From contig CASFDA010000025.1 of the NCBI GenBank assembly GCA_949293335.1, positions 1 through 41,224 of the forward strand: a stretch of DNA of 41,224 nt. The letters run 5' to 3'. A program made the translations under genes and the position numbers. Each line of letters begins with the position of its first letter. Within the stretch, counting starts at the first letter, position 1. This document shows positions 1 to 41,224 of this stretch, one piece after another. The notes under the pieces are model-generated. The model saw only the letters and a program-made list of their open reading frames with translations, was not told where the DNA came from and made no database searches. The DNA comes from an uncultured Spirochaetales bacterium (GTDB lineage Bacteria; Spirochaetota; Spirochaetia; Sphaerochaetales; Sphaerochaetaceae).

Positions 1-466
1 CTTCATCCCTGTAGCAGATCCAGTGGGTGTTCCCATACTGATTAAGATCTATTGCGTTGTATCCGCTCCTGAACTTCAGCTTCCCGTTCTTCTTTCCTGT
101 CTTCTTGCGCTTTTCTGCAAGGGAAGCCATATCCTGCTTGATGGAGGAATATACCGACTGGATGAATTTGGCAGGCATCGTGAGCTGGCGGACAACAGCA
201 TTGCCGTCCTTATCAAGGGATGTGATCTCCCTTGTCTTCGTATTGAATGTCCTGAAGGCATCAGTATCAAGCGAGATGAGGTAATTGCAGAGCCATCTGC
301 ACTCTGTGAAGTAGTGCCAGAACTTTTCTTGTTCAGCCTTATTGAGGCACTTCAGATTAAGCTTCAGCTCCACGCAGAACGGGCGCATCGAGGCATGGCG
401 GAGACGGGTTTCCTTTCCCTTCTCCTTTATCATATTGTTCTTTCCGATGCGCTCAGATTCATTCAT
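1..466 (-). CDS. TnpB-family (IS200/IS605 OrfB) protein, N-terminal fragment cut by window edge
   Basis: The minus-strand reading frame is open from an ATG at 466 to the window edge (155 codons, no stop), so the 3' part lies outside. The translation starts MNESERIGKNNMIKEKGK. It continues with a VELKLNLKCLNKAEQEKFWHYF-like stretch, a CRWLCNYLIS helix, then QSVYSSIKQDMASLAEKR and a KNGKLKFRSG segment. This order (beta strand, helices, basic 'K-x-K-F-R-S' turn) is what I recognise as the N-terminal half of TnpB/OrfB, the RNA-guided nuclease of IS200/IS605 elements and ancestor of Cas12. The RuvC residues and zinc finger would be beyond the edge, so activity cannot be judged. The start is uncertain: 466 has no clear SD, and the in-frame ATG at 433 has GGAAAG upstream. 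No TnpA is visible. Confidence 0.72.
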   Translation of the reverse strand, partial: MNESERIGKNNMIKEKGKETRLRHASMRPFCVELKLNLKCLNKAEQEKFWHYFTECRWLCNYLISLDTDAFRTFNTKTREITSLDKDGNAVVRQLTMPAKFIQSVYSSIKQDMASLAEKRKKTGKKNGKLKFRSGYNAIDLNQYGNTHWICYRDE

Positions 467-495
467 AATTTATTGTATCATATTCAATTATGTTA

Positions 496-537
496 GGCAA
501 TTCATCTCCACCCTGTAGAGGATGGAGTCTTCTTGCC
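496..537. repeat. Imperfect hairpin just upstream of the TnpB fragment
   Basis: Symmetric stem: GGCAA (496-500) pairs with TTGCC (533-537). After a 5x5 internal loop, CTCCA (506-510) pairs with TGGAG (523-527), then one mismatch and two more pairs close a 6-nt loop. It lies about 30 bp upstream of the TnpB start, where an IS200/IS605-type left end would carry a subterminal hairpin. Assignment to the element is inference. Confidence 0.35.
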
Positions 538-553
538 AATTTCGGGATAAAGA

Positions 554-577
554 AGGCATCGGACTGTGCCGATGCCT
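554..577. terminator. 9-bp hairpin, possible terminator downstream of pulA
   Basis: Perfect 9-bp inverted repeat AGGCATCGG / CCGATGCCT with a 6-nt loop. Read on the minus strand it is followed by TCTTTAT, a weak U-tract. It lies about 140 bp beyond the pulA stop codon, so it may end that transcript. No strong T-run is present, so the call is tentative. Confidence 0.4.
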
Positions 578-718
578 AAGCTAAAAGGAGGTTGAAAAAC
601 TGTTTTGCTCTGTCACTTATGTATAAGCAAGGTGCATGCCAACTATGAAAACAGCATTATTTTCAATGTTTTTCACAAAAATGAGTGAGAAAAATTTTCA
701 CACTGTAACGAATCTGCA

Positions 719-2626
719 TCATCTTCCGAGCATGATGACTTCTCTTCCATGGGAATAGACGACATTTTCGACTTCCATAGGATTGTCAGTCATGTCGGGA
801 TTTTCTCCATCCATGAGAATATACCACTTCCCGTCAACAGGAAGGCTGAAATATCCAGCTTCTCCTGTATAGATCAGTTTGATCGTCTTGTACCGTTCAT
901 GTTCCTTATTGTCGAGGGTTATGGTGACAGTCTTGTTCGATATGATCGTCGATGAGAGTATCCTGTCCTTTGCTTTCTCACTCTTGTCGAGAAGGCAAGG
1001 CATCTTCTTCCGCATCCGCATCAGACCTTTGTAATAATCTACCAGGACTTTGAATTCCTTTGTCCTCTGCCAGTCGAATTTGTTTATGAAAAGAGGAGAG
1101 TTGTATGAGTTCTTCACCCCAAGTTTAGTTCTGCCAGCCTCCTCTCCGGAGAGCATGAAGAGATTTCCCATCATTGTGAAGTAAAGTGCTGCCGCAAGCT
1201 TGTTTGCCCTTAATAGGTCAGGATCTTTCTTCAGAAAGCTTTCGTTCTCGCTGAGTGCTCCCACGAGTTTGTCCCAAAGTGTCCAGTCATCGTGGCTTGA
1301 TACATACAATATCGTCTGGCTTGGGGCTTTTGTCGCGAATCTCCAGTCCTCGATCGACCATCCTGATACAGAGTTTCTCCAAAGATGAGGTTCTACATTT
1401 CCTCCGCTTACGAATCCTTTTGCATGGAATTCGAATGTGCTTCCCTTGATCATGTCCCGGGTCGCGTCACAGAAGGCACCGATATTGGCACTTATATATT
1501 TCAGTGCGCCTTTATCGGCAGGGTATGCTCCTTCGGCAAAAGGAGTGAGTCCTGCCCCCCAGGGCTCTCCGTATATTAATTTCTCTCCTTCTCCATATAT
1601 GTTGTCGAGTTTCACCCTTATGTCTCCGATCAGGTTCGTGTCGAGCAATCCCATCAGATCAAATCTGAATCCGTCGATGTGGTATTCTCTTGCCCAGTAA
1701 AGGACAGATTCCACGATGTAGCGATGAACCATCGGTCGTTCTGATGCGATATCATTTCCGCATCCTGAACCGTTTGACGGGCTGCCATCTGCGTTCTGTC
1801 GGTAAAAATACCATGGTTCAGTCCTGAAAAGATACGAGTCAAGGTGGTATGTGTGGTTGTAGACAACGTCCATTATCACCCGAAGACCACTCTTGTGGAG
1901 AGCCATTATCATCTCTTTCAGTTCCCTTATCCGTACTTCGCCGTGCATCGGATCTGATGAGTAGGAGCCTTCAGGAACGTTGTAGTTAACAGGGTCATAT
2001 CCCCAGTTGAAGTCCATATCGTCCCCGAGTTCGTCGACTGAACCGTAGTCATATATAGGCATGAGTTGGACATGTGTTATTCCGAGATCACAGAGGTAAT
2101 CGAGTCCCGTCTTGAAGTTCTTGTCTGTTGTCAGTCTCGTTCCCCTTTCTGCAAGACCCAGATATTTTCCCCTCTTTTCTGGGCTTATTCCAGAAAACTC
2201 CTGAAAAGTGAAATCCTTTACATGTACTTCATAAATGATGTTTTCGACAGGCCTTTCTGGTGCTTTGTCTTCTTCCCAGCCTTCAGGATCTGTCCGCCTG
2301 AGGTCTAGTACCATGGATCTCTCACCATTTGCTCCAGCTGCTATGGCATATGGATCTGCTGTTATGTACTCCTCTCCACCTGTAACAATCAGGTAGTCAT
2401 AGTATATTCCATCAAGGTTTTTCTCGAAGGTTGTCTCGAAATGTCCGTCTGAGTGCTTCTCGAGTTTCCTCTCTTCGATGGCATCTGACCATAGCCCTTC
2501 ATCATATAACCTGATTGTCACTTCTTTCGCACTGGGTGCCCAAATGAAAAAGCTGGTCTTGCCGTTATCGAGGGAGAACCCCAATTTGCCTGAATAATAA
2601 GGGAATCGCTTGTAATCAAAACCCAT
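719..2626 (-). CDS. pulA: Type I pullulanase / alpha-1,6-glucan debranching enzyme (GH13)
   Basis: Hydrolyses alpha-1,6 branch points of glycogen, pullulan or limit dextrins; no signal peptide, so cytoplasmic. Counting from the upstream ATG at 2638, an N-terminal carbohydrate-binding-like beta domain (FFIWAPSAKEV, about 30-40) precedes the (beta/alpha)8 barrel. The barrel carries the type I pullulanase signature NWGYDP (211-216), DVVYNH (257-262), nucleophile D327 in GFRFDLM, acid/base E358 in YGEPW and D450 in SSHDD. Length (635 aa) is normal for short type I enzymes. The start at 2626 is preferred because GGAG sits 6 nt upstream of it; the ATG at 2638 contains that SD and has none of its own. 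A promoter and a palindrome lie upstream (2640-2713). It is transcribed alone, divergent from the ankyrin gene. With glgA elsewhere in the window it points to glycogen storage and turnover. Confidence 0.95.
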   Translation of the reverse strand: MGFDYKRFPYYSGKLGFSLDNGKTSFFIWAPSAKEVTIRLYDEGLWSDAIEERKLEKHSDGHFETTFEKNLDGIYYDYLIVTGGEEYITADPYAIAAGANGERSMVLDLRRTDPEGWEEDKAPERPVENIIYEVHVKDFTFQEFSGISPEKRGKYLGLAERGTRLTTDKNFKTGLDYLCDLGITHVQLMPIYDYGSVDELGDDMDFNWGYDPVNYNVPEGSYSSDPMHGEVRIRELKEMIMALHKSGLRVIMDVVYNHTYHLDSYLFRTEPWYFYRQNADGSPSNGSGCGNDIASERPMVHRYIVESVLYWAREYHIDGFRFDLMGLLDTNLIGDIRVKLDNIYGEGEKLIYGEPWGAGLTPFAEGAYPADKGALKYISANIGAFCDATRDMIKGSTFEFHAKGFVSGGNVEPHLWRNSVSGWSIEDWRFATKAPSQTILYVSSHDDWTLWDKLVGALSENESFLKKDPDLLRANKLAAALYFTMMGNLFMLSGEEAGRTKLGVKNSYNSPLFINKFDWQRTKEFKVLVDYYKGLMRMRKKMPCLLDKSEKAKDRILSSTIISNKTVTITLDNKEHERYKTIKLIYTGEAGYFSLPVDGKWYILMDGENPDMTDNPMEVENVVYSHGREVIMLGR

Positions 2627-2639
2627 CGTATTCTCCATA

Positions 2640-2655
2640 AGTCAGAATTCTGACT
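2640..2655. repeat. 16-bp perfect palindrome in the pulA leader
   Basis: AGTCAGAATTCTGACT is its own reverse complement. It lies between the predicted pulA transcription start and the SD. In RNA it can fold as a 6-bp stem with an AAUU loop; in DNA it could be an operator. A related GTCA...TGAC inverted repeat lies at the glgA promoter (33881-33897). Confidence 0.5.
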
Positions 2656-2684
2656 ACCTTTCTCTCCCAAAAGGCACGGGTGAA

Positions 2685-2713
2685 ATTTTAATATCCAAAG
2701 TGCACATTTGCAA
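2685..2713 (-). promoter_or_regulatory. Predicted sigma70-type promoter of pulA
   Basis: On the minus strand: TTGCAA (2713-2708), 17-nt spacer, TAAAAT (2690-2685). This leaves a leader of about 50 nt before the SD-led start at 2626. Confidence 0.6.
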
Positions 2714-2848
2714 TAGAATATTGGAGAAACTGCTCATTTCGTACATTATAACAGTTCTCTTTGCGGTTTTTTCCTTTCTTTCTTGTCAAATTCTTTAAGA
2801 AACCATTAGCTAACTAACTTGAAAATAAAGAGATAAAAGATGAAAAAA

Positions 2849-2900
2849 TTGCATATCAAAATGCAAAGATATTTACATTTTTTACGATAGCTAATAAATT
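2849..2900 (+). promoter_or_regulatory. Predicted promoter region of the ankyrin-repeat gene
   Basis: TTTACA (2872-2877), 17-nt spacer, TAAATT (2895-2900). An inverted repeat TTGCAT-N6-ATGCAA (2849-2866) lies just upstream of the -35 and could bind a regulator. The surrounding 2714-2848 is AT-rich and I see nothing else in it. Confidence 0.4.
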
Positions 2901-2926
2901 GACAGCAGGTGAGGAGGATTATCCAC

Positions 2927-3439
2927 ATGTCCAAGAATACAGAAACACTCAACAAGAAGCTTCTTCAGGCTGCAGTAAGCGCCACGAAAGCTCGTGATAT
3001 CAAAGACCTTATTGAAAAGGGTGCTGATGTCAACGCACATAATGAATGGGGTCTTACCCCTGTCATGCTGGCTGCACAGTACAACCACTCTGTTGCAGTT
3101 CTTAATGCTCTGATTGCAGCTGGTGCTGACATCCATGAGGCTGAGCCAAAGTATCGTTCTAATGCCCTTCATCTTGCAGCAAATTCAAGCAAGAACCCGA
3201 AGGTGATCGAGGCTCTTCTCGCTGCTGGAGCAAACATCGATGCAAGGAACTACCTTGGTGAGACTGCTCTCATCATGGCAGTGAATGGCAATCCGGAGAC
3301 AAAGATCACAACACAGCTCATCAAGAGCGGGGCAGATGTGAATGCCTGTGACTATCAGGGACATTCAGTTCTTGAGTATGCTCGCGTACAGAAGAAGACC
3401 TATGTTATCAATCTTCTCAAAGAGCATGGTGCATGCTGA
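2927..3439 (+). CDS. Ankyrin-repeat protein
   Basis: A 170-aa protein made almost entirely of ankyrin repeats. Repeat-consensus stretches can be seen in series: IEKGADVNAHNEWGLTPVML, LIAAGADIHE...NALHLAA, LLAAGANIDARNYLGETALI and LIKSGADVNACDYQGHSVLE. Each has the TALHLA-type turn and the GADVN-type loop. No signal peptide, membrane segment or catalytic domain is visible, so a cytoplasmic protein-binding scaffold is the most that can be said. The ATG at 2927 is chosen because GAGGAGG lies 9 nt upstream; an in-frame GTG at 2909 overlaps that SD. The gene is monocistronic, with its own promoter and a strong terminator at 3463. Bacterial ankyrin proteins of this size occur in free-living and host-associated species, so no effector role should be assumed. 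Confidence 0.9.
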   Translation: MSKNTETLNKKLLQAAVSATKARDIKDLIEKGADVNAHNEWGLTPVMLAAQYNHSVAVLNALIAAGADIHEAEPKYRSNALHLAANSSKNPKVIEALLAAGANIDARNYLGETALIMAVNGNPETKITTQLIKSGADVNACDYQGHSVLEYARVQKKTYVINLLKEHGAC

Positions 3440-3462
3440 GAAAAAGGCATAATTGATAAAAG

Positions 3463-3494
3463 TCCTTCCCTCAGAACAGGGAAGGATTTTTTTT
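3463..3494. terminator. Rho-independent terminator of the ankyrin gene
   Basis: 9-bp stem TCCTTCCCT / AGGGAAGGA with a 6-nt loop, followed by eight T residues on the plus strand. On the minus strand it is followed by CTTTTA, so it may also serve the convergent gene ending at 3531. Confidence 0.85.
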
Positions 3495-3530
3495 GTTAAT
3501 GATCACATCACCTGTGAATATTGGAGTGTT

Positions 3531-3890
3531 TCATTTTCCGAAATACTTGTCTGCGAATTGCGTTGTGTAGTGCTCTTCTATGACTTCGTTTCCCGTTACG
3601 GAGAATCGGAGGATCTTCCCATCCTTTCCCTTGTATTCTTTTCTCACTTTCTTGTAACCCATCTTCTTGGCGTGTTTGCTCATGACTGCCATAAGACGGA
3701 GCACCTTTTCTCTTCCGATGGTCATGCCCCTCTCCAAGTTCGGAATTCTTCCCATCATCCAGTCCTCAACTTTGCCTTTGTCGAGATATTTGAGATTTAT
3801 CAGGACTTCAAGGGGAGATGCAACTCCTGTTTCCTCGATTTCCCTTTCCATTTCTCCAATGACCTTCTCTTCAAGAATCTTGTCGTTCAT
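3531..3890 (-). CDS. Conserved hypothetical protein (119 aa)
   Basis: Starts MNDKILEEKVIGEMEREIEE and continues with LINLKYLDKGKVEDWMMGRI, a basic region (HAKKMGYKKVRKEYKGKD) and LRFSVTGNEVIEEHY. The combination 'KVEDWMMGRIP...LRFS.TGN..IEEHY' resembles a small conserved bacterial family of unknown function; I do not know its role. No membrane segment, signal peptide or catalytic motif is seen. The ATG at 3890 lies inside the end of the upstream oxidoreductase gene (20-nt overlap), so the two are probably co-transcribed and translationally coupled. An AGGA stretch about 11 nt upstream is a weak SD. The longer frame back to 3974 is just the shadow of the oxidoreductase. It converges on the ankyrin gene and may share its terminator. 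Confidence 0.75.
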   Translation of the reverse strand: MNDKILEEKVIGEMEREIEETGVASPLEVLINLKYLDKGKVEDWMMGRIPNLERGMTIGREKVLRLMAVMSKHAKKMGYKKVRKEYKGKDGKILRFSVTGNEVIEEHYTTQFADKYFGK

Positions 3891-5112
3891 GTTGAATTTT
3901 GTCCTGTATGTACTTGTCCATATGCTCAGCTGCTTTTTTTGCATAGCTGACAGCATCAACAACAGTCTTTGCACCGAGCACTACATCTCCTGCTGCAAAA
4001 ACTCCCTCTAGTGTTGTCTCCCCATCATCGTCTGTAAGTAGAAGACCGCTTGGAGCTGTCTTCAGCCCTTCTGTCGTATCGACGATCTTTGATTTAGGTC
4101 CCTGGGAGACCGCAATGATCGTACTGTCTGCAGGGAATAGTGTCTTCTCTTCTTTCTCTCCGATGATGTTGCCTTCTTCATCGAATATGTTCTCGACCAT
4201 GATAGGGCCTTGTTTTGTGATCTGAATCGGATGTTTTCCGAAGACGAGCTGGGCACCGTCGAGCTTTGCATATTCAAGTTCTTCTTCATTTGCGCTTGCC
4301 GCATGTCTGCGGGCAAAGAGTGTTACGTTTCTCACTCCCTTCCTCAGAAGTGTCCTCGCAACGTCTATTGCAGTGTTTCCCATTCCGATTATTGCAACTG
4401 TATCTCCAAGATCGTAGCTGTCTGGATTCTTCAGATAGTCAATAGCGAAATGTACGTTCCCGAGGCTTTCTCCGGGGATGCTTAGTTTCTTGGGTCTCCA
4501 GACTCCAGTTCCTATGAATATTGCTTTATAACCATCCCTGAGAAGATCACTTATGCCGAGTGCCCCGCCGATTGTTGTATTCGGCCTGATCATTATTCCT
4601 GTCCGCTTCAGTATATTCTCATATTTGTCCAATAGTGTCTTTGGCAGGCGGAAATCAGGGATTGCATAACGCATGATGCCACCGATTTTGTCATTTGCAT
4701 CGAATATTGTTACGCTATAGCCTTTCTTTGCCATTTCTATGGCTATCGTCATACCAGCAGGTCCTGCACCTATGACAGCAACCATCAGGCCATTCGGTTC
4801 TTTCTTGCTGATCTCCACTTGTTCGAGATAGCTTTCCGAAATATAGCTTTCTATGGAAGAGATATGTATTGCTTTTCCTTTCCTTCCCTGTACACAATGC
4901 CCTTCGCACTGTTTCTGATGATCGCAGATCATGGCACAGACAGCAGAAAGCGGGTTGTTCTCGAAGAGGAACTTTCCCGCTTCCTTCATCTTTCCTTCCC
5001 TGATCGATCGGATCATATCGGGTATTGGAGTTGAGACCGGACAGCCTTCTACACAAAGAGGCTTTTTACAAAGAAGACATCTTTCTGCTTCTGCAATTAC
5101 ATGTAGCGTCAT
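3871..5112 (-). CDS. FAD/Fe-S oxidoreductase of the glutamate synthase small-subunit (GltD) type
   Basis: A 413-aa protein with the GltD layout. The N-terminal Fe-S region has two cysteine groups (CLLCKKPLCVEGCP near residue 17 and CAMICDHQKQCEGHC near 60). An FAD-binding Rossmann motif follows (VIGAGPAGM, about 112-120), then an NAD(P)-binding motif (IIGMGNTAIDVA) and the C-terminal GVFAAGDVV FAD contact. The family transfers electrons between NAD(P)H and a partner through FAD and Fe-S centres. Partners differ (GltB, NfnA, PreA), and no large subunit lies in this window, so the physiological reaction is open. There is no SD before the ATG; instead TATCCT ends 7 nt upstream, a possible leaderless start. 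The downstream small gene overlaps it by 20 nt. Confidence 0.85.
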   Translation of the reverse strand: MTLHVIAEAERCLLCKKPLCVEGCPVSTPIPDMIRSIREGKMKEAGKFLFENNPLSAVCAMICDHQKQCEGHCVQGRKGKAIHISSIESYISESYLEQVEISKKEPNGLMVAVIGAGPAGMTIAIEMAKKGYSVTIFDANDKIGGIMRYAIPDFRLPKTLLDKYENILKRTGIMIRPNTTIGGALGISDLLRDGYKAIFIGTGVWRPKKLSIPGESLGNVHFAIDYLKNPDSYDLGDTVAIIGMGNTAIDVARTLLRKGVRNVTLFARRHAASANEEELEYAKLDGAQLVFGKHPIQITKQGPIMVENIFDEEGNIIGEKEEKTLFPADSTIIAVSQGPKSKIVDTTEGLKTAPSGLLLTDDDGETTLEGVFAAGDVVLGAKTVVDAVSYAKKAAEHMDKYIQDKIQHERQDS

Positions 5113-5159
5113 GTGGTAAAGGATAGCACAAAAACAGAAAAATGATCATTTGCCAATTA

Positions 5160-5191
5160 GTCTTCGATACATCGTGTGAGATATCGAAGAC
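5160..5191. repeat. 10-bp inverted repeat between proS and the oxidoreductase gene
   Basis: GTCTTCGATA (5160-5169) and TATCGAAGAC (5182-5191) are perfect complements around a 12-nt loop, just past the proS stop. There is no T-run on either side, so it is a 3'-end RNA hairpin or a protein site rather than a standard terminator. Confidence 0.5.
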
Positions 5192-5219
5192 GGATTGTCG
5201 TTAGCAAGGGGAGGGGAGA

Positions 5220-6971
5220 TCATCCCTCGAAAATATTGTCTTCTATCTTCTTTGTCTCTTTTTCGATCTCACGAAGTACTTCATCTGCGATATCTTCTAT
5301 TGCGTATGATGTCACTTCGCCAGTTCCCCTCAGCTTCACCTCTACCTTTCCTTCCTTCAGCCCTCTGTTCCCGATAGTGATCCTTATCGGCAAGCCGATG
5401 AGATCTGCATCGGCGAACTTGACTCCAGGAGATTCCTTCCTGTCATCATAGAGGACCTCGATTCCTCTCTCTATGAGTTTCTGGTAGATATCGTCTGCGA
5501 TCTGCTGATCCTTGACTAGCGACACGAGATGTACCTGATATGGAGCGACTGTGATTGGAAGAGAAAGTCCATTCTCGTCGTTGTACTCTTCTGCAAGACA
5601 TGCGAGGAGCCTGCCGACTCCGATGCCATAGCATCCCATCACAAGTGGCTTTTCCTTTCCGTCCTCATCCTGGAATGTCGCGCCCATTGCGTCACTGTAC
5701 CTTGTTCCGAGCTGGAAGATATTGCCGACCTCAACTCCTTTGGAAGATGTAAGTTCCTTTCCGCAGACGGGGCATTTGTAACCTGCTCTTGCAGAAGCAA
5801 TATCTGCGACGATGCCACCGGAGAAATCCCTGCCGTAGTTTGTGTTGAGATAGTGGTATCCTTCTTCGTTTGCTCCTGCGACAAGATTCGATGAGCCGGC
5901 GACGCTCTCATCAACCACCAGAACGAAATCGCCGTGTGCTCCGATTGCTGATGCGAATCCGGGAACCATGCCGTATTCCCTTATCTCTTCTTCGTGAGCT
6001 GGCCTTATTTCACTTGCCCTTGTGACATTGGAGAGCTTTGACTCCTCGACATCCATGTCTCCTCTTATGAAGGCCGCAATAAGCTTCTCTTCCTCTTCTT
6101 TTGTCTCTTCGTTGAAGAATGTGCCTACCATGAAGACAGCCTTGCATGTCTGCTCTTTGCTGATTGACAGGAAGGTGCATAGGTCATCAATCGTCTTTGC
6201 ATCAGGTGTCTTCACTTTTTCAAGAGGCTTCATCTCTTCTTTGACAAGTTCCTTCTTGAATCTGGCAACCTGTCTGTTTGCTGTATAGCCACACTCCGGG
6301 CAGATTATGATCGTGTCTTCGCCAATAGGGGAGAGATACATATATTCATGGGCGATCTTTCCTCCCATCATGCCAGAGTCAGATGCGACAACAATTACAG
6401 GAAGACCTGTTCTTGAGAAAATCCTGAAATATGCCTTGTAGTTGTCTTTGTATACTTTCTCAAGACCTTCCTGATCTCTGTCAAACGAGTAGGCATCCTT
6501 CATGGAGAATTCCCGGACTCTGATCAATCCCGCCCTTGGCCTTGGATCATCGCGGAATTTTGTTTGTATCTGATAGACAAGCAGGGGAAGCTTCTTGTAA
6601 GAGTCAATTATTCCCCTCGCAAGGGCCGTCACAGCTTCTTCATGTGTCATGGCAAGGACCATATCCCTGTTCATCCTGTCCTTGAACCTTGCCATCTCCT
6701 TGTCGATGGAGTAGTACCTTCCAGTCTCTTTCCAGATGTCTGCAGGGTTTACGACCGGCATTTCGATCTCCTCACCCCCGATTCGCTCCATCTCTTCCCT
6801 GAGTATCTTCTTGATCTTCTCAGAACTTCTCTTCCCAAAGGGAAGGAGTGAGAAGATTCCAGTTCCAAGCTGGCTTATGAAGCCTGCTCTCAACAGATAT
6901 TCGTAACCTTTGCTATCTGCTCCGGAAGGGGCTTCCCTCAGCGTACGCAGAAACATATGTGACATTCTCAT
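5220..6971 (-). CDS. proS: Prolyl-tRNA synthetase (bacterial type)
   Basis: Charges tRNA-Pro with proline in the cytoplasm. The 583-aa sequence has class II features: a GYEYLLRAGFI start, MTHEEAVT and FRDDPRPRAGLIRVREFSMKDAYSFD (motif 2). In the middle is the YbaK-like editing insertion (roughly 220-400, with CPECGYTANRQ before and CPVCGKE after it). GCYGIGVGRLLA (motif 3) and the anticodon-binding domain (DDRKESPGVKFADADLIG) follow. This is the long, ProRS1/E. coli-like form able to clear mischarged alanine. The ATG at 6971 is chosen because GGAG lies 9 nt upstream; the frame extends to a TTG at 6986 that is part of that SD. A good promoter is at 6996-7024. Confidence 0.97.
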   Translation of the reverse strand: MRMSHMFLRTLREAPSGADSKGYEYLLRAGFISQLGTGIFSLLPFGKRSSEKIKKILREEMERIGGEEIEMPVVNPADIWKETGRYYSIDKEMARFKDRMNRDMVLAMTHEEAVTALARGIIDSYKKLPLLVYQIQTKFRDDPRPRAGLIRVREFSMKDAYSFDRDQEGLEKVYKDNYKAYFRIFSRTGLPVIVVASDSGMMGGKIAHEYMYLSPIGEDTIIICPECGYTANRQVARFKKELVKEEMKPLEKVKTPDAKTIDDLCTFLSISKEQTCKAVFMVGTFFNEETKEEEEKLIAAFIRGDMDVEESKLSNVTRASEIRPAHEEEIREYGMVPGFASAIGAHGDFVLVVDESVAGSSNLVAGANEEGYHYLNTNYGRDFSGGIVADIASARAGYKCPVCGKELTSSKGVEVGNIFQLGTRYSDAMGATFQDEDGKEKPLVMGCYGIGVGRLLACLAEEYNDENGLSLPITVAPYQVHLVSLVKDQQIADDIYQKLIERGIEVLYDDRKESPGVKFADADLIGLPIRITIGNRGLKEGKVEVKLRGTGEVTSYAIEDIADEVLREIEKETKKIEDNIFEG

Positions 6972-6995
6972 GGTATCTTTCTCCAAACGGTGATG

Positions 6996-7024
6996 ATTAT
7001 ATTTGAAAGGATGGGCTAGGACAA
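6996..7024 (-). promoter_or_regulatory. Predicted promoter of proS
   Basis: Minus strand TTGTCC (7024-7019), 17-nt spacer, perfect TATAAT (7001-6996), followed by an SD-led start at 6971. It lies directly after the stop codon of the 168-aa hypothetical, so proS can be transcribed independently of upstream genes. Confidence 0.65.
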
Positions 7025-7028
7025 CGAC

Positions 7029-7535
7029 CTAACTTTTTCTCTTTTCCCTCGCAAATAGACTTTTCTCCTTTTTCCCGTCCTCATCCAGAAGTATGCGCTT
7101 CAGGACCGTCTCTTCCTTTCCGTCATATGAAAGGTGCATGTAGTCCAGAAAGAGTTTCTCGAAACGGTATATGAGTATGTATTGAGTAGAAGGGATAAGA
7201 CTGAATGCAAGAGTGAGGATGGAATTGTTCTCAATATGGAATGCCCTCGCTTTCTCCTTGATATCCCTACCGAGATAATTCTTGGACCAGAATACGGAAA
7301 GCAGAATCTCATCTTTTCTGTCCCAGATAAGTATGTCCGAACCTTTGACAAGGATGTCTGCGTGATAAGGTTTTTCAAGGACTTTCTCGAAAGAGATTGC
7401 AAGCCTGTTTGATATGCTTTCTTTCCTGTAGCGGTCAAGAGCGAAGAGGTCTTCATCTTCTTTCAGCGTCTTGAAGAGAGCTTCCTTGAAAAGGCTGTAG
7501 AGTTCTATGCTCTCAGTTGACTTCGAGTATCTCAT
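7029..7535 (-). CDS. Hypothetical protein (168 aa)
   Basis: I do not recognise this protein. It is charged and soluble-looking, with no signal peptide or membrane segment. The central part alternates predicted beta strands and acidic/basic residues (VKGSDILIWDRKDEILLSVFWS), which is vaguely like a nuclease-fold core, but no complete PD-(D/E)XK motif is present and I do not claim one. A hydrophobic strand pair (ILTLAFSLIPSTQYILIYRF) and a basic C-terminus (KKEKSLFAREKRKS) follow. The ATG overlaps the stop of the OsmC-family gene as ATGA (7532-7535), so the two are translationally coupled and probably co-transcribed. proS follows from its own promoter. Confidence 0.7.
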   Translation of the reverse strand: MRYSKSTESIELYSLFKEALFKTLKEDEDLFALDRYRKESISNRLAISFEKVLEKPYHADILVKGSDILIWDRKDEILLSVFWSKNYLGRDIKEKARAFHIENNSILTLAFSLIPSTQYILIYRFEKLFLDYMHLSYDGKEETVLKRILLDEDGKKEKSLFAREKRKS

Positions 7536-7906
7536 CCGAAACTTACCTCAAGATGCATTTTGGAGACATGTGATATAGTCTGCCAGATCGAGCAGCATTC
7601 AGCTGCTTTCTCCAGATATTTCTGTAGATCTTTTTCAGAGCTGACATCTGTCGCCTTCACTTTTACCCAAGTATCTTTCAGAGTAGTAGGTATATCTGTT
7701 CTTTTTTCCCCTTCTACCACCACTTCGAGCTTCCCGATCTTCAGTTCTTCGGGCTTCAGTGAATTGAACGTGGAGATGAAACAGCCTGCGAGTGCACCGA
7801 GAAGATATTCGTATGGTCCTGTTGCATCAGTGTAGTCAAACTCCCTTCCAAGGGAGTTCTCGAAATATTTTCTTTCATCAGAGAAATAGGCGGTAATTCT
7901 TCTCAT
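7532..7906 (-). CDS. OsmC/Ohr-family protein
   Basis: A 124-aa protein with the OsmC fold signature: an N-terminal beta region, then GPYEYLLGALAGCFIST with C42, and the second conserved cysteine in AAECCSIWQTIS (C104/C105). This family reduces organic hydroperoxides through a cysteine pair. Many OsmC-like members (YhfA type) have no proven substrate, so only the family is assigned. The start has no SD. A perfect TATAAT (7919-7914) with an upstream TGT (extended -10) ends 7 nt before the ATG, suggesting a leaderless transcript starting at the end of the preceding flavoprotein gene. It overlaps the downstream 168-aa gene by 4 nt. Confidence 0.85.
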   Translation of the reverse strand: MRRITAYFSDERKYFENSLGREFDYTDATGPYEYLLGALAGCFISTFNSLKPEELKIGKLEVVVEGEKRTDIPTTLKDTWVKVKATDVSSEKDLQKYLEKAAECCSIWQTISHVSKMHLEVSFG

Positions 7907-7913
7907 ATGTTCG

Positions 7914-7922
7914 ATTATAACA
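7914..7922 (-). promoter_or_regulatory. Extended -10 promoter for the OsmC-family gene
   Basis: TGT-TATAAT on the minus strand overlaps the last codons of the flavoprotein gene. It ends 7 nt before the ATG at 7906, and no good -35 is seen at 17 nt, as expected for an extended -10 promoter. Confidence 0.55.
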
Positions 7923-9063
7923 GATCAATCTTGTTTAGTATGTCCTGTACAGCAAGGAAACTTGATGCAAAAGCGAATGTAAGCGAATAGCCTCCGCATT
8001 CTGCATCGACATCGACTGCATCCCCTGTTATGTAGAGGTTTTCCACGATTCTTGACTCCATAGTGTTCCGCTTGATCTCAGTGGTGCTGATTCCTCCTTT
8101 TGTGCTCATTGCTCCTCTTTCTTCCGCTTTTCCCCTTACCTTGAAAGATCTGAGCTTTTTTGAGATCTCTTCGTATTCTTCCCTCTTCAGCGTTGAGGCT
8201 TGTTTCCCCGCAAGAAAAGGAAAGAGTGTTTCTGTGAGTCTCAATGGCAATGGAAGTGTGTTCTTGAGCAAGCTCTTGCTCCTGGCGATTTTTTCCTTGT
8301 CCAGATCGGGGATGAAGGAGATTTCAAATTCGGAAATGTCCGGGACATATCTTGAGAAGTTTTCGGCGAGAGGGCCTGAAATGCCTTTCCTTGTGAAAAG
8401 GAGCTCCCCTTCTTTCTTTATCTTCCCCATTTTCAGTTCTGCATTCACAGAAATTCCTGAAAGAGATGAGAATGGGTTGCTGGAAAGTGTGATAGGTGCA
8501 AGTGCAGGAGAAAGTGGAGTGCAGGTGTGACCGAGTGTTTTCAATAGAGAGAAGGCAGACCCATCGCTCCCTGTCTTTGGAAACGCTTTCCCGCCCGCTG
8601 CGAATATCAGGAATTTTGAGAAGTATTCTTTTCCTTTGCATCGGAGAAGAAAGCCATCTTCAACTTTCTCGATTTCCTCTGGAGGAGAGGAGAACAATAT
8701 TTCACTTCTTTTTCCTGAAAGGAGAGCATCACACACACTCTTCGCATCATCAGTAATTGGATATATGCGTCCTTTCTCATCTTCATATGTCTTTAATCCG
8801 AGGGATGAGAAGTAAGACCTTATTTTCTCGGGTGGAAAAGCGTTCAATGCGCTCCTGACGAACATTTTCCCCTCATAATAGTGATTGGAAAGTTCCTCCG
8901 GACTACCGCTATGTGTGAGATTGCACCTTCCCCCTCCTGTCAGTAGAAGCTTTCTTCCCGCACTCTCATTCTTTTCGAAAGTGATTGATGAAAAAGGAAA
9001 AAGAGACCGGGCCATAAGCCCGGCACTCCCTGAACCAATGATTATGAGATCAGTTTTCGTCAT
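7915..9063 (-). CDS. NAD(P)/FAD-dependent oxidoreductase, HI0933/BaiN family
   Basis: A 382-aa flavoprotein. It has the FAD Rossmann motif IIGSGSAGLMA at the N-terminus, then the family hallmark RKLLLTGGGRCNLTH (about residues 34-48), FAAGGKAFPKTGSDG, and a C-terminal LYITGDAVDVDAECGGYSL that closes the FAD site. BaiN, a member of this family, reduces unsaturated bile-acid intermediates in gut clostridia, but most homologues have no known substrate, so only the family is called. The ATG at 9063 overlaps the end of aspS by 14 nt. A frame extension to 9090 lies inside aspS and is not favoured. The gene probably follows aspS on the same transcript. Confidence 0.9.
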   Translation of the reverse strand: MTKTDLIIIGSGSAGLMARSLFPFSSITFEKNESAGRKLLLTGGGRCNLTHSGSPEELSNHYYEGKMFVRSALNAFPPEKIRSYFSSLGLKTYEDEKGRIYPITDDAKSVCDALLSGKRSEILFSSPPEEIEKVEDGFLLRCKGKEYFSKFLIFAAGGKAFPKTGSDGSAFSLLKTLGHTCTPLSPALAPITLSSNPFSSLSGISVNAELKMGKIKKEGELLFTRKGISGPLAENFSRYVPDISEFEISFIPDLDKEKIARSKSLLKNTLPLPLRLTETLFPFLAGKQASTLKREEYEEISKKLRSFKVRGKAEERGAMSTKGGISTTEIKRNTMESRIVENLYITGDAVDVDAECGGYSLTFAFASSFLAVQDILNKIDLL

Positions 9064-10837
9064 TATGCCTGATCTCAAGTGAAAGCTCATCCAGCTGTTT
9101 TTCCTCTACGAAACTCGGGGAATCATCCATCGGTGACATCGCAGCTGTATTCTTCGGGAAGGCGATTACTTCCCTGATCGAATTCATGTTCGCAAGTATC
9201 ATGCAGAGCCTGTCGATTCCAGGTGCGATTCCTCCGTGAGGTGGAGCCCCGTAACGGAAGCAGTCGAGGAGGAATCCAAAGCGTTTTTCAGCCTCTTCAT
9301 CTGAGAAATTGCAGATTCTGAATACCCTCTTCTGAAGTTCCACATCGTGTATTCTTATGCTTCCTGACGCAAGCTCATAGCCGTTTAGAACAAGATCGTA
9401 CAGATCTCCCTTTACCTTCCCCGGATCCTCTTCAAGCGTGTCGATGTACTCTGCCTGAGGCATGCTGAACATGTGGTGCGCTGCTTCCCAATGCCCTTCA
9501 TCCTCGTTGTATTCGAAAAGAGGGAAATCTATGATCCAGCAGAAAGCATAGCCTTCTTTTATAAGGTCAAGATCACTTCCAAGTTTATTTCTGACTGCGC
9601 CGAGGCTAGTCAGGCATTTCTTCCAGTTGTTGTTAGCGACAAACAGGATGACATCTCCGTCTTTTGCTCCAGTTTTTTCGATTACTTTCTTATCGAGTCC
9701 CTGGAAGAACTTGGAGATTCCACCTGAGATCGTGCCGTTTTCTACTTTGATGAAATAGAGTGCATCAGCGCCATACACCTTTGCGCTTTCCTCAAGTTCA
9801 GCAAGATACTTTCTGGTGAAGTCCTTCTTTTCATTCTTTGGGGCAACGATATATCTGACAGTACCATTGCCACTGACTGCAGACTTGAAGAGAGGGAAGG
9901 ATGATGCATTGGCAAGCTCTGTTCCGTCCTTGATCTCGAGATCAAAGCGGAGATCTGGCTTGTCGGTTCCATATTTCTCCATTGCATCGTTGTATGTGAT
10001 CCTCCTGAATGCCTTTGGAAGTTCGACGTTCACTACATTCTTGAACACATAGCCGAACAGATCTTCCATCAGGGCGAGGACGTCATCTCTCTTCACGTAG
10101 CTCATCTCGACATCAAGCTGTGTGAACTCAAGCTGTCTGTCTCCTCTCGGGTCTTCATCTCGGTAACAGCGTGCGATCTGGAAATATTTGTCAAAGCCCG
10201 AGACCATCAGTATCTGCTTGTAAAGCTGAGGCGACTGTGGCAGTGCGAAGAATTTTCCGGGATAGATCCTCGATGGAACAAGGAAGTCCCTTGCCCCTTC
10301 TGGAGTGCTTTTTACCAGAGTAGGGGTTTCTATTTCGTAAAAGTCTGTCTTGTAGAAATACTCCCTGATTGCCTTGATCACTTCGTGCCTGAGCCTGATG
10401 CGATCCTGCATGCCTTTGCTTCTGAGATCCAGAAAGCGATATTTGAGGCGCAGGTCTTCCTTTGCGTTCGTCTCATCCTCTATCTGGAATGGAAGTACCT
10501 GGCACTTTGAAAGGATATCTATCTTTTCAGCCTTTACCTCCACTTCGCCTGTGCTCATGTCTTTGTTGACCATCTCGTCTGGTCGTTTCCTGACCTTTCC
10601 CTTTACTGCGATGCAGTATTCATTCCTGAGCTGGCTGGCAATTTCCTCAAGTTCCTTTGAGCTGTCATCATCGACAACGATCTGTGTCTTCCCGTATCGG
10701 TCGCGAAGGTTTATGAAGTGGATCGCACCGTGGTTACGGTTCCTGTCTACCCAACCGTTGAGAATGACGGTTTTCCCGTCATCACACCCTCTGAGCTCTC
10801 CACATGTGACAGTTCTCTGCATGAATGCTTCTTCCAT
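9050..10837 (-). CDS. aspS: Aspartyl-tRNA synthetase (bacterial type)
   Basis: Charges tRNA-Asp with aspartate. The 595-aa protein begins with the OB-fold anticodon domain (LNGWVDRNRNHGAIHFINLR). The class II core follows: FLDLRSKGMQDRIRLRHEV, ETPTLVKSTPEGARDFLVP, FALPQSPQLYKQ, FQIARCYRDEDPRGDRQLEFTQLD (motif 2), the bacterial GAD insertion, and GGIAPGIDRLCMIL (motif 3). This is the bacterial long form. The ATG at 10837 has GAGG 6 nt upstream; a TTG at 10849 in the same frame is part of the SD. An in-frame ATG at 10822 is also possible. It is divergent from rsmI and followed by the overlapping flavoprotein gene. Confidence 0.97.
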   Translation of the reverse strand: MEEAFMQRTVTCGELRGCDDGKTVILNGWVDRNRNHGAIHFINLRDRYGKTQIVVDDDSSKELEEIASQLRNEYCIAVKGKVRKRPDEMVNKDMSTGEVEVKAEKIDILSKCQVLPFQIEDETNAKEDLRLKYRFLDLRSKGMQDRIRLRHEVIKAIREYFYKTDFYEIETPTLVKSTPEGARDFLVPSRIYPGKFFALPQSPQLYKQILMVSGFDKYFQIARCYRDEDPRGDRQLEFTQLDVEMSYVKRDDVLALMEDLFGYVFKNVVNVELPKAFRRITYNDAMEKYGTDKPDLRFDLEIKDGTELANASSFPLFKSAVSGNGTVRYIVAPKNEKKDFTRKYLAELEESAKVYGADALYFIKVENGTISGGISKFFQGLDKKVIEKTGAKDGDVILFVANNNWKKCLTSLGAVRNKLGSDLDLIKEGYAFCWIIDFPLFEYNEDEGHWEAAHHMFSMPQAEYIDTLEEDPGKVKGDLYDLVLNGYELASGSIRIHDVELQKRVFRICNFSDEEAEKRFGFLLDCFRYGAPPHGGIAPGIDRLCMILANMNSIREVIAFPKNTAAMSPMDDSPSFVEEKQLDELSLEIRHNDEN

Positions 10838-10945
10838 AATTTCCCTCAAATGTTTTGTAGCTCTATTCTATGCTCAAAAAGGGATATGGGAAAGTAAGCA
10901 AAGACAAATGTTCCAAATGTCGATAATGATTTAGAATCTGATTTG

Positions 10946-11656
10946 ATGGCAACTTTATATATCGTGGCAACTCCTATCGGAAATCTGAAAGATATAAGTG
11001 AACGGGCATTGTCTGTCCTCTCGAACGTTTCTGTCATCGCGGCAGAAGATACCAGGCACACTGGTATATTGCTGTCCCATTACAATATCCGCAAGAGGCT
11101 CATCGCATGCCATCAGCACAATGAGAAGGCATCTAGCAAAGGGATCATAGCACTTCTCGATGAAGGGCTGGATGTTGCCTATTGCTCGGATGCAGGCACT
11201 CCAGGTGTATCTGACCCTGGATCATATCTGGTTGAAGAGGTAAGGAAGAGCGGGCATCAGGTTGTTCCTGTTCCAGGTCCATCTGCTTTTGTGACTCTAT
11301 TGTCTGTATCTGGCATTGTTCCAAAGAGTTACATTTTTGAAGGATTTTTGCCACAGAAGGATGGAAAGAGAAGAAAAAGGCTGAATGAGCTTTTTGCCTT
11401 TTCCCTTCCTTTCTTCATTTATGAATCCCCTTATCGGGCAGTCAAATGCATGCGTGACATTGTTTCAATTGACAGATTTTCTACTGTAGTAATGGGTCGC
11501 GAGCTGACAAAAGAGTTCGAGGAAATAAGGAAAGAGGGGGCAGAGGAGATACTTGCTCTTCTTGAGGTCAGGAAAGAGGTGAAGGGCGAGTTCGTTTTTC
11601 TCATAATCCCGTCAGGTGGGCAGAATGATAACACTGAAGAAGATCAGGACTCTTAA
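10946..11656 (+). CDS. rsmI: 16S rRNA (cytidine-1402-2'-O)-methyltransferase
   Basis: Methylates the ribose of C1402 in the decoding centre of 16S rRNA using SAM. The 236-aa protein has the tetrapyrrole-methylase-like fold with the RsmI hallmarks: LYIVATPIGNLKDIS at the N-terminus, AAEDTRHTGILLSHY, HQHNE, VAYCSDAGTPGVSDPG and VPVPGPSAFVTLLSVSG. The ATG at 10946 is used. There is no SD; TAGAAT (10932-10937) ends 8 nt before it, so the transcript may start at or next to the ATG. The 3' end overlaps the next methyltransferase gene by 32 nt, forming a two-gene RNA-modification operon. Confidence 0.93.
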   Translation: MATLYIVATPIGNLKDISERALSVLSNVSVIAAEDTRHTGILLSHYNIRKRLIACHQHNEKASSKGIIALLDEGLDVAYCSDAGTPGVSDPGSYLVEEVRKSGHQVVPVPGPSAFVTLLSVSGIVPKSYIFEGFLPQKDGKRRKRLNELFAFSLPFFIYESPYRAVKCMRDIVSIDRFSTVVMGRELTKEFEEIRKEGAEEILALLEVRKEVKGEFVFLIIPSGGQNDNTEEDQDS

Positions 11657-12359
11657 AGAGAGGGTACAGATCAGAAGACTTGGAGGGCTCTTCCACCTCA
11701 AGGCACTTGGAAATGATATCGATGAGATTGACGATGTATCTGAGTACTTCCTTTCTGTGATTCCAGAGGAGCGGAAAGGGGAAGGGAAATATCTTCTTTC
11801 TACAGGTAGATATGAAGATCTCTATTATCTTGCCCTGGATATACTGGGAGAGAGCCCAGCAGACTGGGATTTTGAATATGCTCTAGAAGAAAACAGGAGA
11901 AAAGTGAGGAAGTTCCCTATATCTTTGTACCTCGACGGACTCAGGAGCCCTTATAATGTAGGATCCCTCTTCAGAAGCGCCGAATGCTTTGGTGTCAGCA
12001 GCATAGTGCTGCGCCCAGGGTCTGCAAGCCCTGAGCATGACAGGGCGAAAAGGACTGCAATGGGTGCGGTGGATCTGGTTCCATACTCTTTTGGAGAGAT
12101 AGATTCAATAGGGGAGGATGTTCCTGTTTTTGCCCTTGAGCTCGGAGGTGTGCCTCTTTGTGAGTTTGAGTTTCCTGAAAGAGGAATATGCATAGTCGGA
12201 AGTGAAGAGGATGGGGTCTCTAAGTGTGCGCTGGAAAGGGCTGCACGCTCTCTCGGGAAAGTCTCTATACCTATTTACGGGCAAAAAGGGAGTCTCAATG
12301 TAGCATCAAGTGCTGCAATTCTTCTTCATTCATGGACATCAGCTCTTGTTCGCATGTGA
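11625..12359 (+). CDS. SpoU/TrmH-family RNA 2'-O-methyltransferase
   Basis: A 244-aa protein whose C-terminal two thirds carry the SPOUT knot motifs. These are LRSPYNVGSLFRSAECFGV (motif 1), GICIVGSEEDGVS (motif 2) and IPIYGQKGSLNVASSAAIL (motif 3), the SAM-binding loops of the SpoU branch. The N-terminal ~100 residues are not a recognisable substrate-binding domain. The target (rRNA or tRNA ribose) cannot be read from sequence. The ATG at 11625 has AGGTGG upstream. The gene lies in the end of rsmI and is almost certainly co-transcribed. Its 3' end overlaps the convergent Lon-like gene by 21 bp. Confidence 0.9.
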   Translation: MITLKKIRTLKERVQIRRLGGLFHLKALGNDIDEIDDVSEYFLSVIPEERKGEGKYLLSTGRYEDLYYLALDILGESPADWDFEYALEENRRKVRKFPISLYLDGLRSPYNVGSLFRSAECFGVSSIVLRPGSASPEHDRAKRTAMGAVDLVPYSFGEIDSIGEDVPVFALELGGVPLCEFEFPERGICIVGSEEDGVSKCALERAARSLGKVSIPIYGQKGSLNVASSAAILLHSWTSALVRM

Positions 12360-14225
12360 GTAGAGTTTCCTGAGTCCGTCCTCAATCATTCTGTTGATAG
12401 TATTGGGAGGAAACTGTCCCTTTGCGTTCCTCTCTCCGCTTTCCATGCCGGAAAGGAGTTCCATGCCATCATCGACGCTCTCTATCGCCCAGATGTGGAA
12501 AACACCGCGCTTGATAGCATCTTCGATCTCGTAAGGGAGGATGAGGCTCTGTATGTTCTTTTCCGGAATCACGACACCCTGTTCCCCTGTGAGCGTTGTT
12601 GACAGACAAGCTTTGTAGAAACCTTCGATCTTCTCGTTGATCCCTCCCACAGGCTGTATGTGTCCCATCTGGTTCACAGATCCTGTTATTGCGATATCCT
12701 GCCTGATCGGAATGGACCCGATTGCACTCAGGAGTGCAAATAGCTCTGCACCTGACGCGCTATCACCGTCAACTTCCGCATAGCTCTGTTCGAAACAGAT
12801 TCCCGCATAAAGGGAAAGGGGGAAAGTTTTTGCATATCGGTGTCTGAGATACCCTTCGAGGATCAACAGACCTTTGTCATGTATTCCTCCGGAGAGGCCC
12901 GCCTCGTGTTCGATGTTCACTATTCCTTCGTTCCCGGGTGCGCATGTAGCGCTTATTACTGCAGGACTGCCGAAGGATGAAAGTCCTCGGTCTATGACTG
13001 CCAGACCATTTGCGATGCCTGTCTTTTTCCCACTTAGGGAGACTATCAGGTCACCACGCTTTATTTCCCTGTTGATCTGTTCTTCTGTCAGCGATGAGAT
13101 GTATGACCTTTCCTTGATTGCGTCTCTCACATCTTCTTTATCGATGCTTGATTTCTTCTTCTTTCTTGCCGTCATGTCAGCTTCGAGTTCAAGGTCTCCA
13201 AGGAATGAGAGCTGACTGGTAAGCATGTCCCTGTCCTCTGCGAACCATGAAGAATAACGGAGGATTTCCGATATCGCGTCGTCTGAAAGTGGCAGTAGGT
13301 TCTTGCTGTTCTTTCGCAGATACCAGACTGTATCCTTGATGTTCTTCTCGTTTCGCTCCATGCTGAAATCGAATTCGGGAGAGATCCTGAAGAGCCGGAG
13401 GAACTCCCGATCTTTTTCTGCCAGTTCATCGTAGGTCTCATCGCTTCCGATAAGTATTACTTTCGTGAGCTGTCTTATCGGGCTCGGGCGCACATTCTTC
13501 AATAGTTCACCTTGTACTGATGTCCCGCGTTTAGCCATTTCAGACATCGATATGTACCTTTTCAAAGTGGTCCAGAGTCCCTTCTCCTGCATCAGTTCTT
13601 CTGCATTGAGTATCAGATAGCCGCCAGATGCCAGCTGATAGCTACCGAGCCTTATCGCGAGGTGCGCGCTTTTGTTTTCCTCGATGAAGCCAAACAGTGA
13701 GTCATGAGACGGATGTGTTTCTATCAATGTTGGTCGCTTCTGTGTGTTGCTCCTGTCGAGTACGAGATTTACTCTGTATGCATCCGGGAAGTTCTCTTTT
13801 TCAGGAAGGTAAGATAGGAAGAAAGCGACTTCCTCATATGGAAAGGTTTCAAGGAACTCATCTTTCTCGATTTTCTTCTCTCCAAGACGCATAAGCATCT
13901 CTTCGAATTTCCTGCCAGTTCCTTTTGCTAGTGATATTGAAATGGGATTCATCGGATTGTAGCCGTTGTAGACATATAGCGCATCAAAAAGTTGGCTCTT
14001 GTCGTTCTCAACTTCCTTGATCGCCATCATCACGCTGTGGTGACGTGCGCTCGAATCTTCCCCGCTTACAAAGATGTTGTAGCCCGATTTGTCTATGGAA
14101 AGCCCCAGCGAGAGTGCTCTCATGGCCCTTTCCTGTCCTACTATCCTGTCTTCTTCGCCGATTCCGCTCTCATCTATCTTCAATGGAGGAAGAATCACAT
14201 CCTCCCATTTCAGCTCTCTGACCAT
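12339..14225 (-). CDS. Lon-like (LonC/AAA_32-type) serine protease with a degenerate P-loop
   Basis: A 628-aa protein with the Lon S16 protease domain at the C-terminus: catalytic Ser489 in EVDGDSASGAE and Lys532 in GGINEKIEG. The N-terminal part aligns in layout with the AAA_32 Lon-like family (ILPPLKIDESG start, IVGQERAMRALSLGL, YNIFVSG at about 49-55). Where a Walker A GxxGxGK[ST] should follow, the sequence is GEDSSARHHSV, with no P-loop lysine. The Walker B position reads GGYLILNAEEL. Nucleotide binding is therefore doubtful, as in the ATP-independent LonC proteases. The start is well supported: TTGACA-N17-TACATT ends 6 nt before the ATG, with no SD, suggesting a leaderless mRNA. The 3' end overlaps the convergent methyltransferase gene by 21 bp. 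Confidence 0.9.
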   Translation of the reverse strand: MVRELKWEDVILPPLKIDESGIGEEDRIVGQERAMRALSLGLSIDKSGYNIFVSGEDSSARHHSVMMAIKEVENDKSQLFDALYVYNGYNPMNPISISLAKGTGRKFEEMLMRLGEKKIEKDEFLETFPYEEVAFFLSYLPEKENFPDAYRVNLVLDRSNTQKRPTLIETHPSHDSLFGFIEENKSAHLAIRLGSYQLASGGYLILNAEELMQEKGLWTTLKRYISMSEMAKRGTSVQGELLKNVRPSPIRQLTKVILIGSDETYDELAEKDREFLRLFRISPEFDFSMERNEKNIKDTVWYLRKNSKNLLPLSDDAISEILRYSSWFAEDRDMLTSQLSFLGDLELEADMTARKKKKSSIDKEDVRDAIKERSYISSLTEEQINREIKRGDLIVSLSGKKTGIANGLAVIDRGLSSFGSPAVISATCAPGNEGIVNIEHEAGLSGGIHDKGLLILEGYLRHRYAKTFPLSLYAGICFEQSYAEVDGDSASGAELFALLSAIGSIPIRQDIAITGSVNQMGHIQPVGGINEKIEGFYKACLSTTLTGEQGVVIPEKNIQSLILPYEIEDAIKRGVFHIWAIESVDDGMELLSGMESGERNAKGQFPPNTINRMIEDGLRKLYSHANKS

Positions 14226-14231
14226 AGAGAA

Positions 14232-14260
14232 AATGTAATGTCATGATCACATGCTGTCAA
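14232..14260 (-). promoter_or_regulatory. Strong predicted promoter of the Lon-like gene, leaderless arrangement
   Basis: Minus strand: consensus TTGACA (14260-14255), 17-nt spacer, TACATT (14237-14232), then six nucleotides and the ATG at 14225. The predicted transcription start coincides with the start codon. Confidence 0.7.
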
Positions 14261-14271
14261 ACAGTGATGAA

Positions 14272-14300
14272 TTCCAAAACGGATTCGATTGTGCTATCGT
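14272..14300 (+). promoter_or_regulatory. Predicted promoter of the Nif3-like operon, leaderless arrangement
   Basis: TTCCAA (14272-14277), 17-nt spacer, TATCGT (14295-14300), then six nucleotides before the ATG at 14307. No SD is present. Confidence 0.45.
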
Positions 14301-14306
14301 TTTTGT

Positions 14307-15062
14307 ATGGACTTAAATGGATTTTCGAAGTTCATGGAGGAGAAGCTAAATATCTCTTCTTTTGAAGATGTTTCTAAGAATGGTATTCAGATTGAGTGCT
14401 CTGCAAAAGAGATCAGGAAAGTTGCCTTCGCAGTCGATGCCAATCTCGATACTATTACTCGTGCAAGTGAAAGTGGTTCAGATGTGCTCTTTGTCCATCA
14501 TGGGATATTCTGGCGCGATGTCGAGAGGATCACCGGGAGTCACTACAAAAGGATACAGAAAGCTATAACAAGTGATATGGCTCTCTTTGCTGTACATCTT
14601 CCTCTTGATGCACACCCTGTCTATGGAAATAATGCGCAGATGGCTCTTCGCCTCGGGATGGAGGGGTATGATCCGTTCGGCTCATTCATGGGATCTTCTG
14701 TCGGTTTCAAGGGCAAGTTGCCTTTCCCGATGACGAGTGCCGAGATAGCAAGGATCTTAGGCTTCTCGCCCAGTACGGGGCTGAGGATAATTGATAATCG
14801 CTCAGATATGATTTCAAATGTCGCCATTGTCTCTGGTTCAGGCGGAGACGATGCGATCGATGCTTTCAATGAAGGTCTTGATGCCCTTATTACAGGAGAT
14901 ATGCCATATGAGATTGCCTCCTTTGTACAGGAACATGACTTTGCTGTCATTCAAGGAGGACACTACAGGAGCGAAGTCTTTGGTGTGAGTGCGATGAAGA
15001 GGGTAGTTGAGAAAGAGCTGGGGCTTGAGACCGTATTTCTGGAAGAGGACATGGTACTATGA
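14307..15062 (+). CDS. Nif3-like dinuclear metal-centre protein (YbgI/DUF34 family)
   Basis: A 251-aa member of the NIF3/YbgI family, toroidal hexamers with a two-metal site whose cellular reaction is still debated. Family motifs are visible: NGIQIEC near the N-terminus, SGSDVLFVHHGIFW (HH metal ligands about residue 62), FAVHLPLDAHPVYGNN (H and D ligands) and the C-terminal DALITGDMPYE and VIQGGHYRSE (H and E ligands). No middle PII-like insertion is present, so this is the short bacterial form. The ATG at 14307 lacks an SD and follows a -10-like hexamer by 6 nt. It overlaps lspA by 4 nt (ATGA), starting an operon that includes the signal peptidase. Confidence 0.9.
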   Translation: MDLNGFSKFMEEKLNISSFEDVSKNGIQIECSAKEIRKVAFAVDANLDTITRASESGSDVLFVHHGIFWRDVERITGSHYKRIQKAITSDMALFAVHLPLDAHPVYGNNAQMALRLGMEGYDPFGSFMGSSVGFKGKLPFPMTSAEIARILGFSPSTGLRIIDNRSDMISNVAIVSGSGGDDAIDAFNEGLDALITGDMPYEIASFVQEHDFAVIQGGHYRSEVFGVSAMKRVVEKELGLETVFLEEDMVL

Positions 15063-15568
15063 GGAAAAAGGCATTCCTTCCTTTTCTGCTGACGATTTCA
15101 ATTGTCGTCTTAGATCAGATCACGAAGGCCCTTGTCGTCAGGTACATACCGCTTAATACGGTATTTGCCTCCTTTTTTTCCGACTTTTTGCGCATTGTTC
15201 ATGTGAGGAACACCGCTGTTGCGTTCTCGATCGGATCCTCTCTTCCCTACATGTTCAAGGTCGTATTCTTCATTGTTCTTCCCTTTCTTGTGCTAGTAGC
15301 TCTTTCCTATTATCTGGTAAAGGCCAGGGATGAAGATCTTTCTGTATTCGAACGCTTTGCACTTGCTGGCATTGTCGGAGGTGGTCTCGGAAATATTCTG
15401 GATCGTATTTTCCGTCACATGAGTGTCGTTGACTTCATAAGTACAAACAATTATGGGCTTTTCGGGATGGAGAGGTTTCCCACATACAATCTGGCAGATG
15501 CAGCTGTCGTGATATCTGTCATCCTGTTCTTGCTTTCTGCCATATTCACTAAAAAGGAAAAAAGATGA
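15059..15568 (+). CDS. lspA: Lipoprotein signal peptidase (signal peptidase II)
   Basis: Cleaves the signal peptide of diacylglyceryl-modified prolipoproteins in the inner membrane. The 169-aa protein has four hydrophobic segments and the conserved aspartyl-protease motifs: VVLDQITKALV near the N-terminus, RNTAVAFSIGS, GGLGNILDRIFR (first catalytic Asp) and FPTYNLADAAVV (second catalytic Asp). It overlaps the Nif3-like gene upstream and the small membrane-protein gene downstream by ATGA junctions, so all three are translationally coupled. Spirochaetes carry many lipoproteins, which fits. Confidence 0.95.
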   Translation: MRKKAFLPFLLTISIVVLDQITKALVVRYIPLNTVFASFFSDFLRIVHVRNTAVAFSIGSSLPYMFKVVFFIVLPFLVLVALSYYLVKARDEDLSVFERFALAGIVGGGLGNILDRIFRHMSVVDFISTNNYGLFGMERFPTYNLADAAVVISVILFLLSAIFTKKEKR

Positions 15569-15825
15569 GTAAGAGATTCAATACTGCAATATTCATGTTT
15601 GTCATGACGATAATCAATATCGCAATCCTTATCGGGATTTTCTTCCTGCTGATGCTTATCCTCTCTGTTCTTCCTCTGGATATAGATAGAAGTTCTGCTT
15701 TGATTCCTATTCTCCTTTTCGTGCTCGCTTCTGTCTTTTCTTTTGGTATTTTCAAGAAGATGACTCGTTTCGTGATCATCCATTTCCATCTTGAGGATAA
15801 GCTCGAGCCGCTGAGGAGGAGCTGA
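15565..15825 (+). CDS. Small two-TM membrane protein next to lspA
   Basis: An 86-aa protein with two clear membrane segments (about residues 7-36 and 45-65) and a charged C-terminal tail ending HLEDKLEPLRRS. It begins in the stop codon of lspA (ATGA, 15565-15568). I recall similar small proteins next to lspA in treponemes under the uninformative name 'leader peptide processing enzyme'. The coupling suggests a role near lipoprotein processing, but this is inference only. Confidence 0.75.
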   Translation: MSKRFNTAIFMFVMTIINIAILIGIFFLLMLILSVLPLDIDRSSALIPILLFVLASVFSFGIFKKMTRFVIIHFHLEDKLEPLRRS

Positions 15826-15828
15826 CAC

Positions 15829-16797
15829 TTGCGTCTTCCTCTGTCGTCGATGCTGGAAAGGACCAGCTGGTATTCTTTCAATGATGGACCTGTCGGGAAG
15901 GCCCGTTCTTTTGAACCGAGGCTCTCTTCTCCGAGCATCCTGCTTCCTTCTGAATCACTTGACGGACTATGGCATCTTTTTGCCCATACATTTCTTGGAA
16001 TAGGGCATTATACGTCGACCAGCGGACTTAATTGGATTTTTGCAGACATGACGTTCTCGAAAGCAAAGGACCCGTTCATATTCAGAGAAGGCAAGAGCTA
16101 TTACATGCTTTTTGAGGAGCAGAGCTCGTTCGCTGAACGGTTCAGTAAAGGCGATGCGCGGCACAAAGGGTCAAGAATAATGATCTCCTCTTCTGAGGAT
16201 CTTTATTCATGGAGTGAGGCCGAGGTCCTTCTCGATGCGTGGGATCTCGGGCTTTCTGCGTTCAATGTCAACAGCCATATCTCCCATCCCCAGCTTGTGT
16301 TCTTCGAAGGTAAATACAGGTTGTATTTCACATCTGGAGAGATACGGGTCTTTGACAATGGCGAAAAAGTGCCATATGCCCTTTCCCTTGCAGAGAGCGA
16401 TACGTTATTCGGACCATACCGCATCACGTCGAACGCGGTAATCAGGACAGAACCAGACAGTGCTTATCGTTCTCTCTCGATCGGAACATTCAGGATGATT
16501 CCATGTTCAGATGCCATTGCCGCGATAGAGGCATCTGTCTTTTATGACAGGGAAGAAAAGAGAAGCAGATCTGCACTTCTTCTTCTGAAGAGCGAAGATG
16601 GCGAGAACTTCACTTTCATAAAAAAGATGCATGAGACACCTCTTTCTGGGTGGTCTTCCATGATGCTCACATCGCTTGATTTGAAATATCTCGATGCTGA
16701 TAGTACTTGGTATTGCTATTATTCATGTCTCTCCAGGAATGAGAGATTCCATTTCAAGGAAGAGAATCTAGGTCTCCTTCTTGGCCGCGTTCTCTAA
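15829..16797 (+). CDS. Beta-propeller glycosidase-like protein (GH43/GH32/GH130-like fold)
   Basis: A 322-aa protein with the repeated pattern of five-bladed beta-propeller glycosidases: SPSILLPSESLDGLWHLFAH, KDPFIFREGKSYYMLFEE, SHPQLVFFEGKYRLYFTSG and ALSLAESDTLFGPYR. The 'DPF-x-F...YYML/Y' blades are typical of GH43/GH130-like domains. I cannot place the catalytic acid residues with confidence, so activity and substrate are unknown. No signal peptide is seen, so it is probably cytoplasmic. The start is a TTG at 15829, supported by GAGGAGG about 9 nt upstream; the next ATG (15850) has no comparable SD. It begins 3 nt after the small membrane-protein stop and ends the nif3-lspA operon. Confidence 0.7.
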   Translation: MRLPLSSMLERTSWYSFNDGPVGKARSFEPRLSSPSILLPSESLDGLWHLFAHTFLGIGHYTSTSGLNWIFADMTFSKAKDPFIFREGKSYYMLFEEQSSFAERFSKGDARHKGSRIMISSSEDLYSWSEAEVLLDAWDLGLSAFNVNSHISHPQLVFFEGKYRLYFTSGEIRVFDNGEKVPYALSLAESDTLFGPYRITSNAVIRTEPDSAYRSLSIGTFRMIPCSDAIAAIEASVFYDREEKRSRSALLLLKSEDGENFTFIKKMHETPLSGWSSMMLTSLDLKYLDADSTWYCYYSCLSRNERFHFKEENLGLLLGRVL

Positions 16798-16841
16798 TTG
16801 TCAGCTTTCTCTAATCCGGGTAGGGGCTCTAGCATTTGGGG

Positions 16842-17288
16842 ATGAAAATCACCAGACTTGATTCTTTTTCATTCGGTAACTGGAACAAGAAGAGGCTGCT
16901 AATATCCATTTTTCTGATTATCCTTGTGATTCTTGTTCTGATAGTTATTCTTGTTCCATATGTTCTCTCAAGAGTGGATATCGCAAATCCTGTGACGAGA
17001 GAAGACGCCTTTTTCCTTTCTGAGAGCAGATGGACACTCACCGCAGAAGGAAAGGCATTCTTTGCCACGCTTGCAGCACTGTCAGGAGCTGAGGAAATTC
17101 TCTTTTCGTTTGAAGGTGAGGAATTCATCCTTTTCCTGCTATCAGAGCGTGGTGTCTGGAATACGGATCTAGTGTTCTCCGAACTTGGTTTCCGGTTCCC
17201 GTTTGCAGATTATTACATCTATCCCGAAGAGGATGTGCTTATCCTCTCCGGAGATGATGAAGTATTGGAAATTGCAAAAAGGGGATGA
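16842..17288 (+). CDS. Hypothetical membrane-anchored protein (148 aa)
   Basis: I do not recognise a family. The N-terminus has a basic stretch (FGNWNKKR) and one long hydrophobic segment (about 19-43). A mixed domain of about 100 residues follows, probably outside the cytoplasm by the positive-inside rule. Repeated short hydrophobic strands with acidic turns (EEILFSFEGEEFILFLLSE, YPEEDVLILSGDDEVLEI) suggest a small alpha/beta or beta domain. There is no SD before the ATG at 16842; TAGCAT (16830-16835) ends 6 nt upstream, the same spacing as in other leaderless candidates here. Its stop codon abuts that of the convergent M18 peptidase with no gap. Confidence 0.7.
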   Translation: MKITRLDSFSFGNWNKKRLLISIFLIILVILVLIVILVPYVLSRVDIANPVTREDAFFLSESRWTLTAEGKAFFATLAALSGAEEILFSFEGEEFILFLLSERGVWNTDLVFSELGFRFPFADYYIYPEEDVLILSGDDEVLEIAKRG

Positions 17289-18593
17289 TCACTTGCCGAT
17301 TTTCAGGAATGCGGCATATGCCTTTTTCGCGCTCTTGATGTCCTCTGTTGATGTGATTTCGTATGGGGCGTGCATAGACATTACTGCAACCCCCGCGTCA
17401 ATTACGTTCATTCCGTAACGAGATGCGTATTTTGCAATCGTTCCACCTCCGCCAACGTCAACTTTTGAAAGTTCTGCCATCTGATATGGAACTCCATCTT
17501 CGTCAAGCGCTTTCCTGATTTTTGCCACAAACTCCGCGTCTGCGTCTGAAGCTCCTGCCTTTCCCCTTGCTCCGGTATATTTGTTGAATTCAAATCCACA
17601 TCCGAGCTTTGAGGAGTTCATCTCATCAAACAAGGATGCATTCAGCGGATCATATGCACTGTTCACATCGCTTGAGAGCATCATCGAGTTCCTCATTGCC
17701 CTGTGGAATGTAACTCCGCTGTCCAGAGACAGGCGTGAAAGGACTTCCCAGACTGCATTCTCGAGCAATAGCCCGTTCATGCCGCTTGAGCCATCAGATC
17801 CAATTTCTTCCTTGTCTGCAAGGACAAGTGCAAGTGTCTTCTCCTCATTGTCGCTCTCGAAGAAAGCTTCCATGCTTGTGAATGCACATACCCTGTCATC
17901 CTGTCCATATCCGATTACCATGTCCTTGAGCGGCCCGAGATACTTAGCCCTTGCGCTTGGAACGACCTCGAGTTCTGCCGATGCAAAATCTTCATCTGAA
18001 AAGCCATACTTTTTCTCCAGATATGAAAGGACATTATTCTTTCCTGCGTCCTTCTCTCCTTCTTTTCCCAAGGCTACGATCAGGTCCAGGTCCTCTCCAT
18101 CTACAAACTCCGCGGCAGTTTTCTTCATCTGTTCATGTGCGACATGCGGCAGAATATCTGTGATCGAGAATGTGAACTCATCTGACTCTTCTCCCATGAC
18201 AACGTCAATCTTCTCTCCGTCCTTTTTTACCACAGTGCCATGGATCGCGAGCATCCCTGTAAGCCACTGGTACTTCTTTATGCCTCCGTAGTAATGGGTG
18301 TTGAGATATACAATTCCACCTTTTTCATAGAGCGGCCTCATTTTCAGGTCGAGTCTCGGGCTATCTATATGGGCACCGAGAATAAGCATGCCGTTCTCGA
18401 TGTTCTCCTTTCCGATTCTGAATAGGATGAGAGCCTTGCCATGTACGTTCATGTAACACTTGTCGCCGCTTTTAAGCTCTTTTATTTTCTCAATATCCAG
18501 AAAACCATTCTTCTCGGCTTCCCTGATCACGCTTTTCGCGACTTCCCTCTCGGTCTTGTTCTCGCTTATGAATTTTATATATCTGTCTACCAT
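17289..18593 (-). CDS. M18-family metallo-aminopeptidase
   Basis: A 434-aa cytoplasmic peptidase of the M18 (aspartyl aminopeptidase, ApeB/DAP2) family, releasing N-terminal residues, classically Asp or Glu. Metal ligands and catalytic residues are visible in order: H75 in GAHIDSPR, D232 in GQDDRV, E262/E263 in DKEEIGS, D309 in SSDVNSA and H408 in SMHAPYE. Length is normal for the bacterial family. GGAGACAACT precedes the ATG, so this is an SD-led start. The promoter (TTTCCA-N17-TATAAT) overlaps that of the divergent DUF2238-like gene. The 3' end abuts the previous gene. Confidence 0.93.
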   Translation of the reverse strand: MVDRYIKFISENKTEREVAKSVIREAEKNGFLDIEKIKELKSGDKCYMNVHGKALILFRIGKENIENGMLILGAHIDSPRLDLKMRPLYEKGGIVYLNTHYYGGIKKYQWLTGMLAIHGTVVKKDGEKIDVVMGEESDEFTFSITDILPHVAHEQMKKTAAEFVDGEDLDLIVALGKEGEKDAGKNNVLSYLEKKYGFSDEDFASAELEVVPSARAKYLGPLKDMVIGYGQDDRVCAFTSMEAFFESDNEEKTLALVLADKEEIGSDGSSGMNGLLLENAVWEVLSRLSLDSGVTFHRAMRNSMMLSSDVNSAYDPLNASLFDEMNSSKLGCGFEFNKYTGARGKAGASDADAEFVAKIRKALDEDGVPYQMAELSKVDVGGGGTIAKYASRYGMNVIDAGVAVMSMHAPYEITSTEDIKSAKKAYAAFLKIGK

Positions 18594-18613
18594 AGTTGTC
18601 TCCTTGGTGGAGG

Positions 18614-18642
18614 ATTATAGACAATGTCCGCTTTTATGGAAA
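18614..18642 (-). promoter_or_regulatory. Predicted promoter of the M18 aminopeptidase, overlapping the divergent promoter
   Basis: Minus strand TTTCCA (18642-18637), 17-nt spacer, TATAAT (18619-18614). On the plus strand the same hexamer (TGGAAA, 18637-18642) is 17 nt upstream of TAGACT (18660-18665), which ends 6 nt before the ATG at 18672. Confidence 0.55.
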
Positions 18643-18671
18643 CATGAGAGAAAATACGATAGACTTTCAGC

Positions 18672-19451
18672 ATGAGATGGACGACGAATTGGAAAAACAA
18701 GGATCCGTACTTAGTGGCAGTATATGTCATACTCCGGCTTCTTGTTGTCCTGATCATAGTCAATCAGGCTAGGAACGGAAATTATGAGAATGTGTTCTAT
18801 GGTCTAATTGCCTTGATTCTGTTCACGCTTCCGTCATATTTTGAACATAGATTCATCATCGATATTCCTGATACGCTGGAAGCCATAATACTAATTTTCA
18901 TATTCGCTGCCGAGATACTGGGTGAGATAGGGGCCTATTACCAGAAGGTTCCTTTCTGGGACACGATGCTTCACACAGTCACCGGTTTTCTCTCTGGCGC
19001 CATAGGCTTTTCCCTTGTGTCTTTGCTGAATAGGGAAACGGACAGTTTCAATCTTTCCCCTTTTTACCTTGCATTCGTCTCTCTCTGCTTTTCGATGTTC
19101 ATCGGCGTGATGTGGGAATTCATCGAGTTCTTATTCGACTGGTTTCTCTCCACAGACATGCAGAAGGATACTATAATAAATACTATAAACACGGTTCTTC
19201 TCGATGAGAGCAAGACCAATACGGTTGTCCATTTGAGGAATATTACCGAAGTCAGTGTGAATGGCATGGACCTCGGAGTAGGTGGGTACATCGATATAGG
19301 ACTCATCGATACGATGAAGGATCTGGCGGTGACTTTGCTTGGATCGGTTTCCTTCTCTGTTTTCGGTTACTTCTACGAAAGATCCTATCCAAATGGTAAA
19401 CTGGTTTCAAACCTGATCCCCAAGGTCAGGAAGGAAGAGGAAGAGAAATGA
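18672..19451 (+). CDS. Multi-spanning membrane protein, DUF2238/YjdF-like
   Basis: A 259-aa protein with about six membrane segments: 16-33, 42-56, 65-80, 102-118, 133-153 and one near the C-terminus. Motifs resembling the DUF2238 (YjdF) family are FWDTMLHTVTGFLSGAIGF and MFIGVMWEFIEFLFDWF, then DIGLIDTMKDLAVTLLG. The family has no established function. There is no SD before the ATG, and TAGACT ends 6 nt upstream, so it may be leaderless. The stop overlaps the next start as ATGA (19448-19451), coupling it to a probable outer-membrane protein. Confidence 0.8.
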   Translation: MRWTTNWKNKDPYLVAVYVILRLLVVLIIVNQARNGNYENVFYGLIALILFTLPSYFEHRFIIDIPDTLEAIILIFIFAAEILGEIGAYYQKVPFWDTMLHTVTGFLSGAIGFSLVSLLNRETDSFNLSPFYLAFVSLCFSMFIGVMWEFIEFLFDWFLSTDMQKDTIINTINTVLLDESKTNTVVHLRNITEVSVNGMDLGVGGYIDIGLIDTMKDLAVTLLGSVSFSVFGYFYERSYPNGKLVSNLIPKVRKEEEEK

Positions 19452-20299
19452 GGAAAGTTGCTCTTTTGCTTATGATGCTCGTTCTGTCTTTGTCGCTCTC
19501 TGCGGCAACTTGGGTATGGTCTAGTCCATACACGAATGTGACCGATTACCGATATCAGCTGGGGAGCCAGGATGAGGACGGATGGACATATGTGGACTCA
19601 TCGGTTGAATCACTGCATATGAATATAAACAGGGACGAGACACTTTATGTCCAGCTTTCAATCGATGGCGGACATACATGGAGTCCGTCGGGAATGGCAA
19701 CATTCATGGAGTATGCTCCATTGGCTGAACCTCAGTTCCGCTCAGAATACGAAGCCTTCATGCCATATAATGCCGCCAGAAAGTACCAGACTATGATTGA
19801 TGCCTTCATCGGCTTCGATTTCTCTTCCACTGTCAATTATACGATAGGGGGAGTTCTGGCATTCAAGAATGTCTATAGTCCGAATGCTTGGTTCGGGCTC
19901 AGTGTGAATTTATCAGGAGGTGCGATTGCTGCGCCAGGTGCGGGAACAGATCTCTGGACGATCCTCTGGGACGGGAACCTTGGAAAACCTGAGTATTATG
20001 ACATGAGATATTTTACTGATGCAGGGCTCTATTTCGATTTCTATGTGAGAGATTTCGATTTCGCGATTGGCCTTGGTGTCGGCACTCATTTCTTTGAGAA
20101 CGATGGGGCGATGGTCTCCCTGATGGAAGTAGGAACATACAACATGAACATTTATCTCTTTGCTTCTGCTTCTCTAGACAGGTATTTTGGTTCAGTCTTC
20201 CATATCGGGCTTGGCTACAAGTTCAAGTATTCGCTTGGGCAAGGTGGTTCGATGGAGCTCGGTCACAGTGCGAACTTCCATATGGGAGTGACTTTCTGA
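19448..20299 (+). CDS. Probable outer-membrane beta-barrel protein
   Basis: A 283-aa protein with a clear signal peptide (MRKVALLLMMLVLSLSLSAA, cleavage after SAA). The mature part has alternating hydrophobic/polar strands rich in Tyr, Phe and Gly, and it ends FHMGVTF with the terminal Phe typical of BAM-assembled barrels. The mid region has repeated barrel-like strands (GLYFDFYVRDFDFAIGLGVG, IGLGYKFKYSLGQGG). No lipobox cysteine is present. The N-terminal 70 residues (DGGHTWSPSG) look like a beta-sandwich. Function is unknown: porin-like or adhesin-like roles are both possible. It is translationally coupled to the DUF2238-like gene and followed by a bidirectional terminator. Confidence 0.75.
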   Translation: MRKVALLLMMLVLSLSLSAATWVWSSPYTNVTDYRYQLGSQDEDGWTYVDSSVESLHMNINRDETLYVQLSIDGGHTWSPSGMATFMEYAPLAEPQFRSEYEAFMPYNAARKYQTMIDAFIGFDFSSTVNYTIGGVLAFKNVYSPNAWFGLSVNLSGGAIAAPGAGTDLWTILWDGNLGKPEYYDMRYFTDAGLYFDFYVRDFDFAIGLGVGTHFFENDGAMVSLMEVGTYNMNIYLFASASLDRYFGSVFHIGLGYKFKYSLGQGGSMELGHSANFHMGVTF

Positions 20300-20343
20300 G
20301 ATTCTGTACAAAATCTTCAGCTGCATGCTGGGAATATGAAAAT

Positions 20344-20382
20344 AGGCTGTCTCCTTTATTTTTGGCGACAGCCTTCTTTTTT
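20344..20382. terminator. Bidirectional terminator between the outer-membrane protein gene and metK
   Basis: 8-bp stem AGGCTGTC / GACAGCCT around a T-rich loop of about 15 nt. TTCTTTTTT follows on the plus strand and TATTTTC on the minus strand. It serves both convergent genes. Confidence 0.75.
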
Positions 20383-20396
20383 CTGGATTGAGAGAC

Positions 20397-21551
20397 TTAC
20401 TTCAAAAGTGATTTGAACTTTTTCAGTGCCTTTTCATCTATCTTTTCCCATGGATAGTTCTCTTTCCCGAAATGACCTTTTCTCGCAGTCTCAAGATAGA
20501 TCGGATTTCTCATGTGGAAACGATTGATGATCTGATCAGGTCTGAGATCAAACGTCTCTTCAATGGTTTCGAGAAGCTTTTCTTCCTCGACCTTTCCTGT
20601 TCCGAATGTATCAATGTAGAGAGATAGTGGCTTTGCAACTCCGATGGCATAGGAAATCTGGAGTTCACACTCATCAGCACAGCCAGATGCCACTATAGTC
20701 TTAGCGATGTTTCTCAGCGCATAGGATGCAGATCTGTCGACCTTTGAAGGATCTTTTCCTGAGAATGCGCCACCACCATGGCGTGCCTTTCCGCCATATG
20801 TATCGACGATGAGTTTTCTTCCCGTCACGCCTGTATCTGCAGCAGGCCCGCCGAATACGAACCTTCCTGTCGGGTTGATGAAGATCTTCGTGTTCTCGTC
20901 AAGCATGGCAGAAGGAAGTGCTTTCCTGATGACTTCTCTCTCGATATCCTCTCTGAGTTTTCCTAACTCCACATCAGCATCGTGCTGGGAAGAGACAACG
21001 ACAGCCTCGATTCTCTTTGCTGTCCTTCCATCATATTCAACGGTTACCTGACTCTTTCCGTCTGGTCCGAGATATGGCAGAGTACCGTTTTCCCTTTTCT
21101 CGGTGAGCATGTCTGTAAGGGACCTTGCGAGCATCAGGGGAAGTGGCATGAGCTCTTCTGTCTCTGAAGATGCATAGCCGAACATGATGCCCTGATCTCC
21201 TGCACCGCTGGAATCCTTCTCGTCATATGAGGAATCTACTCCCATTGAGATGTCTGGGGACTGAGCATGAATTGTGCATGTGATGTAGGCATTGTCTGTA
21301 AATCCATAAGAACTTTTGGTGTATCCGATTTCACGGATTACCCTGCGGGCAGTTTCCACATAGTCTACTTTGGCTTTGCTTGTTATTTCGCCCATTATGT
21401 GCACGGCACCAGGCTCACAAGTCACCTCGCATGCGCATCGTGCCTTCGGATCTTCTTTGAGAAGCTCGTCCAGTATTCCATCTGCAATCTGATCGCAAAC
21501 TTTGTCCGGATGACCCTTTGTCACCGATTCACTGGTAAAATATCTGATCAT
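20397..21551 (-). CDS. metK: S-adenosylmethionine synthetase
   Basis: Makes SAM from methionine and ATP. The 384-aa protein has all the family signatures: SESVTKGHPDKVCDQIADG (methionine and ATP site), GAGDQGIMFGYA (hexapeptide-type motif) and GGGAFSGKDPSKVDRSA (P-loop-like phosphate-binding motif). Full length and intact. The ATG at 21551 is chosen because GAGGAAAG sits 2-8 nt upstream and the protein begins MIRYFTSESV as in homologues. The open frame continues to 21677 only through leader sequence. The leader holds a small inverted repeat (GCAAGA...TCTTGC, 21609-21625). I do not see a recognisable SAM riboswitch in the 141-nt gap to the divergent HAD gene. Confidence 0.97.
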   Translation of the reverse strand: MIRYFTSESVTKGHPDKVCDQIADGILDELLKEDPKARCACEVTCEPGAVHIMGEITSKAKVDYVETARRVIREIGYTKSSYGFTDNAYITCTIHAQSPDISMGVDSSYDEKDSSGAGDQGIMFGYASSETEELMPLPLMLARSLTDMLTEKRENGTLPYLGPDGKSQVTVEYDGRTAKRIEAVVVSSQHDADVELGKLREDIEREVIRKALPSAMLDENTKIFINPTGRFVFGGPAADTGVTGRKLIVDTYGGKARHGGGAFSGKDPSKVDRSASYALRNIAKTIVASGCADECELQISYAIGVAKPLSLYIDTFGTGKVEEEKLLETIEETFDLRPDQIINRFHMRNPIYLETARKGHFGKENYPWEKIDEKALKKFKSLLK

Positions 21552-21692
21552 AACTTTCCTCAGGGCTTTGTTGAAATTCAAATGCAACCAAAGTATGATT
21601 CCATTGATGCAAGATACTCTCTTGCTAAAACCCATCCTCTGACAATTATGCTCAGAAACTGATATTTCATCAACCATTGGGAGAGCAGTGCC

Positions 21693-22499
21693 TTGAGTGG
21701 AAAAGAAAAATGTTTTTTCCTTGATATCGACGGAACGATATTGCCAGTTGGAAAGAAAGTCCCTGAAAGCGCGGTTGAGGCGATCAGAGATCTGCGTGCA
21801 TCCGGTTCTCTTGTATTCATCGCAACAGGCCGTGCCCTTTCGGAATTCCCGGATCTTTCGCCTCTGGAGTTTGATGGCCTTGTCTATTCTGCTGGTGCTG
21901 CTGCTGTCGTTAAGGACAAAATGGTTACAGATATCGTTGTTCCTGAGGCAATGAACAAAGAGCTCACAAAGTATTTTGAGAGACGAAATCTATTCCCGAT
22001 GTTCCAGTGTGATAATGGTACATACATGAGTGAAGAGACTTATGATCTCTTTTACAAATATATTGGGGGAAAACTTGATATTAATGGACTCAGGAGGGGA
22101 GAGGAGATGCCTCCTGATGCAAAACTGAGGAAATATCTTGTACTTTCTTCCCCTGACGGCTTTCCCTGTTCTTCTATCTCTCGTGAGCTTGTTGATGGTT
22201 TTGTGCTCATTCCTAACACTATGGGGCTCTCACAGGCTCTGATGTGTGAGATACAGCTTTCATGGACGACAAAACTCAGCGGAATCAAGAATATCATGGA
22301 TTACCTCGGCATTGACATGAAATATTCTGTCGCGATCGGTGACGGGGATAACGATGTGGAGATGATAGCGGGCGCAGGCATCGGGATTGCAATGGGAAAT
22401 GGATGCGAAAGTGCGAAGAAGGTCGCCACTTATGTTGCAAAGGATATCGAGGATGACGGCCTTGCTGATGCGATCCACTATGCTCTCAGGAGGATCTGA
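21693..22499 (+). CDS. HAD-superfamily phosphatase, Cof/type IIB
   Basis: A 268-aa Cof-type HAD hydrolase, probably a sugar- or nucleotide-phosphate phosphatase. Motif I is FLDIDGTILP (nucleophile and second Asp), motif II is FIATGR, and motif III/IV is VAIGDGDNDVEMIAGAGIGIAMGNG, with the C2-type cap between them. Substrate cannot be read from sequence. The start is a TTG at 21693, supported by GGGAGAG ending 7 nt upstream; no in-frame ATG exists before motif I. The stop codon shares a base with the ATG of the TetR-family gene (TGATG), so the two form an operon. Confidence 0.9.
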   Translation: MSGKEKCFFLDIDGTILPVGKKVPESAVEAIRDLRASGSLVFIATGRALSEFPDLSPLEFDGLVYSAGAAAVVKDKMVTDIVVPEAMNKELTKYFERRNLFPMFQCDNGTYMSEETYDLFYKYIGGKLDINGLRRGEEMPPDAKLRKYLVLSSPDGFPCSSISRELVDGFVLIPNTMGLSQALMCEIQLSWTTKLSGIKNIMDYLGIDMKYSVAIGDGDNDVEMIAGAGIGIAMGNGCESAKKVATYVAKDIEDDGLADAIHYALRRI

Positions 22500-23137
22500 T
22501 GGAAGAGATCAGGGAGAGAAAGAAGAGCGAATACAGGAGTTCCAGGCGCAGCAAGACGCTGATCAAGACAGCGCTTCTGAAACTCATGCATGAGAAGAAG
22601 TTCGAGGATATCACGGTGACCGATATTGTGCGCGTGGCCGATATAAATCGCGGAACATTCTACGCCCACTATTCGAATGTGCAGGATGTGATTACAAAGA
22701 TGCAGGAAGAGATGATGGTGACTCTGGTTTCCTCGTTCGGCCGTTTCCCGGCAGATGAAGTGCTGTCCAATCCCCGTCCCATCCTGGATGCGATCGCAAC
22801 TTTTCTCGTTAAGGACAAGGGGTATTACAAACTCCTTTTCTCTCTTCCTGGTATCTATGATTACATTTCAAAGAACAAGAATGTCCTTATCGGTTATTTC
22901 CTCTCCTCATCCGTCGCACATGCGATGATTTCTTTGGGGAAGAGGAATGAGATGATCGCACTCATAGATTTCTGGATTTCAGCTATTCTCAACCTTTATA
23001 TAGATATCGTGCTGGAAAGGGTTCCGATGAGGCTTGACGAGGCTCCTGTATTCATAATGAAACTTGTCAGCCTCAATCCATCCTGGCTGGAACTAATGAC
23101 ATCAGAAGCAGCAGAAGAATCTGAAAAGACAGAGTGA
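22499..23137 (+). CDS. TetR/AcrR-family transcriptional regulator
   Basis: A 212-aa protein with an N-terminal TetR helix-turn-helix ([20 protein letters not shown], then [15 protein letters not shown], about residues 24-60). A helical ligand-binding or dimerisation domain follows. The spacing resembles the TetR subgroup that includes DhaS-like regulators, but the effector is unknown. A likely target would be its own operon with the HAD phosphatase. It begins one base inside the HAD stop codon. The 3' end overlaps the convergent J-domain protein by 36 bp, and no terminator is visible between them. Confidence 0.87.
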
Positions 23138-23791
23138 CAGACAGCACGAGAAGAGATTTCCTCCTCCGCGATATACAGTCCTGTAAGTGTTATAGTTGTT
23201 CCTCTGGTTCATAAATACATTCAGATAATCCCTGTATTTCTGATTTCCCGGATCCATTTCCGACGCTTTTCTCATGGCCCTTTCTGCCTCAAGAGAGTTT
23301 CCGAGGCGCTTTTGTACAATTGCATACATGAAGAACCATTCTGCCGTCCTGAGGGAAAGAGGAATGGCGTTTAGTTCACTCAGTGCCCTGTTGAATCTTC
23401 CCATCTGGAATAGGGCCTCGGCACGTTTCAAGCTAGGTTCTGAGCCATATCGCCTGTTGAAGTCATTTTCATCAAAAGCATCCTCAAACCCGAAACCTGA
23501 CCACTGGAATGGTCCATTCTGATATGTCCAGTTGTAGTTGCCGCCATACGAATTCCCATTGCCGTAAGGATTCCCCTGATAGTTCTGTCCGCCTGTCTGA
23601 TAGGAACTTGCAGTTCCATTCATGATCGCATCATAGGCTTCATTGACCTTCTTCATCATCTCCGCGGCCTCGGGGCTGTTTCCATTGAGGTCCGGGTGGT
23701 ATTTCTTCGCGAGGCTCTTGTAGGCTTTCTTTATCTCATCCTCGCTAGCATTGCGATCCACTCCCAGGATCTTGTAAGGATCTTCAGTCAT
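23102..23791 (-). CDS. J-domain protein with TPR-like region and Cys-rich C-terminus
   Basis: A 229-aa protein. It has an N-terminal J domain (residues 3-60) with the HPD motif at 32-34, so it can stimulate a DnaK-type Hsp70. A Gly/Asn/Tyr-rich linker (about 65-100) is followed by two TPR-like helical pairs ([42 protein letters not shown]-like). The protein ends in a hydrophobic tail with five cysteines ([15 protein letters not shown]). It lacks the G/F plus zinc-finger architecture of DnaJ itself. The gene begins 8 nt inside the end of the DUF5685 gene, the last of three co-directional genes. Its tail is encoded in the 36-bp overlap with the tetR gene. Confidence 0.85.
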
Positions 23792-24584
23792 TTAGTTTGT
23801 CCCATTTCGTATTCTTCCAGATTCCACCATAGAGGATGTTTCTCAGGATATTTATGTTATCATCAAGGGGAAGCTTTTCAAATGCCATGGAGGCATCTGA
23901 CGCAGCAGAAAAGAGAAGTTCCCCGATTTCGTCTTCTGTCATTCCTACAAGAGGATTGTACTGATTCTTCCTCTCGTCCTTGTGTCTGTCTTCATATGCG
24001 TCGCGGAGGTATGAGAAACGTCCGACAGCATCGCCCAGGGATAAGAGGGTGGGGGAGAAGAAAGGATCATTCATATAGTCAAAGAAACATGCGAGGCCTT
24101 CTGAGAATATTGAAGCCATCATTATTGCGTTCTTCTCATTCTTCTGCTCTCTTTCTGTCAGGATTGAAAGCTGTTTCTCAAGTTTTTTGATCTTGTCTGG
24201 ATATTTTTCCTTTAGCGATGGCATGTATCCAGCTATTCTGGAAAGCCTGTTCTCCTCTTTTCCGTCATCATGCACATGATCAAGAAGTGAGTAGTATGAG
24301 AGAATGACATTTACATCAGCGGAGTACGTTATTGCTTTGGTAATCGTGTAATAGTGCTCCTTGATAGGGTGCACCGCGCATTTTTCTTTCCCTCTTGTTT
24401 CCTCCTCGTTGTAAAGGTCGGACAGAAGCAAAGCAAGGAATACCATGTCATAACTGAGACAGAAAGTGCTCTTCTTCCCATATTGTCTTCCGATCTCATG
24501 ACAAATTCCGCAATAATAGCTCTTATATTTTGAAATCTCTTCTTTTGTCAGATTCTTTCTGCTTGGAGTAATGTAGCCGAACAT
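23784..24584 (-). CDS. DUF5685-family protein
   Basis: A 266-aa all-helical protein starting [16 protein letters not shown], then [14 protein letters not shown] with a CxxC pair. This N-terminus matches what I recall of DUF5685, a family of unknown function in gut Firmicutes and others. Later regions have histidine/acidic helices ([35 protein letters not shown]). The repeated 'D...ED..D' pattern resembles helical isoprenoid-synthase or metal-binding bundles, but I make no functional call. AAGGAGAA precedes the ATG. It lies 1 nt downstream of the zinc-ribbon membrane protein gene and overlaps the J-domain gene. Confidence 0.75.
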
Positions 24585-24585
24585 T

Positions 24586-24927
24586 TCAGGTTCTCCTTAT
24601 GAACTCTTCTCCGCATTTTGGGCATCTGATCTTTATTTTGCCCTTTCCTCTTGGCACGCGGCAGAGTGTCTTGCATTTAGGGCATGAAAAGCGCTTGAAT
24701 CCATCGCTTTTGAAAAGTGAGACGAACCTGTCATTCTCGTATCTCCGTCTTGCAGTATTGAGACTGAGCATCCTGAAGATCGAGATGACAAGAAGCAGAA
24801 CAGAAATGAGGCCAGGGATCACCTTGATAAGCGGATCAGAGAGTACGCTCACCAGGATGGCAAAGACGAGGGCCAGTATTATTAAAGCGAAAGATAGGGC
24901 ATCCAGCCCATTCCGTTTGTTCTCCAT
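24586..24927 (-). CDS. Membrane protein with C-terminal zinc ribbon
   Basis: A 113-aa protein. Two hydrophobic segments (about 9-28 and 33-50) are followed by a basic linker and a zinc-ribbon-like domain with two CPKC knuckles (FSCPKCKTLCRVPRGKG and IRCPKCGEEF). The arrangement suggests a membrane-tethered metal-binding or nucleic-acid/protein-binding domain in the cytoplasm. The ATG at 24927 is preferred over in-frame starts at 24945 and 24963: those lie inside a good promoter (TTGACA-N18-ATTATT), whose -10 ends 6 nt before 24927. First gene of a probable three-gene operon with the DUF5685 and J-domain genes. Confidence 0.75.
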   Translation of the reverse strand: MENKRNGLDALSFALIILALVFAILVSVLSDPLIKVIPGLISVLLLVISIFRMLSLNTARRRYENDRFVSLFKSDGFKRFSCPKCKTLCRVPRGKGKIKIRCPKCGEEFIRRT

Positions 24928-24933
24928 AAACTG

Positions 24934-24985
24934 AATAATCAGCATAGATTTTCTTCTTGTCAATCGGACTTCTCTCTCCTAAAGT
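24934..24985. promoter_or_regulatory. Face-to-face divergent promoters sharing one -35 hexamer
   Basis: Plus strand: TTGTCA (24957-24962), N17, TAAAGT (24980-24985), N6, ATG of the glycerophosphodiesterase at 24992. Minus strand: TTGACA (24963-24958), N18, ATTATT (24939-24934), N6, ATG at 24927. The two -35 elements occupy the same bases offset by one, so only one polymerase could bind at a time. Confidence 0.65.
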
Positions 24986-24991
24986 ACGACT

Positions 24992-25738
24992 ATGGTCACT
25001 TTATTCGCACACAGAGGCTACTCATCACTGTACCCTGAAAATACAATGCTGAGCTTTGAGAAGGCTGTGGAATCTGGGTCTGACGGAATCGAACTGGATG
25101 TCCATCTATCAAAAGATGGAGAGGTCATGATCATACATGACGAGGAACTTCTCAGGACTACAGGAAAGGAGGGATGTATATCTGACTACAGCCGTTCTGA
25201 GCTTGAGAAGATCTCCGCTGGGAAGACAAAGGAAGATAGATTTGGTTTTACTCCCATACCGTCACTCGAAGAATACCTTTCCTTTGCAAAAGACAAGAAA
25301 ATCGTGACGAATATAGAGCTTAAGACCCTTCCTTGTTACTATAACCAGCTGGAGGAGAAGGTAATTGCACTTGTGGAGATGTTTTCTCTCAATGACAGGA
25401 TAATCTATTCTTCTTTCAATCCTCTGAGCGCAGTTCACTTGAAGAACATTTCGCCTGAGTCAGAAATTGCACTTTTGTTAGAGGCGTTTTTGCCTGAGAA
25501 CTATTCATATATTCTCAGCAAGACAGGGTTTTCATTTTTTCATCCCTCTATTTCCCTCATTTCTGAAAAGCTGATAAATGAAATGCATGAGCATTCCATT
25601 GGGGTGAATGTCTGGACTGTGGACGGAGAAGAGAACATCGGCAGATGTATATCCCTTGGCGTAGACGGGATAATATCGAACGATGTCGTCTCCTCCCGGG
25701 CTATACTGGCTTCACACGAGAAAAACACAGAAAAATAG
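24992..25738 (+). CDS. Glycerophosphodiester phosphodiesterase
   Basis: A 248-aa GDPD of the UgpQ/GlpQ type, releasing glycerol-3-phosphate and an alcohol from glycerophosphodiesters. Visible motifs: FAHRGYSSLYPENTMLSF (catalytic H7 and metal Glu), DGIELDVHLSKDGEVMIIHDEEL (metal Glu/Asp and second catalytic His), NIELKTL and the C-terminal VNVWTVDGEE. No signal peptide, so cytoplasmic (UgpQ-like). There is no SD; the -10 hexamer ends 6 nt before the ATG. It is followed at 165 nt by an alkaline phosphatase gene on the same strand, pointing to phosphate or glycerol-phosphate scavenging. No terminator is clear between them. Confidence 0.93.
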   Translation: MVTLFAHRGYSSLYPENTMLSFEKAVESGSDGIELDVHLSKDGEVMIIHDEELLRTTGKEGCISDYSRSELEKISAGKTKEDRFGFTPIPSLEEYLSFAKDKKIVTNIELKTLPCYYNQLEEKVIALVEMFSLNDRIIYSSFNPLSAVHLKNISPESEIALLLEAFLPENYSYILSKTGFSFFHPSISLISEKLINEMHEHSIGVNVWTVDGEENIGRCISLGVDGIISNDVVSSRAILASHEKNTEK

Positions 25739-25903
25739 TCATTTTTTCGTGGTATTTCTCCATTAAGAGGGATAAGGCTACAAAAAATCCAAAGGGCATT
25801 TAACCAAATCCTTACAACAGATTAATTGCTTTGTGATAGAGTTCTCCCTTTCCTTTTTCTTAGTCTTTATGGTGACAAAACAAGAAAAACGAGGGAGAAC
25901 GAA

Positions 25904-27364
25904 ATGAAAAGAATTTCATCCGTCCTTATTATCATGCTGGTTGCATTGTCACTCTTTGCAAACGGCAATTTCCAGACAGAGAAGGCAGTCGCGAATTATA
26001 CATCCGATGCCTCTCCCAAGTACGTTTTCATGTTCATCGGCGATGGCATGAGCTCTCCTCAGACGAATTCGGCACAGGTGTTCAATGGTGTCAACGAATC
26101 TGGACTTGTGGAGCTTGACAAGCTTACATTCACACAGTTCCCTGTTGTGGGTCTTCAGTATACTCAGGATTCAACATCCTTCTGCCCTGACTCGGCATCA
26201 ACGGCAACCTCCCTTTCCTCTGGATACAAGACACACAGTGGTGTAATTGGCATGGGTGTGGACAGAAAGACACCTGGCGTGACGATCGCTGAGATGCTGC
26301 ATGACAAAGGCTGGAAGATCGGTATCGTTTCCACTGTAACGATCAACCATGCGACACCAGCTGCATACTATGCCCACATCGCATCCAGAAATGATTATTA
26401 TCAGATCGGATTGCAGATGGCTGATTCCGGGTTCGAGTATTTCGGAGGCGGTTCTGTGAACAAAGCTGATGACGGTGACAAGTCGATCTATCAGGTCCTT
26501 GAAGAGAAGGGATATCTTGTAACGAATGACCGCGATGAGATCCTCAGCCTCAATGCGAACAGCGGAAAGGTATATGCATATAGTCCTGACCTTCAGGATG
26601 ATGGTGCCATGTACTATGCGATAGATGCTCCAGCTGAGTCTCTGAAGCTCAAGGATTTCGTGAAGAAGGGAATCGATGTTCTCTACAATGAGACAGGTTT
26701 CTTCATGATGGTTGAGAGTGGAAAGATCGACTGGGCAGGCCACGCTAACGATGCAGTTGCCAACATCAGCGATACACTTGCTTTCGATGAGGCGATCGAG
26801 GTTGCAGTAGAGTTTGCGAAAGCTCATCCGACAGAGACTCTCATCGTTGTCACAGGTGACCATGAGACAGGTGGTATGACAATCGGATATGCTGCAACTG
26901 GTTACAACACAGCATTTGATATCCTCAAGAATCAGAAGTGCTCATATGTAATGTTTGACTCACTTGTGGCAGAGGCTCAGTCTGATGGATCGTTCACATT
27001 CGATGATCTGATGGCAATGGTGACAGAGAACTTCGGTCTCGTAGCACCTGGAACAGAAGGTGCAGATGCAAACCTTGTTATGAACGAGTATGAGTATGCG
27101 AAGCTCCAGAAGGCATACGAGGATGAGCTCAGTGGCAACACCGACGGCTATGAGGAATCTCTCCTCTATGGTGGTTACAGCCCGATCAGCGTGACGCTGA
27201 CACACATCATCAACAACAAGGCGGGTATCGGCTGGACCAGCTATGCTCACACAGGCCTTCCAGTACCTGTATATGCCCTTGGCGAGGGAGCAGAGCTCTT
27301 TGGCGGTGCTTACGACAATACAGAAGTTGCACACAAGCTCATGTCCCTTACAGGCGTGAGGTAA
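25904..27364 (+). CDS. phoA: Secreted alkaline phosphatase
   Basis: A 486-aa alkaline phosphatase that hydrolyses phosphomonoesters outside the cytoplasm. A signal peptide (MKRISSVLIIMLVALSLFA) is followed by metal ligand D47 in MFIGDGMSS, the nucleophile S97 in PDSASTATS, GKIDWAGHAND (metal Asp and His) and TGDHETGG (metal Asp/His). It lacks a lipobox Cys, so periplasmic. The ATG at 25904 is chosen because GGGAG lies just upstream and a signal peptide then begins at residue 1; the frame upstream to 25826 is leader. Codon use is visibly skewed toward GCA/ACA/CTC compared with neighbours, as in the DUF3798 gene, suggesting high expression. A UUCG-loop terminator follows. Confidence 0.93.
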   Translation: MKRISSVLIIMLVALSLFANGNFQTEKAVANYTSDASPKYVFMFIGDGMSSPQTNSAQVFNGVNESGLVELDKLTFTQFPVVGLQYTQDSTSFCPDSASTATSLSSGYKTHSGVIGMGVDRKTPGVTIAEMLHDKGWKIGIVSTVTINHATPAAYYAHIASRNDYYQIGLQMADSGFEYFGGGSVNKADDGDKSIYQVLEEKGYLVTNDRDEILSLNANSGKVYAYSPDLQDDGAMYYAIDAPAESLKLKDFVKKGIDVLYNETGFFMMVESGKIDWAGHANDAVANISDTLAFDEAIEVAVEFAKAHPTETLIVVTGDHETGGMTIGYAATGYNTAFDILKNQKCSYVMFDSLVAEAQSDGSFTFDDLMAMVTENFGLVAPGTEGADANLVMNEYEYAKLQKAYEDELSGNTDGYEESLLYGGYSPISVTLTHIINNKAGIGWTSYAHTGLPVPVYALGEGAELFGGAYDNTEVAHKLMSLTGVR

Positions 27365-27382
27365 GCAACCTCATCAAAAATA

Positions 27383-27409
27383 GGGGAGACTTCGGCCTCC
27401 CCGTTTTTT
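27383..27409 (+). terminator. Terminator after phoA with UUCG tetraloop
   Basis: 8-bp stem GGGGAGAC / GCCTCCCC with one A-C mismatch closes a UUCG loop (27391-27394) and is followed by GTTTTTT. It lies 14 nt before the next gene's ATG. Confidence 0.85.
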
Positions 27410-27422
27410 CGTTTATTTGAAT

Positions 27423-28559
27423 ATGACTGTAAATAAAAAGAAGAATCTTGTTTTCATTATCATCTTTGCTTTTCTTTCACTCTTTCTGATATTCAAGCCA
27501 ACAGGATTTGAAAGAGCGATATATTTCAATGCGGTCGGAGCAAAGGCTCTCGTGCTCTCCACCGATGACAGCACGATTATCCAGACTGGGCTGTTCCGTA
27601 CGGGCGATCAACGCTGCCATGTGAGGATACTTTCAGGAGAACACAAGGGGCTTGAGATGGATGGTGTCAATCTCCTGGCAGGAAGTCTCAAGGACGACAA
27701 AGTGTTCAAGGAAGGGGATATCGCATGGGTTCTTGTCGAACGTGATGAAAATGGGACTCCGATATTCATCAACATGATTGACTATTACAGGCTTTCCGGG
27801 GAACTTATCCTCCTCATCGTCTTTGCTGCCACCCTCATAATCTTTAGCGGCCTTAGGGGAATAAGGATGATGCTTTCTTTTGTATTCGCATTCTTGCTGA
27901 TCTGGAAGTTCCTCATTCCCGCGATGCTTGATGGATTCAATCCGGTAATTCTCTCTATTGTCACTCTTTCAGTCCTTACGTTTGTGACTCTTCCTCTGGT
28001 ATCAGGAATAAACAGGAGGACACTGTCTGCAATCGCAGGATCAGTATCGTCTATCCTCATCACAGTGCTTGTCTCAGTACTGATGACTGTTTACTTGTGC
28101 ATTCATGGATCTGTGCTCGAGATGAGTGAGGCCCTCCTTTATAGCGGATTCATGGATCTTGATCTGACATCGATATTCTCAGCTGTCACCGTGCTTTCTG
28201 CAGGAGGTGCGATAATGGATCTCTCCATTGATGTGTCTGCTGCAATGTGGGAAGTGAAGAGCCATGCACCTGATGTTTCCAGAAAAGAGCTGTTCTTTTC
28301 TGGTCTTGAGGTGGGAAAAGCTGGAGTCGGAACCCAGATAACGACATTGCTTCTTGCTTATATGGGAAGTTATCTGACGCTGATGATGGTGTACATGGCC
28401 CAGGCTACTCCTGTAATGAACATATTCACATCAAAGGCAATCGCCGCGGAGATCGTCCAGACTCTGGCAGGTGGATTCGGAATCATATTTGTCACACCAC
28501 TTACTGCGTTTTTTGCAACTTTGCTGATTGAAAGATTTACGGTTACTCAAGAAAAATAG
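27423..28559 (+). CDS. YibE/F-like membrane protein
   Basis: A 378-aa protein of the YibE/F family. It has an N-terminal membrane segment, a soluble beta-rich domain (about 35-120, with KVFKEGDIAWVLVE) and then about seven membrane segments in the C-terminal two thirds. The conserved VLSAGGAIMDLSIDVSAAMWE and GKAGVGTQITTLLLAYMGSYL segments are visible. Function is unknown; a transporter role is often guessed. The ATG at 27423 has neither an SD nor a good -10 at the right distance, and it lies only 14 nt after the phoA terminator, so its expression may depend on read-through. A TTG at 27417 is in frame. Confidence 0.85.
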   Translation: MTVNKKKNLVFIIIFAFLSLFLIFKPTGFERAIYFNAVGAKALVLSTDDSTIIQTGLFRTGDQRCHVRILSGEHKGLEMDGVNLLAGSLKDDKVFKEGDIAWVLVERDENGTPIFINMIDYYRLSGELILLIVFAATLIIFSGLRGIRMMLSFVFAFLLIWKFLIPAMLDGFNPVILSIVTLSVLTFVTLPLVSGINRRTLSAIAGSVSSILITVLVSVLMTVYLCIHGSVLEMSEALLYSGFMDLDLTSIFSAVTVLSAGGAIMDLSIDVSAAMWEVKSHAPDVSRKELFFSGLEVGKAGVGTQITTLLLAYMGSYLTLMMVYMAQATPVMNIFTSKAIAAEIVQTLAGGFGIIFVTPLTAFFATLLIERFTVTQEK

Positions 28560-28561
28560 AG

Positions 28562-28590
28562 AAAAAAATCTTCCCTCGGCTGAGGGAAGA
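28562..28590. terminator. Terminator between yibE/F-like gene and putP
   Basis: 9-bp perfect stem TCTTCCCTC / GAGGGAAGA with loop GGCT (28569-28590). On the minus strand it is followed by seven T residues (28568-28562), making it a strong terminator for putP. On the plus strand GTGTTTTC follows, so it probably also serves the YibE/F-like gene. Confidence 0.85.
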
Positions 28591-28596
28591 GTGTTT

Positions 28597-30159
28597 TCAG
28601 CATTCGAAATGCTTTGATTCTTCAAATTCTTTCTGGATTTCCCAGCTCGGTTCTTTTGTACACTTGGATACGATGAAGATCACAAGCGCTGATACGATGA
28701 ACGAAGGAAGGAGCTCGTAAATTCCGAAGATCCCGCCAAGCGGGCTTATGAGGAGTTTCCAGATGAACACCATTGCAGCTCCAGAGAGCATTCCTGCGAT
28801 CGCTCCCTCTCTTGTGGTCCTTTTCCAGAAAAGGGAAAAGAGCATCAATGGACCGAATGTGGCGCCAAAACCAGCCCACGCGAAACTCACTATCGAGAAA
28901 ATCACACTGTTTTCATCGAGGGCAATGAATGTTCCTATGATTGCAATCACAACGAGCGTTATACGGCTCATCTTCATGACGCTCTTGTCATCTGCGTCTT
29001 TCTTGAAGATTCCCTGATAAAGGTTCTTCGAAAGCGCGGATGCTGCAATGAGAAGATATGAGTCAGAGGAACTTATTGCGGCGGCGAGGATGCCTGCCAT
29101 CACAATTCCAGCTACAAGAGGATGCATCAGGGAACTTGTGATCAGGCTGAAGATGTTCTCGGCACTTGATGCGGTAGTGTACCCTGTAGGGGCGAACGCT
29201 CTTCCCACAAGACCGATTGCAAGTGCAGCAAACAGGGAAATCACAACCCAGATTGTTGCGATCCTCCTGCTTTTTGTGAGTTCATCGCTTTTCCTTATGG
29301 CCATGAATCTTAGAAGGACCTGTGGCATTCCGAAGTATCCTAGGCCCCAGGCGAGCATGGAAATTGCCTGCAGTGCTCCATATGGCCTTGCTGCTCCGAA
29401 GACAGGAAGATTGTTCTCAATCATCTGGACTCCCGCCTCATCTGTTACCGGAGTCGCGATCTGGAAGAACTCCAGAAATCCCGGGATGTTCTGTAGATTG
29501 TCAATTACTGCAGAGATACCACCCGCGGCAACTGTTCCTGCAATCAGCGTGACTACAAGCGCAAAGATCATGATGATCGCCTGCATGAAGTCACTTGCAC
29601 TCTCTGCGAGGAATCCTCCAAGGAATGTGTATGTGACTACCAGAAGCATTCCGACAATCATCATGAGATGATAGTCAAAACCGAACATATTTGAGAAAAG
29701 TTTGCCACATGTGACAAAACAGCTTGCAGCATAGACTGTGAAGAAGATGAGGATGAATACAGAACAGATAGACATGATTACCTTCTTCTCTTCTTTGAAT
29801 CGGTTGCTGAAGAAATCCGGGATCGTGATTGCGTTTCCTGCAACATGTGAATATTTTCTCAGCCTTTTTGCAACCACAAGCCAGTTGACGTATGTTCCGA
29901 TTGCAAGTCCTATTGCTGTCCAGAATGCATCAGCCATGCCAGTCCAGTATGCCAGGCCTGGTACTCCCATCAGAAGATATCCGCTCATATCTGAAGCTTC
30001 TGCGCTGAATGCAGTCACCCAAGGACCAAGAGAACGGCCACCGAGGTAGTAGTTTTCACTATTCTGGTTTGCCCTTTTCGCAAAGTACACACCAATGAAT
30101 ATTACTACGGAGATGTACAGAATCATTGAAATCATCATCTGTACTGAATCTGAGCTCAT
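28597..30159 (-). CDS. putP: Sodium/proline symporter (SSS family)
   Basis: A 520-aa, 13-TM sodium:solute symporter. PutP-specific features include YYLGGRSLGPWVTAFSAEASDMSGYLLMG in TM2 (Na+ and proline contacts), a WTAIGLAIGTYVNW segment, ADSASDFMQ-like LAESASDFMQAIIM and FGMPQVLLRFMAI. Imports proline with sodium. AAGAGGAG precedes the ATG, so the start is secure. It is transcribed alone, with a clear promoter and terminator. An inverted repeat across the transcription start suggests regulation. Confidence 0.93.
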   Translation of the reverse strand: MSSDSVQMMISMILYISVVIFIGVYFAKRANQNSENYYLGGRSLGPWVTAFSAEASDMSGYLLMGVPGLAYWTGMADAFWTAIGLAIGTYVNWLVVAKRLRKYSHVAGNAITIPDFFSNRFKEEKKVIMSICSVFILIFFTVYAASCFVTCGKLFSNMFGFDYHLMMIVGMLLVVTYTFLGGFLAESASDFMQAIIMIFALVVTLIAGTVAAGGISAVIDNLQNIPGFLEFFQIATPVTDEAGVQMIENNLPVFGAARPYGALQAISMLAWGLGYFGMPQVLLRFMAIRKSDELTKSRRIATIWVVISLFAALAIGLVGRAFAPTGYTTASSAENIFSLITSSLMHPLVAGIVMAGILAAAISSSDSYLLIAASALSKNLYQGIFKKDADDKSVMKMSRITLVVIAIIGTFIALDENSVIFSIVSFAWAGFGATFGPLMLFSLFWKRTTREGAIAGMLSGAAMVFIWKLLISPLGGIFGIYELLPSFIVSALVIFIVSKCTKEPSWEIQKEFEESKHFEC

Positions 30160-30168
30160 AAATTACTC

Positions 30169-30222
30169 CTCTTAGTTGTCTTTTTTTCTAAGAGTATTAT
30201 CTGAAATGCAAAGGAATTGCAA
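30169..30222 (-). promoter_or_regulatory. putP promoter with overlapping inverted repeat
   Basis: Minus strand TTGCAA (30222-30217), 17-nt spacer, TAATAC (30199-30194). A 7-bp inverted repeat CTCTTAG-N12-CTAAGAG (30194-30188 and 30175-30169) begins in the -10 and ends at the SD, centred just after the expected start of transcription. That position fits a repressor operator. Confidence 0.6.
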
Positions 30223-30234
30223 CGGTAATGTAAT

Positions 30235-30945
30235 TCACTGCTCGTCAGACATGCCCTCTGCTCTGCCCATCCATTCGAGCACGATCCCATCATCAGGATT
30301 GTAGGCCTGTCCTCTGTTTTGGGACGAAAAGATAACGATTTCTCCTTCTTTCATTCCTGTGATTCTGGATGCTAGTTTCTCTGCTTTTATATGTTCCTGG
30401 AGCGTGTGGATTGCAAAACCATCTTCCCTGAGAGATGATATGAACGCCTTGATTTCTCCTTCTTCATCCAGTAAAGGAAGGTCCTGCTTCTCTTCAAATG
30501 CATGTATCTTTCTCTCTGCTGAGTAAAAAATGAAACCGTTTCCTGTCTTCTCAACTTTATCAATAGTACCATATATGAACGAAATAGTGTCCAATAGGAG
30601 AGAAAGTGACGAGTAGCAGAATGTCATTTCTTCTGGCTTTTCCGCTCTCTGCTCCAATACTTTTCTATCTCGCCTGAGGCTTCCTCCGACGGCATATGTA
30701 CCATTTAGTACCGGCAAAGAAACGGACAGATCTGGCCATGTGGATAGAATAAGAATCGACTTTCCATGAAAGATAAGGTTTTCTATTGTGGCATCTGAAT
30801 ATGTACAGAGGATGACAGCTTTCTCTTTCAGGTTTTCAGCAGTTTCATATACTTCTGAGTCAACAGATAGGGAGCTGAGTATTTTTCTTACCCTTTCTCC
30901 TGTTTCCTTTTCTTTTGTTACTACCGCAACTTTTTCCTCAATCAT
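30235..30945 (-). CDS. Hypothetical protein (236 aa)
   Basis: I do not recognise this protein. The N-terminal ~110 residues (EKVAVVTKEKETGERVRKIL, AVILCTYSD, KSILILSTWPDLSVSLPVLNG) look like an alpha/beta receiver- or Rossmann-like domain without the phospho-Asp and other hallmark residues. A middle segment (NGFIFYSAERKIHAFEEKQD) and a C-terminal region ending NPDDGIVLEWMGRAEGMSDE follow; the latter resembles a short peptide-like tail. No signal peptide or membrane segment. The start lacks an SD; TACAAT lies 8 nt upstream. It is between putP and a divergent MATE gene, and no functional link is obvious. Confidence 0.65.
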   Translation of the reverse strand: MIEEKVAVVTKEKETGERVRKILSSLSVDSEVYETAENLKEKAVILCTYSDATIENLIFHGKSILILSTWPDLSVSLPVLNGTYAVGGSLRRDRKVLEQRAEKPEEMTFCYSSLSLLLDTISFIYGTIDKVEKTGNGFIFYSAERKIHAFEEKQDLPLLDEEGEIKAFISSLREDGFAIHTLQEHIKAEKLASRITGMKEGEIVIFSSQNRGQAYNPDDGIVLEWMGRAEGMSDEQ

Positions 30946-30986
30946 AGATAAGAATTGTATCAGGAAAAACGGGGGAACATCATGCC

Positions 30987-31015
30987 TTGAAACTGAAAGA
31001 AGTAAAAGTTATAAA
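30987..31015 (+). promoter_or_regulatory. Predicted promoter of the MATE transporter gene
   Basis: TTGAAA (30987-30992), 17-nt spacer, TATAAA (31010-31015), then an AAGGGG SD before the ATG at 31033. Confidence 0.65.
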
Positions 31016-31032
31016 GAGAAAAAAGGGGAATT

Positions 31033-32412
31033 ATGAAGGTCCATCAGATAGATTACAGTACAGGAAGCGTCACATCATGTATCTTGAGAACGAGTATTCC
31101 GATGATCATGGCAGAGCTCGTGAATCTGCTTTATAACATGGTGGACAGAATTTATATCGGGCATATGCCGGGAGATGGATCTGTCGCTCTTACTGGCCTT
31201 GGCCTCTGCTTTCCTATAATTTCACTGATCAGTGCTTTTGCCCGCCTTTTCGGTTTCAATGGAGGCGCACCGCTCTGTGCCATGGCTCGAGGCAGGGGAG
31301 ATCTGGATGAGGCATCAAAGGTGATGGGCAATTCCTTCTTCCTTTCTGTAATCACAGGTGCGATCACAATGATGATCGTCCTCATCTTCCATCGTCCGAT
31401 ACTCTATCTGTTTGGCGCAAGTGATGTCACATATAGTTATGCTCGTGATTACCTTGTCATTTATGCCCTCGGATCTATTCCAGTCCTTGTGACTCTCAGT
31501 ATGAATGCTTTCATAAACAGTCAGGGATTTGCGACCGTCGGTATGATAACGGTCCTCATCGGGGCAGTACTGAATATAATTCTCGATCCGATCCTGATCT
31601 TCGTTTTCCATCTTGGCGTGAAAGGCGCTGCCATCGCAACAGTGACCAGTCAGCTTGTCTCGATGATCTTTGTCATTAACTTCCTTACAGGGAAGCAGGT
31701 CGAACTCAAACTCAAGATCAGCGATATGGCACTGGAAAAGAAAAGATGCCTCAGGATCATCGGACTGGGGACCAGTGGCTTTACAATGGGAGCCACCAAT
31801 TCACTTGTTCAGCTTGTCTGCAACAAGTGCGCGTTCATCTGGGGTGGCGATATATACGTTGGAGTCATGACTATCCTCAATTCAGTCAGAGAAGTCTTCG
31901 GTACTCCTGTCAATGGAATCGGTTCTGGGTCCAGTCCTGTCATGAGTTTTAACTACGGTGCACGCAATGGGGAGCGCACAAGGAAGGCAAGCGATCTTAC
32001 GCTCGTTCTGTGCCTCATTGTTTCGATGGTTGTATGGATTCTTGTCTTTGCCGCTCCGCACTGGGTCTCGATGCTCTTTACTCAGGACGAGGCGATGATA
32101 GAGGCTGCAGTCCCTGCCCTGAGGATCTACTTCTTCGGTTTCATCTTCATGGCATTCCAGACATCAGGACAGCAGACGCTTGTTGCTCTTGGAAAGGCGA
32201 AGCAGGCTGTGTTCTTCTCCCTTTTCAGGAAAGTCATCATCGTTGTGCCTCTGACAATAATCCTCCCACATTTCTTCGGAATCCACGGGGTTATGCTCGC
32301 AGAGCCCATAAGCAATATTGTGGGAGGACTGACTTCTTATACAGTCATGCGCCTGACTGTCATGCCTGAACTGAGGAAGATGGACGAGGAGAGATTACAT
32401 TCTGCCGTATAG
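31033..32412 (+). CDS. MATE-family multidrug/cation efflux transporter
   Basis: A 459-aa, 12-TM transporter of the MATE family (NorM/DinF-like branch common in gut bacteria), exporting cationic drugs or metabolites using Na+ or H+. The N-terminal half has LRTSIPMIMAELVNLLYNMVDRIYIG and the G-GGAPLCAMARGRGD cytoplasmic loop. The C-terminal half repeats the fold with SSPVMSFNYGARNGERTRKA. Substrate is unknown. It has its own promoter and an SD (AAGGGG). The 3' end overlaps the convergent glgA gene by 18 bp. Confidence 0.93.
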   Translation: MKVHQIDYSTGSVTSCILRTSIPMIMAELVNLLYNMVDRIYIGHMPGDGSVALTGLGLCFPIISLISAFARLFGFNGGAPLCAMARGRGDLDEASKVMGNSFFLSVITGAITMMIVLIFHRPILYLFGASDVTYSYARDYLVIYALGSIPVLVTLSMNAFINSQGFATVGMITVLIGAVLNIILDPILIFVFHLGVKGAAIATVTSQLVSMIFVINFLTGKQVELKLKISDMALEKKRCLRIIGLGTSGFTMGATNSLVQLVCNKCAFIWGGDIYVGVMTILNSVREVFGTPVNGIGSGSSPVMSFNYGARNGERTRKASDLTLVLCLIVSMVVWILVFAAPHWVSMLFTQDEAMIEAAVPALRIYFFGFIFMAFQTSGQQTLVALGKAKQAVFFSLFRKVIIVVPLTIILPHFFGIHGVMLAEPISNIVGGLTSYTVMRLTVMPELRKMDEERLHSAV

Positions 32413-33852
32413 ATCTTCGTAAATTCGGGACGAAGTATTCCATGACCAGTCTTTCTCCATCCCGCGTTCAGCCATGCTGTTCCAGCTCTCTCGTTTGTTG
32501 TAGTAGAGCCATGTTGCGTGGTTGATCCTGTCCATCAGAGCCCAAGCTGTGTATTCATCAAACGCAAAGCCGGTGCCTGTCTCATCGAACTGATTATATG
32601 GTTCTACTGTATCTTTCAGGCCTCCGATAGCGTGTACGATAGGAACTGTGCCATAGCGCTGGGAAATGAGCTGGGTAAGTCCGCAAGGTTCGAATGCGGA
32701 TGGAACGAGGAGTGCATCACAGCCTGCATAGATCTGATGAGCAAGGTCATCAGAATACATTATCATGGCCCTTACTTTATCAGGATATTTTCCCTGGAAG
32801 TATCTGAATGAGTCCTCATAGCACTTTGCTCCAGTCCCGAGGATCACTACGTTCACATATCTTGAAGAGAGTTCATCCATGATTATGTTCACAAGATCGA
32901 GACCCTTCTGGTCTGTAAGGCGTGAGACAATTCCGATCGTCATCACGTCTGAATTTTCGCTCAGGCCTACAGCCTTCTGGAGTGCTGTCTTGTTCTTCTT
33001 CTTTCCATCGACAAGATTTTTCTTTGAGTAGTTGCAACAGATCTTCTTGTCTTTTTCAGGATCCCAGATCGTGTAATCGATGCCGTTCACAATTCCCCAG
33101 AGCCGTTCTCTTCTCCATTTGAGGATGTCGTCCAAACCATCGCCGAAGTTCGGAGTCTGGATTTCTTCCGCATAACTCCTGCTTACTGTCGTCACATAGT
33201 CAGAGTAAACGATACCTCCTCGCATCATCGAGCAGTTCCAGCTGTTCTTTGGAATTGAAGTGTCCTGATAGGGGGAGACAAGCAGACCAGGCTGGAAGCA
33301 TTCCCATGGCAGTGCAGATACCCATTGTATATGTCCTACGTCCCAGGTTCCCTGGAATCTGATGTTATGTATAGTGAATACTGTCCTTATCCCTTGGAAG
33401 AACGGGTCTCCCTGGAATACTGTGTTCAGGTATACTGGCACAAGTGATGCCTGCCAGTCGTGTGCGTGTATTATATCAGGCCTGAATCCAATGAGTGGCA
33501 GGGCAGACAATACTGCTTTTGAGAAATATGCAAATCGCTCCAGGTCCTGGAACATGTCGTAGTAGGGGACGATTCCGCTGAAATACTGTTCGTTGTCAAT
33601 AAAATAGAAGGTAATGTCATCGTATACGAGTTCCTTGACTCCGACATATATTCTGTTGTCCATCTGGAAATAGTAGAGAGTCTTCATCTTGTTCCTGAAC
33701 TCTTCCCTGATCGCATGATAATTGGGAATGACAACTCTTACGTCGTATTTCTTCTTGTCAAATGCTTTCGGAAGGCTTCCGACAACATCAGCAAGTCCTC
33801 CGGTTTTCACAAATGGTACTGCTTCACTGGCTACAAATAGAATTTTTTTCAC
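32395..33852 (-). CDS. glgA: Glycogen synthase (GT5)
   Basis: Elongates alpha-1,4-glucan from ADP-glucose. The 485-aa protein is a normal-length GlgA: ADP-glucose-binding KTGGLADVVGSLP (about 17-29), HAHDWQASL, FTIHNIRFQG, the GT-B hinge, VSRLTDQKGLDL and the C-terminal PSAFEPCGLTQLISQRYGTVPIV with the catalytic E-x7-E-type region. The start is a GTG at 33852, supported by GGAG 9 nt upstream. A -10-like TATACT with an inverted repeat lies upstream at 33881-33897. It pairs functionally with pulA in this window; no glgB, glgC or glgP lies here. Convergent with the MATE gene (18-bp overlap). Confidence 0.95.
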   Translation of the reverse strand: MKKILFVASEAVPFVKTGGLADVVGSLPKAFDKKKYDVRVVIPNYHAIREEFRNKMKTLYYFQMDNRIYVGVKELVYDDITFYFIDNEQYFSGIVPYYDMFQDLERFAYFSKAVLSALPLIGFRPDIIHAHDWQASLVPVYLNTVFQGDPFFQGIRTVFTIHNIRFQGTWDVGHIQWVSALPWECFQPGLLVSPYQDTSIPKNSWNCSMMRGGIVYSDYVTTVSRSYAEEIQTPNFGDGLDDILKWRRERLWGIVNGIDYTIWDPEKDKKICCNYSKKNLVDGKKKNKTALQKAVGLSENSDVMTIGIVSRLTDQKGLDLVNIIMDELSSRYVNVVILGTGAKCYEDSFRYFQGKYPDKVRAMIMYSDDLAHQIYAGCDALLVPSAFEPCGLTQLISQRYGTVPIVHAIGGLKDTVEPYNQFDETGTGFAFDEYTAWALMDRINHATWLYYNKRESWNSMAERGMEKDWSWNTSSRIYEDLYGRM

Positions 33853-34181
33853 TTGAACATGCTCCTTTTGCCATTTTTGAGGTCAGTATACATGACCTGT
33901 TTATCCCAACATTGTCATTATTCCACATAGAACCTTCTTTTGCACGAATATTGGTCATCTTTCTTGCAACATCACCATTTTTCTATGGCAGATAAAGGGT
34001 AGAAAGCTGGATGAATATTGCTTTTGGAAAATAGATTCCCGCGTTGTAGTAAATATTTATACAGAATTTTTGCAATATAATGTGTCTTCGAAAGCACAAA
34101 TTTAAAGTCAAGTAGTAGAATCTTTGTTTTATTGCGGATAATATTCCAATAATATTCAGACTTGTAAAGTGGAGGAATACA
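33853..34181. promoter_or_regulatory. 329-bp divergent control region between glgA and the DUF3798 operon
   Basis: No gene is evident. On the glgA side there is an inverted repeat GGTCA-N7-TGACC (33881-33897) across a TATACT -10. On the DUF3798 side there is a perfect TATAAT at 34076-34081 (poor -35, so perhaps activator-dependent). Two direct copies of ATAATATTC 11 bp apart (34138-34146, 34149-34157) follow, then a GGAGGAAT SD. The rest is AT-rich with no other structure I can name. Confidence 0.45.
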
Positions 34182-35360
34182 ATGAAGAAGATTCTCGTTG
34201 CATTGATGGTTCTTTGCCTTGTCATGACAGGTCTTGCTGCTGCTGATTTCCACATTGGAATCGTAACAGGTACTGTCAGCCAGAGCGAAGATGACCTCAG
34301 AGGTGCAGAACGCCTCATCGAAGAGTATGGCTCTGTCGAGAACGGCGGAATGATCCAGCATCTTACATATCCAGATAACTTCATGGAAGAGCAGGAGACG
34401 ACAATCAGCGTCATCGCAGGACTTGCTGACGATCCTCTCATGAAGGCTGTCATTGTAAACCAGGGTGTTCCTGGAACAACTGAGGCTTTCCGAAGGATCA
34501 AGGAGAGAAGGCCTGACATCCTTACATTCTGTGGAGAGTCTCATGAGGATCCGGGTGTAATCTCATCTGTTGCAGATCTTACATGTAACAATGACTTTGT
34601 TTCTCGTGGATACCTCATCATCAAGACAGCTCACGACCTTGGCTGTAAGACATTCGTACACATCTCATTCCCTCGTCACCTTTCTTATGAGACAATGAGC
34701 AGACGTCTTGCAATCATGAAGGCAGCTTGTGAGGAATTTGGAATGACTCTCGTAGAGCAGACAGCTCCGGACCCGACAAGCGACGTTGGAGTTGCAGGTG
34801 CTCAGCAGTATATCCTCGAGCAGGTTCCTTCCTGGATCGAGCAGTACGGCACAGACACAGCATTCTTCTGTACTAACGACGCTCATACAGAGCCACTTCT
34901 CCGCCAGCTCCTTGCTTATGGTGGATACTTCATCGAGGCAGATCTTCCATCTCCTCTCATGGGTTATCCTGGAGCTCTTGGAATCGACCTTTCTGAAGAA
35001 GCAGGCGACTTCCCAGCTATTCTTGCAAAAGTAGAGCAGGCAGTTGTTGATAAGGGTGGTGCAGGTCGTTTCGGAACTTGGGCATACAGCTATGGCTATA
35101 CAACAAGCGCAGGCCTTGGCCAGCATGCTATCAATGTCATCAACGGTGAGAGCCGCACAACAAGCATCAGAGACATCATGACTGCATACAACAAGTACAC
35201 ACCTGGTGCACATTGGAACGGTGCTTACTACACAGATGTCAACACAGGCGTAACAACAAGGAACTTCGTTCTTGTTTATCAGGATACGTATATCATGGGT
35301 AAGGGCTACATGGGCGTTACCGATGTTACTATTCCTGAGAAATACTACACAGTTAAGTAA
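34182..35360 (+). CDS. DUF3798 periplasmic binding protein of an ABC transporter
   Basis: A 392-aa exported protein with signal peptide MKKILVALMVLCLVMTGLAA and no lipobox Cys, so soluble in the periplasm. The mature part looks like a type I periplasmic-binding fold (FHIGIVTGTVSQSEDDLRGA start; ADDPLMKAVIVNQGVPGTTE; AFFCTNDAHTEPLLRQLLAYGG), as in the DUF3798 family found in spirochaetes and some Firmicutes. Its ligand is unknown. It is the first gene of an operon with a sugar/nucleoside-type ATPase and two permeases, so it is very probably their binding protein. GGAGGAATACA precedes the ATG. Codon use is strongly biased (GCA, ACA, CTC), consistent with high expression, and a hairpin after the gene could keep its mRNA level above that of the ATPase. 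Confidence 0.87.
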   Translation: MKKILVALMVLCLVMTGLAAADFHIGIVTGTVSQSEDDLRGAERLIEEYGSVENGGMIQHLTYPDNFMEEQETTISVIAGLADDPLMKAVIVNQGVPGTTEAFRRIKERRPDILTFCGESHEDPGVISSVADLTCNNDFVSRGYLIIKTAHDLGCKTFVHISFPRHLSYETMSRRLAIMKAACEEFGMTLVEQTAPDPTSDVGVAGAQQYILEQVPSWIEQYGTDTAFFCTNDAHTEPLLRQLLAYGGYFIEADLPSPLMGYPGALGIDLSEEAGDFPAILAKVEQAVVDKGGAGRFGTWAYSYGYTTSAGLGQHAINVINGESRTTSIRDIMTAYNKYTPGAHWNGAYYTDVNTGVTTRNFVLVYQDTYIMGKGYMGVTDVTIPEKYYTVK

Positions 35361-35382
35361 TTTTACTCGTAGTACTCTCAAT

Positions 35383-35402
35383 GGGGAGGCGTCGCCTCCC
35401 CC
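35383..35402 (+). terminator. Intercistronic GC-rich hairpin in the ABC operon
   Basis: 8-bp stem GGGGAGGC / GCCTCCCC with a 3-nt loop, 22 nt after the binding-protein stop, followed by CTTATTGTT rather than a full T-run. It is best read as an attenuator or 3'-stabilising hairpin that lets the binding protein be made in excess. Confidence 0.6.
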
Positions 35403-35434
35403 TTATTGTTAATCCCAATACTTTTGGACAAACT

Positions 35435-37063
35435 ATGGAAAAGACAGAAATCCCCCTTCTTGAGATGAAGGGCATCAGCAAGGACTTCTTTGGAAATCAG
35501 GTCCTCAACGACATCAATTTCACTCTTCATAAGGGCGAAATACTGGGTCTTGTAGGGGAAAATGGTGCAGGTAAGTCCACTTTGATGAAGATCCTTTTCG
35601 GTATGGAAGACATCATCCAGACCGGAGGATATGGGGGAGATGTCCTGATTGACGGCAAGAAGGTGAACTTCAAATCATCTGAAGATGCACTTCATGCTGG
35701 AATAGGCATGGTCCATCAGGAGTTTTCCCTCCTTCCCGACTTCACGGTAGCTGAAAACATACTTTTGAACCGGGAGCCGGAGAAATATAGTGTGATGAGT
35801 GAACTCTTTGGTAAGAGGCTCAACACAGTCGATAGAGCTGAAATGCAGAGAAGAGCCATCAAGGCGATCAGCAAACTTGGCGTTGACCTTGATGAGAATA
35901 AGGTTATCAAGAATCTTCCAGTAGGCTATAAACAGTTCACAGAGATTGCCAGGGAATTGAGCAAAGAAGACGATAATAGGGGTAATGGTACATCTTCCAT
36001 CCGCCTTCTCGTGCTCGATGAACCTACTGCCGTACTTTCTGAAAAGGAAGCAGAGACTTTGCTGAGGGCTATGAAGGCACTTAGTAAAGAAGGTATTGCC
36101 ATCATATTCATTTCCCATAGACTTCAGGAAATCAAGGATGTCTGTGACAGTATCATGGTTATGCGTGATGGTCTCATCATCAAGAAAGTATCTAATGCTG
36201 AGGCAAATGTCACTGACATCGCATCGTGGATGGTAGGACGTTCGGTCTCCACTTCCCGCGTAGAGAGGAATGTTGATGTAAGGACAGAAGAAGATATCCT
36301 GAAAGTCGAAAACCTCAAGGTAATCATGCCTGGAGAGATGGTCAGGAATGTATCCTTTGCTGTCAAGAAAGGAGAGATCTTCGGGATAGGTGGTCTTGCC
36401 GGACAGGGAAAGATCGGTATTCCAAATGGCATTATGGGGCTTTATCAGGCTGCTGGAAAGGTCATCTTCGAAGGTAAGGAAGTAAAGCTCAATAGTCCTC
36501 GCGTCCCATTGGATGAGGGGATGGCTTTTGTCTCTGAGGACCGCCGTGGAGTAGGCCTTCTTCTTGGCGAATCTCTTGAATGGAACGTTGCGTTCTCTGC
36601 TATGCAGATCAAGGACAAGTTTTTAAAGAAGATAGGACCAATCAAATTCCGTGATCAGGCTGCTATAGAGAAGGTGACCGAGGAATACGTCAAGCTTCTT
36701 GAGATCAAGTGCACGAGTACAAAGCAGAAGGCGAAGGAACTTTCCGGAGGAAACCAGCAGAAGATATGCCTTGCAAAAGCATTTGCCCTGACTCCGAAAC
36801 TCCTCTTTGTCAGTGAACCGACAAGGGGAATCGACGTAGGTGCAAAAGCGCTGGTCCTTTCTGCGCTCAGACGTTACAACGAGGAGCATGGAGTAACTAT
36901 TGTCATGGTTTCCAGTGAACTTGAAGAGCTGAGGAGCATCTGTGATCGTATTGCTATCGTTCAGGATGGCATGGTCGCTGATATCCTTGACGCCAAACGG
37001 CCTAGTTCTGATTTTGGTATGCTCATGGTCAGCTCTGTTAAAAAAGAGGAGGGATCGAGATGA
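35435..37063 (+). CDS. ABC transporter ATPase with two nucleotide-binding domains (sugar/nucleoside type)
   Basis: A 542-aa double NBD like MglA, RbsA and YufO. NBD1 has Walker A GENGAGKST (41-49), an altered signature LPVGYKQ (161-167), Walker B LLVLDEPT (D195/E196) and an H-loop ISHRL, plus a short insertion (KEDDNRGNGTS) before Walker B. NBD2 has a degenerate Walker A (GLAGQGKIGIP, about 320-330), a canonical LSGGNQQK signature (436-443) and a Walker B with Ser in place of Asp (VSEPTRGID, 459-467). One composite ATP site (NBD1 Walker plus NBD2 signature) looks intact and the other degenerate. The ATG at 35435 is chosen: the upstream frame to 35381 runs through the hairpin. The SD is weak. 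The 3' end overlaps the first permease by 4 nt. Confidence 0.9.
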   Translation: MEKTEIPLLEMKGISKDFFGNQVLNDINFTLHKGEILGLVGENGAGKSTLMKILFGMEDIIQTGGYGGDVLIDGKKVNFKSSEDALHAGIGMVHQEFSLLPDFTVAENILLNREPEKYSVMSELFGKRLNTVDRAEMQRRAIKAISKLGVDLDENKVIKNLPVGYKQFTEIARELSKEDDNRGNGTSSIRLLVLDEPTAVLSEKEAETLLRAMKALSKEGIAIIFISHRLQEIKDVCDSIMVMRDGLIIKKVSNAEANVTDIASWMVGRSVSTSRVERNVDVRTEEDILKVENLKVIMPGEMVRNVSFAVKKGEIFGIGGLAGQGKIGIPNGIMGLYQAAGKVIFEGKEVKLNSPRVPLDEGMAFVSEDRRGVGLLLGESLEWNVAFSAMQIKDKFLKKIGPIKFRDQAAIEKVTEEYVKLLEIKCTSTKQKAKELSGGNQQKICLAKAFALTPKLLFVSEPTRGIDVGAKALVLSALRRYNEEHGVTIVMVSSELEELRSICDRIAIVQDGMVADILDAKRPSSDFGMLMVSSVKKEEGSR

Positions 37064-38130
37064 AAGAGATTGCCTCTGCAAATCTAGTGAAAACAAAATT
37101 CAATGAGTTCGTGAAGGCTTTCGGACTTCCTCGTCTGATCATTGCATGTTTCCTTTTGTTCCTGTTCTTGATTTCCCCACTTGCAGGACTGAATATTCTC
37201 ACTGGCCTTAGCGATACTTTCAACAGATTCGGAATGAATGCGATCCTGGTTCTCGCCATGGTGCCTATGATTCATTCGGGGTGTGGTCTCAATTTCGGCC
37301 TTCCACTTGGAATCATATCAGGCCTTCTTGGCGCAACGCTCTCTCTTGAGTTCGGTTATACAGGAGCAGTCTCCTTCATTATGGCAATGGTACTGGCAAC
37401 GCCATTTGCAGTTGTTCTCGGATATGGCTATGGTATCCTACTGAACAAAGTTAAGGGCGGAGAGATGATGATTGCTACCTATGTAGGTTTCTCTTCCGTT
37501 GCATTCATGTGCATCATGTGGCTTCTCCTCCCTTATGATAATCCGACAATGGTATGGGGATATGCAGGAACAGGACTGAGGACAACCATCAGTCTCGAAG
37601 GTGCTTATCAGAGCATTCTCTTGAACTTCCTCTCACTTGAAATCGGCCATTTGAGGATACCATTTGGAATGTTCCTTTTCTTTGCTCTTTTTGCATTGCT
37701 CGTATGGGCATTCCTGAGAACGAAGACAGGAACTGCAATGACTGCAGTAGGTTCGAACTCTGTGTTCGCAACAGCATCAGGTGTCAATGTTGACAAGATG
37801 AGGACACTCTCTGTTGTCCTTTCTACATGGCTTGGTGCGATCGGTATTATCGTATATCAGCAGTCGTTCGGATTCATCCAGCTCTACATGAGCCCGTTCT
37901 ATATGGCTCTTCCCGCTGTATCTGCCATTCTTCTTGGTGGTGCATCAGTGAATAAGGCAACGATTCCGAATGTAATCATCGGAACATTCCTTTTCCAAGG
38001 AATCCTGACGATGACACCTAGTGTCATGAATGGATTGATCCAGACAGACGTTTCTGAGGTAATCAGGATTATCGTTTCCAACGGTATGATCCTCTACGCA
38101 CTGACAAGGAAGCAGGAGGCGACAAGATGA
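37060..38130 (+). CDS. ABC transporter permease (BPD_transp_2 family), first of two
   Basis: A 356-aa inner-membrane protein with about nine hydrophobic segments and the RbsC/LivH-type pattern: NAILVLAMVPMIHSGCGLNFGLPLGIISGLLG early, and a cytoplasmic coupling region FLRTKTGTAMTAVGSNSVFATASGVNVDKMR that contacts the ATPase. It overlaps the ATPase gene (ATGA) and the second permease (ATGA), so stoichiometric translation is expected. The N-terminus (about 35 residues) is longer than in RbsC. Substrate unknown. Confidence 0.88.
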   Translation: MKEIASANLVKTKFNEFVKAFGLPRLIIACFLLFLFLISPLAGLNILTGLSDTFNRFGMNAILVLAMVPMIHSGCGLNFGLPLGIISGLLGATLSLEFGYTGAVSFIMAMVLATPFAVVLGYGYGILLNKVKGGEMMIATYVGFSSVAFMCIMWLLLPYDNPTMVWGYAGTGLRTTISLEGAYQSILLNFLSLEIGHLRIPFGMFLFFALFALLVWAFLRTKTGTAMTAVGSNSVFATASGVNVDKMRTLSVVLSTWLGAIGIIVYQQSFGFIQLYMSPFYMALPAVSAILLGGASVNKATIPNVIIGTFLFQGILTMTPSVMNGLIQTDVSEVIRIIVSNGMILYALTRKQEATR

Positions 38131-39206
38131 AGAAATTCAACTTAAAAGAGCTGCTGGCCAACAATGTTGTCACGATACTCTTCCTTGTGATCTGTATCGT
38201 CAGCATTCCTATCTCCGGCTATTCTCCGGGATATCTTATTTCGGAAGTAATCACGAGAATCAGCCGTAACTCATTCTTGGTGCTTTCTCTCCTCATCCCA
38301 GTCCTTGCAGGAATGGGAATGAACTTCGGAATGACATTGGGTGCAATGGCAGGCCAGATCGGATTGATCTATGTATGCGACTGGAACATTGTCGGTATTC
38401 CGGGATTGGTTCTGGCTGCTATCATCAGTACTCCGATTTCAATTATTCTCGGTTATGTCTGTGGACAGATACTCAACAGGGCTCGCGGACGTGAGATGGT
38501 GACAAGCTATATCATCGGATTCTTTATGAACGGTGTGTATCAGTTCTTCGTTCTTTATCTCATGGGTTCTCTGATCCCTATCAGAAGTTCCAGCCTGATA
38601 CTTCCGCGTGGCTATGGTGTCAGAAATACGGTAAACCTCATCAACATGCGCAAGAGCCTTGATAATCTTCTGGATCTGCGCATTGGTGGAGTGCAGATAC
38701 CTATCGCGACATTTATTGTCATTGCTATCTTCTGTGTCTTTTTCCTCTGGTTCAAGAGAACAAAACTGGGACAGGACATGAAGGCAGTAGGGCAGGACAA
38801 TGAGATTGCCCGTGAGGCTGGAATCAAGGTTGAGAAGACCCGTATCCTCTCAATCGTGCTTTCCACGGTATTTGCAGGTTATGGCATGATAATCTATCTG
38901 CAGAACATTGGAACGCTCAATACTTACAACAGCCATTCTCAGATTGGTACGTTCAGTATTGCGGCTCTCCTTGTAGGTGGTGCATCGGTCGATAAAGCGA
39001 ATATTCGCAACGTATTCTTGGGTATCATCCTCTTCCATCTGATGTTCGTCATCGCTCCAATGGTTGGAAGGAACCTGATCGGACAGGCACAGCTCGGAGA
39101 GTACTTCCGCGTATTCGTCAGCTATGCTGTAATCACATTGGCTCTCGTTCTGTACGAGATGAGAAAGAGACGCGCTGCAAAGCAGGCTCTTGAGGCGGAG
39201 GTGTAA
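38127..39206 (+). CDS. ABC transporter permease (BPD_transp_2 family), second of two
   Basis: A 359-aa inner-membrane protein, paralogous to the first permease: NSFLVLSLLIPVLAGMGMNFGMTLGAMAGQIG matches its early segment, and FKRTKLGQDMKAVGQDNEIAREAGIKVEKTR matches its coupling loop. The C-terminus is basic (EMRKRRAAKQALEAEV). Together the two probably form a heterodimeric pore, as in YufP/YufQ nucleoside importers. It overlaps the first permease by 4 nt, and the next gene starts after 1 nt with a strong SD. Confidence 0.88.
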   Translation: MKKFNLKELLANNVVTILFLVICIVSIPISGYSPGYLISEVITRISRNSFLVLSLLIPVLAGMGMNFGMTLGAMAGQIGLIYVCDWNIVGIPGLVLAAIISTPISIILGYVCGQILNRARGREMVTSYIIGFFMNGVYQFFVLYLMGSLIPIRSSSLILPRGYGVRNTVNLINMRKSLDNLLDLRIGGVQIPIATFIVIAIFCVFFLWFKRTKLGQDMKAVGQDNEIAREAGIKVEKTRILSIVLSTVFAGYGMIIYLQNIGTLNTYNSHSQIGTFSIAALLVGGASVDKANIRNVFLGIILFHLMFVIAPMVGRNLIGQAQLGEYFRVFVSYAVITLALVLYEMRKRRAAKQALEAEV

Positions 39207-39207
39207 T

Positions 39208-39687
39208 ATGAAAGTATCACGTCAGCTGTTAATCAGAGTTGGTTTTGTGCTCGTTCTGATCATCATCGCTATTGTGATGTATCATGTGGGCAAGCAGCAT
39301 ACTATCCTGATCGACAATAACAACATCGATGGCCTTCGTGCAGTTGACTGGGCGATGGTGAGTGTTGATGGTCAGGAAGCACTTGAGATGTATCCCAGAA
39401 TAAGGGATCAGGCTCTTGTTGTAGGGCAGAAGCACACGATTGAAGTAACCTATACGAATGAGGATTGGGAAGATGTGACTGTCTCTGTAGATGTCACAGT
39501 CCCTCTTGAGCAGAACATGATGATGTTCTCTCTTCCCAAATATCTTGAAGATACATCAGCACCTCAGGATGTCTGGCTCACTCCATTTGCAGGTATGACA
39601 GTAGCTCCAGAGGCAGAAACTGAAGCTACCGACGAAGCTGTAAGTGATGATATGGGCATATCTGACGGCATGATGATGGAATTCTAA
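39208..39687 (+). CDS. Membrane-anchored protein of the DUF3798 ABC operon (possibly DUF6672)
   Basis: A 159-aa protein with one N-terminal membrane segment (about residues 8-27, MKVSRQLLIRVGFVLVLIII...). A beta-rich periplasmic domain follows (HTILIDNNNIDGLRAVDWAM; QKHTIEVTYTNEDWEDVTVS), and the tail is acidic and Met-rich (TEATDEAVSDDMGISDGMMM). It may be the family called DUF6672, but I am not certain. GGAGGTGTAAT before the ATG fixes the start at 39208; an in-frame ATG at 39190 lies inside the permease gene. As the last gene of the operon it may be an accessory subunit contacting the binding protein or permeases; that is inference. Confidence 0.75.
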   Translation: MKVSRQLLIRVGFVLVLIIIAIVMYHVGKQHTILIDNNNIDGLRAVDWAMVSVDGQEALEMYPRIRDQALVVGQKHTIEVTYTNEDWEDVTVSVDVTVPLEQNMMMFSLPKYLEDTSAPQDVWLTPFAGMTVAPEAETEATDEAVSDDMGISDGMMMEF

Positions 39688-39695
39688 ATCAGAGG

Positions 39696-39721
39696 CCAGG
39701 GGCAGAATTGTCTGCCTCTGG
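39696..39721 (+). terminator. Hairpin at the end of the ABC operon
   Basis: 11-bp stem CCAGGGGCAGA / TCTGCCTCTGG with one G-T pair and an ATTG loop, 9 nt after the last stop. Only a weak U-tract follows (TATCTCTTG). An alternative 7-bp pairing (CAGAGGC with GCCTCTG) uses part of the same arm. Confidence 0.65.
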
Positions 39722-39727
39722 TATCTC

Positions 39728-39756
39728 TTGATAATATGATGTGTTTTTTGTATAGT
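39728..39756 (+). promoter_or_regulatory. Promoter of the tRNA-Ala gene
   Basis: TTGATA (39728-39733), 17-nt spacer, TATAGT (39751-39756), with the tRNA 5' end 14 nt downstream. The best-formed sigma70-type promoter in this part of the window. Confidence 0.75.
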
Positions 39757-39769
39757 ACAAAGCACAAAC

Positions 39770-39843
39770 GGGGCTGTAGCTCACTTGGCTAGAGCGATTG
39801 AATGGCATTCAATAGGTAGTCGGTTCGATCCCGATCAGCTCCA
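39770..39843 (+). tRNA. tRNA-Ala (anticodon GGC)
   Basis: All four arms pair. Acceptor GGGGCTG pairs with CAGCTCC (one G-T). D-stem GCTC/GAGC has the TTGG-containing loop. Anticodon stem ATTGA/TCAAT encloses the loop ATGGCAT (anticodon GGC). T-stem GTCGG/CCGAT has loop TTCGATC. The discriminator base is A and CCA is not encoded. Confidence 0.93.
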
Positions 39844-39849
39844 AAAATG

Positions 39850-39878
39850 ACTCCTTGCAATGCAGGGAGTTATTTTTT
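39850..39878 (+). terminator. Terminator of the tRNA-Ala gene
   Basis: 9-bp stem ACTCCTTGC / GCAGGGAGT (one T-G pair) with loop AAT, followed by TATTTTTT, 6 nt after the tRNA. Confidence 0.85.
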
Positions 39879-39890
39879 GCCCATCCGCCG

Positions 39891-39914
39891 CGTGGAACTA
39901 AACGTGGAACTAAA
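39891..39914. repeat. 12-bp tandem duplication downstream of tRNA-Ala
   Basis: CGTGGAACTAAA occurs twice head to tail, 13 bp after the tRNA terminator. The surrounding 39879-40039 holds no gene I can support. Confidence 0.6.
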
Positions 39915-40039
39915 CCCTCCAGGATGGACATTCAATCAGGACTCCGCCATCCGGGACAAAATCCCCAATAGATATACCAGAATCAAATTTGCATCAGGAA
40001 CTTAGCTGGCCTGTGTTTCGGAATCACAATCCTGGTTTC

Positions 40040-40432
40040 TCAGCTGAGGAACTTTTCATAGAAATCAGACACGCTCATGACCATCGGATCATCCGGGGAA
40101 TGTTTCATATTCCCGGTCACCAGAACAGCTCCAGAAGTCTTCGCAACTTCGAAGAACTTTCTGTCTGATTCATCGCTGAATTTGATATCCCTGATCTGAC
40201 GCGCCACTATCTGAAGACCGTACTCCCTTATCGGTGACATGACATCAGCAATGTCATTCTCATCGAATCTGAACTTTCTATAGTGGAGAACGTTCTCATA
40301 CTCATCCATGATCCTGGAATCGAACACAAGCTGGAAATCCCCAGAGAAGACTGATTGGAGTATGCTGTATGCCTTGCGACCTGGAGACAGGATGGCTGAT
40401 ACCAGCACATTTGTGTCGAGGACTACGTTCAC
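40040..40432 (-). CDS. PIN-domain toxin of a type II toxin-antitoxin system (COG1569-like)
   Basis: A 130-aa PIN-fold protein, expected to be an Mg2+-dependent RNase toxin. The N-terminal strand MNVVLDTNVLVSAIL carries the first metal Asp (D6) and the conserved Asn (N8). A central acidic pair lies in SRIMDEYENVL, another in SDESDRKFFEVAK, and the VTGNMKHSPDDP end is typical of the COG1569 branch. RNA target unknown. Its ATG overlaps the antitoxin stop (ATGA, 40429-40432), the usual antitoxin-first coupling. No SD is needed if translation is coupled. Confidence 0.87.
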   Translation of the reverse strand: MNVVLDTNVLVSAILSPGRKAYSILQSVFSGDFQLVFDSRIMDEYENVLHYRKFRFDENDIADVMSPIREYGLQIVARQIRDIKFSDESDRKFFEVAKTSGAVLVTGNMKHSPDDPMVMSVSDFYEKFLS

Positions 40433-40701
40433 GCCTTCCTCGCTTCGCTTATCACATCATCAATCTCCTTTTCGGACATGAAGCCATTCTTTTCAGCTTT
40501 TTTCCTCATCCTGTCCATTGCGGCTATCGCCTTGGCCTGTCTGATGGCGCGTATCGTCTCGTCAAACCTCCCTTCTGGGATTCCTACCATCAAGGCATAT
40601 GGCTTCCCATTGTTCGTTATGACAACATCATTGTCTTCTGAAAGCTCTTTCCAGATTGATTTCGTATTGTTCCTGAGTTCTCTTGCAGAATAGAATTCCA
40701 T
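40429..40701 (-). CDS. Phd/YefM-family antitoxin
   Basis: A 90-aa antitoxin. The N-terminal half (MEFYSARELRNNTKSIWKEL, DVVITNNGKPYALMVGIP) is the Phd/YefM DNA-binding fold. The C-terminal half is a charged helix that would bind and block the PIN toxin. The ATG at 40701 is chosen because GGAGG precedes it; the open frame to 40803 is promoter sequence. An inverted repeat sits within the promoter spacer, as expected for self-repression by the antitoxin or the toxin-antitoxin complex. Confidence 0.88.
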   Translation of the reverse strand: MEFYSARELRNNTKSIWKELSEDNDVVITNNGKPYALMVGIPEGRFDETIRAIRQAKAIAAMDRMRKKAEKNGFMSEKEIDDVISEARKA

Positions 40702-40717
40702 GATGACCTCCAGAAAT

Positions 40718-40756
40718 AAAATACACGATTGTAATACAATAAGCAACACAATTGTA
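40718..40756 (-). promoter_or_regulatory. Toxin-antitoxin promoter with ATTGTA/TACAAT operator sites
   Basis: Minus strand TTGCTT (40746-40741), 17-nt spacer, TATTTT (40723-40718). The spacer contains a perfect inverted repeat ATTGTA-A-TACAAT (40728-40740). A third half-site ATTGTA at 40751-40756 makes a second, 10-nt spaced inverted repeat across the -35. Confidence 0.6.
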
Positions 40757-41100
40757 TCTATGCATGAAGCATGCTGCTGGTATTGTCCTTCTGAGGAGAG
40801 CATGCGGAATCATTTCTCATAATGTCTGATCTGGCTGACAGACAGGGCGAAGGCATGAAAAAAGGCGGATGAAATCTAGGATGGAGAAGATTTATTCCAA
40901 GCGTCAATTAAGAATTAATTAAAAAGCAGTAGACTTCTCTGGTAAGCTGAAGGAACAGAAAGCCAGAGAGACAAACTATGAAAGCAATACGCAGCAAAGA
41001 AGAGAAGATTCAGCTTGTTCAGGTGTTAAGGGCGGCACGAAATGCCCCCTCCACCACCTGTTAATGACCGACTCTAACACTGATTGAGCATTCCTTTTTT
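40757..41100. other. Gene-poor stretch between toxin-antitoxin pair and IS element
   Basis: Apart from the short transposase-like remnant at 40978-41064 I see no gene here. It contains an AT-rich palindromic patch (TTAAGAATTAATTAA near 40909) and an imperfect hairpin around 41030-41050 (GGGCGGCA with TGCCCCC). Confidence 0.4.
40978..41064 (+). pseudogene. Short remnant resembling the start of an IS66-type accessory transposase gene
   Basis: A 28-codon frame starts MKAIRSKEEKIQLVQ and then becomes unrelated (VLRAARNAPSTTC, stop). The 'KEEKIxLVQ' opening resembles the N-terminus of IS66-family helix-turn-helix accessory proteins, which run to about 100 residues. This copy is cut short, perhaps by deletion or by the adjacent insertion. 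The similarity rests on about 15 residues, so it is weak. Confidence 0.3.
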
Positions 41101-41102
41101 AG

Positions 41103-41144
41103 TGGACACAGAAAAACAAGGGTATAACATTCTAAGGAGGGGAA
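41103..41144 (+). mobile_element. Left end of an IS3-type element
   Basis: TGGACACAGAAAAACAAGGG begins about 40 bp before a transposase start and has the TGG-ACAC look of IS3-family terminal inverted repeats. The other end is outside the window, so the boundary is approximate. Confidence 0.5.
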
Positions 41145-41224
41145 ATGCCCAAAAGGTATTCAAGGCAATTTCGTAAGATGGTTGCGGAACTAATTTGTGT
41201 CCAAAATGAGGGAACAATTAAGAC
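41145..41224 (+). CDS. IS3-family transposase OrfA, N-terminal fragment cut by window edge
   Basis: ATG preceded by AAGGAGGGGAA, then 26 codons to the edge: MPKRYSRQFRKMVAELIC followed by VQNEGTIK. The 'KRYS-x-FR-x-x-V-x-L' opening is the standard start of IS3-family OrfA helix-turn-helix proteins. The rest, including any frameshift to OrfB, is beyond the window. Confidence 0.6.
   Translation, partial: MPKRYSRQFRKMVAELICVQNEGTIK

Follow-up and report, generated by a model that had tools for sequence, protein, structure and literature searches.

Does a spirochaete of the family Sphaerochaetaceae transcribe some of its genes directly from the start codon? The question is raised by several genes in the window, by which we mean the whole analysed stretch of 41,224 nucleotides. 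The window is contig C25 of a 1.92 Mb genome that is 99% complete; a 16S gene is absent from the assembly (GCA_949293335.1). A preliminary description had noted genes there with no Shine–Dalgarno (SD) sequence and a −10-like hexamer at a nearly fixed, short distance from the ATG, and had read them as leaderless. We consider it very probable, at roughly 93%, that the SD-less, −10-led genes are genuine leaderless genes, with the A of the ATG as the predicted transcription start.

Candidate promoters in the window

The ten hexamers of the preliminary description are all present where it had placed them and at the distances it gave, and an SD 4-mer precedes none of the ten starts. The elements are as follows, with positions in the window:

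14255..14260, minus strand: −35 TTGACA of the Lon-like (LonB/LonC-type) gene, 6/6 match to consensus, 17-nt spacer
14232..14237, minus strand: −10 TACATT of the Lon-like gene, 6 nt before ATG 14225
14295..14300, plus strand: extended −10 TATCGT (TGC precedes) of the Nif3/DUF34 gene, 6 nt before ATG 14307
7914..7919, minus strand: extended −10 TATAAT (TGT precedes) of the OsmC-like gene, 7 nt before ATG 7906
10932..10937, plus strand: −10 TAGAAT of rsmI, 8 nt before ATG 10946
24958..24963, minus strand: −35 TTGACA of the zinc-ribbon gene, sharing bases with the −35 of the divergently oriented GDPD gene
24935..24940, minus strand: −10 GATTAT of the zinc-ribbon gene, 7 nt before ATG 24927
24957..24962, plus strand: −35 TTGTCA of the GDPD gene, 5/6 match, 17-nt spacer
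24980..24985, plus strand: −10 TAAAGT of the GDPD gene, 6 nt before ATG 24992
18660..18665, plus strand: −10 TAGACT of the gene at 18672, 6 nt before ATG 18672
5120..5125, minus strand: extended −10 TATCCT (TGC precedes) of the GltD-like gene, 7 nt before ATG 5112
30954..30959, minus strand: −10 TACAAT of an orphan gene, 8 nt before ATG 30945
16830..16835, plus strand: TAGCAT, 6 nt before ATG 16842

A −35 element 17 nt further upstream had been claimed for several of these genes, and it is there for the Lon-like (TTGACA), GDPD (TTGTCA) and zinc-ribbon (TTGACA) genes; the gene at 18672 has a −35-like TGGAAA (4/6) at the same spacer. A good −35 is missing from the Nif3, OsmC and GltD-like genes, which have an extended −10 (TGC or TGT) instead. 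For the zinc-ribbon gene the position of the hexamer was right, but the reading ATTATT was not the best one: we prefer GATTAT, at a gap of 7 and with TTGACA at a 17-nt spacer, because the orthologues read TTGACA-N17-GATATT-N6-ATG. At start 16842 the hexamer is in place but the case is weak, with G at −1 and a single orthologue. The rsmI gene of the window is atypical in its gap of 8 and its G at −1, whereas its orthologues are typical.

Pfam backs the names LonB/LonC-type, DUF34/NIF3, OsmC, GDPD and TP_methylase (rsmI); it gives no family for the gene at 18672 and does not support the label DUF2238-like. The nearest named relatives of the Lon-like protein belong to Candidatus Ornithospirochaeta and to uncultured Spirochaetaceae/Spirochaetales (54–63% identity).

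Some of these promoters lie in very compact surroundings. The −35 elements of the divergent GDPD and zinc-ribbon genes share the same 7 bases (24957–24963), and the two divergent pairs in the window that have two leaderless promoters are separated by 64 nt (24928–24991) and 81 nt (14226–14306). Four such pairs, of 66–81 nt, occur in the genome sample described below. Divergent leaderless/leaderless pairs are in slight excess (4 versus 3.3 and 9 versus 5.6), a difference of no demonstrated significance. The conserved promoter of the OsmC-like gene (7914–7919) sits within the 3′ end of the gene that precedes it in the same direction.

A positional peak of TANNNT across the genome

The genome was sampled over 735 kb (45% G+C), made up of 380 kb of contig C13, pieces of 20 further contigs and the window. 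Genes were called by dicodon score with a simple, uncurated caller that takes the first in-frame ATG as the start, giving 647 genes and 202 SD-less intergenic first-ATG starts. The SD criterion was a 4-mer match, and the upstream region had to be non-coding for 60 nt (70 nt in a stricter variant). GTG and TTG first starts, at which no peak was found in this genome, were left out of the counts.

The preliminary description had staked its reading on a genome-wide count of TANNNT at each distance upstream of the ATG, with the lack of a peak as evidence against it. The count gives a sharp peak at a gap of 6 nt and a smaller excess at 7–8: TANNNT occurs 2, 33, 16 and 10 times at gaps 5, 6, 7 and 8, respectively, on a background of 4.48 per position (for gap 6, 33 versus about 4.5 expected, Poisson p = 4.8e-18). 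With at least 70 nt of non-coding sequence upstream, which makes the set slightly smaller, gap 6 holds 29 cases versus 4.0 in dinucleotide shuffles, and the maximum that 300 shuffles reached at whichever gap was 14. In a set of starts for which the first ATG had to match the coding signal, there are 28 cases at gap 6 versus 3.7 expected. No peak was found at ATGs within genes, and SD genes have 0–1 TANNNT at gaps 6–8 (421 kb sample), so that the peak is limited to SD-less starts. Four congeners (G001, G010, G016 and G226) give the same peak. Curated starts would refine our percentages, and are unlikely to remove the peak at gap 6.

The near-emptiness of gap 5 is what would be predicted if transcription began at the A of the ATG, since a promoter one base nearer would start within the codon. 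TANNNT is a degenerate pattern, which together with weak examples such as 16842 might suggest that a pattern-seeking reader had simply selected chance hexamers. As a general account this is scarcely credible, being refuted by the genome-wide statistics and by the conservation described below, but it may hold for single genes: because of the degeneracy, chance should supply about 4 of the 33 gap-6 cases, and no individual gene that lacks orthologues is proven.

Signature of the predicted promoter and start site

Three further features, none of which was used in selecting the genes, accompany the hexamer. The first is the base at −1, a pyrimidine in 39 of 40 gap-6 and gap-7 genes of the window's genome. 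In five genomes of the genus taken together, pyrimidines occupy this position in 89/96 leaderless-type genes (93%) versus 129/257 SD genes (50%; Fisher p = 7e-15). The initiator context of TA-led genes, with a pyrimidine at −1 and a purine at +1, is thereby found at the start codon. The second is a TTGACA-like −35 (at least 4/6), present at a 17-nt spacer in 27% of cases versus 0–12% at other spacers. The third is TGn before the −10, found in 32/96 cases (33%) versus 11/207 (5%) of control TANNNT elsewhere (p = 5e-10, the same five genomes); in the window's genome it goes mostly with a poor −35 (11/24 versus 1/16). Together, the −1 pyrimidine, the −35 at spacer 17 and the TGn are the marks of a predicted sigma-70-type promoter.

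These features bear on two other explanations. AT-rich hexamers could reflect an effect of translation or composition, such as unstructured start regions or S1-binding sites, rather than promoters, and the AT-rich upstream bias of non-SD genes has indeed been read as translation-related (PMC5397173). Such an effect predicts neither the −1 pyrimidine nor the −35 at spacer 17 nor the TGn; moreover, the signal is limited to gaps 6–8 with gap 5 nearly empty, and dinucleotide shuffles fail to reproduce the peak. We regard it as very improbable.

A closer competitor holds that the mRNAs are near-leaderless, either because transcription starts 1–5 nt before the ATG or because the true start codon is situated downstream of the called ATG. 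The count at gap 8 exceeds expectation (10 versus 4.5), and in Leptospira about half of the class with 0–10 nt leaders starts at 0–1 nt and the remainder further upstream (PMC5243855). Against short leaders, gap 6 is the most frequent, start positions are conserved between orthologues, and the −1 pyrimidine is tied to the ATG in both sets, at 93% for gap 6 and 93% for gap 7, which argues that the start is fixed on the A while the −10 spacing shifts by one base. We regard short leaders as unlikely, and genuinely leaderless transcription is the reading that we prefer.

Several other analyses were less informative. Distal promoters gave no clear signal of a pyrimidine at −1 and a purine at +1, probably because the set of distal candidates is too impure. 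A search for the −10 motif by unconstrained EM drifted to local optima other than a −10 (TTTCAT-like in this genome), and its estimates were discarded. Folding of the first 40 nt differed only slightly (−3.7 versus −4.3 kcal/mol) and was not used as evidence. Codon bias is slightly lower in leaderless than in SD genes (p = 0.002), a comparison on which we do not rely because its reference set was itself chosen by SD.

Conservation among orthologues and switching of mode

The promoter arrangement is conserved within the genus, in as many as about 30 genomes. Orthologues were scored for a −10 with A at position 2, T at position 6 and at least 4/6 matches to TATAAT, at a gap of 6–8, and all counts, including those of the zinc-ribbon and Lon-like sets, exclude the window's own gene. 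Such a −10 precedes 25 of 25 nif3 orthologues, all with a pyrimidine at −1, 19/19 OsmC orthologues (mostly TGCTATAAT), 19/19 rsmI orthologues (many TGTAGAAT at gap 6–7), 24 of the 26 Lon-like orthologues, 15/16 zinc-ribbon orthologues and 11/16 orthologues of the gene at 18672. At other gaps these sets average fewer than one match per gap. The −35 of the Lon-like gene is kept upstream of most orthologues in the genus, and the TTGACA-like element and GATATT are kept upstream of the zinc-ribbon gene. Two genes differ from this pattern: 7 of 19 GDPD orthologues are leaderless-like and 9 of 19 carry an SD 4-mer, and the GltD-like orthologues divide into 4/13 leaderless-like and 9/13 SD-led. Since both sets are split within one genus, the mode of initiation can apparently switch.

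Two observations concern the Lon-like gene. In four orthologues (L011, L113, L114 and L119) the codon that follows the −10 at the usual distance is GTG rather than ATG, and these would be leaderless GUG starts. In many congeners (L005–L016, L106–L121) a conserved TAATCCACA/TATTCCACA-like element lies between the −35 and the −10; it resembles a DnaA box or the site of another regulator, and is missing from the window's copy (14226–14306).

Frequency and spread

Frequency was estimated from the excess, over gaps 6–8, of hexamers with A at position 2, T at position 6, at least 4/6 matches and a pyrimidine at −1. By this measure transcription appears to begin at the A of the ATG in at least about 7% of genes in the window's genome; among genes that have an intergenic start region to themselves, the share is at least about 15%. 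The corresponding lower bounds in the four congeners are 5–11% of genes and 11–19% of intergenic starts. Among the predicted leaderless genes are secA, lon, recO, hprK and those for the large subunit of ribonucleotide reductase and DNA polymerase IV, so that the mode would serve ordinary housekeeping genes.

Raw whole-genome counts of TATAAT before ATG take in coding sequence and are only indicative; in every one of 20 genomes of the genus they are higher at gap 6–7 than at gap 3–4 (sums 1458 and 846), and at gap 6–7 they are about four times those of the reversed pattern. Six genomes of another genus (g17, family f14) resemble the window's genus, with 1012 and 584. In three genomes of family f27 gap 6–7 is little above gap 3–4 (1586 and 1448), and in three of family f16 the count does not exceed that of the reversed pattern (351 versus 374). 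Samples from other families (G223, G211, G028, G024 and G104) allow no firm claims because of their small size.

It is possible, though we put it at somewhat under even odds, that leaderless initiation is old and conserved gene by gene across much of the Spirochaetia, that it is strict for AUG in this genome and faint or absent in the small, AT-rich family f16, and that the GltD-like and GDPD genes have switched mode.

Proposed mechanism and its implications

We propose that a housekeeping-type promoter directly abuts the start codon, its TANNNT −10 being aided by one of two further elements, a TTGACA-like −35 with a 17-nt spacer or the TGn of an extended −10. Hexamer position, −1 base, promoter elements and conservation are read from the DNA; from these we infer that the actual +1 would be the A of the ATG, just after a pyrimidine, and that the mRNA would begin with 5′-AUG and lack an SD. 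Translation would then presumably proceed by direct binding of the ribosome to the 5′-terminal AUG, as in other bacteria. The leaderless reading of the preliminary description is thus borne out by the positional peak, the pyrimidine at −1 and A at +1, the −35 and extended −10 elements and the genus-wide conservation, and its view that SD-led and leaderless modes coexist holds as well, both being present in one genome.

These findings would add a genus of uncultured spirochaetes, largely gut-associated, to the bacteria with leaderless expression. The conserved leaderless genes provide a concrete list for testing, and those with both leaderless and SD-led orthologues open the evolution of initiation mode to direct study; if an old, gene-by-gene mode with switching is true, the group would lend itself naturally to observing such switches. 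There is also a consequence for annotation, in that start prediction reliant on SD sequences will misplace leaderless starts.

Comparison with known systems

TANNNT-led, strictly leaderless genes are known alongside SD genes in Mycobacterium and other Actinobacteria, where both AUG and GUG are used. The window's genome differs in that its peak is found for ATG only, whereas some Lon-like orthologues in other genomes have GTG. In Deinococcus deserti, de Groot in 2014 reportedly described the same −10 motif adjacent to ORFs. The arrangement is that of D. radiodurans, in which TANNNT centred 6–7 bp ahead of the ORF proved to be the −10 of leaderless genes, alongside GGAG-led genes (PMC12340547). 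Nearly one third of Deinococcus genes have the motif; the spirochaete value, about 7% of genes or 15% of intergenic starts, is a lower bound but well below that frequency. Unlike what is given for Deinococcus, a share of the spirochaete's predicted leaderless promoters have an extended −10 or a −35 resembling TTGACA.

Work with GeneMarkS-2 assigns 21.6% of bacterial species to a class for which leaderless transcription is predicted (PMC9581028). For 6 of 18 Spirochaetes genomes, Zheng (2011) predicted leaderless genes, at 1.8–6.9% of genes, and defined TA-led genes as we do, by a TA-like signal about 10 bp upstream (PMC3160421). Our estimate of about 7% lies at the upper end of that range, and the genus, to judge from the text, was not part of that set. 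In Leptospira interrogans, of the same phylum and another class, dRNA-seq placed the transcription start no more than 10 nt from the start codon in 430–450 genes, of which 170–184 start exactly on it (PMC5243855). Transcripts were measured there, whereas the starts here are predicted from sequence; conversely, the Leptospira study gave no −10 motif beyond sigma-54, and the genome studied here has a clear −10 and −35.

The preliminary description knew of no such genes described for this lineage. This holds for the genus in the searchable literature, where we found no paper linking "leaderless" with Sphaerochaeta and, judging by titles and abstracts, none under "leaderless" and Treponema that concerned transcription starts. 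For the phylum it does not hold, given the predictions for 6 of 18 Spirochaetes and the approximately 440 leaderless or near-leaderless mRNAs mapped in Leptospira. The predicted leaderless genes described here follow a known way of starting genes, one that is newly described for this genus and well supported.
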